Assembly: GCA_017621225.1 (NCBI GenBank)
Contig: JAGATN010000013.1
Span: forward strand, 62,001 to 126,000
Length of the DNA stretch: 64,000 nucleotides
Source: Muribaculaceae bacterium
Lineage (GTDB): Bacteria; Bacteroidota; Bacteroidia; Bacteroidales; Muribaculaceae
Direction of reading: 5' to 3'
The first letter of the stretch is position 1. The number at the start of each line of letters is the position of its first letter. Positions 1-64,000 of the stretch are shown one piece after another. A program made the translations under genes and the position numbers. The notes beneath the pieces were generated by a model. That model was not told the DNA's origin and made no database searches. It saw nothing but the letters and a program-made list of their open reading frames with translations.

Positions 1-93
1 ATAGCAACTAACTCTATGATGCTCAAAAATATGTCGACAGGCGACCAATCGCTCGTAAAAGTCGAGGATGCAATTAAAATTATTAAAGGCTGA
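1..93 (+). CDS. hisS: C-terminal end of an aminoacyl-tRNA synthetase, probably histidyl-tRNA synthetase (partial)
   Basis: The window opens inside a reading frame of 30 codons that ends in TGA at 91-93. The visible tail contains the segment NMSTGDQSLVKVEDAI. This resembles the end of the anticodon-binding domain of histidyl-tRNA synthetases, where a (K/R)(N/D)(M/L)xTGEQ strand precedes the last helix. Only the last strand and helix are present, so the assignment rests on this short motif and could be wrong. The gene is followed by a promoter and leader for the next operon, so it is probably the last gene of its own transcript. Confidence 0.5.
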   Translation: MATNSMMLKNMSTGDQSLVKVEDAIKIIKG

Positions 94-134
94 TATTTTT
101 TTCATCAAAATACATACAATATCATTTTTTTTAC

Positions 135-142
135 TACTTTTG
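135..142 (+). promoter_or_regulatory. Bacteroidetes -7 promoter box of the Phe/Tyr operon
   Basis: TACTTTTG matches the Bacteroidetes -7 consensus TAnnTTTG. Transcription would begin near 147-150, about 15 bases before the leader ORF at 163. No clear -33 TTG is visible. Confidence 0.6.
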
Positions 143-162
143 CATCACAAATAAGAATATAT

Positions 163-240
163 ATGACTCGATTTTACGCATATTATTATTTTTCGTATTT
201 TTATTTTTACCAGAATAAAAACGGGATTTTATGTGCGTAA
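163..240 (+). CDS. Phe/Tyr-rich leader peptide of the aromatic amino acid operon
   Basis: A 25-codon ORF runs from ATG at 163 to TAA at 238. Residues 4-16 read F Y A Y Y Y F S Y F Y F Y, so 11 of 13 are Phe or Tyr (4 Phe, 7 Tyr in total). The C-terminal part is QNKNGILCA. The operon downstream encodes the enzymes that make exactly these two amino acids. This is the classic layout of an attenuator leader peptide, in which ribosome stalling at scarce Phe-tRNA or Tyr-tRNA codons decides between two RNA structures. The codons for residues 20-23 (222-231) are also the upstream strand of the predicted antiterminator. The ribosome-binding site is weak, as is usual in this phylum. The leader probably has no function as a free peptide. 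Confidence 0.85.
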   Translation: MTRFYAYYYFSYFYFYQNKNGILCA

Positions 241-288
241 TGCTCCAACAAACATTCATTGAATAAAATAACGATATGTAAAATCCCG
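222..288 (+). promoter_or_regulatory. Antiterminator hairpin of the Phe/Tyr attenuator
   Basis: CGGGATTTTA at 222-231, inside the leader ORF, is perfectly complementary to TAAAATCCCG at 279-288, and two G-U pairs can extend the stem. The downstream strand overlaps the 5' strand of the terminator (282-290), so the two structures exclude each other. A ribosome paused at residues 4-12 would leave 222-231 free, favouring this structure and read-through. A ribosome that reaches the stop codon at 238 would cover 222-231. Confidence 0.75.
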
Positions 289-317
289 AAGCCAACACGT
301 TTCGGGATTATTTTTTT
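282..317 (+). terminator. Attenuator terminator upstream of pheA
   Basis: AATCCCGAA (282-290) pairs perfectly with TTCGGGATT (301-309) across a 10-base loop, and ATTTTTTT follows at 310-317. This is an intrinsic terminator placed 10 bases before the pheA start codon, so it can only regulate expression of the operon. Confidence 0.85.
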
Positions 318-326
318 AATATAAAT

Positions 327-1175
327 ATGAAAAAGAGAGTTACAATACAAGGCGTTGCAGGCTGCTTCCATGATGCCGCAGCCCGCAATTATTTTGCAGG
401 CGAAGACATCGAGACCGTACCTTGCGATTCGTTTCCACAGCTGTTTGAATGCCTGGCCAACGATGCCTCACTCATAGGCATAGTGGCCATCGAGAATACC
501 ATAGCAGGTGCCTTGCTGCAAAACCATGAGCTATTGCGTCTAAGCAACCACACCATAATCGGTGAATACAAAATGCGAATATCGCACGTATTGGCCGCTC
601 TGCCGGGGCAAACCATCGACGACCTTACCGAAGTAAACTCCCACCCCATCGCATTGATGCAGTGCGAACAGTTTCTACGCAGGCATCCCAACCTCAAGAT
701 GATCGAAAAATTCGACACGGCGGGAAGCGCGGCCGAAATAGCCGACCAAAATCTGCTCGGTCACGGTGCCGTATGCGGCGAATATGCTGCCAACCTTTAC
801 GGCCTCGACATTCTTGAAAAAGGCATCGAAACCAACAAGCGCAACTTCACGCGCTTTCTGATACTTGCCGACCCTCTCATGGCCGACGAATTACGTCCTG
901 CACCCGAACAGCTCAACAAAGCATCGATAATGCTCACCACTCCTCACACCAACGGAGCTTTGTCGAAAGTTCTGACAATATTCTCCTTCTACGACATCAA
1001 CCTGTCGAAACTGCAATCAATGCCCATCATCGGACGCGAATGGGAATACCGATTCTACGTCGACTTCACATTCAAGAGCTACGTTCGCTACCATCAGGCC
1101 CTTGATGCCGTGCGCCCACTAATCAACGACTTAAAAATTCTTGGTGAATATAAAGAATACGAATATGAAATCTGA
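327..1175 (+). CDS. pheA: Prephenate dehydratase
   Basis: This 282-residue protein converts prephenate to phenylpyruvate, the committed step of Phe synthesis. Residues 3-180 form the catalytic domain; the conserved N-F-T-R-F segment at 173-177 contains the catalytic Thr. Residues about 198-275 form an ACT regulatory domain with the NGAL motif (209-212). The usual ESRP motif of the Phe-binding site reads QSMP at 230-233, so feedback control may differ from that of E. coli or Gram-positive enzymes. The length is normal for a monofunctional enzyme. It is the first gene after the attenuator and overlaps the next gene by 11 bases. Confidence 0.93.
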   Translation: MKKRVTIQGVAGCFHDAAARNYFAGEDIETVPCDSFPQLFECLANDASLIGIVAIENTIAGALLQNHELLRLSNHTIIGEYKMRISHVLAALPGQTIDDLTEVNSHPIALMQCEQFLRRHPNLKMIEKFDTAGSAAEIADQNLLGHGAVCGEYAANLYGLDILEKGIETNKRNFTRFLILADPLMADELRPAPEQLNKASIMLTTPHTNGALSKVLTIFSFYDINLSKLQSMPIIGREWEYRFYVDFTFKSYVRYHQALDAVRPLINDLKILGEYKEYEYEI

Positions 1176-2334
1176 AATCAAGCCGGCCGACAGAGTAGCC
1201 ACCATTCAGGAATACTACTTTTCGAGAAAACTTAAGGAAGTGGCTCAGCTCAACGCAATGGGCAAAGACATAGTGTCGTTAGGCATTGGCGGCCCCGACC
1301 GCCCGCCACACGCCGACGTAATCGAGACTCTTGCCAATGAAGCCGCGCGCGCAAACGCTCACAGCTATCAGCCCTACGTCGGACTTCCGGAGCTACGAAA
1401 GGCATTTGCAAAATGGTATGCGACGTGGTATGGCGTCAAGCTCGACCCCAACACCGAAATACAACCCCTCATAGGGTCGAAAGAAGGCATACTCCATACG
1501 TCGCTTGCATTTCTCAATCCGGGCGATGGAGTGTTGGTGCCCGATCCGGGATACCCCACTTACACGTCGGTCAGCAAGCTTGCTCAAGCCGAAATTTTCA
1601 ACTACGACCTTACGGCCGAAAACGGATGGATGCCCGACTTCGAGGCATTGGAAAAACTGCCGCTCGAACGCATAAAATTGATGTGGGTCAATTATCCGCA
1701 CATGCCCACCGGAACGCCTGCCACCGTCGAGCTTTTCGAACGGCTTGTGGCGTTTGGCAAGAAGCACAACATAGTCATAGCTCACGACAATCCTTACAGC
1801 TTCATACTAAACGACAAGCCATTAAGCCTGCTGAGCGTTCCCGGCGCAAAAGATATAGCCATCGAAATGAATTCACTTAGCAAAAGTCACAATATGGCCG
1901 GGTGGCGAGTGGCCATGCTTGCGTCGAACCCCACTTTCATAAACTGGATACTGAAGGTAAAGTCAAACATCGACTCCGGGCAATTCAAACCGGTCATGCT
2001 TGCCGCCGTAAAAGCCCTCGAAGCCAAGAAGGAATGGTACGATGAAGTCAACGCAACTTATGCCGCGCGCAGAAAAGTAGCTGAAAAAATAATGGAGGCG
2101 CTCGGATGCTCGTTTGATCCCGCACAAAAAGGATTATTCCTTTGGGGTCGGATACCTCAATCGGCCGAAAGCAGCGAATCATTCGCCGACAAGATATTGT
2201 ATGAAGGGCGCGTATTCCTTACCCCCGGATTCATATTCGGCAAGAATGGCGAACGATACATCAGGGTGTCACTATGCGCCACCATCGAGGCGATGACCGA
2301 GGCCCTAAACAGAATAAAATCACTGAACTTATAA
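1165..2334 (+). CDS. PLP-dependent class I/II aminotransferase, probably aromatic (Phe/Tyr)
   Basis: This is a fold-type I aminotransferase of 389 residues. The PLP lysine is K240 in NSLSK, followed by a typical MAGWRVAM segment. N176 in NYPHMPTG corresponds to the conserved NYPxNPTG. The ATG at 1165 is preferred to the in-frame TTG at 1141 because it gives a normal N-terminus and a short overlap with pheA. Its place between prephenate dehydratase and DAHP synthase suggests that it makes Phe and Tyr from phenylpyruvate and 4-hydroxyphenylpyruvate. The sequence also resembles aspartate and LL-diaminopimelate aminotransferases, so substrate choice is inferred from context. Confidence 0.85.
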   Translation: MKSEIKPADRVATIQEYYFSRKLKEVAQLNAMGKDIVSLGIGGPDRPPHADVIETLANEAARANAHSYQPYVGLPELRKAFAKWYATWYGVKLDPNTEIQPLIGSKEGILHTSLAFLNPGDGVLVPDPGYPTYTSVSKLAQAEIFNYDLTAENGWMPDFEALEKLPLERIKLMWVNYPHMPTGTPATVELFERLVAFGKKHNIVIAHDNPYSFILNDKPLSLLSVPGAKDIAIEMNSLSKSHNMAGWRVAMLASNPTFINWILKVKSNIDSGQFKPVMLAAVKALEAKKEWYDEVNATYAARRKVAEKIMEALGCSFDPAQKGLFLWGRIPQSAESSESFADKILYEGRVFLTPGFIFGKNGERYIRVSLCATIEAMTEALNRIKSLNL

Positions 2335-2346
2335 ACACTTACACAT

Positions 2347-3426
2347 ATGAAAGACTTAGAACCCATCGATTTGGAAGGCATTGATGCCAATAGCCCGCTA
2401 ATAATAGCCGGACCTTGCAGTGCCGAGACCGAAGAACAACTTTTATGCACTGCAAAAGAACTTGCCTCAAACGGAATAAAGATATTCCGCGCCGGCATTT
2501 GGAAACCGCGCACAAAACCGGGTGGCTTCGAAGGCGTCGGCGCACCGGGCCTGCAGTGGATGAAAGAGGTAAAGGAAACCACCGGAATGCTCACAGCTAC
2601 CGAAGTGGCTACCAAACAGCATGTCGAGGAAGCTCTCGCAGCAGGCATCGACATATTATGGATCGGCGCACGCACGTCGGCCAACCCGTTCGCAATGCAA
2701 GAGATAGCCGACACGCTCAAGGCATCGGGAGCAAAAGTGCCCGTATTGATTAAAAATCCGGTAAACCCCGATCTGGAACTATGGATCGGAGCAATACAGC
2801 GCATCTACAATGCCGGCATCCGTAAAATAGGTGCCATACACCGAGGTTTCAGCACATACGGCAAGCACCTCTACCGCAACATGCCCCAATGGCACATTCC
2901 GATAGAACTTCGCTTACGCTACCCCAACCTGCCCATAATCTGCGACCCCTCGCACATCGGTGGAAAGCGCGAACTCATAGCCCCATTATCGCAGCAAGCC
3001 CTCGACATGGGATTCAACGGACTTATAATCGAAAGCCACTGCAACCCCGACAATGCATGGAGCGACGCATCTCAACAGGTTACGCCTGAAATACTCAACT
3101 TCATCCTCAACACCCTCGTAATCCGCGACTCTAAGACCACTACCGAAAGCCTGACCCTATTGCGCCAGCAAATCGACCAAATCGACAACGAGCTGCTTGA
3201 AACACTGTCAAAGCGAATGAGAGTGTCGCGCGAGATTGGACAATATAAGAAAGAGCACCGCATGCCGGTCATTCAGGCCACGCGATACAACGATGTCATA
3301 CGCACCCGCGTCGATCTCGGAAAAGAGATGGGAATGGATGCAAACTTCCTGAAAACCATTTTACTCGCAATACATGACGAATCAGTCCGTCAGCAGATAG
3401 AAGTTCTTAACGATCGTACACGATGA
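2347..3426 (+). CDS. aroF: Bifunctional 3-deoxy-7-phosphoheptulonate synthase / chorismate mutase
   Basis: The protein is a fusion of 359 residues. Residues about 15-255 are a KdsA-like (type I beta) DAHP synthase with AGPCSAE (21-27), GIWKPRTKPGGFEG (50-63), CDPSHIGG (199-206) and ESHCNPDNAWSDA; C24, H203, E229 and D235 are plausible metal ligands. Residues about 265-350 are an AroQ-type chorismate mutase (LLRQQIDQID, SREIGQYKKEHRMPV). It catalyses the first step of the shikimate pathway and also the chorismate-to-prephenate step that feeds both neighbouring enzymes. A C-terminal mutase domain often acts as the allosteric sensor of such fusions. Twelve bases separate it from the aminotransferase, and it overlaps tyrA by four. 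Confidence 0.92.
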   Translation: MKDLEPIDLEGIDANSPLIIAGPCSAETEEQLLCTAKELASNGIKIFRAGIWKPRTKPGGFEGVGAPGLQWMKEVKETTGMLTATEVATKQHVEEALAAGIDILWIGARTSANPFAMQEIADTLKASGAKVPVLIKNPVNPDLELWIGAIQRIYNAGIRKIGAIHRGFSTYGKHLYRNMPQWHIPIELRLRYPNLPIICDPSHIGGKRELIAPLSQQALDMGFNGLIIESHCNPDNAWSDASQQVTPEILNFILNTLVIRDSKTTTESLTLLRQQIDQIDNELLETLSKRMRVSREIGQYKKEHRMPVIQATRYNDVIRTRVDLGKEMGMDANFLKTILLAIHDESVRQQIEVLNDRTR

Positions 3427-4196
3427 AAATATTGATATTAGGAGCCGGAAAAATGGGGTCGTTCTTCAACGATGTCCTATCGTTTGACCACGAAATGGCC
3501 ATATTCGACAATGACCCCAAACGACTTCGCTTCGCATACAACGCCCAACGATTTTCGACGCTCGAGGAAATCGATGAATTCAAACCCGAACTGGTGATAA
3601 ATGCAGTAACGGTAAAATATACCATCGATGCATTCAATCAGATATTGCCGCATATCCCCCAACAATGCATAATATCCGACATCGCATCGGTAAAGACCGG
3701 ACTACCTGAATTTTATGCCCAATGCCAACATCCGTTCGTGTCGACGCACCCCATGTTCGGCCCCACTTTCGCATCGCTCAGCAATCTGGCAAGCGAAAAC
3801 GCCATAATAATAACCGAAAGCGATCATCTTGGCAAAGTGTTTTTCAAAGACCTGTACAACCAGCTTCATCTTCACATCGAAGAATACAGCTTTGCCGAGC
3901 ATGACGAAACCATAGCTTATTCACTGTCGATACCTTTCGCGTCAACGTTGGTGTTCGCTTCGATAATGAAGCACCAGAACGCCCCGGGCACCACCTTCAA
4001 GCGACACATGGCCATTGCCCACGGGCTGATGTCGGAAGACGATTTTCTGCTCAGCGAAATATTGTTCAACCCCAACACGCCCTCACAATTACAGCAAATA
4101 CAGGAGCAACTATCAACGCTTCAGGACATTGTGAAGCAGCGCGACTCCGATCGCATGAAACAGTATCTATCGAAGGTAAGAGACAACCTCAAATAA
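3423..4196 (+). CDS. tyrA: Prephenate dehydrogenase
   Basis: This 257-residue NAD(P)-dependent enzyme oxidises prephenate to 4-hydroxyphenylpyruvate for Tyr synthesis. The Rossmann motif is ILGAGKMGSFF (4-14). The THPMFGP segment, typical of prephenate dehydrogenases, carries the substrate-contacting His. The protein lacks a C-terminal ACT domain and is short for the family. Translation is coupled to the previous gene through an ATGA overlap at 3423-3426. It is the last gene of the operon, and a new promoter follows. Confidence 0.9.
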   Translation: MKILILGAGKMGSFFNDVLSFDHEMAIFDNDPKRLRFAYNAQRFSTLEEIDEFKPELVINAVTVKYTIDAFNQILPHIPQQCIISDIASVKTGLPEFYAQCQHPFVSTHPMFGPTFASLSNLASENAIIITESDHLGKVFFKDLYNQLHLHIEEYSFAEHDETIAYSLSIPFASTLVFASIMKHQNAPGTTFKRHMAIAHGLMSEDDFLLSEILFNPNTPSQLQQIQEQLSTLQDIVKQRDSDRMKQYLSKVRDNLK

Positions 4197-4229
4197 GCAC
4201 AAAAATTTGGGGATATGACCGAGATTAAT

Positions 4230-4237
4230 TATCTTTG
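4230..4237 (+). promoter_or_regulatory. Promoter -7 box for the Fur-family gene
   Basis: TATCTTTG matches TAnnTTTG and ends 8 bases before the ATG at 4246, so the mRNA should have almost no leader. Confidence 0.6.
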
Positions 4238-4245
4238 TCAGCACT

Positions 4246-4710
4246 ATGAGCGACGATAAGGTCAAAACAGCGGCAATAACGGCGTTTACCCAGTATATGT
4301 CGACTCACAAGCTGCGGAAAACGCCTGAACGTTATGCGATACTCGAAAAAGTATTTGACATAACCACTCACTTTGTAGTCGAAACGCTCTACTCGAAACT
4401 CGAAGACGACGGCTACCACGTGAGCAAGGCCACCATATACAACACATTGTTGCTCTTGACCGACGCCGGATTGGTAAGGCGGCACACATTTGCCGGACAG
4501 CCCGCGCAATTCGAAAAGATATCAGGCATTACCAATCACCACCATCTTGTATGTTCAAGATGCGGCAAAGTCAAAGAAATAACCGATCCGGAAATAGACG
4601 AGCTGCTAAATGCGCGTAGATACGGATCGTTTCATCCGGCATACGTCGATCTGCACATTTACGGCGTATGCTCGCGTTGTTTACGAAAATCCAAGAAACA
4701 AAAGAATTAA
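4246..4710 (+). CDS. Fur/PerR-family metal-dependent transcription regulator
   Basis: This 154-residue protein has a winged-helix N-terminal half (residues about 10-85, with KLRKTPERYAILEKVF and SKATIYNTLLLLTDAGLVR) and a metal-binding dimerisation half with HHHLVCSRCGKVKEI. There are two CxxC pairs, CSRC near 105 and CSRC near 145, forming the structural zinc site of Fur, Zur and PerR proteins. Sequence alone does not separate iron, zinc and peroxide sensing. It sits 23 bases upstream of purA and is probably co-transcribed with it. Confidence 0.88.
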   Translation: MSDDKVKTAAITAFTQYMSTHKLRKTPERYAILEKVFDITTHFVVETLYSKLEDDGYHVSKATIYNTLLLLTDAGLVRRHTFAGQPAQFEKISGITNHHHLVCSRCGKVKEITDPEIDELLNARRYGSFHPAYVDLHIYGVCSRCLRKSKKQKN

Positions 4711-4733
4711 TACCAAATTAAATAATTGCTGCA

Positions 4734-6005
4734 ATGAAAGTTGACGTGTTACTCGGCCTGCAATGGGGCGATGAGGGAAAAGGAAAAGTGGTTGACGTAC
4801 TCACACCACGATACGACGTCGTAGCCCGATTTCAAGGTGGACCGAACGCCGGACACACTCTTGAATTCGAAGGTAAGAAATATGTGTTGAGATCCATCCC
4901 GTCCGGAATATTCCAGCACGGACAGATAAACATAATAGGCAATGGCGTAGTGCTCGACCCCATCCTGTTCATGCAAGAAGCCGAAGAACTCAGAAAATCG
5001 GGTATCGAACTTCGAAACATCCTTAAAATTTCAAAGAAGGCTCATCTCATAATGCCTACGCATCGCCTGCTCGATGCCGCAAACGAGAAAGCCAAAGGAG
5101 GAGCCAAGATAGGCACCACCGGCAAGGGAATAGGCCCCACATATACCGACAAGATAAGCCGCAACGGCATACGTTTGGGCGATACCCTGTCGCCCGACTT
5201 CAAGGCTAAATATGAAGCCGCGCGCAACCGCCACGTAGCTATGCTCAAATCCATGGGCGAAAACCCCGAATTCAGCGAACTTGAAGCCAATTGGCTCAAT
5301 GCCATCGACTACATAAAGTCATTCGACATAATTGACAGCGAATTCGTAATCAACAAGCTTCTGGCTTCAGGCAAGTCGGTATTGTGCGAAGGCGCACAAG
5401 GCACCATGCTCGACGTCGACTTCGGATCATACCCGTTCGTAACGTCATCCAACACCATTACGGCCGGCGCGTGCGCAGGACTCGGAGTGGCACCGAACAA
5501 AATCGGAAAAGTGTTCGGCATATTCAAAGCTTACTGCACGAGAGTGGGAAGCGGACCGTTCCCAACCGAACTGTTCGACGAAACGGGAAAACGCATACGC
5601 GACCTCGGCCACGAATACGGAGCAGTAACCGGGCGCGAACGCCGCTGCGGATGGATTGACCTCGTAGCCCTGAAATATGCAATAATGATCAACGGCGTCA
5701 CTAATCTCATCATGATGAAAAGCGACGTGCTCGACGACTTCGACGAAATAAAAGCCTGCGTGGCTTACGAAATAGACGGAACGGAAGTTTCCGATTTCCC
5801 CTACTCCATCGAAACCGAATCGTTGAAACCGGTTTATGTGACGCTACCCGGATGGAAAACCGATATGACCAAGATGAAAAACGAATCGGAATTCCCCGAA
5901 AACTTCAAGAAATACATCGAATTCCTTGAACAGCAGCTTGGCACTCCCATATCGATAGTGTCGATAGGCCCGGACCGTGAACAGACAATAATACGCAACC
6001 TATAA
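4734..6005 (+). CDS. purA: Adenylosuccinate synthetase
   Basis: This 423-residue protein catalyses GTP-dependent formation of adenylosuccinate from IMP and aspartate, the first step from IMP to AMP. It carries the family signatures QWGDEGKGKVVD near the N-terminus, GPNAGH (substrate and GTP site), GIGPTYTDK and the C-terminal guanine-binding region. The length matches the bacterial family. It follows the Fur-family gene closely, and DUF1015 follows after 29 bases. With purL and the PurF paralogue downstream, the area is rich in purine genes although they do not form one tight operon. Confidence 0.96.
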   Translation: MKVDVLLGLQWGDEGKGKVVDVLTPRYDVVARFQGGPNAGHTLEFEGKKYVLRSIPSGIFQHGQINIIGNGVVLDPILFMQEAEELRKSGIELRNILKISKKAHLIMPTHRLLDAANEKAKGGAKIGTTGKGIGPTYTDKISRNGIRLGDTLSPDFKAKYEAARNRHVAMLKSMGENPEFSELEANWLNAIDYIKSFDIIDSEFVINKLLASGKSVLCEGAQGTMLDVDFGSYPFVTSSNTITAGACAGLGVAPNKIGKVFGIFKAYCTRVGSGPFPTELFDETGKRIRDLGHEYGAVTGRERRCGWIDLVALKYAIMINGVTNLIMMKSDVLDDFDEIKACVAYEIDGTEVSDFPYSIETESLKPVYVTLPGWKTDMTKMKNESEFPENFKKYIEFLEQQLGTPISIVSIGPDREQTIIRNL

Positions 6006-6034
6006 ATTCAAGTTAACCATAAAATCATTACACC

Positions 6035-7282
6035 ATGGCCAAAATTAAACCGTTCAAAGGCTTACGTCCGCCACGCGAATTAGTCACCCAAGTGGCTTCG
6101 CGTCCGTACGACGTTTTAAACTCAAATGAGGCCCGCAAAGAAGCCGAAGGCAATCCCAAATCGCTTTATCACATAATAAAGCCCGAAATTGACTTCGACG
6201 AAACGACCGACGAGCACGACCCGAAAGTATACGACAAAGCCGTAGAAAACTTCAATGCTTTCCAACAAAACGGATGGCTCGTTCAAGACAACGAAGAACA
6301 CTATTACATATACGCCCAGACTATGGACGGTCGCACGCAATATGGCATAGTTGTGGCTGCCAACGTCGACGACTATATGAACGAACGAATCAAAAAGCAT
6401 GAGCTCACGCGACGCGACAAGGAGGAAGACCGAATGAAGCACGTGCGCATAAACAATGCAAACGTCGAGCCGGTATTTTTCGCTTTCCCCGATAACGAAG
6501 CGCTCGAAAGCATCATAAAGAAAGTGACCGAAGGCAAGCCCGAATACGACTTCACGGCACCCGACGGATTCGGACATCACTTCTGGGTAATAGACGACCG
6601 CGAAACCATTGATGCAATAACAAAGGAATTCGAAAAAATTCCTTATCTATACATCGCCGACGGCCATCACCGCACTGCCGCAGCCGCGCTCGTAGGCAAC
6701 GAAAAAGCGAAGCAGAACCCCAACCACACCGGACAAGAGGAATACAATTATTTTCTCGCCGTAGCATTCCCCGCCTCGCACCTGAAGATAATCGACTACA
6801 ATCGCGTAGTCAAAGATCTCAACGGCCTCACGCCCGACGAATTCCTCGAAAAGCTAAACAAGGACTTCACCGTAACCGACAAAGGCACCGAGACATATCA
6901 TCCGCAGCATCTCCACGACTTTGCCCTGTATCTTGGCGGTCACTGGTATTCGCTGCAACCGAAGCCGGGCCGATATAACGACTTCGACCCCATAGGCATC
7001 CTCGACGTAACCATATCGAGCGACCTTATATTGCGCGACATTCTCGGCATTACCGACCTGAGAAGCGACAAACGAATAGACTTCGTAGGCGGCATACGCG
7101 GATTGAACGAATTGAAACGCAGAGTCGACTCAGGCGAAATGGCCATGGCGTTGGCACTGTATCCCGTTTCGATGAAACAGCTTATGGACATAGCCGACAC
7201 CGGCAACATAATGCCCCCGAAAACCACCTGGTTCGAGCCGAAACTTCGTTCGGGCCTCGTGATACACAAACTCGACGATTAA
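6035..7282 (+). CDS. DUF1015 family protein
   Basis: This 415-residue protein begins AKIKPFKGLRPPRELVTQVASRPYDV, the family's usual opening, and has the signature YIADGHHRTAAA around 206-217. The DGHHR motif resembles the ParB/SerK-type nucleotide-binding motif, and family members often sit beside serine biosynthesis genes, but no such gene is next to it here. It is soluble, without a signal peptide. The biochemical role is not established from this sequence. It probably belongs to the purA transcript and ends at a hairpin terminator at 7281-7320. Confidence 0.85.
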   Translation: MAKIKPFKGLRPPRELVTQVASRPYDVLNSNEARKEAEGNPKSLYHIIKPEIDFDETTDEHDPKVYDKAVENFNAFQQNGWLVQDNEEHYYIYAQTMDGRTQYGIVVAANVDDYMNERIKKHELTRRDKEEDRMKHVRINNANVEPVFFAFPDNEALESIIKKVTEGKPEYDFTAPDGFGHHFWVIDDRETIDAITKEFEKIPYLYIADGHHRTAAAALVGNEKAKQNPNHTGQEEYNYFLAVAFPASHLKIIDYNRVVKDLNGLTPDEFLEKLNKDFTVTDKGTETYHPQHLHDFALYLGGHWYSLQPKPGRYNDFDPIGILDVTISSDLILRDILGITDLRSDKRIDFVGGIRGLNELKRRVDSGEMAMALALYPVSMKQLMDIADTGNIMPPKTTWFEPKLRSGLVIHKLDD

Positions 7283-7320
7283 GCCGACAACGACATACGA
7301 AGTCGGGCTTCAAATTATTT
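7281..7320 (+). terminator. Hairpin terminator after the DUF1015 gene
   Basis: AAGCCGAC (7281-7288) pairs with GTCGGGCTT (7302-7310) with one bulged G, followed by CAAATTATTT. Confidence 0.55.
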
Positions 7321-7365
7321 TCATGGCGCAAAATTAGATTCAAATTGCTAATTTTGCGCCATGAA
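7320..7365. repeat. Perfect 18-bp inverted repeat across promoter and start codon
   Basis: TTCATGGCGCAAAATTAG (7320-7337) and CTAATTTTGCGCCATGAA (7348-7365) are perfect inverse complements around a 10-base loop. The right arm contains the promoter box TAATTTTG (7349-7356) and the ATG at 7361. The left arm contains the same box on the opposite strand (7336-7329). Confidence 0.8.
7349..7356 (+). promoter_or_regulatory. Promoter -7 box for the 165-aa membrane protein gene
   Basis: TAATTTTG is a perfect TAnnTTTG match ending 4 bases before the ATG at 7361. Transcription would begin at or next to the start codon. Confidence 0.6.
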
Positions 7366-7858
7366 CCATTCCATACATACCGAAACGTTCAAAACACCGC
7401 CATCAGTATACTTCCGATACGTCATGGGGCAATGGTGTTCGCGATACTGGTGGACGATAGCCATACCGCTATCGATATGCGGTGTGCTCTCCATCGTCGA
7501 CATCAGATGGATACTGGTAGCGTTAATGGTGCTGTTTCTCGGCATACCGTTCGTTATGGCAAACGTGTATTTCTACAACCTTCTGACCCCCTCAGCCCAA
7601 AGAGCCGTAATGCCGAAACGGCTCACCATAACTCCCCGTTCGGCCATAACCATAACTTACTACGACTGCACGGACGACGAAGACCCCGTCGTCACAAAGA
7701 CAGAAACCATCGAATGGGCCGAGATAAAATCGATCAAGGCATTTACCTCATATTTCGTCATAAAATTCAACGATACGGCAGGCTCCATAATGATCATACC
7801 CTACAATGTGCTTAAAGTTAATTGGCAGGATGTTGACAAGCTCGATTTTTTTGATTAA
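7361..7858 (+). CDS. Small membrane protein with two transmembrane segments, YcxB-like C-terminus
   Basis: The protein has 165 residues. Residues about 28-45 and 48-70 form a helical hairpin in the membrane, followed by a cytosolic beta-rich part (PKRLTITP, ETIEWAEIKSIKAF, YFVIKFN, MIIPYNVL). This layout, with a W-x-x-I-x-x-I strand after the membrane hairpin and an 'iiP' segment near the end, matches YcxB/PH-like small membrane proteins. No function is known. The gene has its own promoter inside an 18-bp inverted repeat. Its TAA stop overlaps the purL promoter box. Confidence 0.75.
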   Translation: MNHSIHTETFKTPPSVYFRYVMGQWCSRYWWTIAIPLSICGVLSIVDIRWILVALMVLFLGIPFVMANVYFYNLLTPSAQRAVMPKRLTITPRSAITITYYDCTDDEDPVVTKTETIEWAEIKSIKAFTSYFVIKFNDTAGSIMIIPYNVLKVNWQDVDKLDFFD

Positions 7859-7863
7859 TTTTG
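7856..7863 (+). promoter_or_regulatory. Promoter -7 box for purL
   Basis: TAATTTTG matches TAnnTTTG and overlaps the stop codon of the previous gene. The purL ATG is 33 bases downstream. Confidence 0.6.
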
Positions 7864-7895
7864 TGGCCTAATTCGTTCTACACATTCATTAAAGC

Positions 7896-10800
7896 ATGGT
7901 TGTATTTTTCAAGAAAGGCGCCAACCTCGTGATTGCCGTGGAAACAGACCACAAATTTTCCGATTCAGAAAAGGAAAAATTGACGTGGCTCTTCGGCGGT
8001 GCCAAACCCCTTGCCTCAACATCTGTAAAAGGCCGATTCATTGGTCCCCGTAAAGAAATGATAACTCCTTGGAGTACCAATGCAGTGGAAATAACCCAAA
8101 ATATGGGTCTCCAAGGCATAACTCGAATAGAGGAATTCAATCTATCGCGCGAAAATCCTCCCCGTTTCGACAAAATGTTGCAACGCGTATACGACGGGCT
8201 CAACAGCAAAGTATTTACCGTAAACCGCACGCCCGACCCAATAGTATATATCGAGGACATAGCCGAATACAACCAAATGGAAGGTCTGGCCCTAAGCGAA
8301 GATGAAGAATCGTATCTGCGCGATCTTTCACGCAAGCTCGGACGTCCGCTGACCGACAGCGAAGTATTCGGATTTTCACAGGTAAACTCCGAACACTGCC
8401 GTCACAAAATTTTCAACGGCACATTCATCATCGATGGCAAAGAAAAAAGCTCATCGCTATTCAAATTAATAAAGAAAACGTCGCAAGTAAACCCCAACGG
8501 ACTTGTATCGGCATACAAAGACAACGTGGCATTCGTAAAAGGCCCGAAGATCGATCAGTTTGCGCCGGTCAACCCCGACCGCCCCGACTATTTCGAAGTA
8601 AAGCCCATCGATACCGTAATATCGTTAAAAGCCGAAACCCATAACTTCCCCACTACGGTAGAGCCGTTCAATGGCGCCGCTACCGGAACGGGTGGAGAGA
8701 TACGCGACCGCCTCGGCGGTGGAAAAGCGAGTCTGCCGATAGCCGGCACGGCGGTGTACATGACATCGTATCCGCGCATGTCGCCCGAACATCGTTGGGA
8801 ACTTATGATGAATCCGCGCGTTTGGCTCTATCAAACGCCGGCCGACATCCTCATAAAAGCATCGAACGGAGCTTCCGACTTCGGAAACAAATTCGGACAG
8901 CCCCTGATTTGCGGATCGCTGCTGACATTCGAACATGACGAAAACGGCCGACTGTATGCCTACGACAAAGTGATAATGCTTGCCGGCGGCATCGGATTCG
9001 CCAAGAAGAAAGATGCCATCAAGGGCATACCCGAACCGGGTGAAAAAGTAGTGATAATGGGCGGCGACAACTATCGCATAGGCATGGGCGGCGGAGCCGT
9101 ATCGTCGGTAGCCACCGGTCAATACGACAATGCCATCGAGCTCAATGCCGTTCAGCGCGCCAACCCCGAAATGCAAAAACGTGTGTCGAACGTAATACGC
9201 GCATTGTCGGAGAGCGACAACAACCCGATAATATCAATCCATGACCATGGCGCAGGCGGCCATCTCAACGCTTTGTCAGAGCTCGTTGAAGCTACGGGCG
9301 GACACATCAACATATCTGCACTCCCCATCGGCGACAAAACGCTTTCGGCCAAGGAAATCGTTGGAAATGAAAGCCAGGAACGCATGGGCATAGTCATAAA
9401 CAACGAAGATGTCGATTACGTGAAGCGCATAGCCGACCGCGAGCGCTCTCCCCTCTACGTGGTGGGCGAAACCACTGCCGACGAACGCTTTGTGTTCCAG
9501 CAGGCCAACGGAGTGAAACCGATTGACCTTGCACTTGCCGACATGTTTGGCAACTCGCCGAAAACGGTGATGAACGACGTTACGGTTCAGCGCACATATT
9601 CCGACGTCGATTACGATGAATCGAAACTTGAAGAATATCTGATCGACGTGCTCGGCCTCGAAGCCGTGGCTTGCAAGGACTGGTTGACAAACAAAGTAGA
9701 CAGATCTGTAACCGGAAAGATAGCACGTCAGCAATGCCAAGGTGAAATACAGCTTCCGTTAAGCGATTGCGGCGTGGTATCACTCGACTATCGAGGCAAG
9801 GAAGGCATAGCCACTTCAATTGGCCACGCGCCTCAAGTAGCGCTCGTCAACGCTGCCAAGGGTTCGGTAATGGCAATCGCCGAATCGCTAACCAACATAG
9901 TGGGCGCACCCATACAAGGTGGCCTTACCGGCATATCGCTCAGCGCCAACTGGATGTGGCCTTGCAAAAACGAAGGCGAGGATGCAGCTCTATACAGTGC
10001 AGTAGAAGCTTGTAGCGACTTTGCATGCGCACTCGGCATAAACATACCTACCGGCAAAGACAGCCTTTCGATGACGCAGAAATATGGCGACGACAAAGTA
10101 TTTGCCCCAGGCACCGTAATAATATCGGCAGCCGGTCCGGTTTCAAACGTAAAGAAAACGGTGTCGCCGGTACTTCAGCAAAAGAAATCGACACTTTATT
10201 ATATAGACTTCTCAGACGGCAATCTGCAACTTGGAGGTTCCGCCTTTGCACAGTCGCTTAACAAACTGGGCTCGGAAGTTCCCGAAACGGCCGATCCGGC
10301 CAAGTTTGCGGCAACGTTCAATGCCGTTCAGAAACTCGTGGCACGCGGCGCCCTCTTGGCTGCCCATGACGTTTCGGCCGGCGGTCTGATAACCACCCTC
10401 CTCGAAATGACCTTTGCAAACGTCAATGGAGGCATCGAGCTCAACACCGACAATTTCGACAGCAAAGCCGATCTGATAAAGATATTGTTTGCCGAAAATC
10501 CGGCATTGGTAGTACAGGTAGCCGACTCGAAAATCGAATCAGTCGAAAAGACATTGTCAGATGCCGGCGTACGCTTCTTCGCAATAGGCACCCCGTCGAA
10601 AGAACGCACATTAATGGTTAACCACCGTGGCACCACGCACTTGCTCGGAATCGATCATTTGCGCGACGTATGGTTCAAGTCGTCATATTTGATGGACTGC
10701 TTGCAGAGCGGCGAAAAGCAGGCGGCTTTACGATTCGAAAACTACAAGAAACAACCCATACGGTTCAAATTCCCGGAAGGTTTCAACGGCAAGCTTGCCG

Positions 10801-11597
10801 ACAAAGGATTGTCGCTCAGCCGCAACGGACGCACCGGAGTCAAGGCGGCCATCATACGCGAAAAGGGCGTGAATGGCGACCGAGAAATGGCATATTCGCT
10901 TTTCTTAGCCGGATTTGACGTAAAAGACGTTCACATGACCGACCTTATGTCGGGACGCGAAACCCTCGAGGATGTGAATATGATAGTGTTCTGCGGCGGA
11001 TTCTCGAATTCCGACGTACTCGGTTCGGCAAAAGGATGGGCAGGCGGATTCTTGTGGAACGAAAAGGCCAAGGCCGCGCTTCACAACTTCTATGCACGCG
11101 AGGACACTTTGAGCCTCGGCATATGCAACGGATGCCAGCTTATGGTAGAGCTTAACCTCATAAATCCCGACCACGAGCGCAAGGCCACGATGGAACACAA
11201 CACCAGCCATAAGTTCGAATCGCAATACCTCGGCGTAACGATACCTCAGAACAACTCAGTGATGTTCGGCTCGCTATCGGGCATGAAGATGGGCATTTGG
11301 GTAGCACACGGCGAAGGACGCTTCAACCTTCCGATGCCGCTTGAAAGCTACAACATAGTTGCCAAGTACAACTATGCCTCATATCCGGGCAACCCCAATG
11401 GTTCTCGCGCTTCGGTAGCAGGCATCTGTTCGGCCGACGGTCGACACCTGGCAATGATGCCTCACCTCGAACGAGCCATATTCCCCTGGCAATGCGCATA
11501 TTATCCCGCATCGCACCGCACCGACGAAGTTACACCATGGATCGATGCATTCATCAATGCACGTAAATGGGTTGAATCGAAAACGAAGAAAAACTAA
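7896..11597 (+). CDS. purL: Phosphoribosylformylglycinamidine synthase, long single-chain form
   Basis: This 1233-residue protein converts FGAR, glutamine and ATP to FGAM in purine synthesis. It is the single-chain type found in Proteobacteria and Bacteroidetes. The N-terminal part is the PurS-like region. The central AIRS-like halves contain FGFSQVNSEHCRHKIFNG, ETHNFPTTVEPFNGAATGTGGEIRDR and HDVSAGG. The C-terminal class I glutamine amidotransferase has its nucleophile C1077 in GICNGCQ and ends with PHLERAIFPWQ, which contains the catalytic His. All key motifs look intact. A strong terminator follows, so it is probably transcribed alone. Confidence 0.96.
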   Translation: MVVFFKKGANLVIAVETDHKFSDSEKEKLTWLFGGAKPLASTSVKGRFIGPRKEMITPWSTNAVEITQNMGLQGITRIEEFNLSRENPPRFDKMLQRVYDGLNSKVFTVNRTPDPIVYIEDIAEYNQMEGLALSEDEESYLRDLSRKLGRPLTDSEVFGFSQVNSEHCRHKIFNGTFIIDGKEKSSSLFKLIKKTSQVNPNGLVSAYKDNVAFVKGPKIDQFAPVNPDRPDYFEVKPIDTVISLKAETHNFPTTVEPFNGAATGTGGEIRDRLGGGKASLPIAGTAVYMTSYPRMSPEHRWELMMNPRVWLYQTPADILIKASNGASDFGNKFGQPLICGSLLTFEHDENGRLYAYDKVIMLAGGIGFAKKKDAIKGIPEPGEKVVIMGGDNYRIGMGGGAVSSVATGQYDNAIELNAVQRANPEMQKRVSNVIRALSESDNNPIISIHDHGAGGHLNALSELVEATGGHINISALPIGDKTLSAKEIVGNESQERMGIVINNEDVDYVKRIADRERSPLYVVGETTADERFVFQQANGVKPIDLALADMFGNSPKTVMNDVTVQRTYSDVDYDESKLEEYLIDVLGLEAVACKDWLTNKVDRSVTGKIARQQCQGEIQLPLSDCGVVSLDYRGKEGIATSIGHAPQVALVNAAKGSVMAIAESLTNIVGAPIQGGLTGISLSANWMWPCKNEGEDAALYSAVEACSDFACALGINIPTGKDSLSMTQKYGDDKVFAPGTVIISAAGPVSNVKKTVSPVLQQKKSTLYYIDFSDGNLQLGGSAFAQSLNKLGSEVPETADPAKFAATFNAVQKLVARGALLAAHDVSAGGLITTLLEMTFANVNGGIELNTDNFDSKADLIKILFAENPALVVQVADSKIESVEKTLSDAGVRFFAIGTPSKERTLMVNHRGTTHLLGIDHLRDVWFKSSYLMDCLQSGEKQAALRFENYKKQPIRFKFPEGFNGKLADKGLSLSRNGRTGVKAAIIREKGVNGDREMAYSLFLAGFDVKDVHMTDLMSGRETLEDVNMIVFCGGFSNSDVLGSAKGWAGGFLWNEKAKAALHNFYAREDTLSLGICNGCQLMVELNLINPDHERKATMEHNTSHKFESQYLGVTIPQNNSVMFGSLSGMKMGIWVAHGEGRFNLPMPLESYNIVAKYNYASYPGNPNGSRASVAGICSADGRHLAMMPHLERAIFPWQCAYYPASHRTDEVTPWIDAFINARKWVESKTKKN

Positions 11598-11612
11598 AAT
11601 CGAAAAATAACG

Positions 11613-11668
11613 AGTGGAAGACAAAGCTTTTATTGAACTACTACAAAAAGGCTGTCTTCCACTTTTTT
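11613..11668 (+). terminator. Intrinsic terminator after purL
   Basis: AGTGGAAGACA (11613-11623) pairs perfectly with TGTCTTCCACT (11653-11663), followed by five T residues. The loop is long (29 bases). Confidence 0.75.
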
Positions 11669-11703
11669 AATTTTAATCACGACAAATAAATCAATATTTT
11701 GCT

Positions 11704-13107
11704 ATGGGTGGTTTTTTTGGAGTCGCAAAACACGAAAAATGCATCAACGACTTATTCTATGGCGTAGATTACAATAGTCACATGGGTACTAAACGTGCCG
11801 GCATAGCCACATGTCATGACGGCATATTCACCCGCTCGATACACAACATCGAAAATTCATATTTTCGTACAAAATTCGAGCCCGACCTCGGCGAATTTTC
11901 CGGGAAGACAGGCATTGGAGTCATAAGCGACACCGATGCGCAGCCAATCATAGTAAACTGCCACTTGGGCAAGTTTGCCATTGTTACGGTTGCCCGAATC
12001 AACAATATCGTAGCACTCGAAAAGGAACTGCTGGCAAAAGGTCATCACTTTTGCGAACACAGTTACGACATACTCAATCCCACCGAAATGATTGCAGCTC
12101 TCATAAGCGAGGGCTCCGACATAGTTACCGGCATACAGAACGTGTACAACCGAGTAAAAGGCTCCTGCTCCATGCTTCTGCTGCTTGAAGGAAAAATAAT
12201 AGCGGCGCGCGACAGGCTCGGACGCACCCCGATCATAATCGGGAAAAAAGATGGCGCGTATGCGGCGACCTCCGAATCATGCGCGTTCCCCAATCTCGGA
12301 TATTCGATAGAACACAGCGTGGGACCGGGCGAAATAGTGGAATTTACCGCCGACGAGATGCGTCAGCTCAAAAAGCCTGAAAAGGAAATGCAGATATGCG
12401 CATTCCTGTGGACCTATTACGGCTATCCGGTATGCGAATACGAAGGCCGCAACGTTGACCTTATGCGCTACCACTCGGGCTACAACATGGGCAAAGAGGA
12501 CAACACCGAAGTGGATTTCGTAAGCGCCATACCCGATTCGGGCATAGGAATGGCATTGGGCTACTCTCAGGGCAAACAGATACCTTACATGCGCGGCATA
12601 GTGAAATATACGCCCACGTGGCCGAGAAGCTTCACGCCAAGCACCCAGGAGCGTCGCGAACTCGTGGCCAAGATGAAGCTGATTGCAAACAAATCGCTTC
12701 TGTATGGCAAGCGAGTGATATTCTGCGACGACTCGATAGTTCGAGGCACTCAGCTGCGCGACAACGTGCAGGATCTTTTCGACGGAGGCGTCAAGGAGAT
12801 ACATATGCGCATAAGCTGCCCGCCATTGATATATCCCTGCAAATTCTTGAATTTCACGGCATCGAAAAGCGAGATGGAGTTAATAACCCGCCGCGTGATC
12901 AACGAAATAGAAGGAACGCCCGACGCTCACCTCGAAGAATACGCCACCACGGGAAGCGAGAGATACGAAAAGATGGTGGAATTGATTCGCAAGCACCTCA
13001 AACTATCGTCGCTGCGCTTCAGCTCCATCGAAAACGTGGTTGAGTCGATAGGCTTGCCAAAATGCAAGATTTGCACGCACTGTTTCGACGGTTCGAGCTA
13101 TGAATAA
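11704..13107 (+). CDS. PurF-family amidophosphoribosyltransferase paralogue lacking the N-terminal catalytic Cys
   Basis: This 467-residue protein has the PurF layout: an N-terminal Ntn glutaminase-like domain (1 to about 225) and a type I phosphoribosyltransferase domain. The PRPP loop is intact (VIFCDDSIVRGT, 338-349). Cysteines at 232 (QICAF), 379 (LIYPC) and the CKICTHC cluster (454-460) match the iron-sulfur ligands of Bacillus-type PurF. However, the chain starts MGGFFG where active PurF starts MCGIxG, so the Cys exposed after Met removal is a Gly. Glutamine hydrolysis by the usual mechanism is not possible. It may use free ammonia, be regulatory, or have another substrate; a canonical PurF probably lies elsewhere. 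No better start with a Cys is visible. Confidence 0.85.
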   Translation: MGGFFGVAKHEKCINDLFYGVDYNSHMGTKRAGIATCHDGIFTRSIHNIENSYFRTKFEPDLGEFSGKTGIGVISDTDAQPIIVNCHLGKFAIVTVARINNIVALEKELLAKGHHFCEHSYDILNPTEMIAALISEGSDIVTGIQNVYNRVKGSCSMLLLLEGKIIAARDRLGRTPIIIGKKDGAYAATSESCAFPNLGYSIEHSVGPGEIVEFTADEMRQLKKPEKEMQICAFLWTYYGYPVCEYEGRNVDLMRYHSGYNMGKEDNTEVDFVSAIPDSGIGMALGYSQGKQIPYMRGIVKYTPTWPRSFTPSTQERRELVAKMKLIANKSLLYGKRVIFCDDSIVRGTQLRDNVQDLFDGGVKEIHMRISCPPLIYPCKFLNFTASKSEMELITRRVINEIEGTPDAHLEEYATTGSERYEKMVELIRKHLKLSSLRFSSIENVVESIGLPKCKICTHCFDGSSYE

Positions 13108-13150
13108 CAACTATACGCATCAATTGTTTGAGTTATTCATTTAAAGTTAG

Positions 13151-13158
13151 TATCTTTG
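13151..13158 (+). promoter_or_regulatory. Promoter -7 box for the etf operon
   Basis: TATCTTTG matches TAnnTTTG, 44 bases before the etfB start. The leader that follows is very AT-rich. Confidence 0.6.
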
Positions 13159-13202
13159 TTGCAAAGTATATAATATAAATATTTTTAATAATATCTTTAA
13201 GT

Positions 13203-14075
13203 ATGAGTCTAAACATCGTAGTGCTGGCAAAGCAGGTGCCTGATACCCGCAATGTCGGCAAAGATGCAATGAAAGAAGACGGCACCATCAACCGAGCTGC
13301 GCTCCCCGCCATCTTCAATCCAGAAGACCTTAATGCTCTTGAACAGGCATTGCGCCTAAAAGAAGCCAATCCGGGGTCTACCGTTACGTTATTGACAATG
13401 GGACTGCCTCGCGCCTCTGAAATAATCCGTGAAGCGATGTTTCGCGGAGCCGATGGCGGCATAGTATTAACCGACCGCTCCTTGGGTGGTGCCGACACAT
13501 TGGCAACATCTTATTCATTGGCACAAGCAGTAAAGAAAATCGGCAATTACGACATAATTCTTGGCGGACGTCAGGCCATCGACGGCGACACCGCTCAAGT
13601 TGGCCCGCAGATTGCCGAAAAACTCGGCTTGCCCCAAGTAACATACGCAGAAGAAATCCTTGACCTGAAAGATGGATTCGTAACCGTAAAACGCCGCTTG
13701 GAATCAGGTGTGGAAACCGTAAAATCGCCCCTGCCCTGCGTGGTGACGGTGAACGGTTCGGCTGCCGAATGCCGTCCGCGTAACGCAATGCGCGTGATGA
13801 AATACAAATTCGCCGCATCGCCCACCGAAATGGCAAGCAAGCCCGACGAAATAAAGGCTATCATCGAAAAACGCCCCGAGCTGCAAATAAGTGAATGGAG
13901 CGCCGCATATGTCGATGCCGATCCCGAACAGATAGGTCTCCCCGGCTCTCCGACCAAAGTAAAAGCTATTGAAAACGTGGTATTCACCGCAAAAGAGAGC
14001 CGTCGCTTGACCGACAACGACGAGGAAATCGAAAACCTCGTAAAGGAACTCATTGCAAACCACACCATCGGTTAA
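13203..14075 (+). CDS. etfB: Electron transfer flavoprotein, beta subunit
   Basis: This 290-residue protein is the small subunit of the ETF heterodimer, which binds AMP or FAD and passes electrons between acyl-CoA dehydrogenase and a redox partner. It opens MSLNIVVLAKQVPDTRNVG and has the ADGGIVLTDRSLGGADTLATSYSLA region and the GGRQAIDGDTAQVGPQ nucleotide loop typical of the family. It is somewhat longer than the roughly 255-residue mitochondrial type, as anaerobe versions often are. etfA begins 28 bases later and the dehydrogenase follows, so the three form one functional operon. Confidence 0.92.
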   Translation: MSLNIVVLAKQVPDTRNVGKDAMKEDGTINRAALPAIFNPEDLNALEQALRLKEANPGSTVTLLTMGLPRASEIIREAMFRGADGGIVLTDRSLGGADTLATSYSLAQAVKKIGNYDIILGGRQAIDGDTAQVGPQIAEKLGLPQVTYAEEILDLKDGFVTVKRRLESGVETVKSPLPCVVTVNGSAAECRPRNAMRVMKYKFAASPTEMASKPDEIKAIIEKRPELQISEWSAAYVDADPEQIGLPGSPTKVKAIENVVFTAKESRRLTDNDEEIENLVKELIANHTIG

Positions 14076-14103
14076 TGTCAGTCATCAAACAAAAAGCATT
14101 ATC

Positions 14104-15132
14104 ATGTCAGATAAAAATAATTTAATAGTATATTGCGAGTACGAAGATGGCAAGATAGCCGATGTGAGCCTTGAATTGCTTACCAAAGGCCGCGAACTTG
14201 CCAACACCCTTGGTGTAAACCTTGAAGCCGTAGTAATAGGCAACAACCTGCACGACATTGAAAAGCAGATAGTACCTTATGGCGCCGACGTAGTGTATAA
14301 GGTAGAGGACAAGCGTTTGTATCCCTACACGTCAAATCCGCACGCAGCAGTGCTCATCAACCTGTTCAAGGAAATAACTCCTCAGATATGCTTGATGGGA
14401 GCCACCTGCATAGGACGCGACCTCGGCCCGCGCGTTTCGTCATGCCTTCACAGCGGTTTGACTGCCGACTGTACGGCGCTCGAAATAGGCGGACACAAAG
14501 ATCCCAAAACCGGCAAAGAATACGCCGACCTGTTGTATCAGATACGTCCGGCTTTCGGTGGCAACATCGTAGCAACCATCGTAAACCCCGAATGCCGTCC
14601 GCAGATGGCAACGGTGCGCGAGGGCGTTATGAAAAAACAGATTCATGACGTGAACCACAAAGCCAAGATCGTAAATCTTGACGTAAAGAAATATGTGAAG
14701 CCCGAAGATTTCGTAGTGGAAATAATAGATCGCCACATCGAAAAGTCAAAAATCAACATCAAGAACTCGCCCATCATAGTAGCCGGCGGATATGGTGTCG
14801 GTAGCAAAGAAAACTTCGACATGCTTTTTGAATTGGCCAACACGCTCGGCGCAGAAGTAGGTGCTTCACGTGCCGCCGTCGACGCCGGATTCACCGAACA
14901 TGAGCGTCAGATCGGACAAACCGGCGTAACCGTGCGTCCGAAACTCTACATAGCCTGCGGCATATCAGGACAGATACAGCACATTGCGGGCATGCAGGAC
15001 AGCTCGATAATCATATCAATAAACAACGATCCCAATGCTCCTATCAACACGATAGCCGACTTTGTCATAACAGGCAACGTTGAGGACGTTATACCCAAAT
15101 TAATAAAATATTACAAGAAGAATTCGAAGTAA
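14104..15132 (+). CDS. etfA: Electron transfer flavoprotein, alpha subunit
   Basis: This 342-residue protein is the large ETF subunit. The C-terminal FAD-binding domain has PIIVAGGYGVGSKENFDMLFELA, GASRAAVDAGF, RQIGQTGVTVRPKLYIACGISGQIQH and ISINNDPNAPI, all diagnostic. The ATG at 14104 was chosen because an upstream in-frame ATG gives a poor extension overlapping etfB. No N-terminal ferredoxin domain is present. It is paired with etfB upstream and with the acyl-CoA dehydrogenase that starts 3 bases after its stop codon. Confidence 0.93.
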   Translation: MSDKNNLIVYCEYEDGKIADVSLELLTKGRELANTLGVNLEAVVIGNNLHDIEKQIVPYGADVVYKVEDKRLYPYTSNPHAAVLINLFKEITPQICLMGATCIGRDLGPRVSSCLHSGLTADCTALEIGGHKDPKTGKEYADLLYQIRPAFGGNIVATIVNPECRPQMATVREGVMKKQIHDVNHKAKIVNLDVKKYVKPEDFVVEIIDRHIEKSKINIKNSPIIVAGGYGVGSKENFDMLFELANTLGAEVGASRAAVDAGFTEHERQIGQTGVTVRPKLYIACGISGQIQHIAGMQDSSIIISINNDPNAPINTIADFVITGNVEDVIPKLIKYYKKNSK

Positions 15133-15135
15133 GCC

Positions 15136-16842
15136 ATGGCTAATTTTTATACAGATAATCCCGATCTTAAGCATCATCTGAATCATCCTTTGATGCAGAA
15201 GATAGTTGAGCTCAAGGAGCGCAACTACACCGATGCCGAAAAGTACGACTATGCACCGATGAACTTCGACGATGCAATGGACTCTTACGACAAGGTATTG
15301 GAAATAGTTGGCGAGATATGCGGCGGCAAAATAGCCGATAACGCAGAGTCAGTCGACCACGAAGGCCCCCGCGTAGAAAACGGCAGGGTCATATACGCAT
15401 CGGCAACTCAAGAAAATCTTGACCTCTGCCGCAAAGCCGGACTTATGGGCATGGCCATGCCGCGCCGACTCGGCGGTTTGAATTTCCCGATAACCCCCTA
15501 CATCATGGCTGCCGACATAGTTAGCCGCGCCGATACCGGATTCGAAAATCTGTGGGGACTTCAGGATTGCGCCGAAACAATTTACGAATTTGCCGACGAA
15601 GACCAGAAGCAGCGTTACATTCCTCGCGTATGCAAGGGCGAAACGATGTCGATGGACCTCACCGAGCCCGATGCAGGCAGCGACTTGCAGTCGGTAATGC
15701 TGAAGGCCACCGAACAACCCGACGGCACATGGCGACTCAATGGCGTGAAACGCTTCATCACCAACGGAGACAGCGACATACATCTCGTATTGGCTCGTTC
15801 GGAAGACGGCACCAAGGACGGACGTGGATTGTCGATGTTCATATATGATAAGCGCAACGGTGGCGTTGACGTTCGCCGCATCGAAAACAAGATGGGCATC
15901 AAGGGATCGCCCACTTGCGAACTCGTCTACAAAAACGCTCCCGCCGAACTTTGCGGCCAGCGTCGTCTCGGACTCATCAAATATGTAATGGCCCTTATGA
16001 ACGGTGCTCGTCTCGGCATCGCAGCCCAGTCGGTAGGCGTAAGCGAGCGTGCATACCGCGAAGCCTTGGCATATGCCAAAGACCGCAAACAATTCGGAAA
16101 AGCCATCATCGAGTTCCCCGCCGTATATGAGATGCTTGCCATCCTGAAGGCCAAACTCGACGCATCGCGCGCGCTCCTTTACGAAACCTCGCGCTTCGTC
16201 GACATGTATAAGATATACGAGGACATCGCCAAGGAACGCTCACTCACTCCCGACGAACGCAAGGAGATGAAGAAATACAGCAAGATGGCCGATGCCTGCA
16301 CTCCCCTCGTAAAAGGAATGGGCAGCGAATATTGCAATCAGAATGCATACGACTGCATACAGATACACGGCGGCTCGGGCTTTATGAAAGATTACGCTTG
16401 CGAACGCGTTTACCGCGATGCACGCATCACCTCAATCTACGAAGGCACGACTCAGCTTCAGGTAGTGGCAGCCATTCGCCACGTCACCACCGGAACGTAT
16501 CTCGACCTCATACGCGGATATCAGGATAACGAAGTCAAGCCTGAATTGAAGTGGCTCCATGACAACCTCGTGGCCATGACTGCAACTTACGAAGAAGCGG
16601 TAGCCACCGTTTCGGCCGTAAAAGAAGGCGACTACAACGACTTCATGGCACGCAGATTGGTTGAAATGGCAGGATGCATCATAATGAGCTATCTGTTGCT
16701 CAATGACGCAAACCGCAATGAATCGTTCATCAGCTCTGCCGAAGTGTACAACAAATACGCTCAAGCCGAAGTAGCAAAACATGCCGACTTCATCAAACAG
16801 TTCAACCCCGAACAGGTAAGCATGTACAAGCCCGCAGAATAA
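15136..16842 (+). CDS. Acyl-CoA dehydrogenase
   Basis: This 568-residue flavoenzyme of the acyl-CoA dehydrogenase family has SMDLTEPDAGSDLQSV (FAD and substrate region), the RRIENKMGIKGSPTCELVYKN middle domain, and the IHGGSGFMKDYACERVYRD and ITSIYEGTTQLQ signatures of the C-terminal helical domain. The catalytic Glu is likely the one in IYEGT. Its length of nearly 570 residues, with an extra C-terminal helical region, is that of the long bacterial subfamily rather than the roughly 380-residue short-chain enzymes. Being third in an etfBA operon suggests that ETF is its direct partner. The direction (acyl-CoA oxidation or enoyl-CoA reduction) and chain length cannot be read from the sequence. 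Confidence 0.9.
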   Translation: MANFYTDNPDLKHHLNHPLMQKIVELKERNYTDAEKYDYAPMNFDDAMDSYDKVLEIVGEICGGKIADNAESVDHEGPRVENGRVIYASATQENLDLCRKAGLMGMAMPRRLGGLNFPITPYIMAADIVSRADTGFENLWGLQDCAETIYEFADEDQKQRYIPRVCKGETMSMDLTEPDAGSDLQSVMLKATEQPDGTWRLNGVKRFITNGDSDIHLVLARSEDGTKDGRGLSMFIYDKRNGGVDVRRIENKMGIKGSPTCELVYKNAPAELCGQRRLGLIKYVMALMNGARLGIAAQSVGVSERAYREALAYAKDRKQFGKAIIEFPAVYEMLAILKAKLDASRALLYETSRFVDMYKIYEDIAKERSLTPDERKEMKKYSKMADACTPLVKGMGSEYCNQNAYDCIQIHGGSGFMKDYACERVYRDARITSIYEGTTQLQVVAAIRHVTTGTYLDLIRGYQDNEVKPELKWLHDNLVAMTATYEEAVATVSAVKEGDYNDFMARRLVEMAGCIIMSYLLLNDANRNESFISSAEVYNKYAQAEVAKHADFIKQFNPEQVSMYKPAE

Positions 16843-16870
16843 ATCGATAGAATCAACGATTACAATTATC

Positions 16871-16905
16871 AAAAAGGCGGTTTTTCGATGAAAAACCGCC
16901 TTTTT
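16871..16905 (+). terminator. Terminator after the etf-acyl-CoA dehydrogenase operon
   Basis: AAAAAGGCGGTTTTT (16871-16885) and AAAAACCGCCTTTTT (16891-16905) form a perfect 15-bp stem with a 5-base loop. The A-rich and T-rich ends make it able to work on both strands. Confidence 0.85.
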
Positions 16906-16930
16906 GATGCTTAGCGTCATTATTTTTTGC

Positions 16931-16938
16931 TACATTTG
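16931..16938 (+). promoter_or_regulatory. Promoter -7 box for metF
   Basis: TACATTTG matches TAnnTTTG, 33 bases before the metF ATG. Confidence 0.5.
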
Positions 16939-16971
16939 TAATAGTTTTAAATCGTACGTCAAAACCGAAAA

Positions 16972-17931
16972 ATGACAATACCACAACTCATAGAGCAGCA
17001 TGACGGCAAACGATTCTCAATTGAAGTGCTTCCGCCATTGAAAGGTCGAGGAATCAACCAACTTTTCAACAACATTGATTCGCTAATCGAATTTAATCCG
17101 TTGTACATAAACATAACCACGCATCGTAGCGAACTCGTGTTCAAAAGCACTCCCGACGGATTGTTTCAACGAGTGTCGGAGCGTTCGCGCCCGGGCACAG
17201 TGGCAGTGGCGGTGGCAATACAGCAACGCTACGGCATCCCGGCCGTGCCGCATCTGATATGCAGCGGATATTCAAAGATCGAAACGGAGTACGCTCTGAT
17301 CGATCTTAACTTTCTGGGCATAACGAATCTGCTCTTGCTCCGTGGCGACAAAGCGAAACATGATTCACGTTTCATTCCGAATGAAAACGGCCATTCACAC
17401 GCCTCCGAGCTGCAAAAACAGGTAAACGATTTCAACAACGGCCTGTTCATCGACGGCACAAAAATGGACATAGTGGCCGAAATGCCCAAATTCAGCTATG
17501 GCGTAGCCGGTTATCCCGAAAAGCATGAAGAAGCGCCCAACCCCGACATCGACATGCTGTGGCTCAAGAACAAAGTTGACAACGGAGCGTCATACATCGT
17601 CACCCAAATGTTTTTCGACAATAAGAAATACTTCGATTTCGTCGACCGATGCCGCAAAGCCGACATCAACGTACCCATCATTCCGGGCATAAAACCCATC
17701 GTTTCAAAAAATCAGCTAAACATATTGCCACGCGTATTCCACGTTGACATCCCCACGGAGCTTGCCACCGAAATAGCCAACTGCAAGGACGATAATCAGG
17801 CCAAGCAGATAGGCATAGAATGGGGCATCAAACAGTTGCGCGAGCTATATGCATCAAACATACCGTCGGTACACATGTATTCGCTCAACGCTACAAATAG
17901 CGTGCGCAAGATACTCGAAGCCACTTTATGA
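16972..17931 (+). CDS. metF: 5,10-methylenetetrahydrofolate reductase
   Basis: This 319-residue flavoprotein of the MetF TIM-barrel family reduces methylene-THF to methyl-THF for methionine synthesis. It has the FSIEVLPPLKGRG opening, which contains the catalytic Glu, the LLLLRGD segment after strand 4, and GASYIVTQMFFDNKKYFDFVDRCRKADINVPIIPGIKP. The length is typical. It is the first gene of a four-gene run with holB (19 bases later), the AddB-like gene and hemW, which do not share its pathway. No SAM riboswitch-like structure is evident in the short leader. Confidence 0.93.
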   Translation: MTIPQLIEQHDGKRFSIEVLPPLKGRGINQLFNNIDSLIEFNPLYINITTHRSELVFKSTPDGLFQRVSERSRPGTVAVAVAIQQRYGIPAVPHLICSGYSKIETEYALIDLNFLGITNLLLLRGDKAKHDSRFIPNENGHSHASELQKQVNDFNNGLFIDGTKMDIVAEMPKFSYGVAGYPEKHEEAPNPDIDMLWLKNKVDNGASYIVTQMFFDNKKYFDFVDRCRKADINVPIIPGIKPIVSKNQLNILPRVFHVDIPTELATEIANCKDDNQAKQIGIEWGIKQLRELYASNIPSVHMYSLNATNSVRKILEATL

Positions 17932-17950
17932 CACAAAACGACGACCCGAT

Positions 17951-19078
17951 ATGAAGTTCAAAGAGATTCCCGGCAACGAAATATGCAAGCAACGGCTAAT
18001 AGACATGGTCGACAACGACCGCATACCCCACGCGCTATTACTTGAAGGACCCGAAGGCATAGGAAAGCTCGCAATGGCACGTGCAATGGCACAATACATA
18101 CATTGCACCAACAAGCAATCGGGCGACAGTTGCGGTGAATGCGCTGCATGCCGACAACATCAGGCGCTAAACCACATCGATACGTTTTACGTGTTTCCGG
18201 TGGTGAAGCTCGACAAGATGAACACGCCTCCGATCTCCGACGATTTTCTTGCCGAATGGAAAGAATTTCTCGCCGACGGCATGTATGCCGACATAAATAA
18301 ATGGGCCACGTTTTTCAACAAAAAGAACTCACATCCGGTCACTTACGTAACCGAAAGCGCGTCGCTGCTGCATAAGTTGTCGTTCACCACCCATACGTCG
18401 CGCTACAAAGTGATAGTGTGGTGGCTGCCGGAACGAATGAACGAAGAAGCCTCTAACAAACTGTTGAAGATGATCGAGGAACCATTTCCCGACACATTGT
18501 TCATCATGGTCAGCAACAATCCGAAGGCCATACTCCCAACGATATATTCAAGGGTGCAGCGCATAGAGATGCGCAGACTGTCGGATGCCGACGTGGCCGG
18601 CATACTTGAGAGCACGCACTCCATAGACCCTACCGACGCAATGTCGATAGCGCACATATCGGATGGAAATATGATAAACGCTTACGCCAACATACAGACC
18701 GACAACGATGCCAACGAGTTTTTCGACTTCTTCGTGACATTGATGCGCCTGGCCTACCAACGCAAAATAAAAGATCTGCGCGAATGGAGCTCCGACCTCA
18801 CTGCCTTGGGGCGCGAACGCGAACTGAGCTTTTACGAATATGCCATACGCCTAATACGCGAAAACTTCATATTCAATTTCAACACCCCCGACCTCAACTA
18901 CATGAATCGCAAGGAGTCGGGATTCAGCACCAACTTTGCCCGATTCATAACCGAACGAAACGTAGAGAAACTCATAGAGGTATTCGACAAAGCACGCATC
19001 GACATTGCCGGCAATGCCAACGGCAAAGTGGTGAATCTTGACGTAGCAATAAAAGTGATATTGCTTTTAAAATCATAG
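17951..19078 (+). CDS. holB: DNA polymerase III, delta' subunit
   Basis: This is a 375-residue clamp-loader AAA+ protein. It has GNEICKQRLIDMVDNDRIPHALLLEGPEGIGKLAMARA (a modified P-loop), a zinc site with four cysteines (one near residue 57, then CGECAACRQ) and the sensor-like SNNPKAILPTIYSRVQRIEM, with SRVQ corresponding to the SRC motif. The ATG at 17951 is preferred; an upstream in-frame start would lie within metF. The protein is part of the complex that loads the sliding clamp on DNA. It is followed after 11 bases by the AddB-like gene. Confidence 0.85.
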   Translation: MKFKEIPGNEICKQRLIDMVDNDRIPHALLLEGPEGIGKLAMARAMAQYIHCTNKQSGDSCGECAACRQHQALNHIDTFYVFPVVKLDKMNTPPISDDFLAEWKEFLADGMYADINKWATFFNKKNSHPVTYVTESASLLHKLSFTTHTSRYKVIVWWLPERMNEEASNKLLKMIEEPFPDTLFIMVSNNPKAILPTIYSRVQRIEMRRLSDADVAGILESTHSIDPTDAMSIAHISDGNMINAYANIQTDNDANEFFDFFVTLMRLAYQRKIKDLREWSSDLTALGRERELSFYEYAIRLIRENFIFNFNTPDLNYMNRKESGFSTNFARFITERNVEKLIEVFDKARIDIAGNANGKVVNLDVAIKVILLLKS

Positions 19079-19089
19079 CCTGCCAACAC

Positions 19090-22008
19090 ATGAAGCCCTT
19101 TTTGAAACAGGTAGCCGAAGCTTATGCCCGTAACGAATCAGACAATCTGATTGATTACTGCTTCGTTTTCCCAAATAAACGAAGCACTGCCTTTTTCAAA
19201 AAATTCATTGACGAGGCGTTACCTTCGCCACACTTTTTACCTGAAATAACCACCATAAGCCGTTTCGTGGCCGAGCTGTCGCCTCTAACCGACGCCTCGC
19301 GCTACGAACAATTGTTCATACTTTACAACGAGTACCGAAAACTCTCGGCCGACATATCCGACTTCGATCAATTTCTGTTTTGGGGCGAAATGCTTATCAA
19401 CGACTTCAACGACGTCGACATGTATCTCGTCGACCCTGAAGCATTGTTTGTAAACGTAAAGCGCCTTCGCGAAATAAACAGCAATTACCTGACGCCCGAA
19501 CAGCTCGAAATAATACGCCGTTATTGGGGCGACGAGCGTCCGGCCGAATATGTCAATCAATTTTGGTCGCACATTCATTACGAAACGGAATCGCACCCCA
19601 CGCAAAACAAGTTTTTAAAGCTCTGGGAAGTTCTTCTGCCTCTTTTCAACGGCTTCAAGTCGGCCCTCAGACGCGAAAGGCTATCCACGAAAGGCATGTT
19701 TTACCGTAATGCCGTCGACCGCCTGTCGCCGATAGCCGACACCCAATTGCCCTACAAACGATACATATTCGTAGGCTTCAACGTATTGTCGACATCAGAG
19801 CTAAAGATATTCTCATATCTCCGCGACCGCGATGCCGCCGACTTTTATTGGGATTTCAACTCACCGGCATTCGACAACGATTTCAACAAAGCCACCCGAT
19901 TCATTCGTCAGAACGCACAGGAATTTAAATCGCGCTACCGGTTGGAAGAACCGCAAATCGACGAATTTCCAAACATCAACATCGTCGGAGTGCCCTCAAA
20001 CACCGGACAGGTGAAATATGCCGGCAAAGCATTGTCATCGTTCATTGAAAACGGAGATATAACCGACCCCGGCAATGCCATAAACACGGCAATAGTGCTG
20101 CCCGACGAAAGCCTTTTCATCCCAATGATACATTCAGTGCCCGACGAAATAGAGTCGATCAACGTAACCATGGGATTTCCGATGCGGTTCACCCCCGTGT
20201 CGGCATTGATGCGAAACATCATCTCAATGCAGTTGCGCGCGCGCACCATCCGAGGAATCCGGACATTCTTTTATGAGGATGTGCGAAAAGTGTTGTCGAA
20301 CCCGATAATACGCAGCATATCGCCCGCCGATTGCGACGACATGCTGTCGGAGATAATGACGCACCGAATGTTTAACGTGCCGTGCACCTTTTTCACCGAA
20401 AAGCATACTACCATGTCGAGAGTGTTTCGCCCCGTAAAAAATCATTCCGACATTGACCACGTGTTTGGATTCGTAAACGATCTCATCGACTTTCTTTCGG
20501 AGCGCGTGACCGACGACCCCATGCAGCAACATTTTTTGTCGGCCTATCGTGATGCCCTACAAGCCCTGTACGGCACCTGCAAAAGATTCTCCATCACAAT
20601 GCGCGAATCGACGATGTTTCATTTGCTGCAACGCGCCATAAACTCCGACACGGTAAATTTCGTTGGCGAACCACTGAAGGGTTTGCAGATAATGGGCGTA
20701 CTCGAAACGAGAGCGCTCGACTTCGACAACGTGATAATGATGTCGATGAACGAGCGCGTATTTCCGCGAAAGCATTATACCGGGTCGTTCATACCCGAGG
20801 CGTTACGACGCGGATATGGCATGTCGACGGTCGATTTTCAAGAGAGCATATTTGCCTATTATTTTTATCGACTCATATCACGAGCTAAAAACGTAACGCT
20901 GATATACGATGCCCGCACGATAGGCGGAGTAAAAACGGGTGAAATGTCAAGATATCCGTTACAGCTACTGTATCTGTTTGGCAGAAAACGGATAAAGCAC
21001 AGCCTTTCGGTGTTTAAGTTTCAATCGTTCAACGAAAAGCATATCGAGATAGCCAAAACTCCCGAAATAATGGAACGTCTAAATGCGTTTACCAAGCCTG
21101 AATCGGGAAAACACCTTTCAGCTTCGGCAATAAATAATTACATCAACTGCCCTTTCCAATTTTACCTTGAGTACGTAGAAAATTTCCGTACCGACAACGA
21201 ATTGACCGACTATATGGATTCGAGCACATACGGATCGATAGTACACGAAGTGGCTCAGAACTTCTACCTCAACCTGAAGGGAAACGCATCAGAAGTAAAA
21301 ATAACCGATGAATTGCTCGATCATTACATAAACAACGACAACATATTCATCGACAAACTGATAACCTACTCCATAAATCTCAATTATAATAGGTTGGGCC
21401 ACCGCAACCCTACTCCGCTAATCGGCGAAGCGCTGGTATTGAGCAAAATCATAAAAGCTACCATACGCAAGATGCTTGAATGCGAAAAAGCATTCACGCC
21501 ATTCTATTTCATTGACGCAGAGCATAAGATGAAGCTGTCGGTGAAAATAAATGATAAGCTGAGCGTCAATTTCACGCAAATAATCGACCGCATCGACCGT
21601 ACAGAGCAGACCTTGCGAATAGTTGACTATAAAACCGGAATCGACCCTACGGTGGCCTCATCCATCTCCTCGGCATTCGATCCTCTCAATGAGAAAAGAG
21701 AGAAAGCACTCGTCCAACTAATGACTTACTGCTATCTCTACGGCCTTGAGACAAATCCCGACACCCCCATACAGCCATTGATATACAAGATGGGCTCATT
21801 GGCGGCTGACGGCATAAAGCCTTATAAAGTCGACAAAGAGTATCTGTTGGATTACCATGCACACATCGACGAGTTCATCAACGCATTCAAAACCACCGTC
21901 GAACAGATGTTCAATCCCGACATACCGTTCAAGCAATCGCCAAGCGCACATCACTGCAAATACTGCAACTTCAAGTCGATATGCGGTCGCACTGCAGACG
22001 ATGAATAA
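19090..22008 (+). CDS. AddB-like PD-(D/E)XK nuclease with iron-sulfur staple
   Basis: This 972-residue protein resembles the AddB subunit of AddAB helicase-nucleases, which process double-strand breaks. The C-terminal nuclease domain has IDRIDRTEQTLRIVDYKTG (active-site Asp and Lys) and ALVQLMTYCYLY (the QxxxY motif). Four Cys at 687, 956, 959 and 965 have the AddB spacing (one distant, then CxxCx5C) expected to bind a 4Fe-4S cluster. The N-terminus begins at CFVFPNKRSTAFF and lacks the GxxGxGKT Walker A of the best-known AddB, so the helicase half is probably structural. An AddA partner is not adjacent. Confidence 0.82.
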   Translation: MKPFLKQVAEAYARNESDNLIDYCFVFPNKRSTAFFKKFIDEALPSPHFLPEITTISRFVAELSPLTDASRYEQLFILYNEYRKLSADISDFDQFLFWGEMLINDFNDVDMYLVDPEALFVNVKRLREINSNYLTPEQLEIIRRYWGDERPAEYVNQFWSHIHYETESHPTQNKFLKLWEVLLPLFNGFKSALRRERLSTKGMFYRNAVDRLSPIADTQLPYKRYIFVGFNVLSTSELKIFSYLRDRDAADFYWDFNSPAFDNDFNKATRFIRQNAQEFKSRYRLEEPQIDEFPNINIVGVPSNTGQVKYAGKALSSFIENGDITDPGNAINTAIVLPDESLFIPMIHSVPDEIESINVTMGFPMRFTPVSALMRNIISMQLRARTIRGIRTFFYEDVRKVLSNPIIRSISPADCDDMLSEIMTHRMFNVPCTFFTEKHTTMSRVFRPVKNHSDIDHVFGFVNDLIDFLSERVTDDPMQQHFLSAYRDALQALYGTCKRFSITMRESTMFHLLQRAINSDTVNFVGEPLKGLQIMGVLETRALDFDNVIMMSMNERVFPRKHYTGSFIPEALRRGYGMSTVDFQESIFAYYFYRLISRAKNVTLIYDARTIGGVKTGEMSRYPLQLLYLFGRKRIKHSLSVFKFQSFNEKHIEIAKTPEIMERLNAFTKPESGKHLSASAINNYINCPFQFYLEYVENFRTDNELTDYMDSSTYGSIVHEVAQNFYLNLKGNASEVKITDELLDHYINNDNIFIDKLITYSINLNYNRLGHRNPTPLIGEALVLSKIIKATIRKMLECEKAFTPFYFIDAEHKMKLSVKINDKLSVNFTQIIDRIDRTEQTLRIVDYKTGIDPTVASSISSAFDPLNEKREKALVQLMTYCYLYGLETNPDTPIQPLIYKMGSLAADGIKPYKVDKEYLLDYHAHIDEFINAFKTTVEQMFNPDIPFKQSPSAHHCKYCNFKSICGRTADDE

Positions 22009-22016
22009 CAATTACC

Positions 22017-23135
22017 ATGGCCGGCATATACATACACATACCATATTGCCATTCGAAATGCGCGTATTGCGATTTTTACTCAATGCCGCGCACTGAGCAT
22101 ATCGAGCAGTACGTAACAGCCCTGATCGACGAATGGCACAGTCGCATCAACGAAATCAGCGAACCGATCGAAACCATATACATCGGAGGGGGAACACCCT
22201 CGATACTTCCGCCGGCCACGCTCGACAGGCTCATCCGAGCCTTGCCGCTCAATAACGTCACCGAATTTACAATCGAAGCAAATCCCGAAGATATAACCAA
22301 AGAATTTTCCGACTACATTGCACGGCAAACGCCAATAAACCGCGTCAGCATGGGCATACAATCGTTTGTCGACGACGAATTGAAGCTGATAGGTCGCCGA
22401 CATTCAGCCGTTGAAGCCATAAAAGCCATCGAACGACTGAAGCAATCGGGCATAGGCAACATCAGCGGCGACTTGATCTATGGCCTGCCATTGCAGAACA
22501 TGGAAACCTGGCAACACTCGCTCGACACGCTATTATCGCTCAACCTCACACATATATCATGCTATCTGCTAAGTTACGAACAGGGAACGCGCCTTTATGC
22601 AATGCGGCTTAAAGGGAAAATAACCGAAGCTTCCGAAAGCGAAGCCGTGGCCTATTACGACTTCTTATGCCGAACGTGTGCCGCGCGCGGATACGAGCAT
22701 TATGAAATATCGAATTTCGCGCAAACGGGATACAGGTCGAAACACAACTCGGGATATTGGTCGGGAGTGCCGTATATCGGTCTCGGCACGGCGGCGCACA
22801 GTTTCGACGGACTGGTGCGAAGATACAATCCATCAAACATAAAAGAATACATAGCGCACAAGCATACGCCCGAAAAGCCCTTTTTCGTAATCGATGAAGA
22901 AAATGAGTCACAACGATTCAACGATTTCATCTTAACCTCATTACGGACTTCGCGGGGAATGGACTTGGACGTTTGCGAACGCACCTTCGGAACAAAACGT
23001 ATCGAGGAATTGCTTTCATCGGCCGCACGTCACATCAAATCAGGAAACATGCAATTGTCAGGCCGACAATTGTCGATATCAGAAAATATGTGGCTCATAT
23101 CCGACAGCATAATTATCGACCTGATCGAAGTATAA
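22017..23135 (+). CDS. hemW: HemW-type radical SAM protein (heme chaperone)
   Basis: This 372-residue protein has the radical SAM cluster motif CHSKCAYC (Cys 11, 15 and 18) right after the IYIHIPY opening. It also has IYIGGGTPSILPP, TIEANPEDI and RVSMGIQSFVDDELKLIGRRH, the family signatures. It belongs to the HemN-like group once annotated as oxygen-independent coproporphyrinogen oxidase. The CxxxCxxC without a further Cys and the short length point to the heme-chaperone subgroup. Its stop codon lies at the left direct repeat of the 23134-28869 island. Confidence 0.9.
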   Translation: MAGIYIHIPYCHSKCAYCDFYSMPRTEHIEQYVTALIDEWHSRINEISEPIETIYIGGGTPSILPPATLDRLIRALPLNNVTEFTIEANPEDITKEFSDYIARQTPINRVSMGIQSFVDDELKLIGRRHSAVEAIKAIERLKQSGIGNISGDLIYGLPLQNMETWQHSLDTLLSLNLTHISCYLLSYEQGTRLYAMRLKGKITEASESEAVAYYDFLCRTCAARGYEHYEISNFAQTGYRSKHNSGYWSGVPYIGLGTAAHSFDGLVRRYNPSNIKEYIAHKHTPEKPFFVIDEENESQRFNDFILTSLRTSRGMDLDVCERTFGTKRIEELLSSAARHIKSGNMQLSGRQLSISENMWLISDSIIIDLIEV

Positions 23136-23156
23136 AAATTCATCTAACATGCCTTG
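23134..23156 (+). repeat. Left direct repeat of the island
   Basis: It starts within the hemW stop codon and covers the last codons of the response-regulator gene (minus strand). It differs from the right copy at 23140 (T for C) and 23148 (C for T). Confidence 0.75.
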
Positions 23157-23842
23157 CATACCGATAATTTATAGCCGATTCCACGCACATTCAGGAGTTC
23201 GAGCACAGTGGATTTAGAGAGATACTTCCGAAGTTTGTATATGAATCCATGGAGGCGGTTCAGATTATTGTAGTCATCGTTCTGCCATATCCTGTACATA
23301 AGCGTCCGTGCCTCGACAACTTCATTAGGATGACGGAACAGCTCATCAATTATTACGGCTTCGGTATGAGACAGCTCTATTGTTTCGGAACACACGACAA
23401 GACGCTGGGATGCGAAGTCGAGTGAACAGTCGCCGACCGACATGTTGGCGTCCTCAGTAATACCCTGATGGTTACGTTTCAGCAAAGCCTTTATGCGCAC
23501 CACAAGTTCCAGTATTTGGAAAGGTTTACGGATATAGTCGTTGGCCCCTAACTCAAACCCTTTCACAACATCATCAAGCGCAGTTCGAGCCGTAAGGAAA
23601 AGCACCGGAACGGCAGGAGAGGTCAGTCTGATAAGACGTACCATCTCGAAACCATCCATTTTCGGCATCATTACGTCTGCAACGATAATATCCGGATTTG
23701 ATTCCTTAAACATCTTAAACCCGGATTCTCCATTCGGCGCACACACCACATCAAAACCTTCACGGGTCAGCGCGTCCTGAACAATGAATGAGAGAGTGGA
23801 ATCATCCTCAACCAATAATATTTTATCTTTCCTCATTGCCAT
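23144..23842 (-). CDS. OmpR-family response regulator
   Basis: This 232-residue protein has a receiver domain with VEDD near the N-terminus, the phospho-acceptor Asp in VADVMMPKMDG near position 56, and LTARTALDDVVKGFELGANDYIRKPF with the conserved Thr and Lys. A winged-helix DNA-binding domain follows (ELSHTEAVIIDELF, VEARTLMYRIW, GFIYKLRKYLSKS, NVRGIGYKL). ATG at 23842 is preferred over a TTG one codon earlier. It overlaps the kinase gene by 20 bases. It is expected to bind the phased repeats at 25180-25221 in the divergent promoter region. Confidence 0.9.
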   Translation of the reverse strand: MAMRKDKILLVEDDSTLSFIVQDALTREGFDVVCAPNGESGFKMFKESNPDIIVADVMMPKMDGFEMVRLIRLTSPAVPVLFLTARTALDDVVKGFELGANDYIRKPFQILELVVRIKALLKRNHQGITEDANMSVGDCSLDFASQRLVVCSETIELSHTEAVIIDELFRHPNEVVEARTLMYRIWQNDDYNNLNRLHGFIYKLRKYLSKSTVLELLNVRGIGYKLSVCKAC

Positions 23843-25142
23843 CAAATTTGATTGTAAACTTTGTGCCTTGACCCGGTTTACTTTTTACATCAATACTCCA
23901 ACCCATCAGTCCTATGACCTGCTTAACATAAAAGAGTCCGAGGCCATATCCACCCACTTCGTAGCGGTCGCCGGAAGTCACACGATAGAACTTGTCGAAT
24001 ATAAAAGGAAGATTATCCTTGTCTATTCCGATGCCGTTGTCGGCTATTGTCAACGTAGAGTTGTCAGCCCTTATTGTAATTGTTACAGCCTCTCCGGAAT
24101 ATTTCACGGCATTGTCCATAATATTCGACAATATATTGCCAAGATGCAATGAATCGGCATGAACTGAAAGATTGTCAGGCATATCAATATCTATTTTGAC
24201 CGGTTTGTCGGCTTTTAATTCCATCATGCCTGCAACATCTTCGACAATAGGTTTTAACTCGACACACTCTATATTAAGTTTCATAGATTTGAACCGTTCC
24301 ATACTCATAGATAGGATGTTTTCAATCATTCCCGACAGGAAGCTCAGTCTCTGCATTATAATCTTCAGGAACTGCCTGTTCCTTGCCTCGTCACTTTGGT
24401 CGTAATAACGCAGCATAGAGTCGGCGGCGGAATAGGCAACCGCCACAGGTGTTTTCAGTTCATGCGTCATATTATGGGTAAAGTCATCCTTCATCTGCTC
24501 AATCGTCCGCAATCGGCTAACCCAGTGAAGAAGATACCATATAAGAAAACCCATCAGGATGAGTATAGCGGCCGAAGTAATGATTATTCCGGACATCTGA
24601 CGCAAAATATGTCCGTTCAGAGGACTAAAGCACACCTGATACATTGGAGCCTTACCATCTGTCATAGAAAAATCAATTGACCATAACCCTTGACACACCT
24701 CGGTATTGTCCCCGATAGGATTGATTGACGCCAATTCAGGATATAAGCCGGAATTATTAAGTTCTTTCTTAAATATACTGTCGAGCATAGCATCGTTTCT
24801 TTTGGGCATCCTGTTGTCTGACTGCTCGATGACATGGAAATATTCACTCATAGTCTGATTGAGATTGTCCAGAAGGTTGGGGTACTCATAATCTCCAGTT
24901 AGCGTTTTCTCTCCTTGTACCATTAAAGTAAGCCGTATGAACGAATCGTCATCCCCATGAGAGCTGCCGTTGAGTCTTGTTATTATTTCGAGAATATCAG
25001 CCCTGCGAACACATTCACTGACGGTCTGTAACGTCTGTTCCTTTATAGACTGGTAAAGACTACATAGATACCATATATTTCCTGCAACCATTATGGCAAT
25101 GGCAATCAGACAAATGGCTGTTATAGTTCTAAAGCGTTTCAT
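23823..25142 (-). CDS. Membrane sensor histidine kinase
   Basis: This 439-residue protein has a transmembrane segment at 8-28, a periplasmic sensor region of about 155 residues (29-185), a second membrane segment at 186-206, and then directly a HisKA domain with the phospho-acceptor H227 in NMTHELKTPVAV. No HAMP domain lies between. The catalytic domain has NILSNIMDNAVKYSGE (N box), IADNGIGID (G1) and GGYGLGLFYVKQV (G2). The periplasmic domain matches no family I recognise. It is transcribed divergently from the lipoprotein-OMP-regulator operon, which is probably its target. Confidence 0.9.
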   Translation of the reverse strand: MKRFRTITAICLIAIAIMVAGNIWYLCSLYQSIKEQTLQTVSECVRRADILEIITRLNGSSHGDDDSFIRLTLMVQGEKTLTGDYEYPNLLDNLNQTMSEYFHVIEQSDNRMPKRNDAMLDSIFKKELNNSGLYPELASINPIGDNTEVCQGLWSIDFSMTDGKAPMYQVCFSPLNGHILRQMSGIIITSAAILILMGFLIWYLLHWVSRLRTIEQMKDDFTHNMTHELKTPVAVAYSAADSMLRYYDQSDEARNRQFLKIIMQRLSFLSGMIENILSMSMERFKSMKLNIECVELKPIVEDVAGMMELKADKPVKIDIDMPDNLSVHADSLHLGNILSNIMDNAVKYSGEAVTITIRADNSTLTIADNGIGIDKDNLPFIFDKFYRVTSGDRYEVGGYGLGLFYVKQVIGLMGWSIDVKSKPGQGTKFTIKFDGNEER

Positions 25143-25146
25143 ATTA

Positions 25147-25154
25147 CAAAATTA
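25147..25154 (-). promoter_or_regulatory. Promoter -7 box for the histidine kinase-response regulator operon
   Basis: On the minus strand TAATTTTG ends 4 bases before the kinase ATG at 25142, so the mRNA would be nearly leaderless. Confidence 0.6.
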
Positions 25155-25179
25155 GTGAAATTTGGCGAGGAACGCGCTC

Positions 25180-25221
25180 TAACTAAGACTAACTAAGACT
25201 AAAGGAGGCTTAACTAAGACT
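25180..25221. promoter_or_regulatory. Helically phased repeat operator between the divergent operons
   Basis: TAACTAAGACT occurs at 25180-25190, 25190-25200 and 25211-25221. A degenerate copy (TAAAGGAGGCT, 7 of 11) fills 25200-25210. The start-to-start spacings are 10, 10 and 11 bases, one helical turn each, as expected for tandem OmpR/PhoB-type half-sites. The array lies just upstream of the -7 box at 25241. Confidence 0.7.
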
Positions 25222-25240
25222 ATTGGGGTAGTTTCCGCCA

Positions 25241-25248
25241 TAATTTTG
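25241..25248 (+). promoter_or_regulatory. Promoter -7 box for the lipoprotein-OMP operon
   Basis: TAATTTTG matches TAnnTTTG perfectly. No well-spaced -33 element is visible, which fits dependence on an activator bound at 25180-25221. The leader to the ATG at 25304 is about 50 bases. Confidence 0.65.
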
Positions 25249-25303
25249 TAGCAGTAATCGTCGTAAGACGCTTACTCGCAAAGAAACAAAAAAATCAAAC
25301 GGT

Positions 25304-26047
25304 ATGAGACGTATAATTTCAATCAAACATATCCTTTGGACGATGCTGACGCTTGCGCTTCTTGCAGGCTGTTCTTCCCCTAAAGGACTTGTATTCGCAA
25401 ACCGTGAATGGCACGTGAGCGACTATTTTGGTCAGATAATCGACAAGGACACAACCTATCGCATAACCTTCGGAAATGTGCTGATTCCGAATCCGCTCAC
25501 GATAGTGTCTTCAACAGATTCTGTAGCCAAATACCCCGGTATGAGAAAGTTTCTATCGGATATTCTGCATACGGCACATCTTGACAGCGCGGAGATTCTT
25601 TTTTACGCTCCGCATATGCAGACGATGTTTGTTAGGCCGAAAAGCACTATGCCACCAATGAGACCATCTTCGATCTCCTCGCCCATGACCGCTGAAAAGC
25701 CATATACTATGTGGGTCGATGACGATGATATTGAGGACTGGACAAGAGAGCCGACCGAGATGTATACTTACACTTATTTTAACAAAGGCAAAAAGCAACT
25801 GCTCATAGTGGACAACTACGATTATGGCGACACTCCTATCGCTCAGATAACGATATTTCAGTCCAAGAACAAGGCAACATCGAAAATGGGCATTAAAGAT
25901 AATTTACGACGTGCATTCTTTGAAATACACGATTTGAGCAAATATATGCGGGATATTGAGTATTGGGCAAATAATGTTGAGGCTCGCCGGGCCCGCGCCT
26001 TTGCAAACTACAAAATCGGTCAGGAACAAAAAAACAGAAAGAAATGA
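25304..26047 (+). CDS. Lipoprotein of unknown function
   Basis: This 247-residue protein has a type II signal sequence ending LLAGC, which predicts lipidation at Cys23. The mature part has a beta-rich N-terminal half (REWHVSDYFGQIIDKDTTYRITF), a Met/Pro-rich stretch (MPPMRPSSISSPM), acidic WVDDDDIEDW and a basic, Lys/Arg-rich C-terminus. I do not recognise the family. It is the first gene of the operon controlled from the phased-repeat promoter, and its stop overlaps the OMP start (ATGA), so the two are probably translated together. A periplasmic or surface partner of the outer-membrane protein is a reasonable guess. Confidence 0.8.
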   Translation: MRRIISIKHILWTMLTLALLAGCSSPKGLVFANREWHVSDYFGQIIDKDTTYRITFGNVLIPNPLTIVSSTDSVAKYPGMRKFLSDILHTAHLDSAEILFYAPHMQTMFVRPKSTMPPMRPSSISSPMTAEKPYTMWVDDDDIEDWTREPTEMYTYTYFNKGKKQLLIVDNYDYGDTPIAQITIFQSKNKATSKMGIKDNLRRAFFEIHDLSKYMRDIEYWANNVEARRARAFANYKIGQEQKNRKK

Positions 26048-28377
26048 TACTCACATTATTAATTTTCAGCATGATATTAAGCTCATTGTCCGTTGCATCG
26101 GCTAAGGAGATAGAAGGCACAGTTATGGATTCCGACTCAATTCCTGTGGAATTTGCCAACATCACGGCATTTGCGAATGACTCAGTGGTCGGGGGTGGGG
26201 TAACTGACGCAAAAGGTCTTTTCAAAATAGAGGTCGGCCCCGGTTGCAATAAAATCCGGGTATCCTTCATCGGATACGATGATGTCGTTCTTACATCTAT
26301 TAATCACGATATGGGAAGAATCATATTGAATCAGACTTCAACCACGTTAAGGGAAGTTGTGGTCAAGGCACCCCTTATCAGAAGGGATGCCGACCGCATA
26401 GTCCTGAATGTGGCGGCAAATCCACTTTCGGCAAACAAGGATGCTCAGGAGCTATTGAAAACGGCTCCAGGTGTCTGGGCCACGGATGAAGCCTTGTCCA
26501 TATATGGTCAAGGTGGAACATCTGTCTATATCGACGACCGAAAAGTCAATATGTCCGGCAACCAGCTTATGACATATCTCAAATCCATACAGTCATCCTC
26601 AATAGCGACAATCGAAATTATACCCAAGGCAGGAGCGGAATATAGCGCTGACTCATCAGGCGGCATCATAAAGATTAACCTGAGGCGCAATCGTGTAGAT
26701 GGACTGAATGGTTCGGCTGGTATTAATGTGACGGCTGGAGAGTACAAACAATGGGTAAATCCCTTTGTCAATCTTGGTATGCATACCGGGCGGTGGACTG
26801 TCAATTTCAACGGTAACGTAAGCGGAAGTCCTTCCGACAGATACACCTCACACGAAGAAACTGTAAATGCTTCTGCCTCCAAGTTTATGTCGGGTGTAGC
26901 ACGTCATAAAAAGAAATCAATACAGGGGAATATGTCTCTCGGCATATTCTATGACCCAAACGACAGAGACAAAATCGGATTACAGCTTGACTATAATCCG
27001 AACCGGACTCGTCATACCTCAAACTCAGGAACAGAGTCGTATGGTGACGGACTCTCAGGAAGAACGTTCGGAACATATCGGAGTGATGACCGGTTTCATA
27101 ATTTTAATGTCGCATTCAACTGGCCTCACATGACAGACGACAAGGGATCGGTATTGAAACTTGTTTCAAATTACAACTATCAGAGTTCTTCCGTGAATGA
27201 GGATAATGAGATGAGATGGTCATATATGCCTAATGATTCAGTTTATAATACTGACAACCGCAGTCATTACAATGTATTTGTGACCGACCTATCCTTCCGC
27301 AAGGTTTTCAATCAGGCCTGGACTTTGAATGTGGGAGCCAAATACACATTCAATAACGTATCGAACAGCTCATTCCATCATTTATTCAAAGATGAATTAT
27401 GGATGCCAAATGAGCTGTATGATTTTGATACGTCATACGAAGAAAATATTGCAGCCGTATATGCCACAGCCAACGGCAAGGTCGGCAGATGGAAATTCAA
27501 AGCCGGTGTACGCGGAGAATATTCCGGCACTAATAGAAGCGTCACGAATAATTACAGATTTGATATCTTTCCTAATGCGAATGTGTCTTATAATCTTACC
27601 GAAAGAGGCGATTATACGGTAGCCCTCGGGTATTACAGAAACATCAGACGGCCTTCATTCCAGTCCTTGGATCCGGTTATCAGACAGGTTTCAGACTATA
27701 CATATACGGTTGGCAATCAGAAACTGACGCCGAGTTTTACCGATGCCATAAGTCTTGATTTTGTTCTTGCCGGAAGATATACCATTGCAGCGGGTTACTC
27801 GATGACCCAGAATCCAATCCGACAGATGTTCACATCCAATCCGGAATATCCCGAGAGATTGTATCTGACATGGGGCAATGAAGGCAAAGACCGCAATGCA
27901 TTCATTCATGGAGATGGATTCATCAACATAACAAAATGGTGGAATCTGTATTCAAGCCTTACTTACATGATAACCTCCCAAAAGCTCTCGGATAACGGTT
28001 CTTTTGACACGTTCAGTTATCTTCAACTTGTGGCAAGCACGACTTTCCTGCTGCCCAAAGGCTTCAATCTTACAATGAGCTGTTTCTATAATTCAAAGAT
28101 GAAGATTGGCAACATCACTGTATTTCCTATTCTGAATCTCAATCCGACATTACAGAAACAATTTGGAAAACAATGGTCGGTATCCTTGGGTGTTGATAAT
28201 ATGTTGCAGCGGAAAAGCAAAATCAGAACCGAATCCTCCGGATACAACCGTCTGACATCTTCAAAAAGTTATGTTACGGCAAAAATTGGAGTGACTTATA
28301 AGTTCAACTCCGGCAAAAGATTCAGAACACCGAGAATTGAAAAGAATACTGATAATTCAAGATTCAGCAAGGAATGA
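26044..28377 (+). CDS. Outer-membrane beta-barrel protein with carboxypeptidase-like N-terminal domain (TonB-receptor-like)
   Basis: The protein has 777 residues. A signal peptide (1-20) is followed by a CarboxypepD_reg-like Ig domain (KEIEGTVMDSDSIPVEFANITAFA... VSFIGYDDVVL), a plug-like domain (RIVLNVAANPLSANKDAQELLKTAPGV... SVYIDDRKVN) and a large barrel in the C-terminal 550 residues, rich in alternating aromatic strands. This is the layout of the 'outer membrane beta-barrel family' (OMP_b-brl_3), related to TonB-dependent receptors. No SusD partner is adjacent, so it is not a polysaccharide-utilisation SusC/SusD pair. It overlaps neighbours on both sides by ATGA. Cargo is unknown. Confidence 0.85.
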   Translation: MILTLLIFSMILSSLSVASAKEIEGTVMDSDSIPVEFANITAFANDSVVGGGVTDAKGLFKIEVGPGCNKIRVSFIGYDDVVLTSINHDMGRIILNQTSTTLREVVVKAPLIRRDADRIVLNVAANPLSANKDAQELLKTAPGVWATDEALSIYGQGGTSVYIDDRKVNMSGNQLMTYLKSIQSSSIATIEIIPKAGAEYSADSSGGIIKINLRRNRVDGLNGSAGINVTAGEYKQWVNPFVNLGMHTGRWTVNFNGNVSGSPSDRYTSHEETVNASASKFMSGVARHKKKSIQGNMSLGIFYDPNDRDKIGLQLDYNPNRTRHTSNSGTESYGDGLSGRTFGTYRSDDRFHNFNVAFNWPHMTDDKGSVLKLVSNYNYQSSSVNEDNEMRWSYMPNDSVYNTDNRSHYNVFVTDLSFRKVFNQAWTLNVGAKYTFNNVSNSSFHHLFKDELWMPNELYDFDTSYEENIAAVYATANGKVGRWKFKAGVRGEYSGTNRSVTNNYRFDIFPNANVSYNLTERGDYTVALGYYRNIRRPSFQSLDPVIRQVSDYTYTVGNQKLTPSFTDAISLDFVLAGRYTIAAGYSMTQNPIRQMFTSNPEYPERLYLTWGNEGKDRNAFIHGDGFINITKWWNLYSSLTYMITSQKLSDNGSFDTFSYLQLVASTTFLLPKGFNLTMSCFYNSKMKIGNITVFPILNLNPTLQKQFGKQWSVSLGVDNMLQRKSKIRTESSGYNRLTSSKSYVTAKIGVTYKFNSGKRFRTPRIEKNTDNSRFSKE

Positions 28378-28673
28378 AAAGACTATCCAACAGACAGGAG
28401 CAGGTTATGGCTATTATATGGGAGCATGGTCCTATGACGGTCAGCAGACTGATTCCTCTTATTGATGACCATCTGCATTTTAATACCATATCTACGGTCG
28501 TCAGAGAACTTGACCGTATCGGATTCCTGTCTCATAACAGTGAGTTCCGCCCATTTCTGTATTATCCGAAAATTACTAAAAACGAATATATCTCAGAGCT
28601 AATTATCTCCATCTCCACCCGCTTCTTCGATTGTGATAAGATGCAATTTGCCAAAGCCATAGACGGCTATTAA
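28374..28673 (+). CDS. BlaI/MecI-family repressor, short C-terminus
   Basis: This 99-residue winged-helix protein has LSNRQEQVMAIIWEHGPMTVSRL and HFNTISTVVRELDRIGFLSH, which match the DNA-binding half of BlaI, MecI and CopY repressors, including the NTISTVVR recognition helix. Family members are usually 115-130 residues; this one ends after MQFAKAIDGY, where the dimerisation helices would continue, so it looks truncated. The usual BlaR1/M56 metalloprotease partner is missing. It overlaps the OMP gene by ATGA. It may autoregulate the operon in addition to the two-component system, or it may be decaying. Confidence 0.78.
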   Translation: MKRLSNRQEQVMAIIWEHGPMTVSRLIPLIDDHLHFNTISTVVRELDRIGFLSHNSEFRPFLYYPKITKNEYISELIISISTRFFDCDKMQFAKAIDGY

Positions 28674-28729
28674 AAATTTGTTGTTGTTCTGAGCTCAAGG
28701 TTATGAAGAATTTTATATCCAAAGGATAG

Positions 28730-28870
28730 AAACTGCCATTTGAAGCTACGGTTGTCGCGGCGATGAAATTCACCGGCGGCAAGGTAAAGGGACAAGTTGC
28801 ACAGGAGATATTCCGCCAATTCCGCCGGTTTACTGCCGGCGAGCACAAAAATCCATCTAATATGCCTTGA
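28730..28870 (+). pseudogene. Unidentified coding relic at the right edge of the island
   Basis: An open frame of 46 codons without a good start runs into TGA at 28868. It reads like protein (KLPFEATVVAAMKFTGG, then KVKGQVAQEIFRQF and TAGEHKNPSNMP). It is preceded by in-frame stops, so it looks like the 3' end of a broken gene. Its last codons are the right direct repeat. I do not recognise the family. It may belong to the vehicle that brought the island, or to the original target gene. Confidence 0.35.
28847..28869 (+). repeat. Right direct repeat of the island
   Basis: This copy matches 23134-23156 at 21 of 23 positions. It codes KNPSNMP in the relic frame and lies 46 bases upstream of the next gene. 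Confidence 0.75.
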
Positions 28871-28887
28871 AATCAAGTTTTGTTAAT

Positions 28888-28895
28888 TATATTTG
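28888..28895 (+). promoter_or_regulatory. Promoter -7 box for the CotH-family gene
   Basis: TATATTTG matches TAnnTTTG, 19 bases before the ATG at 28915. Confidence 0.5.
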
Positions 28896-28914
28896 CAAAA
28901 CAATGCCATGACCT

Positions 28915-30939
28915 ATGAACAGATTAATCTATGCAACTGCCGTAATGATATTGGCTGCATTGGCACTCTCGTCGCCATCGACATTAGCCGATACACCGTA
29001 TACACAAAAATCCAACCTGCCTACCTTGTACATTGACACGCAAAACAATGCGCCCATACCCTCGAAAGATGAAAATTACGTAAGGGCCACCATTCACTTG
29101 GTAGATAACTGGAATGTAACCGTTTACGACGCGCTCGGCATACGAGGCCGAGGCAATTCGACCTGGGGGCTGGCCAAGAAACCATACCGCATAAAATTTG
29201 ACAAAAAGCAAAAATTTCTTGGCGAGGATCACGCAAATGCTAAAAGTTGGACACTACTGGCCAACCACGCCGACAAAACGTTGCTACGCAACGCCGTTGC
29301 CGCATGCATAGGCAAATTTGCCGGTCAACCGTTCACGGCATCCGCCGAATTTGTCGATTTGGTGTTGAATGGCAAATATATCGGCAATTATCAGATATCC
29401 GATCAGATTGAAGTGCGCAAAAAGCGAGTCGACATAACCGAACAAGATGTACCCGCAACGCCTAATTCGAATATCACGGGCGGATATCTTCTCGAAGCCG
29501 ATGGTTTCGCTTTCTCGGAAAAGGTGTTCATCACCACAAACAGAGGCGTGAACATAACCATAAAGTCGCCTGACGACGACATAATAAACCAAAATCAAAT
29601 CAACTATATACGCAACTACATCAATGAGTTTGAAGCGGCACTGTTTTCAGAGGATTTCACCGACCCCGAAAAAGGGTATAGAAAATATGTAGATGCGTCG
29701 ACCTTGGCAAGCTGGTACATATCGTCAGAGTTGACCGGCAACGTGGACTGTTTCTGGAGCACATATTTTTACAAAGACATCGACGACACGAAACTTTATT
29801 GGGGCCCGCTATGGGATTATGACATAGCATTCAACAACTGCAACCGAATAGGCGACGTAAGCCAAAGCCTGATGCTTGACCGCGCATTTGCCGGACTTAC
29901 CGAAATATGGGTGCGACGCATGTGGCAAGATCCGTGGTTTGCAGAACTCATAAACGACAGTTGGACAAAGCTCGTTGAAAACGGCATTGAGCAACACGTT
30001 CTCGATTACATAGACGACATGGCCAAATTGATGTCGGAGAGCCAACGTCTCAATTTCAACAAATGGGGCATATCGGAACATGTGTACAACGAATTGGTAC
30101 TGTTCAGCACATACGACGAAGGCATTGATTATTTAAAGAAATTCGTTTCCGACCATACAAGATACCTCACCGATGCATTTGCACAGGCTGCCCAAAACAA
30201 CACCATGCCAAAGGCATTTGAGGCCGATCCGAATTATTATTACCTGATAGCCAATAAGGGCTGCGGGATGTTGGCCAATTCCACGGACGGCACGAACGTA
30301 ACCATTACCGACAAGAACTCCGCGAACGATTCACGCCATTGGACCATCACAAAACAAGAGGACGGATTTTTCACGATAGTGAACCGCGAAACGGGTAAAG
30401 CCGTAAGCGACGCGTCTACGTATAATGGATCGACCTATGCGATAGGCTCGAACATAGTATTGTCAAATTTCAACGCAAACGACGACCGGCAGCATTGGAG
30501 CATAGTGCCGGCGGCCAATCAACCCGGTATGGGATATGTAATAGCCGATAAGACGACCGGTTTCGCGTGGAATAATTCGAACGGAGCTTCGATCGAAGGA
30601 AATCCCGTGATAAGCTGGCTAAACGATGGCGACAACCCACGGAAGCCTACCCGACAATGGCTCATAGTAAAAAGCGACATTGCCGAAAGCGGCATAAACG
30701 CTCCCGACAACGACATTGAGTATCATATCAGCTACGACCCTTATTCGGCTACATTGCATTTCATTGCGCACAGCGACGACGAGCTCCACGGCGATGCATC
30801 GATAATAAACATTGACGGACGAGTCATGATGAATTTCGTTCCGGCCGAATCAATCGACGTATCGTCACTGACAAAAGGCATGTACATACTCACATGGAAA
30901 ATCGGCAGCAAAACCCGCACGCTCAAATTCGTACGTTAA
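28915..30939 (+). CDS. Secreted CotH-family protein with lectin-like and T9SS-type sorting domains
   Basis: The protein has 674 residues. A signal peptide (about 1-25, LALSSPSTLAD) is followed by a CotH domain (residues about 35-420) with GIRGRGNSTW, KSWTLLANHADKTLLRN and the WDYD motif of CotH kinases in YWGPLWDYDIAFNN. Residues about 440-590 resemble a ricin/beta-trefoil repeat (YYLIANKGCGMLAN, HWTI, QHWSIVP, RQWLIV). The last 50 residues look like a type A sorting domain (INIDGRVM, SLTKGMYILTWKIGSKT, LKFVR), which suggests export through a type IX system to the cell surface. CotH proteins phosphorylate other proteins or bind the surface; the target is unknown. It lies immediately outside the island. 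Confidence 0.82.
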   Translation: MNRLIYATAVMILAALALSSPSTLADTPYTQKSNLPTLYIDTQNNAPIPSKDENYVRATIHLVDNWNVTVYDALGIRGRGNSTWGLAKKPYRIKFDKKQKFLGEDHANAKSWTLLANHADKTLLRNAVAACIGKFAGQPFTASAEFVDLVLNGKYIGNYQISDQIEVRKKRVDITEQDVPATPNSNITGGYLLEADGFAFSEKVFITTNRGVNITIKSPDDDIINQNQINYIRNYINEFEAALFSEDFTDPEKGYRKYVDASTLASWYISSELTGNVDCFWSTYFYKDIDDTKLYWGPLWDYDIAFNNCNRIGDVSQSLMLDRAFAGLTEIWVRRMWQDPWFAELINDSWTKLVENGIEQHVLDYIDDMAKLMSESQRLNFNKWGISEHVYNELVLFSTYDEGIDYLKKFVSDHTRYLTDAFAQAAQNNTMPKAFEADPNYYYLIANKGCGMLANSTDGTNVTITDKNSANDSRHWTITKQEDGFFTIVNRETGKAVSDASTYNGSTYAIGSNIVLSNFNANDDRQHWSIVPAANQPGMGYVIADKTTGFAWNNSNGASIEGNPVISWLNDGDNPRKPTRQWLIVKSDIAESGINAPDNDIEYHISYDPYSATLHFIAHSDDELHGDASIINIDGRVMMNFVPAESIDVSSLTKGMYILTWKIGSKTRTLKFVR

Positions 30940-30980
30940 GAGTTGTTACGTAGAGTATGATGAAATTCGCGTTTTTTGCG

Positions 30981-30988
30981 TAATTTTG
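30981..30988 (+). promoter_or_regulatory. Promoter -7 box for uvrB
   Basis: TAATTTTG ends 4 bases before the uvrB ATG at 30993, so the transcript is probably leaderless. Confidence 0.6.
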
Positions 30989-30992
30989 TAAT

Positions 30993-33083
30993 ATGAATTT
31001 TGAATTATCTTCTCAATATCAACCCACAGGCGATCAGCCACAGGCAATAGCGCAGCTCGTGGAAGGCGTAAACGAAGGCGTTCGCGCCCAAACGCTTCTC
31101 GGCGTAACCGGCTCCGGAAAAACATTCACAATGGCCAACGTCATTCAGGAGGTTAAAAAACCGACCCTGATATTAAGTCACAACAAAACGTTGGCGGCAC
31201 AGCTTTATGGTGAATTCAAGCAGTTTTTCCCCAAGAACTCGGTGCAATATTTCGTATCTTATTACGACTACTATCAACCCGAAGCCTATATACCGTCAGT
31301 CGACAAATACATCGAAAAAGATCTGATGATCAATGACGAAATCGACAAACTGCGCCTCGCCACCACGTCGGCATTGCTGTCGGGGCGCAAAGACGTAATA
31401 GTAGTAAGCTCCGTATCATGCCTGTACGGTATGGGTAATCCGGAAGATTTCAACAGCAACGTAATAGAACTAAATGTAGGCGGCAAAATGGTTCGCAACG
31501 TGTTCCTCCGAAACTTGGTAAGCGCACTTTACAGCCGCAACGAAGTTGACTTCGGACGTGGCACGTTCAGAGTGAAAGGCGACACCGTCGACATACACCT
31601 GGCCTACGAAGAAATAGTGGTACGTGTGATTTTCTGGGGCGACGAAATTGAATCGATATCGACGTTTCATCCCGACGACAGCACACCATTGGGCAACCAT
31701 GACTCATTCAAGATATTCCCGGCAAACATATTCGTAACATCAAAGGAGCGAATGGCGGCAGGAATTGCACAAATAGAACTTGATTTGGGCGAACAGGTGA
31801 ATTTTTTCAACCGCGAAGCCAGGGAGCTTGAGGCAAAACGTCTGTACGAGCGCGTGACCTACGACGTGGAAATGATGCGCGAAGTGGGCCACTGTTCAGG
31901 AATAGAAAATTATAGCCGATATTTCGACGGACGGCAACCGGGAATGCGCCCGTTCTGCCTGCTCGACTACTTCCCGAAAGATTTTCTCACCATAATCGAC
32001 GAAAGCCACGTAAGCATACCGCAGATACGCGCCATGTATGGCGGCGACCTGTCGAGAAAGATGAACCTCGTGGAATACGGATTCCGCCTCCCGGCCGCTC
32101 TCGACAATCGACCCTTGAAATTCGAGGAATTCGAACGCATGACCAATCAGGTGATATATGTCAGTGCCACTCCGGCCGACTATGAACTTGAACGGAGCGA
32201 AGGCGTTGTCGTAGAACAAATAATCCGCCCGACGGGGCTTCTCGATCCGGTAATCGAAGTAAGGCCGTCGCTGAATCAGATAGACGACCTGATCGAAGAA
32301 ATACAGCTCAGGATAGAGCGCGACGAACGAGTGCTCGTAACCACGCTTACAAAACGCATGGCCGAGGAACTGAATGATTACCTCACCAAGCTGCAGATGA
32401 AAACGGCCTACATACACAGCGACGTGGACACGCTTGACCGAATAAAGATTCTTGACGACCTGCGCTCGGGTACATACGACGTGCTCATAGGCGTGAACCT
32501 GCTGCGCGAAGGGCTCGACCTACCCGAAGTGTCGCTCGTAGCCATACTCGATGCCGACAAGGAGGGTTTTTTGAGGTCGCATCGGTCGCTCACCCAAACG
32601 GTAGGGCGCGCGGCGCGAAATCTCAACGGAACGGTGATAATGTATGCCGACAAAGTGACCGACAGCATGCGCCAGACCATCGAAGAGACCGATCGCCGTC
32701 GCTCCATACAGTTGGCCTACAACGAGGCCCACGGCATAACACCCCAAGCCATCGTAAAGGCACGAAACAAGATAATAGGCATCGATCAGGACGACGTGCA
32801 GCAAACATCAGGCCGACGCACCGACAAACATCAACAAAAATCGTCGCGCAAGGACAAGCAGCCCGTCAACATACCGTATGCACAGGAATACACCCACCGC
32901 GTAGACATAGCTGCCGATCCGGTAATTCCCTACATGTCGAAAGCCGAACTCGAACGGTCGATAACGCGCAAGCGCCTGGAAATGGTCGAGGCCGCCAAAC
33001 GAATGGAATTCATCGAAGCAGCCCAACTGCGCGACGAAGTGCTGAAAATGGAAGATTACCTAAAAAGCAAGAGCGATGATTGA
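30993..33083 (+). CDS. uvrB: Excinuclease ABC subunit B
   Basis: This 696-residue helicase-like protein is the DNA damage verifier of nucleotide excision repair. It has Walker A GVTGSGKT (37-44), the beta-hairpin [12 protein letters not shown], motif II IDESH, and motifs V and VI ([38 protein letters not shown]). A C-terminal UVR domain ([14 protein letters not shown]) contacts UvrC. A linker rich in Lys, Arg, Gln and Ser (about 610-635) lies before the UVR domain and makes the protein a little longer than usual. It overlaps the next gene by 8 bases. No SOS box was recognised. Confidence 0.97.
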
Positions 33084-34974
33084 TACCTCGAACGACATAA
33101 AACGATATCTGCCCACATCCGTAAAAGAAATGAAGATTCTCGGGTGGGATTATGTGGACGTAGTGTTGTTCAGTGCCGACGCATATGTCGACCATCCGTC
33201 ATTCGGGGCAGCCGTAATCGGTCGAATACTGCAAGCCGAAGGCTACAACGTGGCCATAGTGCCACAACCCAACTGGCAAGATGATTTACGCGACTTCAAG
33301 AAATTCGGCAAGCCAAGACTATTTTTCGGGATCTCGGCAGGAGCCATGGATTCGATGGTAAACCATTATACGGCTGCGCGCCGCCGCCGAAGCGACGATG
33401 CCTATACCGCCGGAGGACGGCACGGAGCGCGCCCCGACTACCCTACCATAGTATATGCAAAAGCGTTAAAGAGCATATATGATGACGTTCCGATAATAAT
33501 AGGAGGCATCGAAGCTTCGTTACGCCGACTGTCGCATTACGATTATTGGCAAGACAGGTTGCGGCCATCGATTCTTGCCGACTCACCGGCCGACATGCTC
33601 ATATACGGCATGGGCGAAAAGACCATAGTAGAACTTGCTCACAGAATCGATGCCGGAGAACGCATTTCGGAAATAACCGACATGAAGCAAACGGCATTGT
33701 GGGCCGATATGCCGCAAACGGCCGATGCCGACAACATCATCTTGCATTCATTCGAAGAATGTCTGCGCGACAAGCGTTGCCAGGCCGAAAATTTCAAACA
33801 TATCGAGCAGCAGTCAAACCACTACGAAGGAGCCACATTATGGCAGGCACATGGCAATAAGACCATAAAAGTCAACCCCATGCATCCGCCAATGACTACC
33901 GAAGAAATAGATCGGTCGTTTGACTTGCCGTATACCAGAATGCCGCATCCGAGATACAAGGGCAAAACCATCCCCGCATACGAAATGATACGCCATTCGG
34001 TCAACATGCACAGAGGATGCTTCGGCGGATGCGCGTTCTGCACCATATCGGCCCATCAGGGAAAGTTCATAGCATCGCGAAGCAAAAATTCGATACTGAA
34101 CGAGGTACGGCAAATCACGAAAATGCCTGATTTCAAAGGTTACATATCCGATCTCGGCGGCCCGTCGGCCAACATGTACACCCTTTCGGGAAAGGATATA
34201 GAGATTTGCAAGAAATGCCTTCGTCCGTCATGCCTGCATCCGAAACCATGCGTCAACCTCAATACCGATCACAGTAAACTGCTTGAAATATATCATGCCG
34301 CCGATGCAATACCCGGAGTGAAAAAATCATTCATAGGAAGCGGCGTCAGGTACGACTTGTCGATGCACAAAACAGGAAACGCAAAAATCGACGGCATAAA
34401 CAGGAAATACAACGAGGAACTGATAGAGCATCACGTTTCGGGAAGGCTGAAAGTTGCGCCGGAGCACACGGAGCCGCGCGTGCTCAACCTGATGCGCAAG
34501 CCTTCGTTCGAATTATTCTACGATTTCAAACGCATATTCGACCAGGTAAACGAACGATGCGGCTTGAAGCAACAGCTGATACCATATTTCATATCAAGCC
34601 ATCCCGGATGCCACGAAGTCGACATGGCCGAACTTGCCGTGGAGACAAAAAAGCTCAACATGCATCTTGAGCAAGTGCAGGACTTCACGCCCACGCCTAT
34701 GACGCTGGCCACCGAAATATATTACACCGGAATACACCCCTACACCGGCGAAACCATATATACGGCCACGCGCCCCGATGAGAAGCTACGGCAACGGCAA
34801 TACTTTTTCTGGTACGATGCCACCTATCGCCGAGGCATAATCGATTCGTTGAAAAGATTACATCGTCAGGATTTGATAAACAAATTATATCCGCCGCGAA
34901 ACGAATCGCAACGCAACCACAACGATTCGAGCCACAATGCAAAGCGAAAACGAAACGATACGACACGTTATTGA
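33076..34974 (+). CDS. YgiQ-family radical SAM protein
   Basis: This 632-residue protein of the UPF0313/YgiQ family has its cluster-binding motif CFGGCAFC at C315, C319 and C322. The N-terminal part ([18 protein letters not shown]-like opening, [46 protein letters not shown]) is the conserved domain found before the radical SAM barrel. The C-terminus is low-complexity and basic ([17 protein letters not shown]). The reaction is unknown. Its start lies within the end of uvrB, which suggests translational coupling rather than a shared pathway. Confidence 0.9.
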
Positions 34975-35006
34975 CCGAAATTTTCAATGCTCTCGAATAA
35001 AAATTG

Positions 35007-35014
35007 TAATTTTG
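35007..35014 (+). promoter_or_regulatory. Promoter -7 box for the S9 peptidase gene
   Basis: TAATTTTG matches TAnnTTTG. The peptidase ATG is 64 bases downstream. A ten-codon ORF at 35018 in the leader is probably incidental. Confidence 0.55.
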
Positions 35015-35078
35015 CCAATGATAATTCGTTATCTCATGTCCAAAATTTAAATTAATCACATATTCAACAATCAACCGT

Positions 35079-37196
35079 ATGTCACATCATTTAAAATCAT
35101 TTATCATGATTACATCGACTATGCTTGCCGCAGCATGTACGTCATCGCCCTCGGGTGATACCGGCAAGATAATCGACAAACCCGACTTCACACCCTCCGA
35201 CCGACAATATTCGATCGAAGCCCTTGAAGCATTCGGCCGCGTAAGCGATCCCAAAGTATCGCCCGACAAGAGCAAGATTCTTTACGGAATAAGCTACGAA
35301 AGCATTGAAGAAAACAAGAGCAATCTTGATTTGTATGTAATGAATGTTGACGGTAGCGACGCCAAGCGCCTCACCACCACTCCCGACAGCGAAAACGGCG
35401 CAGTGTGGATAGACAACGGCAACAAGATAGCATTTACATCGCCCGTCGACGGCAAACAACAGCTTTGGGTAATGAATGCCGACGGATCAAACCGAAAGGC
35501 AGTCAGCTCGATAGAAGGCGGCATCAGCGGATTCCTTTTCTCGCCCGACGAAAGCCACGTGGCGTTGATAGGCAACGTAAAATATGGCCGTAACGCCCAA
35601 GACGTATATCCCGATCTGCCCAAAGCAACAGGTAGAGTGATCGACGACATCATGTACAAACATTGGGACGAATGGGTAACCGAAGTGCCTCATCCGTTCA
35701 TAGGCAAATTTGACGGAACGTCAGTGACCGACGTAACCGACATAATGCAGGACGAACCATACGAAGCTCCGATGAAGCCATTTGGCGGCATCGAATCGTT
35801 TGCATGGTCGCCCGACGGAAGCCAACTCGTATACGTTTCACGCAAAAAGACCGGAATGGAATATGCCCTATCGACCAACTCCGATCTTTATCTGTACACC
35901 CTTGCCGACAAGTCGACGAAAAACATAACCGAAGGAATGATGGGTTACGATACCAATCCTACCTTCTCGCCCGACGGAAAACATATAGCATGGCTAAGCA
36001 TGGAGCATGACGGATATGAATCGGACAAAAACCGCATATTCGTAATGGATATGGCTTCAGGCGAAAAGACCGACCTCACATCTGAATGGGATTATACAGC
36101 CGATGCCATAGCATGGAATCCCAACGGCAACTCCATATATTTCATAGCTCCCAAGGATGGCGTAACACCCATATTCAGCATCAACGTTGCCGACAAGGCA
36201 GTCAAAGTAGTAGCCGACGGTCAATTCGATTATGCGTCGCTTGCCCCGGTTGACGAAAACACTTTGATTACGATGCGTCATTCAATGGTATCGCCCAACG
36301 AAATATTCGCAGTAAACGGAGGCAACGCCACCCAATTGACCAACGTAAACACCGAACTCCTCGCCGCCATGGACATGCCTACCGTAGAAAAACGTATGGT
36401 AGCCACTACCGATGGCAAGGAAATGACCGTTTGGGTTTTGTATCCACCCAAATTCGACGCCTCGAAGAAATATCCGGCGTTGCTATATTGCCAAGGCGGA
36501 CCGCAGCAAGCCGTAAGCCAGTTCTTCAGCTTCAGATGGAACGTTGCTTTGATGGCCGCACACGGATATGTCGTAATATGCCCCAACCGCCGAGGTCTTC
36601 CCGGATTCGGCACGGAATGGAACGCACAGATATCTGGCGACTACGGCGGCCAGAACATGCGCGACTACCTCAGTGCCGTTGACGACATGAAGAAAGAAAG
36701 CTACATCGACGCCGAACGCATCGGAGCAATGGGCGCAAGCTATGGCGGATTCTCCGTATACTGGCTTGCCGGAAACCACGAGGGTCGCTTCGCAGCGCTG
36801 CTCGCGCACGCAGGCATATTCAATACCGAAGCCCAGTATCTCGAAACCGAAGAAATGTGGTTTGCCAACTGGGATCTCGGCGGCCCGTTCTGGGATAAGA
36901 GCAATGCCGTGGCTCAGCGCAGCTTCGCCAACTCACCCCACCGCTTCGTTGACAAATGGGATACGCCCATCATGATTTCGCACGGCGAATTTGACTATCG
37001 CATCCTTTCGTCGCAAGGCGAAATGGCATTCAATGCAGCAAAGCTTCGCAACATCCCTGCCGAAATGGTGATATTCCCCGACGAAAACCATTGGATTCTC
37101 AAACCGCAAAATGCCGTAATGTGGCAACGTTTGTTCTTCCGCTGGTTTGACCGTTGGTTGAAACCCGGCGAAAATCCGGCTGCCGAAAGCAAGTAA
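35079..37196 (+). CDS. S9-family serine peptidase (DPP5/acylaminoacyl-peptidase-like) lipoprotein
   Basis: This 705-residue protein has a lipoprotein-like signal (MLAAAC). Residues about 40-400 form a beta-propeller with TolB-like repeats (FSPDESHVALIG, WSPDGSQLVYVS, FSPDGKHIAWLS). The C-terminal alpha/beta-hydrolase has the nucleophile S554 in GASYGGF and His 671 in DENHW, with an Asp near 639 in EFDYRI. The layout matches dipeptidyl-peptidase 5-type enzymes, which cut dipeptides in the periplasm of peptide-fermenting Bacteroidetes. It has its own promoter and a strong terminator, so it is a single-gene unit. Confidence 0.9.
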   Translation: MSHHLKSFIMITSTMLAAACTSSPSGDTGKIIDKPDFTPSDRQYSIEALEAFGRVSDPKVSPDKSKILYGISYESIEENKSNLDLYVMNVDGSDAKRLTTTPDSENGAVWIDNGNKIAFTSPVDGKQQLWVMNADGSNRKAVSSIEGGISGFLFSPDESHVALIGNVKYGRNAQDVYPDLPKATGRVIDDIMYKHWDEWVTEVPHPFIGKFDGTSVTDVTDIMQDEPYEAPMKPFGGIESFAWSPDGSQLVYVSRKKTGMEYALSTNSDLYLYTLADKSTKNITEGMMGYDTNPTFSPDGKHIAWLSMEHDGYESDKNRIFVMDMASGEKTDLTSEWDYTADAIAWNPNGNSIYFIAPKDGVTPIFSINVADKAVKVVADGQFDYASLAPVDENTLITMRHSMVSPNEIFAVNGGNATQLTNVNTELLAAMDMPTVEKRMVATTDGKEMTVWVLYPPKFDASKKYPALLYCQGGPQQAVSQFFSFRWNVALMAAHGYVVICPNRRGLPGFGTEWNAQISGDYGGQNMRDYLSAVDDMKKESYIDAERIGAMGASYGGFSVYWLAGNHEGRFAALLAHAGIFNTEAQYLETEEMWFANWDLGGPFWDKSNAVAQRSFANSPHRFVDKWDTPIMISHGEFDYRILSSQGEMAFNAAKLRNIPAEMVIFPDENHWILKPQNAVMWQRLFFRWFDRWLKPGENPAAESK

Positions 37197-37224
37197 CAGC
37201 CCTTTCTACATCAAACTATAAACA

Positions 37225-37263
37225 CTGCGGGATTGGTCATATGATCAATCCCGCAGATTTTTT
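37225..37263 (+). terminator. Terminator between the convergent S9 peptidase and murU-like genes
   Basis: CTGCGGGATTGGTC (37225-37238) pairs with GATCAATCCCGCAG (37243-37256) around a 4-base loop, with ATTTTTTAT after it. It can stop transcription from the left and may also serve the minus-strand gene. Confidence 0.85.
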
Positions 37264-37280
37264 ATAACGTAATACGTAAA

Positions 37281-38015
37281 TCACTCCAACAGCCGCCTGG
37301 CTCTCTCGAGCGATTCAGGCTTGCCCATGTCGACCCATCGATAAGCATCGTCAGGTCTATATCCCACAATGTTTAATCTATGGCATACCGACACATAGAA
37401 CGGCGTTATAGAAAAAGCCCTGCCGTTAGCCGCATAATCTTCCAGCAAGGGGAATATTTTAGGTGAAATTACGTGCACTCCCCCGAAAGCCATAGGGGCG
37501 AGCGTATCGCACGCAAGATTCGAAGGCTTGACCTCTCCGGTCTTTATATTTTTCCATCCACGCATACGGCACCCGTCAACAAACAGCAGATAGCGGGAGG
37601 AACTTCGGTCAGATACCAACAGCGACACATCGGCACCGGTATCGTTATGATGCCTTATCATTTCACCCACCGAGAAATCCGACAAAATATCGGCATTGTA
37701 GGCCACGAACGGTTCGCCGCCGTCAAGCCATTTGCGGGCAGCCAGAATGCCGCCACCCGTATCGAGCAACAAGCTTCGTTCGTCAGACACATGTACCGTG
37801 ATGCCAAAATTGTCGTTAGTCCTCAGATAATCCTCTATCATATCGGCAAAATGATGCACATTAACCACCACTTCGTCAATTCCGGCCGAAATCAATGCGT
37901 CAAACACATGACGTAGCATAGGCTTGCCACCCACTTCGACCAATGCTTTCGGCATATTGTCGGTTATCGGCCGCAGGCGCGTACCCAATCCGGCCGCAAA
38001 TATCATTGCTTTCAT
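37281..38015 (-). CDS. murU: MurNAc-1-phosphate uridylyltransferase-like nucleotidyltransferase
   Basis: This 244-residue protein is a NTP_transferase-fold enzyme. It opens MKAMIFAAGLGTRLRP and continues MPKALVEVGGKPML, the signature for nucleoside-triphosphate binding. It has YNADILSDFSVGEMIRHH for the metal-binding Asp, and STGG-like LDTGGGILAA. The gene overlaps the upstream AmgK-like kinase by four bases. AmgK-MurU pairs make UDP-MurNAc directly from salvaged MurNAc, bypassing the fosfomycin-sensitive MurA step. Other sugar-1-phosphate substrates are possible, so the symbol is by analogy. Confidence 0.78.
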   Translation of the reverse strand: MKAMIFAAGLGTRLRPITDNMPKALVEVGGKPMLRHVFDALISAGIDEVVVNVHHFADMIEDYLRTNDNFGITVHVSDERSLLLDTGGGILAARKWLDGGEPFVAYNADILSDFSVGEMIRHHNDTGADVSLLVSDRSSSRYLLFVDGCRMRGWKNIKTGEVKPSNLACDTLAPMAFGGVHVISPKIFPLLEDYAANGRAFSITPFYVSVCHRLNIVGYRPDDAYRWVDMGKPESLERARRLLE

Positions 38016-39421
38016 TTCGCTTCAAACAACTGAACTATTCCTCTTTCGCGGTGATTCAATTCGACTCTCACGCCAAACTTATCAGACAGATGCTGCGCAA
38101 GATGCTGCGCGCAATACACTGATCGATGTCGGCCTCCCGTGCAGCCGAAACATACCGACAAATTGGTAAAACCGCGTTCGATATAACGTTTCACCGAATG
38201 ATCGACCATCGAATATGCATTTTCGAGAAAATCAGATACTTCGCCGTTTTCTTCGAGAAAATCAATCACCGCATCGTCAAGGCCGGTTAACTTTTTATAT
38301 TGCTCGTAACGCCCGGGGTTATGAATGGCCCTACAATCAAACACAAACCCGCCGCCATTGCCGGAATAATCGACAGGAACGCCTTTTTTATAAGAAAAAC
38401 TATATACGTTAACTTTAAGGGCTGACTGAGGAGCGACAGGCGCAAAACAGGGCAAATCCACTACCTTGCGCAATACTTCGATAAGGTAAGGCATCGCATC
38501 AAAATCGTTTTCAAGCAATGAGCGCAGATTACCGACCGCCGGCAAAATGCTACGTATGAAGTGAGACTTATGCTCCACGTATCCCCTGAATCCATAAGCA
38601 CCAAGCACCTGCAATGTTCTGAACAATGCCATAAGCGGCAATTTTGAGCGGAATTCGGCTTCATCAATATCGACATACGATTTTACCGCCTCCACGTAGC
38701 CATCTATGAGTTCTTCACGAAGCGCCACCGGAATGCCGGCTCTCGCCTGCCAAAGAAACGAGACCAAATCATATTGCGCAGGCCCAATCCTACCACCTTG
38801 GAAATCTATGAATTTGGGCTCGTCATCGCAAATCATAATGTTACGCGACTGAAAATCGCGATACATGAACGAATGCGATTGCAACCCTAAAATCCACTGC
38901 TTGAATGATTCAAAATCATTTTCCAATTCATCGTCCGAAAATTCAATTCCGGTCGATTTCAGAAAACAATATTTAAAATAATTCAGATCCCACATTATGC
39001 TTCGACCATCCAACTTTGCACGAGGATAGCATTTCGATGCGTCAAGGCCGTCGACTTCAACGTATTGCAGTTCGGCCAAACGGGCCAACGACTTCTTCAT
39101 CAGTGCAACTACTTCGGGGGAAAATCCGTCGCGTTGAATCAAATCGAACAATGAGGTGTCGCCAAAATCGTCCTGTATGTATGCAGCGCCATCGTCAGAC
39201 ACGCCATAAACTCGCGGAACCGGGAATCCCTTTTCGACAAAATGGTTTGAAAGATACACGAATGCTTCATTTTCACGAATGTCATCACCTATGGTACCTA
39301 TCATGCTCATAGTGCCACTGAGACGATAATATCGCCTGTTCGATCCGGCCCCTGCCAACGGAACGCATTCGTCAGGCGCCCGACCCACATAATCCTCATA
39401 TAATTTATACAGTCTCTGCAT
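38012..39421 (-). CDS. AmgK-like sugar kinase fused to a RapZ C-terminal domain
   Basis: The protein has 469 residues. Residues 1 to about 320 form an aminoglycoside-phosphotransferase-type kinase with a catalytic loop of the H/Y-R-D-F-x-x-x-N type (MYRDFQSRNIMI) and the metal-binding DFQ (FIDFQGG). AmgK kinases phosphorylate the anomeric hydroxyl of MurNAc and GlcNAc. Residues about 335-469 match the RapZ C-terminal domain: YSFSYKKGVP, DCRAIHNPGR and CFGCTGGRHRSV, with a phosphate-type loop near 427-435. In E. coli this domain senses glucosamine-6-phosphate, so here it may make the kinase responsive to an amino-sugar phosphate. The P-loop half of RapZ is absent. It overlaps the MurU-like gene by four bases. 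Confidence 0.85.
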   Translation of the reverse strand: MQRLYKLYEDYVGRAPDECVPLAGAGSNRRYYRLSGTMSMIGTIGDDIRENEAFVYLSNHFVEKGFPVPRVYGVSDDGAAYIQDDFGDTSLFDLIQRDGFSPEVVALMKKSLARLAELQYVEVDGLDASKCYPRAKLDGRSIMWDLNYFKYCFLKSTGIEFSDDELENDFESFKQWILGLQSHSFMYRDFQSRNIMICDDEPKFIDFQGGRIGPAQYDLVSFLWQARAGIPVALREELIDGYVEAVKSYVDIDEAEFRSKLPLMALFRTLQVLGAYGFRGYVEHKSHFIRSILPAVGNLRSLLENDFDAMPYLIEVLRKVVDLPCFAPVAPQSALKVNVYSFSYKKGVPVDYSGNGGGFVFDCRAIHNPGRYEQYKKLTGLDDAVIDFLEENGEVSDFLENAYSMVDHSVKRYIERGFTNLSVCFGCTGGRHRSVYCAQHLAQHLSDKFGVRVELNHRERGIVQLFEAK

Positions 39422-39436
39422 TAAATCTTTTTATTA

Positions 39437-39444
39437 CAAAATTA
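39437..39444 (-). promoter_or_regulatory. Promoter -7 box for the AmgK-RapZ/murU operon
   Basis: On the minus strand TAATTTTG ends 15 bases before the start codon at 39421. It is divergent from a second box at 39467-39474. Confidence 0.6.
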
Positions 39445-39466
39445 ATGATATTTCATTAAATATTTA

Positions 39467-39474
39467 TAATTTTG
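39467..39474 (+). promoter_or_regulatory. Promoter -7 box for the DUF5009 gene
   Basis: TAATTTTG matches TAnnTTTG, 42 bases before the ATG at 39517. Confidence 0.55.
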
Positions 39475-39516
39475 TGATACAATCAAATCGATTATTAAAT
39501 TTTAATTCAGAGCACG

Positions 39517-40629
39517 ATGCAAAACAAACCGGTGCAACAACGCTTGCGCTCACTGGACACCCTCCGAGGATTCGACATGCTATTCATAATGGGCGGGAGT
39601 CCATTGATAGCATCATTGGCCATTCTATTCCCTACACCGTTTTTTCAGGCACTTGCCGAACAAACCCGTCACGTGGCATGGAACGGATTTCATTGTCAAG
39701 ACATGATATTCCCCCTATTCCTTTTCATAGCCGGAATATCGTTTCCGTTTTCTCTAGCCAAGCAGCGCGCAAACAATCGTTCGGAACGCGACATACACTT
39801 AAAAATAATTACCCGTGGCATATTGTTGGTCATACTCGGCATATTGTACAACGGATTTCTGCAATTCGACTTCGAGTCGCAACGCTATGCCAGCGTGCTT
39901 GGGCGCATCGGTCTCGCCTGGATGTTCGGAGCTTTGATATTCATGCATACCAACAACAAGGCACGCATAATAACCACAGTAGCCATACTCGTGGCATACT
40001 GGCTGGCAATGGCCTTCATTCCATTATCCAATCCCGAGGGTGTAGATCGATTCTCGATGGAAGGCGTGCTCACCGGACACATCGACCGAGCCATCTTACC
40101 CGGTCAGCTTCATAACGGAATCCATGACCCGGAAGGACTATTCTCCACCATTCCGGCCATAGCCACCGCACTATTGGGAATGCTCACCGGCAATTTCATT
40201 AAAAACAGCATCGGCATTAAAGATACCCAAAAGTGCCTGAGATTAGCCGGAATCGGAGTGGCGCTTATCATAGCAGGATGCATTTGGAACGTCGTATTCC
40301 CAATCAACAAGCATATCTGGAGCAGCTCGTTCGTATGTTTCGTGGGAGGCATTTCGATGTTGCTTTTCACCCTATTCTATTACATTGTCGACGTTAAAGG
40401 CCATACGAAATGGACCACTTTTTTCATAGTGATAGGAATGAACTCGATAACCATATACATAGCGCAACACTTCATTTCGTTCAAATTTACGGCCCAGGCC
40501 GTTTTTGGAGGATTGATAAGTTGGTTGCCCGAAAACGCCCAATCGTTTGGCGAGTCGGCGGCATACATCGCTACTTGTTGGTTGTTTCTATACTTCCTTT
40601 ACCGCAAGCGCGTATTTTTAAAAGTATAG
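39517..40629 (+). CDS. DUF5009/HGSNAT-like multipass membrane acyltransferase
   Basis: This 370-residue membrane protein has about ten hydrophobic segments. It opens QRLRSLDTLRGFDMLFIMGG and continues with WNGFHCQDMIFPLFLFIAGISFPFSLAK, the hallmark of the family related to heparan-alpha-glucosaminide N-acetyltransferase. The His in GFHCQD corresponds to the proposed acetyl-accepting residue. Some relatives (NagX) are linked to GlcNAc use. It is divergent from the AmgK-RapZ/murU operon, so amino-sugar or cell-wall salvage is a reasonable guess. The true substrate is unknown, and transport has also been suggested for relatives. Confidence 0.82.
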   Translation: MQNKPVQQRLRSLDTLRGFDMLFIMGGSPLIASLAILFPTPFFQALAEQTRHVAWNGFHCQDMIFPLFLFIAGISFPFSLAKQRANNRSERDIHLKIITRGILLVILGILYNGFLQFDFESQRYASVLGRIGLAWMFGALIFMHTNNKARIITTVAILVAYWLAMAFIPLSNPEGVDRFSMEGVLTGHIDRAILPGQLHNGIHDPEGLFSTIPAIATALLGMLTGNFIKNSIGIKDTQKCLRLAGIGVALIIAGCIWNVVFPINKHIWSSSFVCFVGGISMLLFTLFYYIVDVKGHTKWTTFFIVIGMNSITIYIAQHFISFKFTAQAVFGGLISWLPENAQSFGESAAYIATCWLFLYFLYRKRVFLKV

Positions 40630-40705
40630 CTCCATTTTGGTAATTGATACAGGACAAACAAATGATATATTTTATATAATTTAATTTGAATTTTTAATCA
40701 AATTT

Positions 40706-41464
40706 ATGTCTGATAAAGAATTTAAGCTATACGGACTCATCGGCTATCCGCTCGGGCATTCGTTCTCACAAAATTACTTCAACCAAAAATTTGAAGCCGA
40801 AGGAATCAATGCAAGATACGTGAATTTTGAAATTCCCGACATAGGCGACTTAATGGAAGTGGTTAGTGAAAATCCCGATCTCAACGGTCTCAACGTAACC
40901 ATTCCATACAAGGAACAAATATTGCCTTACATGGACGAAATTGACCCCGATGCGGCAAAAATCGGAGCCATAAACGTAATCAAATTCATACGCGGCAAAA
41001 ACGGCGATCTTAAATTCAAAGGATACAATTCTGACATAATCGGATTTTCCGACTCGATATCGCAACTCATCACGCCGGCGCGGACAAAGGCGCTCGTACT
41101 CGGCACCGGTGGAGCTGCAAAAGCCATTTACCAAGGACTGATAAATCTTGGCATTACTCCGCAGTATGTGTCGCGTACGGCCCGAAAAGGGGTTTTGACC
41201 TATGCCGACTTAACTCCGGAAATAATGGACGAACACAAGATAATAGTCAACACCACTCCCCTTGGAATGTATCCGCACGTCGAGGAGTGCCCCGACATTC
41301 CTTATCACATGCTTACGCCCGAACATTTATGTTATGATTTGCTATACAATCCCGACATAACGCTATTTATGAAAAAGGCAGCCGAATATGGTGCCGAAAC
41401 GAAAAACGGCCTTGAAATGCTATTGTTGCAGGCATTCGCGGCGTGGAACATCTGGAACGAGTAA
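40706..41464 (+). CDS. aroE: Shikimate dehydrogenase
   Basis: This 252-residue protein reduces 3-dehydroshikimate to shikimate. It has LIGYPLGHSFSQNYFN with the Ser of the substrate site, LNGLNVTIPYKEQILP with the catalytic Lys, VLGTGGAAKAIYQGL for NADP binding, and NTTPLGMYPHVEECP. The length is a little short but complete. It is separate from the Phe/Tyr operon at the start of the window and lies upstream of the YeiH gene with a 25-base gap. An AT-rich upstream region has no clear TAnnTTTG match. Confidence 0.93.
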   Translation: MSDKEFKLYGLIGYPLGHSFSQNYFNQKFEAEGINARYVNFEIPDIGDLMEVVSENPDLNGLNVTIPYKEQILPYMDEIDPDAAKIGAINVIKFIRGKNGDLKFKGYNSDIIGFSDSISQLITPARTKALVLGTGGAAKAIYQGLINLGITPQYVSRTARKGVLTYADLTPEIMDEHKIIVNTTPLGMYPHVEECPDIPYHMLTPEHLCYDLLYNPDITLFMKKAAEYGAETKNGLEMLLLQAFAAWNIWNE

Positions 41465-41489
41465 AAACATCACTGTAAATTTAAATATT

Positions 41490-42509
41490 ATGTTATCAGA
41501 AAAACGCAGCAGCATGCTTCACGGAATATTGCTAATTACGCTTTTTTCCTGTGCGTCATTTTACATAGGCGATGCGCAAGCCTTAAAAAACATCTCGTTT
41601 AGCCCAATGATAATAGGCATCATACTCGGTATGCTATATGCCAACAGCTTGCGTAATCACTTACCCGAAACGTGGGTACCGGGCATTCAATTCTGCTCAA
41701 AAAAGATACTTCGACTGGGTATAATATTATATGGATTCAGACTGACATTTCAAGATGTGCTCAACGTAGGCATTGCCGGAATATTGATTGACTGCATTGT
41801 TGTGTCGGTAATAATAATAGGAGGTGTATACATCGGCAAATTGCTTAAGATGGACAAGGACATCGCTCTCCTTACATCCGTGGGAAGCGGAATTTGCGGT
41901 GCGGCGGCCGTATTGGGCGCCGAATCGACAATACAGACCAAGCCATATAAAACGGCTGTCGCCGTAGCCACCGTAGTAATTTTCGGCACACTATCGATGT
42001 TCATTTATCCCATTGCGTATAAATCGGGGTTACTTGATTTGACGCCGGAGCAAATGGGCATATATTCCGGTGCCACTCTGCATGAAGTGGCTCACACGGT
42101 AGGTGCCGGAAACGCCATGGGCGAACAAATTTCGAATATCGCCATCATAGTAAAAATGATCCGCGTAATGCTTCTCGTTCCCGTATTGCTGATATTAGGC
42201 TTCATAAAGAGCAACAAGGGTTCGGGAGCAACGAAAGGCAAACTATCAATTCCCTGGTTTGCAATAGGATTCCTTGCGGTAATAGGCTTCAACTCATTCA
42301 ACCTGCTGCCAACCGATGCCGTAGATGCCATCAATTACATCGATACGTTCTTACTCACGATGGCCATGGTGGCCTTAGGAGCCGAAACCAGCATTGATAA
42401 ATTCAAAAAGGCCGGAGCAAAACCATTCATACTCGCTTTCTGCCTTTACATCATGCTGCTCGGAGGCGGCTACGCATTGGCCAGATATGTGGCTCCATTA
42501 TGGCTTTAG
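41490..42509 (+). CDS. YeiH-family (UPF0324) putative sulfate/anion exporter
   Basis: This 339-residue protein has about ten membrane segments. Conserved parts of the YeiH family include SFSPMIIGIILGMLYANSL-like helix 1-2, LRLGIILYGFRLTFQDV, LLTSVGSGICGAAAVLGAE and YSGATLHEVAHTVGAGN. The last contains the two His-bearing motifs typical of the family. The ATG at 41490 is preferred; an upstream in-frame ATG lies inside aroE. The substrate is not established, and sulfate or taurine-derived sulfite is only suggested for homologues. The stop codon overlaps the first bases of the foldback element at 42509. Confidence 0.85.
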   Translation: MLSEKRSSMLHGILLITLFSCASFYIGDAQALKNISFSPMIIGIILGMLYANSLRNHLPETWVPGIQFCSKKILRLGIILYGFRLTFQDVLNVGIAGILIDCIVVSVIIIGGVYIGKLLKMDKDIALLTSVGSGICGAAAVLGAESTIQTKPYKTAVAVATVVIFGTLSMFIYPIAYKSGLLDLTPEQMGIYSGATLHEVAHTVGAGNAMGEQISNIAIIVKMIRVMLLVPVLLILGFIKSNKGSGATKGKLSIPWFAIGFLAVIGFNSFNLLPTDAVDAINYIDTFLLTMAMVALGAETSIDKFKKAGAKPFILAFCLYIMLLGGGYALARYVAPLWL

Positions 42510-42670
42510 AGTATGTTTACATTTAACTTTATGAAATCTTTAGAGGTCTTTCAGATCTGTTTGGTGATTTCATTCAGTCGTTATGGCACCCCATAGCTCC
42601 TTCACTCAATCTCCAAACATACTCTGAAATCCCCTCTAAATCTTAACATAAGCCAAAAGTAAACATACTC
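42509..42670. mobile_element. 162-bp foldback element, MITE-like
   Basis: GAGTATGTTTAC (42509-42520) and GTAAACATACTC (42659-42670) are perfect 12-bp terminal inverted repeats. The interior continues as an imperfect palindrome, for example TTTAGAGG at 42540-42547 against CCTCTAAA near 42633-42640. The apex TATGG-cacc-CCATA is at 42582-42595, almost exactly central. A TTA trinucleotide flanks both ends (42506-42508 and 42671-42673) and may be a target duplication. It has no coding capacity. A third copy of the inner end (AAACATACTC) is at 42615-42624. It may instead act as a terminator or RNA hairpin after yeiH. Confidence 0.6.
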
Positions 42671-42692
42671 TTAGGATGCCACAAAGTAAACG

Positions 42693-44720
42693 ATGAAACA
42701 TTTTCTCTCCCTCAATCCCCTACTACCGATTGTAGCCTCATTCATATGTGGCATTACAATCGGTTTTGCCATACAATCAATGTTAATACCGATAATTTCC
42801 ACGGCGTTAGCATTGATTTTATGGTTTAGGCACCTCAATTACGCCACAATAATATCAATATCGTTCACCCTCGGTGCCGCAAACATGCTGCTCCACCTTC
42901 CAGCACACGTAAATGAGCAAAAATCGACATATCGGGCAATTGCAATGAACTGCCGCGAATCGGAATCATCGCAGATCGTAATTGCCAAACTCATTTCGTC
43001 GGGAAGCGACACGAGTAAAATGCATAAGTTTCCGTCAACGGAGGTAGAGCTCATAATACCGACATTCACACCACCCGTACAGCTCTCCGACATAATAACA
43101 TTCGAGGCTTCCTTCGAGGAAATAAATCCGATTCGCGACGTTCCCGATGAAATAACATTTGAAGATTACCTGTTAAAACAAGGCATAAAATACAAAACCA
43201 TACTAAAGCCGGAAGAAATAATATCAATCGGCAAAGCACCGGGGGTATTGAATGGTTTGCGACGAATGCGAACCGACATATCACGGCTCATATTCAGAAG
43301 CTCATTGTCAAACGAATCAAAGGAGTTTCTAAACACGATAGTAACCGGCGACGTATCGACGCTTACGAGTGAAACGCGACACTCGTTCACAAATGCAGGA
43401 ATAGCTCATGTATTGGCACTCAGCGGACTGCACGTAGGCGTAATAAGCTTGATAATAACAATTGCCCTGTGGCCCCTGAACATAATCGGGCTACGAAAAT
43501 ACGGCATCCTCATCACCATTGTAATCCTATGGGCATATGCCGCCATTACAGGCTTGTCGCCATCGGTGGTCAGAGCCGTCATAATGGCTACCATATTTTT
43601 GGCATCAGGAATGATGCAACGACGATACAGCTCATTCAACACGCTCGCTTTCGCGGCTTTATTGATACTGCTTTTCAACCCGATGGCATTGTTTTCCATC
43701 GGATTCATTTTATCGTTTTCGGCCGTAGCCGGAATTCTAATGTTTGGAACGCATCTGAATCCGATATCGCCTCGTCATAAAATACCGTATTACATCATAT
43801 CGTTGCCCGCCATATCCATATCGGCAATGCTCACGGCAAGTGCCGTATCGGCTTTCTATTTCCATAATTTTCCATTATACTTCCTGATAGCCAACATAAC
43901 CATATCGCCGCTGTTACCGTTGTGCCTCGGCATCGGCCTCGTCATAATCATCGGTCAACTAATGGGTTTCGACTGCGCAATAATGTGTCAATGCTTCGAC
44001 TTCATACATTCCGTCATAAGCCACATAGCCGACTTTGTGGCCAACTTGCCGCACGCAAACATTCAAGGGCTGTATTTCCCGGCTTGGCTATTGATTCCAT
44101 ACGCTTGCGCGATAATACTGCTCAAAGCCGGCTTTTCGAAACGACGGAGTTCGTACATACTTGCTTCAGCGATGTTGGTGGCGTTTGCCCTGACGGCCGG
44201 ATTCATGTGCAAGCCGACGTTTCATAACGACGAGCTGTTCGTGATGCGACGAACGTATCATACCGACATATGCATAAAATCAGACTCCAATCTATATCTG
44301 ATAACAACGGCACCCCACCAAGAATACGAAACGGTTAAATCGATTGCCGACTACCGTATGCGCAAATACATGGACAGGCGCGGCATCGACACGCTATCGA
44401 TCATAAAAGGATGTTTTGACTCCCGGCACTTCAGCTTGCGCAACAACATACTGGGATATCGCAATCACACCATAGCGGTGGTGTCGTCAGACGATTTAAG
44501 CGATTCGAAACTTCAAAAGATAAATTATGCCATAGTTTGTCGCGGATATTCGAAATCAATCGCCGAAATATGCTCAGCCCTGCGCCCCGATACGATACTG
44601 CTCGGCTACGACTTGCATCCTCGACGACACAAACGCTACGTGGACGAATGCATCGACATGGGTGTTGCGTATAAGTCGCTACGCGAGTCAACGTTTCATC
44701 TTTCGGCCAACTCTCGGTAG
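42693..44720 (+). CDS. ComEC/Rec2-family DNA-uptake channel protein
   Basis: This 675-residue membrane protein has three N-terminal hydrophobic segments, an OB-like external domain (residues about 85-200) and the competence domain with NAGIAHVLALSGLHVGVISL, LWAYAAITGLSPSVVRAVIMA and FNPMALFSIGFILSFSAVAGIL. Bacteroidetes members normally lack the C-terminal metallo-beta-lactamase domain, and no HxHxDH is seen in the last 170 residues. It forms the inner-membrane DNA channel in competent bacteria; whether uptake occurs here is unknown. Its 3' end overlaps the convergent folK gene by 25 bases. Confidence 0.85.
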   Translation: MKHFLSLNPLLPIVASFICGITIGFAIQSMLIPIISTALALILWFRHLNYATIISISFTLGAANMLLHLPAHVNEQKSTYRAIAMNCRESESSQIVIAKLISSGSDTSKMHKFPSTEVELIIPTFTPPVQLSDIITFEASFEEINPIRDVPDEITFEDYLLKQGIKYKTILKPEEIISIGKAPGVLNGLRRMRTDISRLIFRSSLSNESKEFLNTIVTGDVSTLTSETRHSFTNAGIAHVLALSGLHVGVISLIITIALWPLNIIGLRKYGILITIVILWAYAAITGLSPSVVRAVIMATIFLASGMMQRRYSSFNTLAFAALLILLFNPMALFSIGFILSFSAVAGILMFGTHLNPISPRHKIPYYIISLPAISISAMLTASAVSAFYFHNFPLYFLIANITISPLLPLCLGIGLVIIIGQLMGFDCAIMCQCFDFIHSVISHIADFVANLPHANIQGLYFPAWLLIPYACAIILLKAGFSKRRSSYILASAMLVAFALTAGFMCKPTFHNDELFVMRRTYHTDICIKSDSNLYLITTAPHQEYETVKSIADYRMRKYMDRRGIDTLSIIKGCFDSRHFSLRNNILGYRNHTIAVVSSDDLSDSKLQKINYAIVCRGYSKSIAEICSALRPDTILLGYDLHPRRHKRYVDECIDMGVAYKSLRESTFHLSANSR

Positions 44721-45079
44721 CCCTTCATGAAATATTCCCGTTCAAAATCTTTTTGACGCAGCACGCTTTCGCCCCTAACCACCAAATCCATGTCAATCGG
44801 AATGTCGCCGGCCTCGTTTCGAGCTTGGCAACGTCCCGACTCACGCTCCCACTTTTTCAAGCAATCCACCAAGCACGACTCGTCAAGTCGGGTCAATCCC
44901 GTTACCACGGAGTTAACATACGGCCGATCTATGCCATTTAAAGCGTCAGTTTCATATATGCTCGAAACTTCCACCTCATCAAGATTTTGGCGCAAAAAAT
45001 CGATGGCATTTTCAATCTGACGATATTTGTCGACCGAATTGCTGCCAAGCCCCACGAACACTCTTACGCCGTCCATCAT
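44696..45079 (-). CDS. folK: 2-amino-4-hydroxy-6-hydroxymethyldihydropteridine pyrophosphokinase (HPPK), short form
   Basis: This 127-residue protein has VFVGLGSN near the N-terminus, SSIYETDALNGIDRPYVN and DIPIDMDLVV, matching the HPPK substrate and Mg-binding motifs (the two Asp of DxD). It makes the pyrophosphorylated pterin for folate synthesis. It is about 30 residues shorter than E. coli HPPK and lacks the C-terminal loop region. The RWGPR-type Trp and Arg before the DxD are replaced by NEAGD. The shortness may be normal for this order. It overlaps tex by four bases and is translated after it. Confidence 0.82.
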   Translation of the reverse strand: MMDGVRVFVGLGSNSVDKYRQIENAIDFLRQNLDEVEVSSIYETDALNGIDRPYVNSVVTGLTRLDESCLVDCLKKWERESGRCQARNEAGDIPIDMDLVVRGESVLRQKDFEREYFMKGYRELAER

Positions 45080-47211
45080 GCAAGCCCCTTAAGCGATAGC
45101 GCCACACGGCTTCGCGCCACGTCGACATCTATGACCCTGACCTTAATTATCTGTCCAACCCTGACCACATCGGCCGGAGAGGTGATGAACTTGTCAGACA
45201 ATTGCGAAATATGAATCAGACCGTTCGTCTTAAGCCCTATGTCGACAAATACTCCGAAGGCAGTAATATTTGTAACCTTGCCCGACACCAACATGCCCAT
45301 ATGAAGATCTTCGATCGAACGCACGGCGGCATCAAACGGCACTGCATCTTCCTTCTCGCGCGGATCGCGACCGTTCTTCTCCAATTCTTTCACTATGTCG
45401 ACCAACGTTGGCATTCCCACTTGCTTGGTTACGTATCGTTCAAGATCGACGTTATGCAGCAATGACTTATTCGACACGAGACGTTCCAATTCGGTATTCA
45501 TGTCCTTTGCCATCTGCTCCAACAATTCATAGCGTTCGGGATGTACGCCGGTGTTGTCGAGCGGATTGTCGCTGCCCGGAATGCGCAAAAATCCCGCACA
45601 TTGGGTAAAAGCCTTATCACCCATACGGGGAATGTTGAGCAATTGCTTGCGATTTTTGAAATATCCGTTTTCAGCTCGATACTTCACTATGTTCGCAGCC
45701 AACACGGGCCCGATTCCCGACACGTAGCCGAGCAATTGCTTGGAAGCCGTATTGACGTTGACCCCAACGGAGTTGACGCAACTTTCCACCGTGAAGTCGA
45801 GAGAATCCTTGAGTCGGGTCTGATTTACGTCATGCTGATACTGCCCCACTCCTATCGACTTGGGGTCGATCTTAACAAGTTCGGCCAACGGATCAAGCAA
45901 CCGGCGACCTATCGATACCGCACCCCTCACCGTTATGTCCTCATCGGGAAATTCCTCGCGAGCCACATCAGATGCCGAATAGATGCTGGCACCCTGTTCG
46001 CTCACCATAAATATCTGCACTCGGCGCGGAAATTCCACCGACTGAAGGAAATTGTCAGTTTCGCGCCCGGCCGTACCATTGCCCACCGCGATGGCATCGA
46101 TTTGAAAACGGTCGACCATATAGCACAACGTGTCGACGGCTCCGTAGAAATCATTTACGGGAGCGCACGGGAACACTACGTCATGAGCCAACAGATTGCC
46201 CTGCTCGTCAAGGCACACCACCTTACATCCGGTGCGGAATCCCGGGTCGATGGCCATAACGCGTTTACGGCCCAACGGCGGAGCCATAAGCAGCTGCTTC
46301 ACATTATCGGCAAAAAGAGCTATTGCAGCCGTATCGCTCTTTTCCTTCATAGCCAATGACACTTCGGTTTCGATGGAGGGCTTCAGCAGTCTGCGGTAGC
46401 CATCCTTTACGGCCTGACGAACCAAATCGGCGCATTGTTCATTTGCACCCATCTTGACGAACATTCGACACAAGCGCTCGTTCATTTCCGTATCGTCAAT
46501 GCCTATCGACACCTTTAGAATGCCTTCATTTTCGCCTCTGCGCATGGCAAGATACCTGTGCGAAGTGCACGTGCGCAACGGTTCCGAAAAGTCAAAATAG
46601 TTTTGGTAGTTATTTCCTTCCGATTCCTTGCCTTTGATGACCTTCGAAGTTATCACACCCGAACGGTTATACTTCGATCTGACGATGGAACGAGCTTTCT
46701 CGCTCTCGCTTATCCATTCGGCTATTATATCAAGGGCGCCCGCGATAGCCGCCTTCAGGTCGGGCACATCTTTTTTCACGAATCGCGAAGCAAACTTTTC
46801 GATGTCGCCGTTCGACTGAGCCATTATCATCTTGGCCAGCGGTTCGAGTCCGGCACTTATGGCAACGGAAGCACGAGTGCGACGCTTTGGCCTGTATGGC
46901 ATGTATATGTCTTCAAGCACCGATGGCTCATACGTCTCCATGATGCGCTGTTCAAGCTCCGGCGTAAGCTTTTTCTGCTCTTTTATCACATCGATAATAT
47001 ACGCCTTACGTTTGTCGAGCTCAGCCAATGCGCCTGCGCGTAATTGAATGTTTCTTATGGTCACCTCATCCATCGATCCGGTCATTTCCTTTCGATATCG
47101 AGCAATGAACGGAATAGTTGCCCCTTCTTCAAGCAGACGTAGCACAGCATTCGTCTGACGTGGTTTCAGATTCAATTCACGGCATATTATAGCCGCATAT
47201 TCATTTGCCAT
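45076..47211 (-). CDS. tex: Tex-family S1 RNA-binding transcription accessory protein
   Basis: This 711-residue protein has the Tex layout: a helical N-terminus, a YqgF-like nuclease-fold domain (VMAIDPGFRTGCKVVCLDEQGNLL), helix-hairpin-helix repeats (QLLGYVSGIGPVLAANIVKYR, LLNIPRMGDKAFTQCAGFL) and a C-terminal S1 domain (about 640-711, GMLVSGKVTNITAFGVFVDIGLKTNGLIHISQLS). Tex binds nucleic acids and affects transcription and toxin expression in other bacteria. The gene is followed, with a 4-base overlap, by folK. Confidence 0.94.
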   Translation of the reverse strand: MANEYAAIICRELNLKPRQTNAVLRLLEEGATIPFIARYRKEMTGSMDEVTIRNIQLRAGALAELDKRKAYIIDVIKEQKKLTPELEQRIMETYEPSVLEDIYMPYRPKRRTRASVAISAGLEPLAKMIMAQSNGDIEKFASRFVKKDVPDLKAAIAGALDIIAEWISESEKARSIVRSKYNRSGVITSKVIKGKESEGNNYQNYFDFSEPLRTCTSHRYLAMRRGENEGILKVSIGIDDTEMNERLCRMFVKMGANEQCADLVRQAVKDGYRRLLKPSIETEVSLAMKEKSDTAAIALFADNVKQLLMAPPLGRKRVMAIDPGFRTGCKVVCLDEQGNLLAHDVVFPCAPVNDFYGAVDTLCYMVDRFQIDAIAVGNGTAGRETDNFLQSVEFPRRVQIFMVSEQGASIYSASDVAREEFPDEDITVRGAVSIGRRLLDPLAELVKIDPKSIGVGQYQHDVNQTRLKDSLDFTVESCVNSVGVNVNTASKQLLGYVSGIGPVLAANIVKYRAENGYFKNRKQLLNIPRMGDKAFTQCAGFLRIPGSDNPLDNTGVHPERYELLEQMAKDMNTELERLVSNKSLLHNVDLERYVTKQVGMPTLVDIVKELEKNGRDPREKEDAVPFDAAVRSIEDLHMGMLVSGKVTNITAFGVFVDIGLKTNGLIHISQLSDKFITSPADVVRVGQIIKVRVIDVDVARSRVALSLKGLA

Positions 47212-47217
47212 ATTAAT

Positions 47218-48408
47218 TTATAGTTGTTCTCTTTTAAGCGTTATGACGGTCAGTTCGGGCGTAGCACCTATTCGCGTAGGTATGCCTACCGTTCCGATAC
47301 CTATGTTTACGTACAACTTATGTTGCTTCTCATCATCTTCATACAAACCACCCCAAGTCGGGTAACGCCACACGGCCGGAGAAACCCCAAACAATTCAAT
47401 CTGCATGGCGTGCGTGTGCCCGGAGAGCGTAAGAGCCACATTAGCGTCACCATTAGCTATTTCATTGACCCAATGGGCAGGATTGTGTGTCAACAATATC
47501 TTCACATTGTCATCGTCAATCGACGGATATGCCTTGGATATCGAGCCATATACCTTAAATGGCGGATCGCCTACATTCTCTACGCCGACAATGGCTATCG
47601 AATCATTATCTTTTTTCAAAAAATCGCTTTCGTTACGCAATAAATGCCATCCCATATCGGCCTGAAGATCATACATCATTTCCATATTACGGGCTTTATC
47701 CTCGGCCGTATCCCAATCGCTGTAATCGCCGTAATCATGGTTTCCGAGTATCGAATACACGCCGTCGGGAGCTTCGAGGCCCGATAAAGCATCGACAAAT
47801 GGCAGTAGCTCATCGGTGCGACGATTTACGATATCGCCGGTGAAAACGATCAAATCGCAATTAAGCGAGTTTATCTTATCCACTACTTTCCGCACATATG
47901 AATCGTCGTTTCCGTATGTTCCGACATGAAAATCGGAGAATTGCACAATCTTATATCCGTCAAAGCGCTCGGGCAATCCGGGTATTTCAACCGTCAGTTC
48001 CTTAACGTCTATCCTATATCTATTGACCAATGCGCCCCACCACATGGCCAGAAAGCACATTATCGACAACACTCCGCCAACCATGGACACAGCGCCGATG
48101 CGATGCGATTTAAACAGGCACGGCACCGATGCAATAAGGTCAACCATCACGAAAAGTAACTTCGGTACGTACACTGAAAAATAGGTAAATAGCATCCACA
48201 TTATCCATATCAACGTGGAGTCGCTGCCCGAACGTCGGGGCAGGCAAATGCACACAATGATAAATGCATATAACGCGGCGGCACTAAAAAGCTGTACTTT
48301 CGACGGCATTTTCGACCGACACCTTTTTTTCAGAATGACATATAAATATGTGTCAACCGCCAAACTCAGCAGCAAGCACACGATCATCATCAATATGGGC
48401 AATCGCAT
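47218..48408 (-). CDS. Membrane-anchored metallophosphoesterase (YkuE/YaeI-like)
   Basis: This 396-residue protein has four N-terminal hydrophobic segments in the first 150 residues, then a calcineurin-like phosphoesterase domain: FSDFHVGTYG, FTGDIVNRRTDE, LGNHDYGDYSDWD and LSGHTHAMQ give the full metal-ligand set. Relatives remove phosphate from lipids such as UDP-diacylglucosamine or lysophospholipids. ATG at 48408 is chosen over a TTG six codons earlier. It follows the acyltransferase gene closely, which supports a lipid-related role. Confidence 0.88.
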   Translation of the reverse strand: MRLPILMMIVCLLLSLAVDTYLYVILKKRCRSKMPSKVQLFSAAALYAFIIVCICLPRRSGSDSTLIWIMWMLFTYFSVYVPKLLFVMVDLIASVPCLFKSHRIGAVSMVGGVLSIMCFLAMWWGALVNRYRIDVKELTVEIPGLPERFDGYKIVQFSDFHVGTYGNDDSYVRKVVDKINSLNCDLIVFTGDIVNRRTDELLPFVDALSGLEAPDGVYSILGNHDYGDYSDWDTAEDKARNMEMMYDLQADMGWHLLRNESDFLKKDNDSIAIVGVENVGDPPFKVYGSISKAYPSIDDDNVKILLTHNPAHWVNEIANGDANVALTLSGHTHAMQIELFGVSPAVWRYPTWGGLYEDDEKQHKLYVNIGIGTVGIPTRIGATPELTVITLKREQL

Positions 48409-48422
48409 ATTTATTTCAAAAA

Positions 48423-49607
48423 TCAAATTTTCGAATTGCCCGCGCCTTCAGCCAAGGTGTGCAACTTGTTTCGCAACGGGTTGGCATACATTTTATACAT
48501 CATTTCACGCATATAGGCCCTGTCGGGTTCGGATACGTCCGGCACATCCACCTTGTCAAGCTGACGCTCTACATAAACTACGAAACCCTCCTTCTCCTCG
48601 GGCGTATAATTTGAAACATACGCATCGGTGTGCTCGAGCAAATCGTATGCTATGTAATTTATGGGATAAATCCTATAACCCGAATGAATCGAACTGTCGA
48701 CCATCGAACATATGCGCTTCACTACTTCAGCTTTATCGGTAACATCAACCAGATCGGCCAATTCGGGAGTCAGGCAACGTCCTACCTGGAAATGTATGTG
48801 GCCCTTGAAACTAAGCATACCGGTTTCCATGCTGAACAAGTCGTCGCGCTGCGATTTTTTGAAATCCGGATCAAGGCGTTTCAACAAAAACTCCCTGGCT
48901 TTAAGATAGTCGTTGGGGTCGTATTCGTATGATATTGACACCGGAACAAGATTGACCGATGCAATGTTAGAGGCTATTGATTTTCCGCCGTCAAGAGCCA
49001 ACATCTTTATGAGGCTCTCCTGTGTCAAGTCATTCGAATCTTTTGCTCGACCCTCGCGTTGCGCAATCCACACGCTCTCATGCTTGTGATTTATGGCATA
49101 ATGTATGTATGCCGACAGATGTCGCGCTGCTTCAAGAGCCTGAGTTATACGCAGATTACGTTTTACGATGAAGCTTTTATTTAACTTCACCAAGTCGGTA
49201 ATCCACTCGTAAATCAATAGATTGTTTCCGATGGCTACTTCGGAAGTGTGAATTCCGTTTCGCAAGAAGCATAAATTCAAAAACGACGCATCGAGCACTA
49301 TGTCGCGATGGTTCGTAATGAACGTATATGCCATATCGGCATTTATATTTTCCAATCCGCCTATCGTAATGCCTGCACTCGTTTTTTTAGCAAGCATTTC
49401 GAGAAACGGCCACATAATTTTAGTCTGAAACGATTCTTTGTCTGAAATCGACATCAATTCTTTGACGAAATCATCATAATTCACGTTGGGCATCACATAA
49501 CGCACGGCATGTTCAAAGCCGGGTTCTTTGACCAACAGAGCCATTTTTTCCTGAAACTGTGAATCGTCAAATGGGGCTATATCGCTGAAATCAATCTGAT
49601 TGCTCAT
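48423..49607 (-). CDS. PlsC/PlsB-type phospholipid acyltransferase domain protein
   Basis: This 394-residue protein has the acyltransferase motif NHRDIVLD (block I, NHxxxxD) near 138, and a later WIAQREGRAKDS segment that fits block III (EGxR). Glycerophosphate acyltransferases of the PlsB type share these features, but the protein is short and has no strong membrane segment. Bacteroidales encode such proteins with unproven acceptor specificity. It is the first gene of an operon with the metallophosphoesterase, and a promoter box lies 44 bases upstream. Confidence 0.82.
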   Translation of the reverse strand: MSNQIDFSDIAPFDDSQFQEKMALLVKEPGFEHAVRYVMPNVNYDDFVKELMSISDKESFQTKIMWPFLEMLAKKTSAGITIGGLENINADMAYTFITNHRDIVLDASFLNLCFLRNGIHTSEVAIGNNLLIYEWITDLVKLNKSFIVKRNLRITQALEAARHLSAYIHYAINHKHESVWIAQREGRAKDSNDLTQESLIKMLALDGGKSIASNIASVNLVPVSISYEYDPNDYLKAREFLLKRLDPDFKKSQRDDLFSMETGMLSFKGHIHFQVGRCLTPELADLVDVTDKAEVVKRICSMVDSSIHSGYRIYPINYIAYDLLEHTDAYVSNYTPEEKEGFVVYVERQLDKVDVPDVSEPDRAYMREMMYKMYANPLRNKLHTLAEGAGNSKI

Positions 49608-49651
49608 AATTACATTAATTCTTTTTGCGGTATCAAGATGTAATTCTGCTT

Positions 49652-49659
49652 CAAAGTTA
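49652..49659 (-). promoter_or_regulatory. Promoter -7 box for the acyltransferase-metallophosphoesterase operon
   Basis: TAACTTTG on the minus strand matches TAnnTTTG, 44 bases before the ATG at 49607. Confidence 0.55.
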
Positions 49660-49677
49660 CAAATTTTTCAACTAAGA

Positions 49678-50799
49678 TTAAAGCTTTCGGCCTGAATCTT
49701 TATTTTTAGACATATGCATCGCTTCACACGCATCGCTATATGTTCGCCAGCGCTCTATCATCGACACCATGTCGGATGGCACTTCGGAGCTGAAAAACAT
49801 CTCCTCTCCGGTGGCCGGATGAACGAATCCCAACGTGCGCGCGTGCAATGCCTGTCGGGGGCAGATGGTAAAACAATTTTCAACGAATTGTTTGTACTTG
49901 GCGCTGCGCACGCCTCGCAATATCTCATCGCCGCCATAACGCGAATCGTTAAGCAACGGATGGCCTATCCACTTCATATGAACTCGTATCTGATGCGTAC
50001 GACCGGTTTCGAGCCGACACCTAACCACCGACACGTAACCCAACCGTTCAAGAACCTCATAATGCGTAACGGCATGTTTACCCTGATCACCTTCGGGAAA
50101 TACCGTCATCTGAAGCCGATCTTTCGGGCTACGGCCTATGTTTCCCTCTATTCGCCCAATAGGCGGATCGGGAATGCCCCACACCACTGCCACATACTCG
50201 CGCTTAGTGGTCTTATTGAAAAATTGCTTGCCTAAGGCGGTCTTGGCATCAGGCGTTTTTGCCACTACAAGCAATCCTGACGTATCCTTATCGATTCTAT
50301 GAACGAGCCCCATACGAGGATCGGCCACGTCGTAATCGGGATTGTCCTTGAAATGCCAGGCCAATGCATTGACGAGAGTGCCCGAATAATTGCCATGGCC
50401 GGGATGCACCACCAGTCCGGCCGGCTTATCCACTACCAGCAAGTGATCATCCTCATACACTATATTCAACGGAATGTTCTCGGGTATGATTTCCAATTCA
50501 TACCTCGGACGATCCATGACTACCGACACCACGTCAAGCGGCTTAACGCGATAATTAGACTTTACGGCTTTGCCATTTACAATAATGCATCCGGCCTCAG
50601 CGGCCTGCTGCACTCTGTTTCGTGACGACTTTTCAAGACGCGCCACCAAAAATTTATCTACGCGCAGCAACTGCTGGCCTTTGTCGGCCACGAATCTGAA
50701 ATGTTCGTATAGTTCTCCGGAATCGCCAACCGACACATCTTCCGACAATTCGTCAAAATCGTCAAGACACTCAGCGGGTTCCATAATATCATCATTCAT
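49678..50799 (-). CDS. RluA/RluD-family 23S rRNA pseudouridine synthase
   Basis: This 373-residue protein has an S4 domain (VDKFLVARLEKSSRNRVQQAAEAGCIIVNGKAVK), then the catalytic domain with HRIDKDTSGLLVVAK (catalytic Asp in the RxD motif), LVVHPGHGNYSGTLVNAL and RLETGRTHQIRVHM. The layout matches RluD, which modifies helix 69 of 23S rRNA; RluC-like specificity cannot be excluded. ATG at 50799 is chosen over a TTG five codons earlier. It sits 15 bases downstream of the PASTA gene. Confidence 0.9.
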   Translation of the reverse strand: MNDDIMEPAECLDDFDELSEDVSVGDSGELYEHFRFVADKGQQLLRVDKFLVARLEKSSRNRVQQAAEAGCIIVNGKAVKSNYRVKPLDVVSVVMDRPRYELEIIPENIPLNIVYEDDHLLVVDKPAGLVVHPGHGNYSGTLVNALAWHFKDNPDYDVADPRMGLVHRIDKDTSGLLVVAKTPDAKTALGKQFFNKTTKREYVAVVWGIPDPPIGRIEGNIGRSPKDRLQMTVFPEGDQGKHAVTHYEVLERLGYVSVVRCRLETGRTHQIRVHMKWIGHPLLNDSRYGGDEILRGVRSAKYKQFVENCFTICPRQALHARTLGFVHPATGEEMFFSSEVPSDMVSMIERWRTYSDACEAMHMSKNKDSGRKL

Positions 50800-50814
50800 T
50801 ATAACCGAAAGCAA

Positions 50815-51417
50815 TCAATTAATGTCAAGCTGATCCATATCGAACATCGACTCGTCAAGTTCGACGGCTGCCGTATCGATAATGTCGGACACGCCGGCCC
50901 CGACTTCAAGCGTCACGCGCGACGTAACAGGGATACGCGCGCCCGGCCCTAACCTAACGCCATTGTGCGACACGCCCAATACCAGATCTTTGAATTCCGA
51001 CTGCACCTCCACTACGCTTATGGCCTTTATGCCCAAGCCTTCGAGTATCGACCGAGCCTGGCGCAACGACACATCGGTAAGATTCGGGATGGTGACATGT
51101 TTGGCAGACGTAGCCGTTATGGTAAGATATACCATTCGGCCACCCTTCACCTTGGTGTTCACTTTCGGGTTCTGTTCGACGACAGTTCCCGGCCTGCTCT
51201 TTGAATCGTATATAGAGTCGCTTATCTCAACATCAAATCCGGCGTCCCTCAATCGGTTTTCGGCATCTATGTAAGAGAATCCCCTTACTTCGGGAACCAC
51301 CTCATAATGCCCGTGATCGGTCCACACGTCAAGCCACGTAAGTGCGCCCCATATCAACAAGCAACCAACCACTGCCATCAACCCAAGATGAAACAACAGC
51401 TTTTTCCAAACGCTCAT
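50815..51417 (-). CDS. Membrane-anchored PASTA-domain protein
   Basis: The protein has about 200 residues. A membrane helix lies at about 6-28, followed by two PASTA repeats (VPEVRGFSYIDAENRLRDAGFDVEI and IPNLTDVSLRQARSILEGLGIKAISV). PASTA domains bind peptidoglycan or muropeptides. No kinase domain is attached, unlike Ser/Thr kinases that carry PASTA repeats. An in-frame TTG at 51459 would add 14 residues; the ATG at 51417 is preferred. It is probably co-transcribed with the pseudouridine synthase and lies directly downstream of rnpB. Confidence 0.85.
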   Translation of the reverse strand: MSVWKKLLFHLGLMAVVGCLLIWGALTWLDVWTDHGHYEVVPEVRGFSYIDAENRLRDAGFDVEISDSIYDSKSRPGTVVEQNPKVNTKVKGGRMVYLTITATSAKHVTIPNLTDVSLRQARSILEGLGIKAISVVEVQSEFKDLVLGVSHNGVRLGPGARIPVTSRVTLEVGAGVSDIIDTAAVELDESMFDMDQLDIN

Positions 51418-51523
51418 TGATTTACCCGTAAATTTTTCACTAAGTTTAGTCACTTTCAAATACGTGATTTAATAATTCGTTAATTTCAATTGTGTTCCGT
51501 TTTCACGGCGCAAATACAAAAAA

Positions 51524-51888
51524 GCAGCCGGACTATAAGCCGAGTTATGTCGTTGCAACGATATCATCATCCATTACGGATGGATCCATAGCAACGTTTC
51601 GTCATTTATCTAAGCAGCCTACCCCCCGGCAATGGACGAGCAACCCTTGAATGCCGGTATACTTGGCCTTGCAACCCATAAGACGTGCGGCGCAATATGT
51701 CGCCATACTGCCCGGTGGGCTCTTACCCCGCCTTTTCACCCTTACCGCGATGACTCACGGCGGTCGTTTTCTGTCACGTTACTCTACCATCGCTGATAGC
51801 TCACCGTTAGTGAATATGGTGCTCTGCGTTGCCCGGACTTTCCTCTCACCGCTCGTGCGTCGATGAGCGACGAAACGCCCGACTGCGC
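51524..51888 (-). ncRNA. rnpB: RNase P RNA, bacterial type A
   Basis: The minus strand carries the conserved RNase P RNA core. GAGAGGAAAGTCCGGGC is near the 5' end (about 51835-51851), GGTAAGGGTGAAAAGG is near 51732-51750, and GCCGGGGGGTAGGC is near 51615-51640. The ends can form P1: GCAGTCGG at the 5' end pairs with CCGGCTGC at the 3' end. A run of T residues follows at the 3' end (51518-51523), consistent with termination. The extents are approximate by a few bases. A promoter box lies just upstream. Confidence 0.93.
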
Positions 51889-51890
51889 CA

Positions 51891-51898
51891 CAAAGGTA
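51891..51898 (-). promoter_or_regulatory. Promoter -7 box for rnpB
   Basis: TACCTTTG on the minus strand matches TAnnTTTG and ends a few bases before the predicted 5' end of rnpB. It lies within about 25 bases of the stop codon of the upstream NADH dehydrogenase gene. Confidence 0.65.
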
Positions 51899-51922
51899 AC
51901 GAATATTTACCTAACGGCCAAC

Positions 51923-53206
51923 TTATTTTTCGCCCCACCGCCTACGCAGAGGGTAACGAGTGGTATGCAGCAATATTCGCAACGATGTGGTGTATGTGCA
52001 GTACGACCATATCCAATTTATGAGTACGGTAAGCTTATTGCGCATGCCAAGTATCGATATCAGATGTATAAACATCCATGCCATCCACGCTATCCAACCC
52101 GACAAATGTCCTTTTTTCAGGTCGGCGACGGCAAGATTTCGTCCAACCGTAGCCATCGAGCCCTTATCGTCATATACAAACGGCTTTTCAAACCGATTTT
52201 TGTTTAGATGCGATGCAAGCAGTCGGGCCTGCTGAATGGCCACTTGTGCAAGCTGTGGATATCCGCGCGGATAATCGTCGCTTTTCATATAGGCAATGTC
52301 GCCTACGGCATATATGTCGTCAAGGCCCTTAACCCTGTTGAATTCGTCGACTTCAAACCGTCGGCCGGGAGCCAAAGCTATCTCCGCGCCAACAATGTCG
52401 AACGAAACGCCTGTGATTCCGGCCGTCCATATGAGCATGCCCGCCGTCAACCGCGATCCGTCATCGAGCGTTATCACGTCATCTTCATACGACTTCATAA
52501 GCCGGCCAAGCTTGACCTCTACCATCAGCTTGCCAAGATACTCCAAAGCCTTCCGCGACGACACGGCGCTCATGGCACCCAACACCCTATCCGTGCCCTC
52601 GAGCAGCACTATGCTCAAATCGTCGGGCGATATGTCGGGATATTCGCGCGGCAATATATAACGTTTCATTTCGCCTAAAGCTCCGGCCACTTCCACGCCC
52701 GACGGACCGCCGCCAACCACCACGAAACTTAGCAAGTTGCGGCGCAAAGTTCGATCTTTAGTCAAAGCCGCACGTTCAAGTCGATCAAGAATCTCATACC
52801 GGCACCGCATGGCTTCAGCCGTCGTCTTAATGGTATATACATATTTTACCAGATCCGGGCTATTGAAAAAATTATTGGTAGTGCCGGCGGCTATTATAAG
52901 CTTGTCGTATTTTAGGGTTTCGAACTGGGTGTGAATTTCCTTACGAGCCACGTCGATGGTTCGCACCTCGCCAAAGCGATAATGTGAACCCTTGACGCTA
53001 TCCTTACGCATCTCGCGCCTGAATGGAAACGAGATGCTACCCGGATCAAGTCCGCATGAAGCAATCTGATAAAACAGTGGTGGAAAACTATGAAAATTAT
53101 TACGATCAACCAACGTGACGTCATACTTTTCCTTATCGATTCGCTTCACCAGATTTAGTCCGGCAAAGCCACCCCCTACTATTACAATTCGCGGCTTCTC
53201 AGTCAT
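51923..53206 (-). CDS. ndh: Type II NADH:quinone oxidoreductase
   Basis: This 427-residue FAD protein has GxGxxG motifs at the N-terminus (IVGGGFAGLNLVKRI) and in the middle (VVVGGGPSGVEVAGAL), and the catalytic-site segment LTAGMLIWTAGITG. An IYAVGDIAYMKSDDYPRGYPQLAQVAIQQA motif precedes the C-terminus. The last 60 residues are amphipathic (GWIAWMAWMFIHLISIL), typical of membrane-bound NDH-2. It transfers electrons from NADH to the quinone pool without pumping protons. It is transcribed ahead of rnpB. Confidence 0.9.
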   Translation of the reverse strand: MTEKPRIVIVGGGFAGLNLVKRIDKEKYDVTLVDRNNFHSFPPLFYQIASCGLDPGSISFPFRREMRKDSVKGSHYRFGEVRTIDVARKEIHTQFETLKYDKLIIAAGTTNNFFNSPDLVKYVYTIKTTAEAMRCRYEILDRLERAALTKDRTLRRNLLSFVVVGGGPSGVEVAGALGEMKRYILPREYPDISPDDLSIVLLEGTDRVLGAMSAVSSRKALEYLGKLMVEVKLGRLMKSYEDDVITLDDGSRLTAGMLIWTAGITGVSFDIVGAEIALAPGRRFEVDEFNRVKGLDDIYAVGDIAYMKSDDYPRGYPQLAQVAIQQARLLASHLNKNRFEKPFVYDDKGSMATVGRNLAVADLKKGHLSGWIAWMAWMFIHLISILGMRNKLTVLINWIWSYCTYTTSLRILLHTTRYPLRRRWGEK

Positions 53207-53281
53207 AATTAATCGTCATTTACATTTCATTATAAAAATGCAACAACGTTCCGTGCCAATGGTTCGGCCATTGACAAATTA

Positions 53282-53953
53282 TCAAAAATCTATAACCTTA
53301 TATTTCAGCTTGGCCTGATTGCGACTCACGAGATTAAAATGCCACCACTCGCTTTTCAACGCCTTAAAACCGGCCGTTGTCATAACGCGCCTGAGCAATA
53401 ATCGGTTTTTGCGCTCGGCATCGGTAATCACTCTTTTTTTCACCAGCAAATCTTCCTTATCGATATTCGCTTCAGGGCCAAGATGATCTACCTTGGTGCC
53501 CATAGGCAGCTCACATCCCTTATCGTCAACAATCGTAACGTCGACCGCCAATCCATAATTATGAAGTCCGCCGCCATTTGACGGATTGCTCACGTATCGT
53601 ACCATAGGGGTATTTTTCACCACATCATACATTTTTCGCTGCACCGACATAGGCCTCGCGGCATCGCATATCTTCAACCTATATCCATTGCGCTCTTTCG
53701 ACAATAGCTTTTGCGCTTTAACCAAAGCCTTTGCCGCATCGACATGCAGATATGCTTTCGTAAGATCGTCGTACAACACCGTTCCTACGAAATTATCGCT
53801 ACGCGCATACATCAGATCGATTACAAACGTAGAGTCGATACGACTCAAATCGACAAATCCGAGAGCTTCCATTTTCTTCTCGGTTTCGCCTCGTCGAGCA
53901 AATGCAGGTTGCAACGACATCACCAATATAACGAACAACAATAATCGTCTCAT
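53282..53953 (-). CDS. D-Ala-D-Ala dipeptidase (peptidase M15, VanX/DdpX-like), secreted
   Basis: This 223-residue protein starts at ATG 53953; the promoter box at 53962-53969 rules out the longer reading frame. A signal peptide (MRRLLLFVILVMSLQPAFA) is followed by the M15D zinc site: GLHNYGLAVDV (HxxxxxxD) and KSEWWHFNL (ExxH). These are the catalytic signatures of D-alanyl-D-alanine dipeptidases, which hydrolyse the dipeptide released from the cell wall. Vancomycin resistance genes are absent nearby, so wall recycling is the likely role. Confidence 0.88.
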   Translation of the reverse strand: MRRLLLFVILVMSLQPAFARRGETEKKMEALGFVDLSRIDSTFVIDLMYARSDNFVGTVLYDDLTKAYLHVDAAKALVKAQKLLSKERNGYRLKICDAARPMSVQRKMYDVVKNTPMVRYVSNPSNGGGLHNYGLAVDVTIVDDKGCELPMGTKVDHLGPEANIDKEDLLVKKRVITDAERKNRLLLRRVMTTAGFKALKSEWWHFNLVSRNQAKLKYKVIDF

Positions 53954-53961
53954 AATGCATG

Positions 53962-53969
53962 CAAAATTA
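53962..53969 (-). promoter_or_regulatory. Promoter -7 box for the D-Ala-D-Ala dipeptidase gene
   Basis: TAATTTTG on the minus strand ends 8 bases before the ATG at 53953, so the mRNA should have almost no leader. Confidence 0.6.
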
Positions 53970-54291
53970 CAGAATAAACCAATATGATATGCCACCAATA
54001 AAACTTTCTATATTCAATGAATGTGGATGTCATAATCAATATCCTTTCAATTTTGGCGAATTGAAGGAACCGGAGCATTACACCTCACTGTCTTCTTCTA
54101 TGATATACATTAGCACAGTCAAGTCTCGCGGAACTTAATGTTCTGCCTCAGTGAAACGAATGTCCCTGCAAATGTCCCTGCAAATATTACTTAAACACAT
54201 ATACGTACTTCCATCAGCCATTCAAATCATCAAAAAACGAAAAATTAGCTATTTTTAGGCTTCAAAAACATAATTATTCACGATTATGAAG
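53970..54291. other. Intergenic region without a gene; short tandem repeat
   Basis: This stretch of about 320 bases between divergent genes has no convincing ORF or RNA gene. A 12-bp unit, AATGTCCCTGCA, is repeated at 54159-54170 and 54171-54182 and followed by AAT. The rest shows no clear hairpin or palindrome. It could hold regulatory sites for either neighbour or be decayed insertion sequence; nothing decides this. Confidence 0.6.
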
Positions 54292-54299
54292 TAATTTTG
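54292..54299 (+). promoter_or_regulatory. Promoter -7 box for the TPR gene
   Basis: TAATTTTG matches TAnnTTTG and ends 16 bases before the ATG at 54316. Confidence 0.55.
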
Positions 54300-54315
54300 C
54301 GACAAATAGATTAAA

Positions 54316-56394
54316 ATGTCACGTATATTCCGCATCATCATCATATTGAGCTTAGCCATAAGCTTTACCAATTTCAACGCCATATCACAAATCAATACCG
54401 AACAAATGATTGCGATCGGGCGAAATGCTCTGTACTTTGAAGATTATATATTGTCAATACAATATTTCAACCAAGCAATAAGTGCAAAGCCATATCTTGC
54501 AGAGCCATATTTTTTTAGAGGATTGGCAAAGTTCAACCTCGAAGACATTCAGGGAACCATCGACGATACCTCTGAAGCGCTGAAACGCAATCCGTTTCTC
54601 ACGCATGCTTACGAGCTTAGAGCCAACGCATACCAATGGAACGGAGCCGACTCGCTTGCATTGATAGACTACGCCAAGGTTCTTGAAGAAAATCCCGAAG
54701 ATCGAGGCGTATTGCTAAACAAGGCATTGGCACTCGAAAATCTTAAAAAATATGATCAGTCAAACGATACATACAACAAACTGATACGATTGTATCCGGG
54801 ATATGACAAAGCTTATATCGGAAAAGCCAAATTAAGCCTGGAACAAAAAGACACCGTAAGTGCAATTGAAAACGTCAACAAAGCCCTTGAAATAAACAAA
54901 AACTCCGTAAACGGATACGTAATACGCGCCGACATAGCCATTAATAGTCACCGCGACTATCAGAAAGCCTTGGACGACATGAACGAGGCCATAAAGCTTC
55001 AACCACAAAATCCGGGATTTTACATAAACCGCGCGTTTCTACGACACAACCTCGACGACTATCATGGCGCAATGAGCGATTTTGACTACGCTATACAGCT
55101 CGATCCGTATAACTATGTGGGCTATTACAATAGGGCGCTTTTAAGAGCCGAAGTTCATGATTTCAACAGAGCCATCGACGACCTTACTCAAGTGTTGGAC
55201 TTGAAAGGCAAGGATTACCGAACTCTATACAACCGAGCCATAGTGTACGCCGACAAAGGCGATTACGACGAAGCACTACGCGATATCGAAGAAGTTATAA
55301 CGGCATACCCGTCACTTGCAGCCGGATATTTTCTTCGCGGCGACATTAAACGCAGAATGGGCGACCGTTCCGCCGAAACCGACATAAACAAGTCAATAGC
55401 ACTCGCAAAGCAAAACGTAAAGAGAGTAAACGTGAAAAGCGATGGAAACAACCATACGAATGCATCAGCAGCGACCGGGGGCAACGAATCGAATAACACG
55501 AACGACGGAACATTCGACGATTTGCTCGGCGATGCCGATACCGAATCGCAGGAAGTCGTGGCGGCACGATTCTCAAACCTCCTAACCATCGACCATAATG
55601 ATCCACTTGAATTGGAATACAGCAATTCGACCATACGCGGACGAATACAGAATCGCGACATAAACGTGAAGTTGGAGCCCATATTCGTTGCCTCATACTA
55701 CATTTCGACAAACGATTTAAAGAAGGAGTCGGAATATATGAAGGAGGTCGACAAGATAAACAACACTCGCGAATTGCGCTTCCAAGTTCAAGTGACGTCG
55801 CACGAACCGTCAATCAACGATGCCGATGAGATAAACCGACATTTCCAATCAATTGAATACTACAATTCATATCTGTCGAACCACACGCCTCGCGCCATAG
55901 ATTACTTCGGACGCGGAATGGACTTCGTGTCAGTTCGCAACTACCGACAAGCCATTGAAGACTTCTCAAAGGCCATAGAATTGTCGCCCGATTTCACCTT
56001 GGCATACTTTATGCGCAGCGTGGCCCTCTATAAAGAGCACTACACCGATGCCGCATCAACTGCCGATGACAAAAAGACTTCTGGAATGATAAACAAAGCG
56101 TTGCTCGACAAATCGCTCAAAGATCTTGAAACGGTGTTAGAGCTATCGCCCAACACCGCCATAGCATATTACAACAAGGGCGTAATAATGGCAGAGCTTA
56201 ACGATATGGAATACGCTCTTGAATCATTCGACAAAGCGATAGAAAAGAAACCTGATTTCGGCGAGGCCTACTACAACAGGGGTTACATCAACTTCAAATT
56301 AGGCAAAAAAGCCCAAGGGCTTGCCGACATAAGAAAAGCCGGCGAATTGGGCGTGGTAGCCTCTTACAATCTGCTTAAACGAATGAACAAATAG
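54316..56394 (+). CDS. Large TPR-repeat protein, exported
   Basis: This 692-residue protein has an N-terminal signal-like hydrophobic segment (IFRIIIILSLAISF) followed by about ten tetratricopeptide repeats (for example PYLAEPYFFRGLAKFNLED, AYIGKAKLSLEQKD, AAGYFLRGDIKRRMG). A low-complexity linker rich in Asn, Gly, Asp and Ser (about 375-400) separates these from a second repeat block near 530-690 (DFTLAYFMRSVALYKE, AIAYYNKGVIMAELNDMEYAL, DFGEAYYNRGYINFKLGKKAQ). TPRs mediate protein-protein contacts. No catalytic domain is visible. The role is unknown; such proteins are common in Bacteroidales envelopes. Confidence 0.82.
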   Translation: MSRIFRIIIILSLAISFTNFNAISQINTEQMIAIGRNALYFEDYILSIQYFNQAISAKPYLAEPYFFRGLAKFNLEDIQGTIDDTSEALKRNPFLTHAYELRANAYQWNGADSLALIDYAKVLEENPEDRGVLLNKALALENLKKYDQSNDTYNKLIRLYPGYDKAYIGKAKLSLEQKDTVSAIENVNKALEINKNSVNGYVIRADIAINSHRDYQKALDDMNEAIKLQPQNPGFYINRAFLRHNLDDYHGAMSDFDYAIQLDPYNYVGYYNRALLRAEVHDFNRAIDDLTQVLDLKGKDYRTLYNRAIVYADKGDYDEALRDIEEVITAYPSLAAGYFLRGDIKRRMGDRSAETDINKSIALAKQNVKRVNVKSDGNNHTNASAATGGNESNNTNDGTFDDLLGDADTESQEVVAARFSNLLTIDHNDPLELEYSNSTIRGRIQNRDINVKLEPIFVASYYISTNDLKKESEYMKEVDKINNTRELRFQVQVTSHEPSINDADEINRHFQSIEYYNSYLSNHTPRAIDYFGRGMDFVSVRNYRQAIEDFSKAIELSPDFTLAYFMRSVALYKEHYTDAASTADDKKTSGMINKALLDKSLKDLETVLELSPNTAIAYYNKGVIMAELNDMEYALESFDKAIEKKPDFGEAYYNRGYINFKLGKKAQGLADIRKAGELGVVASYNLLKRMNK

Positions 56395-56436
56395 GCAGAT
56401 CGGTAGCTGCAACGCGCAGCACCATCGGCAACCGTT

Positions 56437-56643
56437 TCACCGGCGCTTTTTACGGTCTTTATTTTGCCTGCAATGGTCAATCAGGCCGCACCCTTCACAG
56501 CCGCCGGAGTCGCCACAATCGTCGGCATTGCCTTTGTGGCGGTTCAAAAACCATCGCACGACATACCACAGGCATATGCCGATTACTACGGCTACGCCTA
56601 TCAATTGCAGCAACGAGTTATAATCGTAATCGCTATCCGTCAT
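56437..56643 (-). CDS. Small Cys-rich membrane protein
   Basis: This 68-residue peptide has one membrane helix (LIGVAVVIGICLWYVVRWF, residues about 13-31) followed by a tail with a Cys cluster, D-C-G-D-S-G-G-C-E-G-C-G-L-I-D-H-C, then a basic end. The Cys positions suggest metal or iron-sulfur binding. FeoB-associated Cys-rich membrane proteins have a similar size and shape, but no feo gene is nearby. The start ATG overlaps the NUDIX stop (ATGA), so it is probably translated with it. The 3' end faces the TPR gene. Confidence 0.7.
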   Translation of the reverse strand: MTDSDYDYNSLLQLIGVAVVIGICLWYVVRWFLNRHKGNADDCGDSGGCEGCGLIDHCRQNKDRKKRR

Positions 56644-57155
56644 ATGATTACACTCTTGTCGGTGCCCGAAAAAAGACGTTCAAACTCCATTTCGAAATTA
56701 GGAGTGAATATTCCCTTGCCCATATTTGAACGTATCTCATCAAAGCTCCAGAATCGGCCGGCATCCACCTCATCGCCATCAGGCATTGGATTGAAATCGT
56801 TCCCTACTTTCACATAGAAGCTATTGACGAGTTCGCGCTCCACGTCCGATTGAAACAAATATCGCAAAATGAATATCGGTGTCAATCCCGTTATTCCGAG
56901 TTCCTCACGCGCCTCCCTGCACACAGCCTCCGAGGGCGTTTCGCCGAGATCCATATGTCCGCCTACCGCCGTATCCCACTTGCCCGGCTGTATGTCTTTT
57001 TTCATCGAACGTTTCTGCAAATAAATTTGGTTGGCATCATTGAATATGTGAAGATGCACCACCGGATGCAATTTCATTGATCCGCCATGACATTCGGCAC
57101 GCGATGCGCTCCCAATCACATCACCATTTTCATTTACAATCGGAAACATTTCCAT
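56640..57155 (-). CDS. NUDIX hydrolase
   Basis: This 171-residue protein has the Nudix box GGHMDLGETPSEAVCREAREELGI (consensus Gx5Ex7REUxEExGU). The upstream FNDANQIYLQKRSMKKDIQPGKWDTAVGG and later SFDEIRSN segments match isopentenyl-diphosphate isomerase-like and YfcD-type members. It hydrolyses a nucleoside diphosphate-linked substrate that cannot be named from sequence. It overlaps the small Cys-rich gene and starts 10 bases after the topB stop. Confidence 0.88.
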   Translation of the reverse strand: MEMFPIVNENGDVIGSASRAECHGGSMKLHPVVHLHIFNDANQIYLQKRSMKKDIQPGKWDTAVGGHMDLGETPSEAVCREAREELGITGLTPIFILRYLFQSDVERELVNSFYVKVGNDFNPMPDGDEVDAGRFWSFDEIRSNMGKGIFTPNFEMEFERLFSGTDKSVII

Positions 57156-57165
57156 AATGCAACGC

Positions 57166-59229
57166 TTATTTTGTTTTACTTTTTGATTTTATTCGTTGAT
57201 TAAGTTTCGAAGGCGTCAGGTCGGCGGGATATTCCGAAAATGGCAATGTCATGTCGCATCCCTCCTTGAAACGGCTGCACCCATAAGCGGTGCGCCCTTT
57301 CAGTATATGACCGGTTCCGCACTTCGGACAAACCACCTGCTCAAACTTACGTATGGCAGGAGCACGTTTCTTTGCACTCGGCTTTTTTGCCAATTCAGTC
57401 GAAGGCGCAACTTGTCGGTTCGACGCATCCGCGCCGTCACCCGCAACCATTATTTTATGCTGCGAATTGTCTGACATCACATTATAAACTATGCCGTTTA
57501 TAAGCGATTTAAGCTCGTTTATGAATTCGTTGGCCGAATATTCGCCACGCTCTATGCGCCTAAGTTTATTTTCCCACAATCCGGTCAGTTCGGCACTTTT
57601 GAGCAGATTTTCCGTTATCGTTGCTATCAGATCGATACCGGCATCGGTAGCCAATATGTTTTTACGTTCGCGATAAATGTAGCCACGCTTGAACAACGTC
57701 TCGATGATGGCCGCACGGGTCGAAGGGCGACCTATTCCATTCTCCTTCATAGCCTCACGTATCGCCTCGTCGTCCGACATTTTTCCGGCCGATTCCATTG
57801 CACGCAGCAATGTTCCCTCGGTATAGTACTTTGGAGGCTGAGTGGTCTTCTTCACCAGTTCCGGTTTGTGCGGCCCCGACTCACCCACTACGAATGGAGG
57901 TAATATCGCGCCTTCCGACTTGTCGGCATCAACAGCTTCCTTGCCCGACGAATACACGTCGCGCCATCCGGCTTCGATTATAATTTTTCCGGTAGCCTTG
58001 AAATCCACGTCGCCGGCTTTACCCAATACGGCAGTCGACGAAAACACGCAATCGGGATAAAAAGCCGCAATGAATCGCAACGCAATCAGATGATAAAGCT
58101 TCTTCTCATCGCCCACCAATAAATTCGGCAGCTGCCCCGTGGGGATTATGGCATGGTGATCGGTCACCTTGCTATTGTCAAACACCTTTTTGCTTTTGGG
58201 TATCTTACCACCAAGCACCGGTGCCGTAACCGATGCGTATGGTGTCATACGCTTCAGTATGTCGGGCACTTTCGGATATATGTCATCGCTAAGATAAGTG
58301 GTGTCGACGCGCGGATACGTTGTCACCTTTTTTTCATACAACGTCTGTATCAGCTTCAACGTTTCGTCGGCAGTCCACCCCCATCGCTTATTGCATTCCA
58401 CCTGAAGCGACGTAAGGTCAAACAGTCGCGGAGGCGCCTCGCGGCCTTTCTTTTCCTGAATGTCGGTTATCACGAAAAGCTCCGGCGCCAAGGCTTCCAA
58501 TAAAACCTTTGCCTCCGACTCGGTTTTGAACTTCTTTCCTACGGCCTGAAACTCTACATCGCGATAAGTCGATTTTATCTCCCAAAAATCTTCAGGCTTG
58601 AAATTGGTTATTTCCTGCTGACGCTTTACGATGAGCGCCAGCGTGGGGGTCTGAACTCGACCTATCGACAGCACTTTTCCGGGCGACGAATATTTAAGCG
58701 AATAAAGGCGCGTGGCATTCAGGCCCAAAATCCAGTCGCCGATGGCGCGCGACAGACCGGCATAGTAAAGATTGTCGAAATCGCTCTGCGGCTTCAACGC
58801 TTTAAACCCATTGCGTATCGACTCATCGGTAAGCGACGAAATCCACAATCTGCTGACCGGACATTTCACGCCGGCTTTCTGCATGACCCAGCGCTGTATC
58901 AATTCACCTTCCTGGCCGGCATCACCGCAGTTTATCACTTCATCAGCTTCGCCGACAAGCGTCTTTATGACTCCGAACTGGCGTTTTATGCTTGCCTGAT
59001 CAATGAGCTTGATGCCGAATTTTTCAGGAATCATGGGCAATAACGACAATGCCCACCGACGCCAGCCTTCCGTATAATCAGCCGGTTCTTTAAGCGTACA
59101 GAGATGACCGAATGTCCACGTAACTTTGTAATCGCCACCTTCGTAATACCCGTCGCGCTTCACGTTTGCGCCAAGTATTGCGGCTATGTCCTTGGCCACG
59201 CTCGGTTTTTCGGTAATGCAAACCTTCAC
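57166..59229 (-). CDS. topB: DNA topoisomerase III
   Basis: This 687-residue type IA topoisomerase starts with a GTG codon at 59229 and the family opening KVCITEKPSVAKDIAAILG. It has CGDAGQEGELIQRWV (acidic Toprim residues), the active-site Tyr region KKVTTYPRVDTTYLSDD, and SPGKVLSIGRVQTPTLALI. A C-terminal zinc-finger segment has CPKCGTGHIL and GCSRFKEGC. It decatenates DNA. Bacteroidales carry copies both in chromosomes and in integrative elements; here the housekeeping neighbours argue for a chromosomal copy. Confidence 0.93.
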   Translation of the reverse strand: MKVCITEKPSVAKDIAAILGANVKRDGYYEGGDYKVTWTFGHLCTLKEPADYTEGWRRWALSLLPMIPEKFGIKLIDQASIKRQFGVIKTLVGEADEVINCGDAGQEGELIQRWVMQKAGVKCPVSRLWISSLTDESIRNGFKALKPQSDFDNLYYAGLSRAIGDWILGLNATRLYSLKYSSPGKVLSIGRVQTPTLALIVKRQQEITNFKPEDFWEIKSTYRDVEFQAVGKKFKTESEAKVLLEALAPELFVITDIQEKKGREAPPRLFDLTSLQVECNKRWGWTADETLKLIQTLYEKKVTTYPRVDTTYLSDDIYPKVPDILKRMTPYASVTAPVLGGKIPKSKKVFDNSKVTDHHAIIPTGQLPNLLVGDEKKLYHLIALRFIAAFYPDCVFSSTAVLGKAGDVDFKATGKIIIEAGWRDVYSSGKEAVDADKSEGAILPPFVVGESGPHKPELVKKTTQPPKYYTEGTLLRAMESAGKMSDDEAIREAMKENGIGRPSTRAAIIETLFKRGYIYRERKNILATDAGIDLIATITENLLKSAELTGLWENKLRRIERGEYSANEFINELKSLINGIVYNVMSDNSQHKIMVAGDGADASNRQVAPSTELAKKPSAKKRAPAIRKFEQVVCPKCGTGHILKGRTAYGCSRFKEGCDMTLPFSEYPADLTPSKLNQRIKSKSKTK

Positions 59230-59243
59230 TTTCGATTGACTCG

Positions 59244-59666
59244 CTATTTAGATACGCCCCGCTTACGAGCCGTCCATACCGACTCGCCTTTGGGACCGCT
59301 CACTTTAATTATCAACGTACCGGCCTTTTTCAGAGCCGGAAAATCTATTTCCACATTTATGAGACCTTCGTCCTCCCACTGAAACCATCGCTTCATGTCG
59401 ACGCCGTCGATGTCGGTAGAAACCGCCGGCTTGCCATTATCCATAAGCACCATATCGTCAATTCGGTTCGATGTATGCGGACGGCCCACAAGCTTTCCGT
59501 ATACGCGCGTGAGATCTTCACGGTAGTCGACACTATCGACAACCATACTCAATGCACCCGACGAAGTAGTATCGTAACCCTTGTGCACACGTGCATTACC
59601 ATCTACGGGAAAGGCAAAAGCCATTACCGACATCAAAAATCCGAACATCAACGATTTAGCCCTCAT
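59244..59666 (-). CDS. Secreted protein of unknown function
   Basis: This 140-residue protein has a signal peptide (MRAKSLMFGFLMSVMAFAFPVDGNA). The remaining 115 residues are beta-rich with RVYGKLVGRPHTSNRIDDMVLMDNGK and WEDEGLINVEIDFPALKKAGTLIIKV, ending in a basic tail. The pattern of alternating hydrophobic residues suggests a small beta-sandwich exposed in the periplasm or on the surface. I do not recognise the family. ATG at 59666 is chosen over a TTG four codons earlier. It lies 8 bases after mazG and 14 bases before topB. Confidence 0.7.
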   Translation of the reverse strand: MRAKSLMFGFLMSVMAFAFPVDGNARVHKGYDTTSSGALSMVVDSVDYREDLTRVYGKLVGRPHTSNRIDDMVLMDNGKPAVSTDIDGVDMKRWFQWEDEGLINVEIDFPALKKAGTLIIKVSGPKGESVWTARKRGVSK

Positions 59667-59674
59667 AAATAATT

Positions 59675-60472
59675 TCAATTATCATTTTTAGCTTCGTTCC
59701 AAAGCAAATCCATTTCTTCGAGGGTCATATCTTTAAGGCTTTTTCCGGCCTTCTTTGCCGACTCCTCTATATGATTAAACCGTCGAATGAATTTTTGGTT
59801 CGTCTTTTCGAGCGAATTTTCGGGATTGATGCCATAAAGTCGCGCTACGTTTATCATACTGAACAGCACGTCGCCCATTTCTTCCTCCATCTTATCTTTA
59901 TCCATCGATTCAATCTCGGCGGAGAATTCGGCTATTTCCTCGCGCACTTTTTCCCATACTTGCGATCGGTCATCCCAGTCGAAGCCCACATTCGCGGCCT
60001 TCTCCTGTATGCGATCAGCCTTTATCATTGCCGGAAGCGCCGAAGGCACTCCACCAAGCACAGTCTTATTGCCTCCCTTTTCCTTGAGCTTTATCTGTTC
60101 CCAGTTTTGCTCAACGTCATGCGAGTCGTTGACATGGGTAGTGCCAAATACATGCGGGTGACGGAATATTAGCTTGTCATTGAGAGCTTCGGCCACATCG
60201 CAAATGTCGAAATGGCCTTTTTCCTCTCCAATCTTCGAATAAAACAATACGTGAAGTAACACGTCGCCCAATTCCTTCTTTATGTTCGGTGCGTCATCTT
60301 TAATCAATGCGTCGCACAGCTCATACACTTCCTCTATGGTATTGGGCCTCAGGCTTTCATTTGTCTGCTTTCTATCCCATGGGCATTCCACCCTCAGTAT
60401 GTCGAGGGTGTCGATAACCTTGCCCAAAGCTTCTATTTTTTCCTGACGGCTATGTTTCATCATCTTATCCAT
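59675..60472 (-). CDS. mazG: Nucleoside triphosphate pyrophosphohydrolase MazG
   Basis: This 265-residue protein has two MazG domains in tandem: the first has CPWDRKQTNESLRPNTIEEVYEL with EExxE and the ELGDVLLHVLFYSKIGEE helix; the second has the EEMGDVLFSMINVARLYG helix. The WDRKQT motif and the duplicated layout match the E. coli-type enzyme, which removes pyrophosphate from NTPs and limits (p)ppGpp-type stress. ATG at 60472 is preferred because the upstream extension overlaps dsbD. It is part of the minus-strand run from dsbD. Confidence 0.9.
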   Translation of the reverse strand: MDKMMKHSRQEKIEALGKVIDTLDILRVECPWDRKQTNESLRPNTIEEVYELCDALIKDDAPNIKKELGDVLLHVLFYSKIGEEKGHFDICDVAEALNDKLIFRHPHVFGTTHVNDSHDVEQNWEQIKLKEKGGNKTVLGGVPSALPAMIKADRIQEKAANVGFDWDDRSQVWEKVREEIAEFSAEIESMDKDKMEEEMGDVLFSMINVARLYGINPENSLEKTNQKFIRRFNHIEESAKKAGKSLKDMTLEEMDLLWNEAKNDN

Positions 60473-60482
60473 TTCAGTTTCA

Positions 60483-62459
60483 TCATTTCTTGGAATAAGC
60501 TTCGACACCCGACATAAGCCACTCGCCAAACTTGGCAATGTTTTCATCGTAATAGTAAGGCATTGCAAGCGCATTGCCTTCATTGTCGAGCATAACGTAA
60601 TATGGCTGACTGTTTGCAGCAAATTTATGACGCTGCAGATAGCTCCATTTTTCGCCTACCGTTTCAAGCTTCACCTTTCGATTGTTTTCTTCGACGGTAA
60701 TGGGCGATTCGAGCGATTGCTTGTCATCAACCATAAGCTTTATCAACACGAAGTCATTCTTGATTATGGTGCTTATTTCTTCCGTGTCGAACACTGCGCC
60801 TTCCATCTTGCGGCAATTGACGCATCCGTAGCCCGAAAAGTCAATGAGCACGGGTCGGTTGTTTTCGACCGCGTAGCGCATACCTTCGTCATAGTCATGG
60901 AATTCTTTGAATTCGCCACCGGCATACAAATTGAAGTCCTGAGTGTAGAGAGGCGGCACAAAAGCACTTACGCTTTTCAACGGAGCGCCCCACAAGCCGG
61001 GTATGAGATATATGGCAAAGCTAAACGATATCAAAGCCATGAAGAATCGAGGAATCGACACATAATCCAACGGCGAGTCATGCGAGAATCGCAACTTACC
61101 CAACAGATAGATTCCGAGCAGCACAAATATTACCACCCACAGCGACACGAACACCTCGCGATCGAGAATGCCCCAGCCATATGCCAGGTCGGCAACCGAA
61201 AGAAATTTCAGCGACAAGGCAAGTTCAAGGAATCCGAGAACCACCTTAACAGAGTTGAGCCATCCGCCCGAACGAGGCATCTCCTTCAGCCATGACGGGA
61301 ATACGGCAAACAGCGTGAACGGTATGGCAAGTGCCAACGCGAACGCTCCCATGCCGATGGCGGGGCCCGATATGTTGCCTACCGATGCCGCTTCGACGAG
61401 CAGAGTGCCGATGATTGGGCCGGTACATGAAAACGACACCAACACTAAGGTGAATGCCATAAAAAATATGCTTATCAAGCCGGTGGTACGCTCTGCTTTT
61501 CCATCCACGCCATTGCTCCATCGTGCCGGCAACTTAATGTCGAATGCTCCGAAAAACGAAATGGCGAATACCAGTAGCAACAGGAAGAACAACAGATTGA
61601 ACACGGCGTTCGTAGCCAAGTCATTGAGCTTGCTGGCCCCGAATATCAAGGTTATGGCCAAACCCAATACGAGATATATCACAACTATGCCGGCGCCGTA
61701 TATCAACGCATCGCCTATCGAGCGGGCGCGCGACGTGTTCTTTTTAAGGAAGAAGCTTACCGTTAGCGGAATCATGGGCCATACGCACGGAGTAAGCAAG
61801 GCTATGAGGCCTCCGATAAATCCCCAGATGAATATATACCACCATGATGATTCAGATATATTCTGCGCATTTTCAGTCTCGGCGTCGGGAAACGAAACCG
61901 GCTTCCACCAATCGGCTTCATTGACATCGTTTGATTTCACCGTCTTCGAAACCGTTGATTTCGACGGTTCTACGGCCTCGTCGGGCACCGTTTCAAACCC
62001 TTCGGATTTTATTTCGAACGGTTCTTTCGACGGTGGTATGCAACTTTCATCATTGCAGCCCTGAAAACTTATGGTTCCGGCGATTTTGTATCCTTTTTCG
62101 CCAACCACCTTAAAACTCTGAACGAAATCGACATCCGAATCCCACCATCCGAGCTTCAGATGAAACACCATGTCGACCGTCTCCTTGGCAGCTACCGACG
62201 GCTCTATGCCACCTACGAGCTCGACCCCTTCGAGCGTTTCGAAATCAAACACCGTGGGGCGCGGGCCTCCATCAGGCAGCTCAAGGCCATAAAGATGCCA
62301 ACCCGATTCTATCGACGCCTTAAAAATCACCCGACCTTCGTCAGATGAATCCATCGTCGATTCAACGGTCCATTTTATGGGATTCAACATCTGCCCGCAT
62401 ACCGTCGGGCAAAACGCGCTAAATGCTATTAAAAGCGATATTATGATTCTGGTCATCAT
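60483..62459 (-). CDS. dsbD: DsbD-type thiol:disulfide interchange protein with thioredoxin domain
   Basis: The protein has 658 residues. A signal peptide (1-20) is followed by a periplasmic DsbD N-terminal domain (about 22-170) with the Cys motif GCNDESCIPP, then eight to nine membrane segments with a conserved PxxxP-type start (LIALLTPCVWPMIPLTVSFF) and the SCTGP segment containing the second Cys. A thioredoxin-like domain at the end has CVNC in DFSGYGCVNCRKMEGAVF. It moves reducing power from the cytoplasm to the periplasm. It overlaps a stand-alone N-terminal-domain gene by four bases. Confidence 0.9.
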   Translation of the reverse strand: MMTRIIISLLIAFSAFCPTVCGQMLNPIKWTVESTMDSSDEGRVIFKASIESGWHLYGLELPDGGPRPTVFDFETLEGVELVGGIEPSVAAKETVDMVFHLKLGWWDSDVDFVQSFKVVGEKGYKIAGTISFQGCNDESCIPPSKEPFEIKSEGFETVPDEAVEPSKSTVSKTVKSNDVNEADWWKPVSFPDAETENAQNISESSWWYIFIWGFIGGLIALLTPCVWPMIPLTVSFFLKKNTSRARSIGDALIYGAGIVVIYLVLGLAITLIFGASKLNDLATNAVFNLLFFLLLLVFAISFFGAFDIKLPARWSNGVDGKAERTTGLISIFFMAFTLVLVSFSCTGPIIGTLLVEAASVGNISGPAIGMGAFALALAIPFTLFAVFPSWLKEMPRSGGWLNSVKVVLGFLELALSLKFLSVADLAYGWGILDREVFVSLWVVIFVLLGIYLLGKLRFSHDSPLDYVSIPRFFMALISFSFAIYLIPGLWGAPLKSVSAFVPPLYTQDFNLYAGGEFKEFHDYDEGMRYAVENNRPVLIDFSGYGCVNCRKMEGAVFDTEEISTIIKNDFVLIKLMVDDKQSLESPITVEENNRKVKLETVGEKWSYLQRHKFAANSQPYYVMLDNEGNALAMPYYYDENIAKFGEWLMSGVEAYSKK

Positions 62460-62920
62460 TTTTTAATTGGTTTAGATATTTTTTCACTCTGAGGAGGCAA
62501 ACAAGTCTGATCGTTGCACCCCATATAATTGATGGTTCCCGCGATAACGGCTTTCGACATATCGAGAACCTTGAATTTACGTCTGAATGCTATGGTGCCC
62601 TCCCACATGGTCAAATCAACGTCGAACATTGCATCATGAAGTTTAATGGGCTTACGGTCAGGCGTTACGGCATCAATAAACTTCACCCCTTTGCTTGCGC
62701 TCAAATCAATCGTCGTTGACTTTGGGCCACCTTCGGGCAAATCGAATCCATATAGATGCCATCCCGGAAGCATATGGGCCTTCATTATCACCACGCCCTC
62801 TTTTTCAGATGTCATTTTTACGTTAACGCTCCACGTTATCGGCTTGGATTCTGTTTGTTGTGCAAACATACCCACCGACATGCATATGAACAATATCAAG
62901 GAAAAAACTCTACGTTGCAT
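62456..62920 (-). CDS. Stand-alone DsbD N-terminal-like periplasmic protein
   Basis: This 154-residue secreted protein (signal peptide ending in MFAQQ) matches the first 170 residues of the neighbouring DsbD: PGWHLYGFDLPEGGP parallels SGWHLYGLELPDGGP, and GCNDQTCLPP parallels GCNDESCIPP. It looks like a gene-duplicate of the periplasmic domain. It probably accepts or relays electrons from DsbD to a specific substrate. It is the first gene of the operon and has its own promoter. Confidence 0.85.
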   Translation of the reverse strand: MQRRVFSLILFICMSVGMFAQQTESKPITWSVNVKMTSEKEGVVIMKAHMLPGWHLYGFDLPEGGPKSTTIDLSASKGVKFIDAVTPDRKPIKLHDAMFDVDLTMWEGTIAFRRKFKVLDMSKAVIAGTINYMGCNDQTCLPPQSEKISKPIKK

Positions 62921-62945
62921 AATATATAACTGTTAAATTTAACTG

Positions 62946-62953
62946 CAAAGATA
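62946..62953 (-). promoter_or_regulatory. Promoter -7 box for the dsbD operon
   Basis: TATCTTTG on the minus strand matches TAnnTTTG, about 25 bases before the ATG at 62920. Confidence 0.6.
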
Positions 62954-63037
62954 CGCTTTTTCGGGCAAAATTCGCCGATTTGACTACTTTTTGTCTACTA
63001 AAAGTAATCGCAACCCAATTATATCCGATTTTTTCAC

Positions 63038-63045
63038 TAACTTTG
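63038..63045 (+). promoter_or_regulatory. Promoter -7 box for the GT5-like gene
   Basis: TAACTTTG matches TAnnTTTG, 26 bases before the ATG at 63072. Confidence 0.6.
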
Positions 63046-63071
63046 CATCCGATTATTCAGAAAAACATCTC

Positions 63072-63896
63072 ATGAGAATGAAAAATAATAAAGTTCTATA
63101 TATCTCGCAAGAGATAGCACCGTATCTACCTGAAACGCCTTTGTCGACACTCGGGCGCGACATTCCGCAAAACATTCAGGAAAAAGGGTTCGAAGTCAGA
63201 ACATTCATGCCCAAATACGGCTGCATCAATGAACGAAGAAATCAACTGCACGAAGTAATACGACTGTCGGGCATCAATGTCGTAATCGACGACACCGATA
63301 ACCCGTTGATTATAAAGGTTGCAACATTGCAACCGTCGCGAATGCAAGTATACTTCATCGACAATGACGACTATTTTCACCACACGCCCGACAAAGATCT
63401 TGAGATAAGGATATCGCCCGAAAACAACGATGAACGAATGATATTTTTCGTTCGCGGCGTAATTGAGACCGTAAAGAAGCTGCGTTGGGAACCGGCCATA
63501 ATACATTGCACGGGATGGATTTCGGCCATCACTCCATTGTATATAAAACATCTTTTCAACGAAGATCCGATATTTGCGAACTCCAAGGTGGTTTACGCCC
63601 TGCATGAGGACAAATTCGACGGCACACTCGACCCCCGTTTTGCCGAGAAGCTTCGTATGACACAAGTTCCTGCCGAATACATCGACGCTTTGGGATCGGA
63701 ACCGATCGACTACATAAAGCTCAACAAATTAGCCATCGACTATGCCGATGCCATAATACAAGCATCAGAAAACGTCGACCCCGAATTGATGGAATACGCC
63801 AAGGCTTCAGGCAAACCATTCCTGCCAATGCCCGACAAAGATTCGACTCTCGACGAATATGCCAATTTCTATGCCAATTTAATCGATGAAGCATAG
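63072..63896 (+). CDS. Short GT5 glycogen/starch synthase-like protein
   Basis: This 274-residue protein opens KVLYISQEIAPYLPETPLSTLGRDIPQNIQEKGFEVRTFMP, matching the N-terminal Rossmann domain of GT5 glycogen synthases, with WEPAIIHCTGWIS and KVVYALHEDKF. The C-terminal nucleotide-sugar domain of full enzymes (about 480 residues) is missing, and the family's KxGGL motif is not intact at the start. Bacteroidales carry such half-length proteins upstream of a lipoprotein gene; catalysis is doubtful. ATG at 63072 is preferred because the upstream in-frame start precedes the promoter box. Confidence 0.78.
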   Translation: MRMKNNKVLYISQEIAPYLPETPLSTLGRDIPQNIQEKGFEVRTFMPKYGCINERRNQLHEVIRLSGINVVIDDTDNPLIIKVATLQPSRMQVYFIDNDDYFHHTPDKDLEIRISPENNDERMIFFVRGVIETVKKLRWEPAIIHCTGWISAITPLYIKHLFNEDPIFANSKVVYALHEDKFDGTLDPRFAEKLRMTQVPAEYIDALGSEPIDYIKLNKLAIDYADAIIQASENVDPELMEYAKASGKPFLPMPDKDSTLDEYANFYANLIDEA

Positions 63897-63918
63897 TCAT
63901 TCATAAACGACTCTTACA

Positions 63919-64000
63919 ATGAAACTACCACACATTATAATAGGTCTGCTGATTTCAATATCGCTGGTAACGGCTTGTAACGACAACTCTACCACCATCG
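63919..64000 (+). CDS. Lipoprotein, 5' end only (possibly DUF4270 family)
   Basis: An ORF begins at ATG 63919, 22 bases after the GT5-like gene, and runs off the window. The first 27 residues form a lipoprotein signal with the lipobox LVTAC at about residue 20, followed by NDNSTTI. In related genomes a DUF4270 lipoprotein follows the short glycogen-synthase-like gene, which is the basis for the family guess; the visible sequence alone cannot confirm it. Confidence 0.55.
   Translation, partial: MKLPHIIIGLLISISLVTACNDNSTTI

Follow-up and report, generated by a model that had tools for sequence, protein, structure and literature searches.

The closest described counterpart of the element reported here is the leader of the Escherichia coli pheA gene (pheL-pheA; Rfam RF01859). 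A leader ORF is found in both, and in both the arms of the RNA helices follow in the order P1 5′, P2 5′, P1 3′, P2 3′/P3 5′, P3 3′. The E. coli leader peptide is Phe-only and stands before pheA alone, with tyrA and aroF adjoining on the opposite strand. Some other E. coli leaders combine codons for different amino acids: thrL senses Thr and Ile, and ilvL is another such multi-amino-acid leader. Within the Bacteroidota, the Bacteroid-trp RNA is linked to trp operons. This RNA (RF01692) is described as an Rfam motif of the Bacteroidetes in the text of one report (PMC2864571). Leader-peptide attenuation has been suggested upstream of amino-acid operons in Flavobacterium psychrophilum, a member of the same phylum, in a report whose main text contains neither the word ‘phenylalanine’ nor the word ‘tyrosine’ (PMC9723704), and leader-peptide-like ORFs are mentioned for Bacteroides thetaiotaomicron in the text of another (PMC7366714). 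No Phe/Tyr attenuator in the Bacteroidota was found in the literature searched; as subscription papers lay mostly outside its scope, this is weak evidence for novelty. An initial annotation of the DNA analysed here stated that known examples of such attenuators come mostly from Proteobacteria, a statement that needs softening in view of the precedent suggested in the F. psychrophilum text (PMC9723704).

The window, a stretch of 64,000 nucleotides that starts at position 62001 of contig 28 in the 2.5-Mb genome of a Muribaculaceae bacterium, begins with the 3′ end of a hisS-like gene (identified from its translation) and also carries a class A bacterial RNase P RNA at 51520-51886 on the minus strand. 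Four adjacent genes encode prephenate dehydratase, a class I/II aminotransferase, a DAHP synthase fused to chorismate mutase and prephenate dehydrogenase (Table 1), and the operon therefore serves both Phe and Tyr. Ahead of pheA lies a leader ORF of 25 codons with its stop codon at 238-240; residues 4-16 of the encoded peptide (FYAYYYFSYFYFY) comprise 11 Phe/Tyr residues out of 13 (four Phe, seven Tyr). The ORF is preceded by a match to TAnnTTTG, which we take to be the Bacteroidota -7 consensus, and transcription would start just 3′ of position 142. The window leader differs from pheL in having both Phe and Tyr codons for one four-gene operon and in having no Rfam match.

Table 1. Leader, helices and operon genes in the window (positions are those of the window)
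Feature	Position	Strand	Sequence or evidence
Promoter -7 element	135..142	+	TACTTTTG (TAnnTTTG)
Leader peptide ORF	163..240	+	MTRFYAYYYFSYFYFYQNKNGILCA; Phe/Tyr codons 4, 5, 7-10, 12-16
Helix P1, strand 1	174..183	+	TTACGCATAT, within codons 4-7
Helix P1, strand 2	231..240	+	ATGTGCGTAA; overlaps 3′ end of P2 5′ arm
Antiterminator P2, 5′ arm	222..233	+	CGGGATTTTATG
Antiterminator P2, 3′ arm	277..288	+	TGTAAAATCCCG; 282-288 common to terminator
Intrinsic terminator P3, 5′ arm	282..292	+	
Intrinsic terminator P3, 3′ arm	299..309	+	
Terminator T-run	311..317	+	Nine bases 5′ of pheA ATG (327)
pheA, prephenate dehydratase	327..1175	+	Pfam PF00800, E 3.8e-50
Class I/II aminotransferase	1165..2334	+	Pfam PF00155, E 2.8e-59
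DAHP synthase fused to chorismate mutase	2347..3426	+	Pfam PF00793 + PF01817
tyrA, prephenate dehydrogenase	3423..4196	+	Pfam PF02153, E 4.3e-11

Between the ORF and pheA, two mutually exclusive helices share bases. The core of the antiterminator (222-231 with 279-288) is a perfect 10-bp helix that G-U pairs lengthen to 222-235:275-288; that of the terminator (282-290 with 301-309) is perfect as well, and one G-U pair is included in its extended form, 282-292:299-309. The initial annotation had recorded these two cores as well as the promoter box, the 25-codon ORF and its 11 Phe/Tyr codons in residues 4-16, and all were found at the positions it gave. A helix search revealed a third helix, P1 (174-183 with 231-240), that was absent from the annotation and joins the first control codons to the 3′ end of the ORF. 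This helix corresponds to the classical 1:2 helix and completes the 1:2/2:3/3:4 set; P1 contains an Ala GCA codon both in E. coli pheL (TTCGCATTC) and in the window leader (TACGCATAT). Because the G-U pairs of P2 reach 233-235, P1 and P2 overlap and compete in the window. An H-type pseudoknot of P1 and P2, whose arms are adjacent in many leaders, was considered and rejected: the 3′ strand of P1 is covered by the extended P2 in the window, so the two are in competition there.

Predicted folds of the whole leader contain P1 and P3. Untranslated RNA ending at 288 or 298 is predicted to fold P2 and not P1, which counts against the proposed mechanism in that it leaves the ribosome-free state uncertain. 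P2 is also predicted in RNA that ends at 298 and is masked as far as 210 or 221; with a mask extending to 252, nothing folds ahead of the terminator. When masking extends to 210 but the full terminator is present, folding again yields the terminator as the minimum-energy structure, so relief of termination would rest on the order of transcription. The switch in other attenuators also depends on this order. From these model folds, the role of P1 in RNA that is not being translated, and its competition with P2 there, is uncertain.

We consider it very likely that the element is a ribosome-mediated transcription attenuator that senses the charging of tRNA-Phe and tRNA-Tyr. The window has a short ORF enriched for codons of the amino acids that the operon makes, an intrinsic terminator between this ORF and the first gene (recognised by its shape and by covariation), an antiterminator that shares bases with the terminator and has its 5′ arm within reach of a stalled ribosome, and a 1:2 helix linking the control codons to the region of that arm. 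When both charged tRNAs are plentiful, the ribosome would pass the 11 control codons to reach the stop codon and would cover 222-233; 282-292 would then pair with 299-309, the terminator would form and RNA polymerase would halt near 317. When Phe or Tyr is short, the ribosome would instead stall within codons 4-16, blocking P1 (174-183:231-240), whereupon 222-233 would pair with 277-288 and prevent the terminator, and pheA, the aminotransferase, the DAHP synthase/chorismate mutase and tyrA would be transcribed.

Related loci were collected by scanning genome contigs for PheA. The best 80 of 128 relatives were kept, mostly from Muribaculaceae and other Bacteroidales. An order-level scan gave a match in 63 of 148 genomes, from which 49 new loci (L082-L130; L082 repeats L024 and is uncounted) were read in their upstream DNA and 14 matches were left unread. 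In a phylum-level scan, 172 of 198 genomes had a match and the best-scoring 29 new loci were read, so that the phylum-wide picture leans toward nearer relatives. Short F/Y-rich ORFs and terminators are present in most of the loci read; the leader is carried, for example, by L016, from the cultured relative Duncaniella muris. An ORF with at least seven F/Y in 12 residues, at most 400 nt upstream of pheA, is found in 117 of 154 Bacteroidota loci (76%), the window included and four loci with short upstream sequence (L010, L044, L046, L105) skipped, as against 33 of 3080 dinucleotide shuffles (1.07%). One of the 117, L078, is a low-complexity artefact, retained in this count and in the strict-terminator count given below and dropped from the set of 116 leaders. 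In 96 of these 116 leaders TAnnTTTG occurs in the 80 nt that precede the leader ORF, at a median of 30 nt 5′ of the start codon, compared with 332 of 5800 mononucleotide shuffles. A terminator is present by a loose rule in 115 of 121 loci with a leader and in 7 of 33 without one, the same rule finding terminator-like hairpins in 86 of 770 shuffles. By a strict rule, 12 of 122 leaders have no terminator, and most of these 12 show one by eye.

At 33 of the 154 loci (L078 among them) there is no leader with at least six F/Y in 12 residues. In 12 of the 33 (L032 and 11 loci like it) the upstream DNA is similar to the end of the methionine-synthase-like L032 ORF, and in four more (L049, L063, L066 and L067) to the end of the GTPase-like L066 ORF, both names being drawn from translation alone; in these two sets of loci the operon may be under another promoter. 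At L076 a terminator hairpin (L076:4940-4980) stands before pheA with no leader ORF, a clear remnant and perhaps a decaying attenuator.

Further observations were made on these loci. Two loci, L001 (titled Pseudoflavonifractor) and L017 (titled Lachnospiraceae), have pheA genes 84% and 78% identical to that of the window and the same kind of leader, and their record titles look mislabelled. Genes for tRNAs lie near the pheA leader at L111:307-380, L130:182-255 and L131:116-200. A Trp codon falls in the densest stretch of 12 of the 116 leaders (L109, L110, L118, L124, L128, L134, L140, L144, L146, L150, L151 and L159), leaders that may sense Phe, Tyr and Trp alike.

Covariation was examined in 105 leaders grouped in 64 clusters, by comparing the pairing of each arm with its own partner and with the partners from other clusters over 5000 permutations; five leaders in which the automatic helix assignment looked wrong (L096, L102, L110, L125 and L129) were set aside. 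Pairing with the own partner is strongly favoured in each helix (P1, z 8.0; P2, z 17.4; P3, z 22.9; 0/5000 permutations each). Of two controls, the late F/Y codons set against the P1 partner gave z 0.3 (1876/5000) and the P1 codons set against a region farther downstream z 2.0 (128/5000). Some leaders show a weak P1 or no evident one. Pairs were also counted in a MAFFT alignment of 36 leaders against 500 shuffles. For P1 and P3 combined, the cells paired, the cells changed on both sides and the covariation score all exceed 500 of 500 shuffles, while the number of pairs with a change on both sides was reached by 80 of 500 and that of further pair types by 8; at one P1 pair, C-G has changed to U-A in 10 sequences. 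For P2, whose arm is partly misaligned, the five measures were reached by 1, 113, 1, 28 and 4 of 500 shuffles, the 113 referring to pairs changed on both sides and the final 4 to the covariation score.

The spacing of these elements fits the proposed mechanism. The median distance from the final F/Y codon in the densest 12-residue stretch to the start of the P2 arm is 12 nt (interquartile range 9-14, n = 105), and the end of the leader stop codon falls between 7 nt before and 43 nt after that start; given the footprint of a ribosome, this geometry fits one stalled at the control codons leaving the P2 arm free and one at the stop codon covering it. The initial annotation had put forward an attenuator in which starvation for either amino acid lets the operon through, and had suggested searching relatives for its parts. 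Anatomy, conservation and covariation support this reading, with the F/Y ORF, antiterminator and terminator kept in the Bacteroidales and beyond; the pattern that it named as counting against attenuation, a terminator retained where the F/Y codons have gone, is clear in one locus, L076, leader and terminator otherwise occurring together.

How closely do the control codons follow the genes downstream? At least two Phe and at least two Tyr are present in the densest 12 residues of 112 of the 116 leaders, and the four exceptions (L084, L091, L123 and L129) prompted a test of codons against operon content. At L084, L091 and L129, and at L126 with its weaker Phe-only leader, the 5.1 to 6.9 kb downstream of pheA yielded no aminotransferase, DAHP synthase or tyrA gene. 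L123 precedes a full operon and is a tandem locus, whose first module has Tyr codons and whose second has eight Phe and one Tyr. Leaders with several Tyr codons precede pheA together with one or more of the aminotransferase, DAHP synthase and tyrA genes. E. coli follows the same rule, its pheA standing alone behind a Phe-only pheL.

The four families concerned were searched and one rule was then applied to all loci. Every leader of an operonic pheA has at least two Tyr (110/110; 55 more loci have no leader by the rule), whereas 14 of 15 leaders of a stand-alone pheA have at most one (14 more have no leader by the rule); the arrangement of two loci is undecided. The association of Tyr codons with arrangement gives a Fisher p of 1.2e-17, a figure that ignores kinship, many rows being close relatives. 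In this count L138, a gene fusion, was assigned to the operon class by hand, L123 was scored as mixed, presumably owing to the first of its tandem modules, and L314 was included though its ORF resembles the GTG-start ORFs of relatives lacking a leader and seems spurious; the leader of L084 fails the rule but can be seen by eye; five loci from the same genome as a counted row (L278, L302, L312, L313 and L318) and one cut by the start of its contig (L322) were left out. A FastTree phylogeny of PheA with 126 rows, to which L084 was added by hand, contains four changes of arrangement and four of leader type. Of four independent pairs, an average of 3.7 show the two traits in agreement and none shows them opposed (sign test p 0.125, the lowest value that four pairs can give and too few pairs for significance). 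Families f16 and f92 each hold both states, but their PheA proteins lie in different parts of the tree and so neither family offers a clean switch. The correspondence of Tyr codons with the genes of the operon backs the proposal of the initial annotation that one peptide senses both Phe and Tyr. Its remark that sensing both end products is uncommon needs toning down, since the peptide of E. coli thrL provides a precedent for a leader that responds to two end products; thrL and ilvL concern other amino acids, and their likeness to the window leader is one of codons.

Some loci carry two such modules. Two F/Y ORFs, each with its own terminator, lie upstream of pheA in nine of 153 loci scanned (L086, L087, L102, L116, L117, L118, L123, L131 and L154; the second terminator of L102 was called by eye), and L091 and L111 have two F/Y ORFs of which the first has no terminator. 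With terminator arms entered by hand, pairing within a module exceeded pairing across modules in 16 of 18 comparisons, L154 and L123 each failing once. The Salmonella mgtCBR leader likewise has two leader ORFs in series and is presented in the text of one report as a singular example of tandem attenuators for different signals (PMC3641672). By the same text its modules answer to ATP and proline (PMC3641672), whereas in the nine loci here both modules are F/Y-rich.

Several other explanations of the locus can be weighed against attenuation. Were control translational, the hairpin would mask the pheA start without ending transcription, and the window stem does end only 17 nt 5′ of the pheA ATG; across 115 loci, however, this distance ranges from 6 to 143 nt (median 20; more than 40 nt in 17%), a variability that argues against a hidden start, which needs a fixed short distance. 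The hairpins also carry T-rich tails (part of the rule by which they were found, and plain by eye as well), and we regard translational control as improbable. That runs of F/Y codons in AT-rich DNA should coincide with a hairpin by chance is harder still to credit. Such runs are not rare, the window's own genome having 47 sites with five consecutive F/Y codons against 76 for a reversed control pattern, but a scripted scan of that genome (30 sites, then the other 17 in 13 stretches) found the pheA run to be the only one of the 47 that lies in a short closed ORF with a terminator behind it, and the leader threshold is reached by about one shuffle in a hundred as against three-quarters of the loci.

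It is similarly hard to believe that the ORF encodes a small functional peptide with incidental hairpins. The sequence MTRFYAYY or a near variant recurs in many of the best 80 loci, as a conserved peptide might; against this, Phe and Tyr interchange, short forms lack the C-terminus while the RNA arms persist 3′ of the stop codon, and those arms covary. Control by a T-box, a riboswitch or another described RNA family might be expected where an amino-acid operon has a long, structured leader, and a Thr_leader match is present at 250-316, at 16 bits where 55 are needed. At gathering score, however, Rfam 15 (the RF01859 Phe_leader covariance model included) finds no family in the window leader or in the leaders of 34 relatives, the best loose match to the window leader scoring 23.3 bits against a required 60 and the 34 Bacteroidota loci yielding tRNAs only, whereas E. 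coli pheL is recovered at 132 bits. The RF01692 Bacteroid-trp model has no match in the window's genome; in a control search it was found in one of 14 genomes (Bacteroides ihuae). A described RNA family is accordingly a most improbable controller of the operon. Judged from the features that could be tested in its sequence, all of which it displays, the locus would work like a ribosome-mediated attenuator of the pheL layout, in a new Phe/Tyr version.

Beyond the window, these loci probably represent a widespread, uncatalogued family of Bacteroidota pheA attenuators in which the control codons are rewritten as operon content changes and which is sometimes doubled into serial gates for a single signal. 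In this reading, leaders would carry Phe and Tyr codons when pheA has DAHP synthase and/or tyrA or the aminotransferase as operon partners, and Phe codons only when pheA stands alone. Textbook attenuation would then be a common control of Phe and Tyr synthesis in a major gut and environmental phylum for which we found only hints in the literature. The tandem forms would offer a chance to ask if serial attenuators sharpen the response to starvation, and the link between codons and operon would provide a natural experiment on whether control codons are selected to match the products of the operon.
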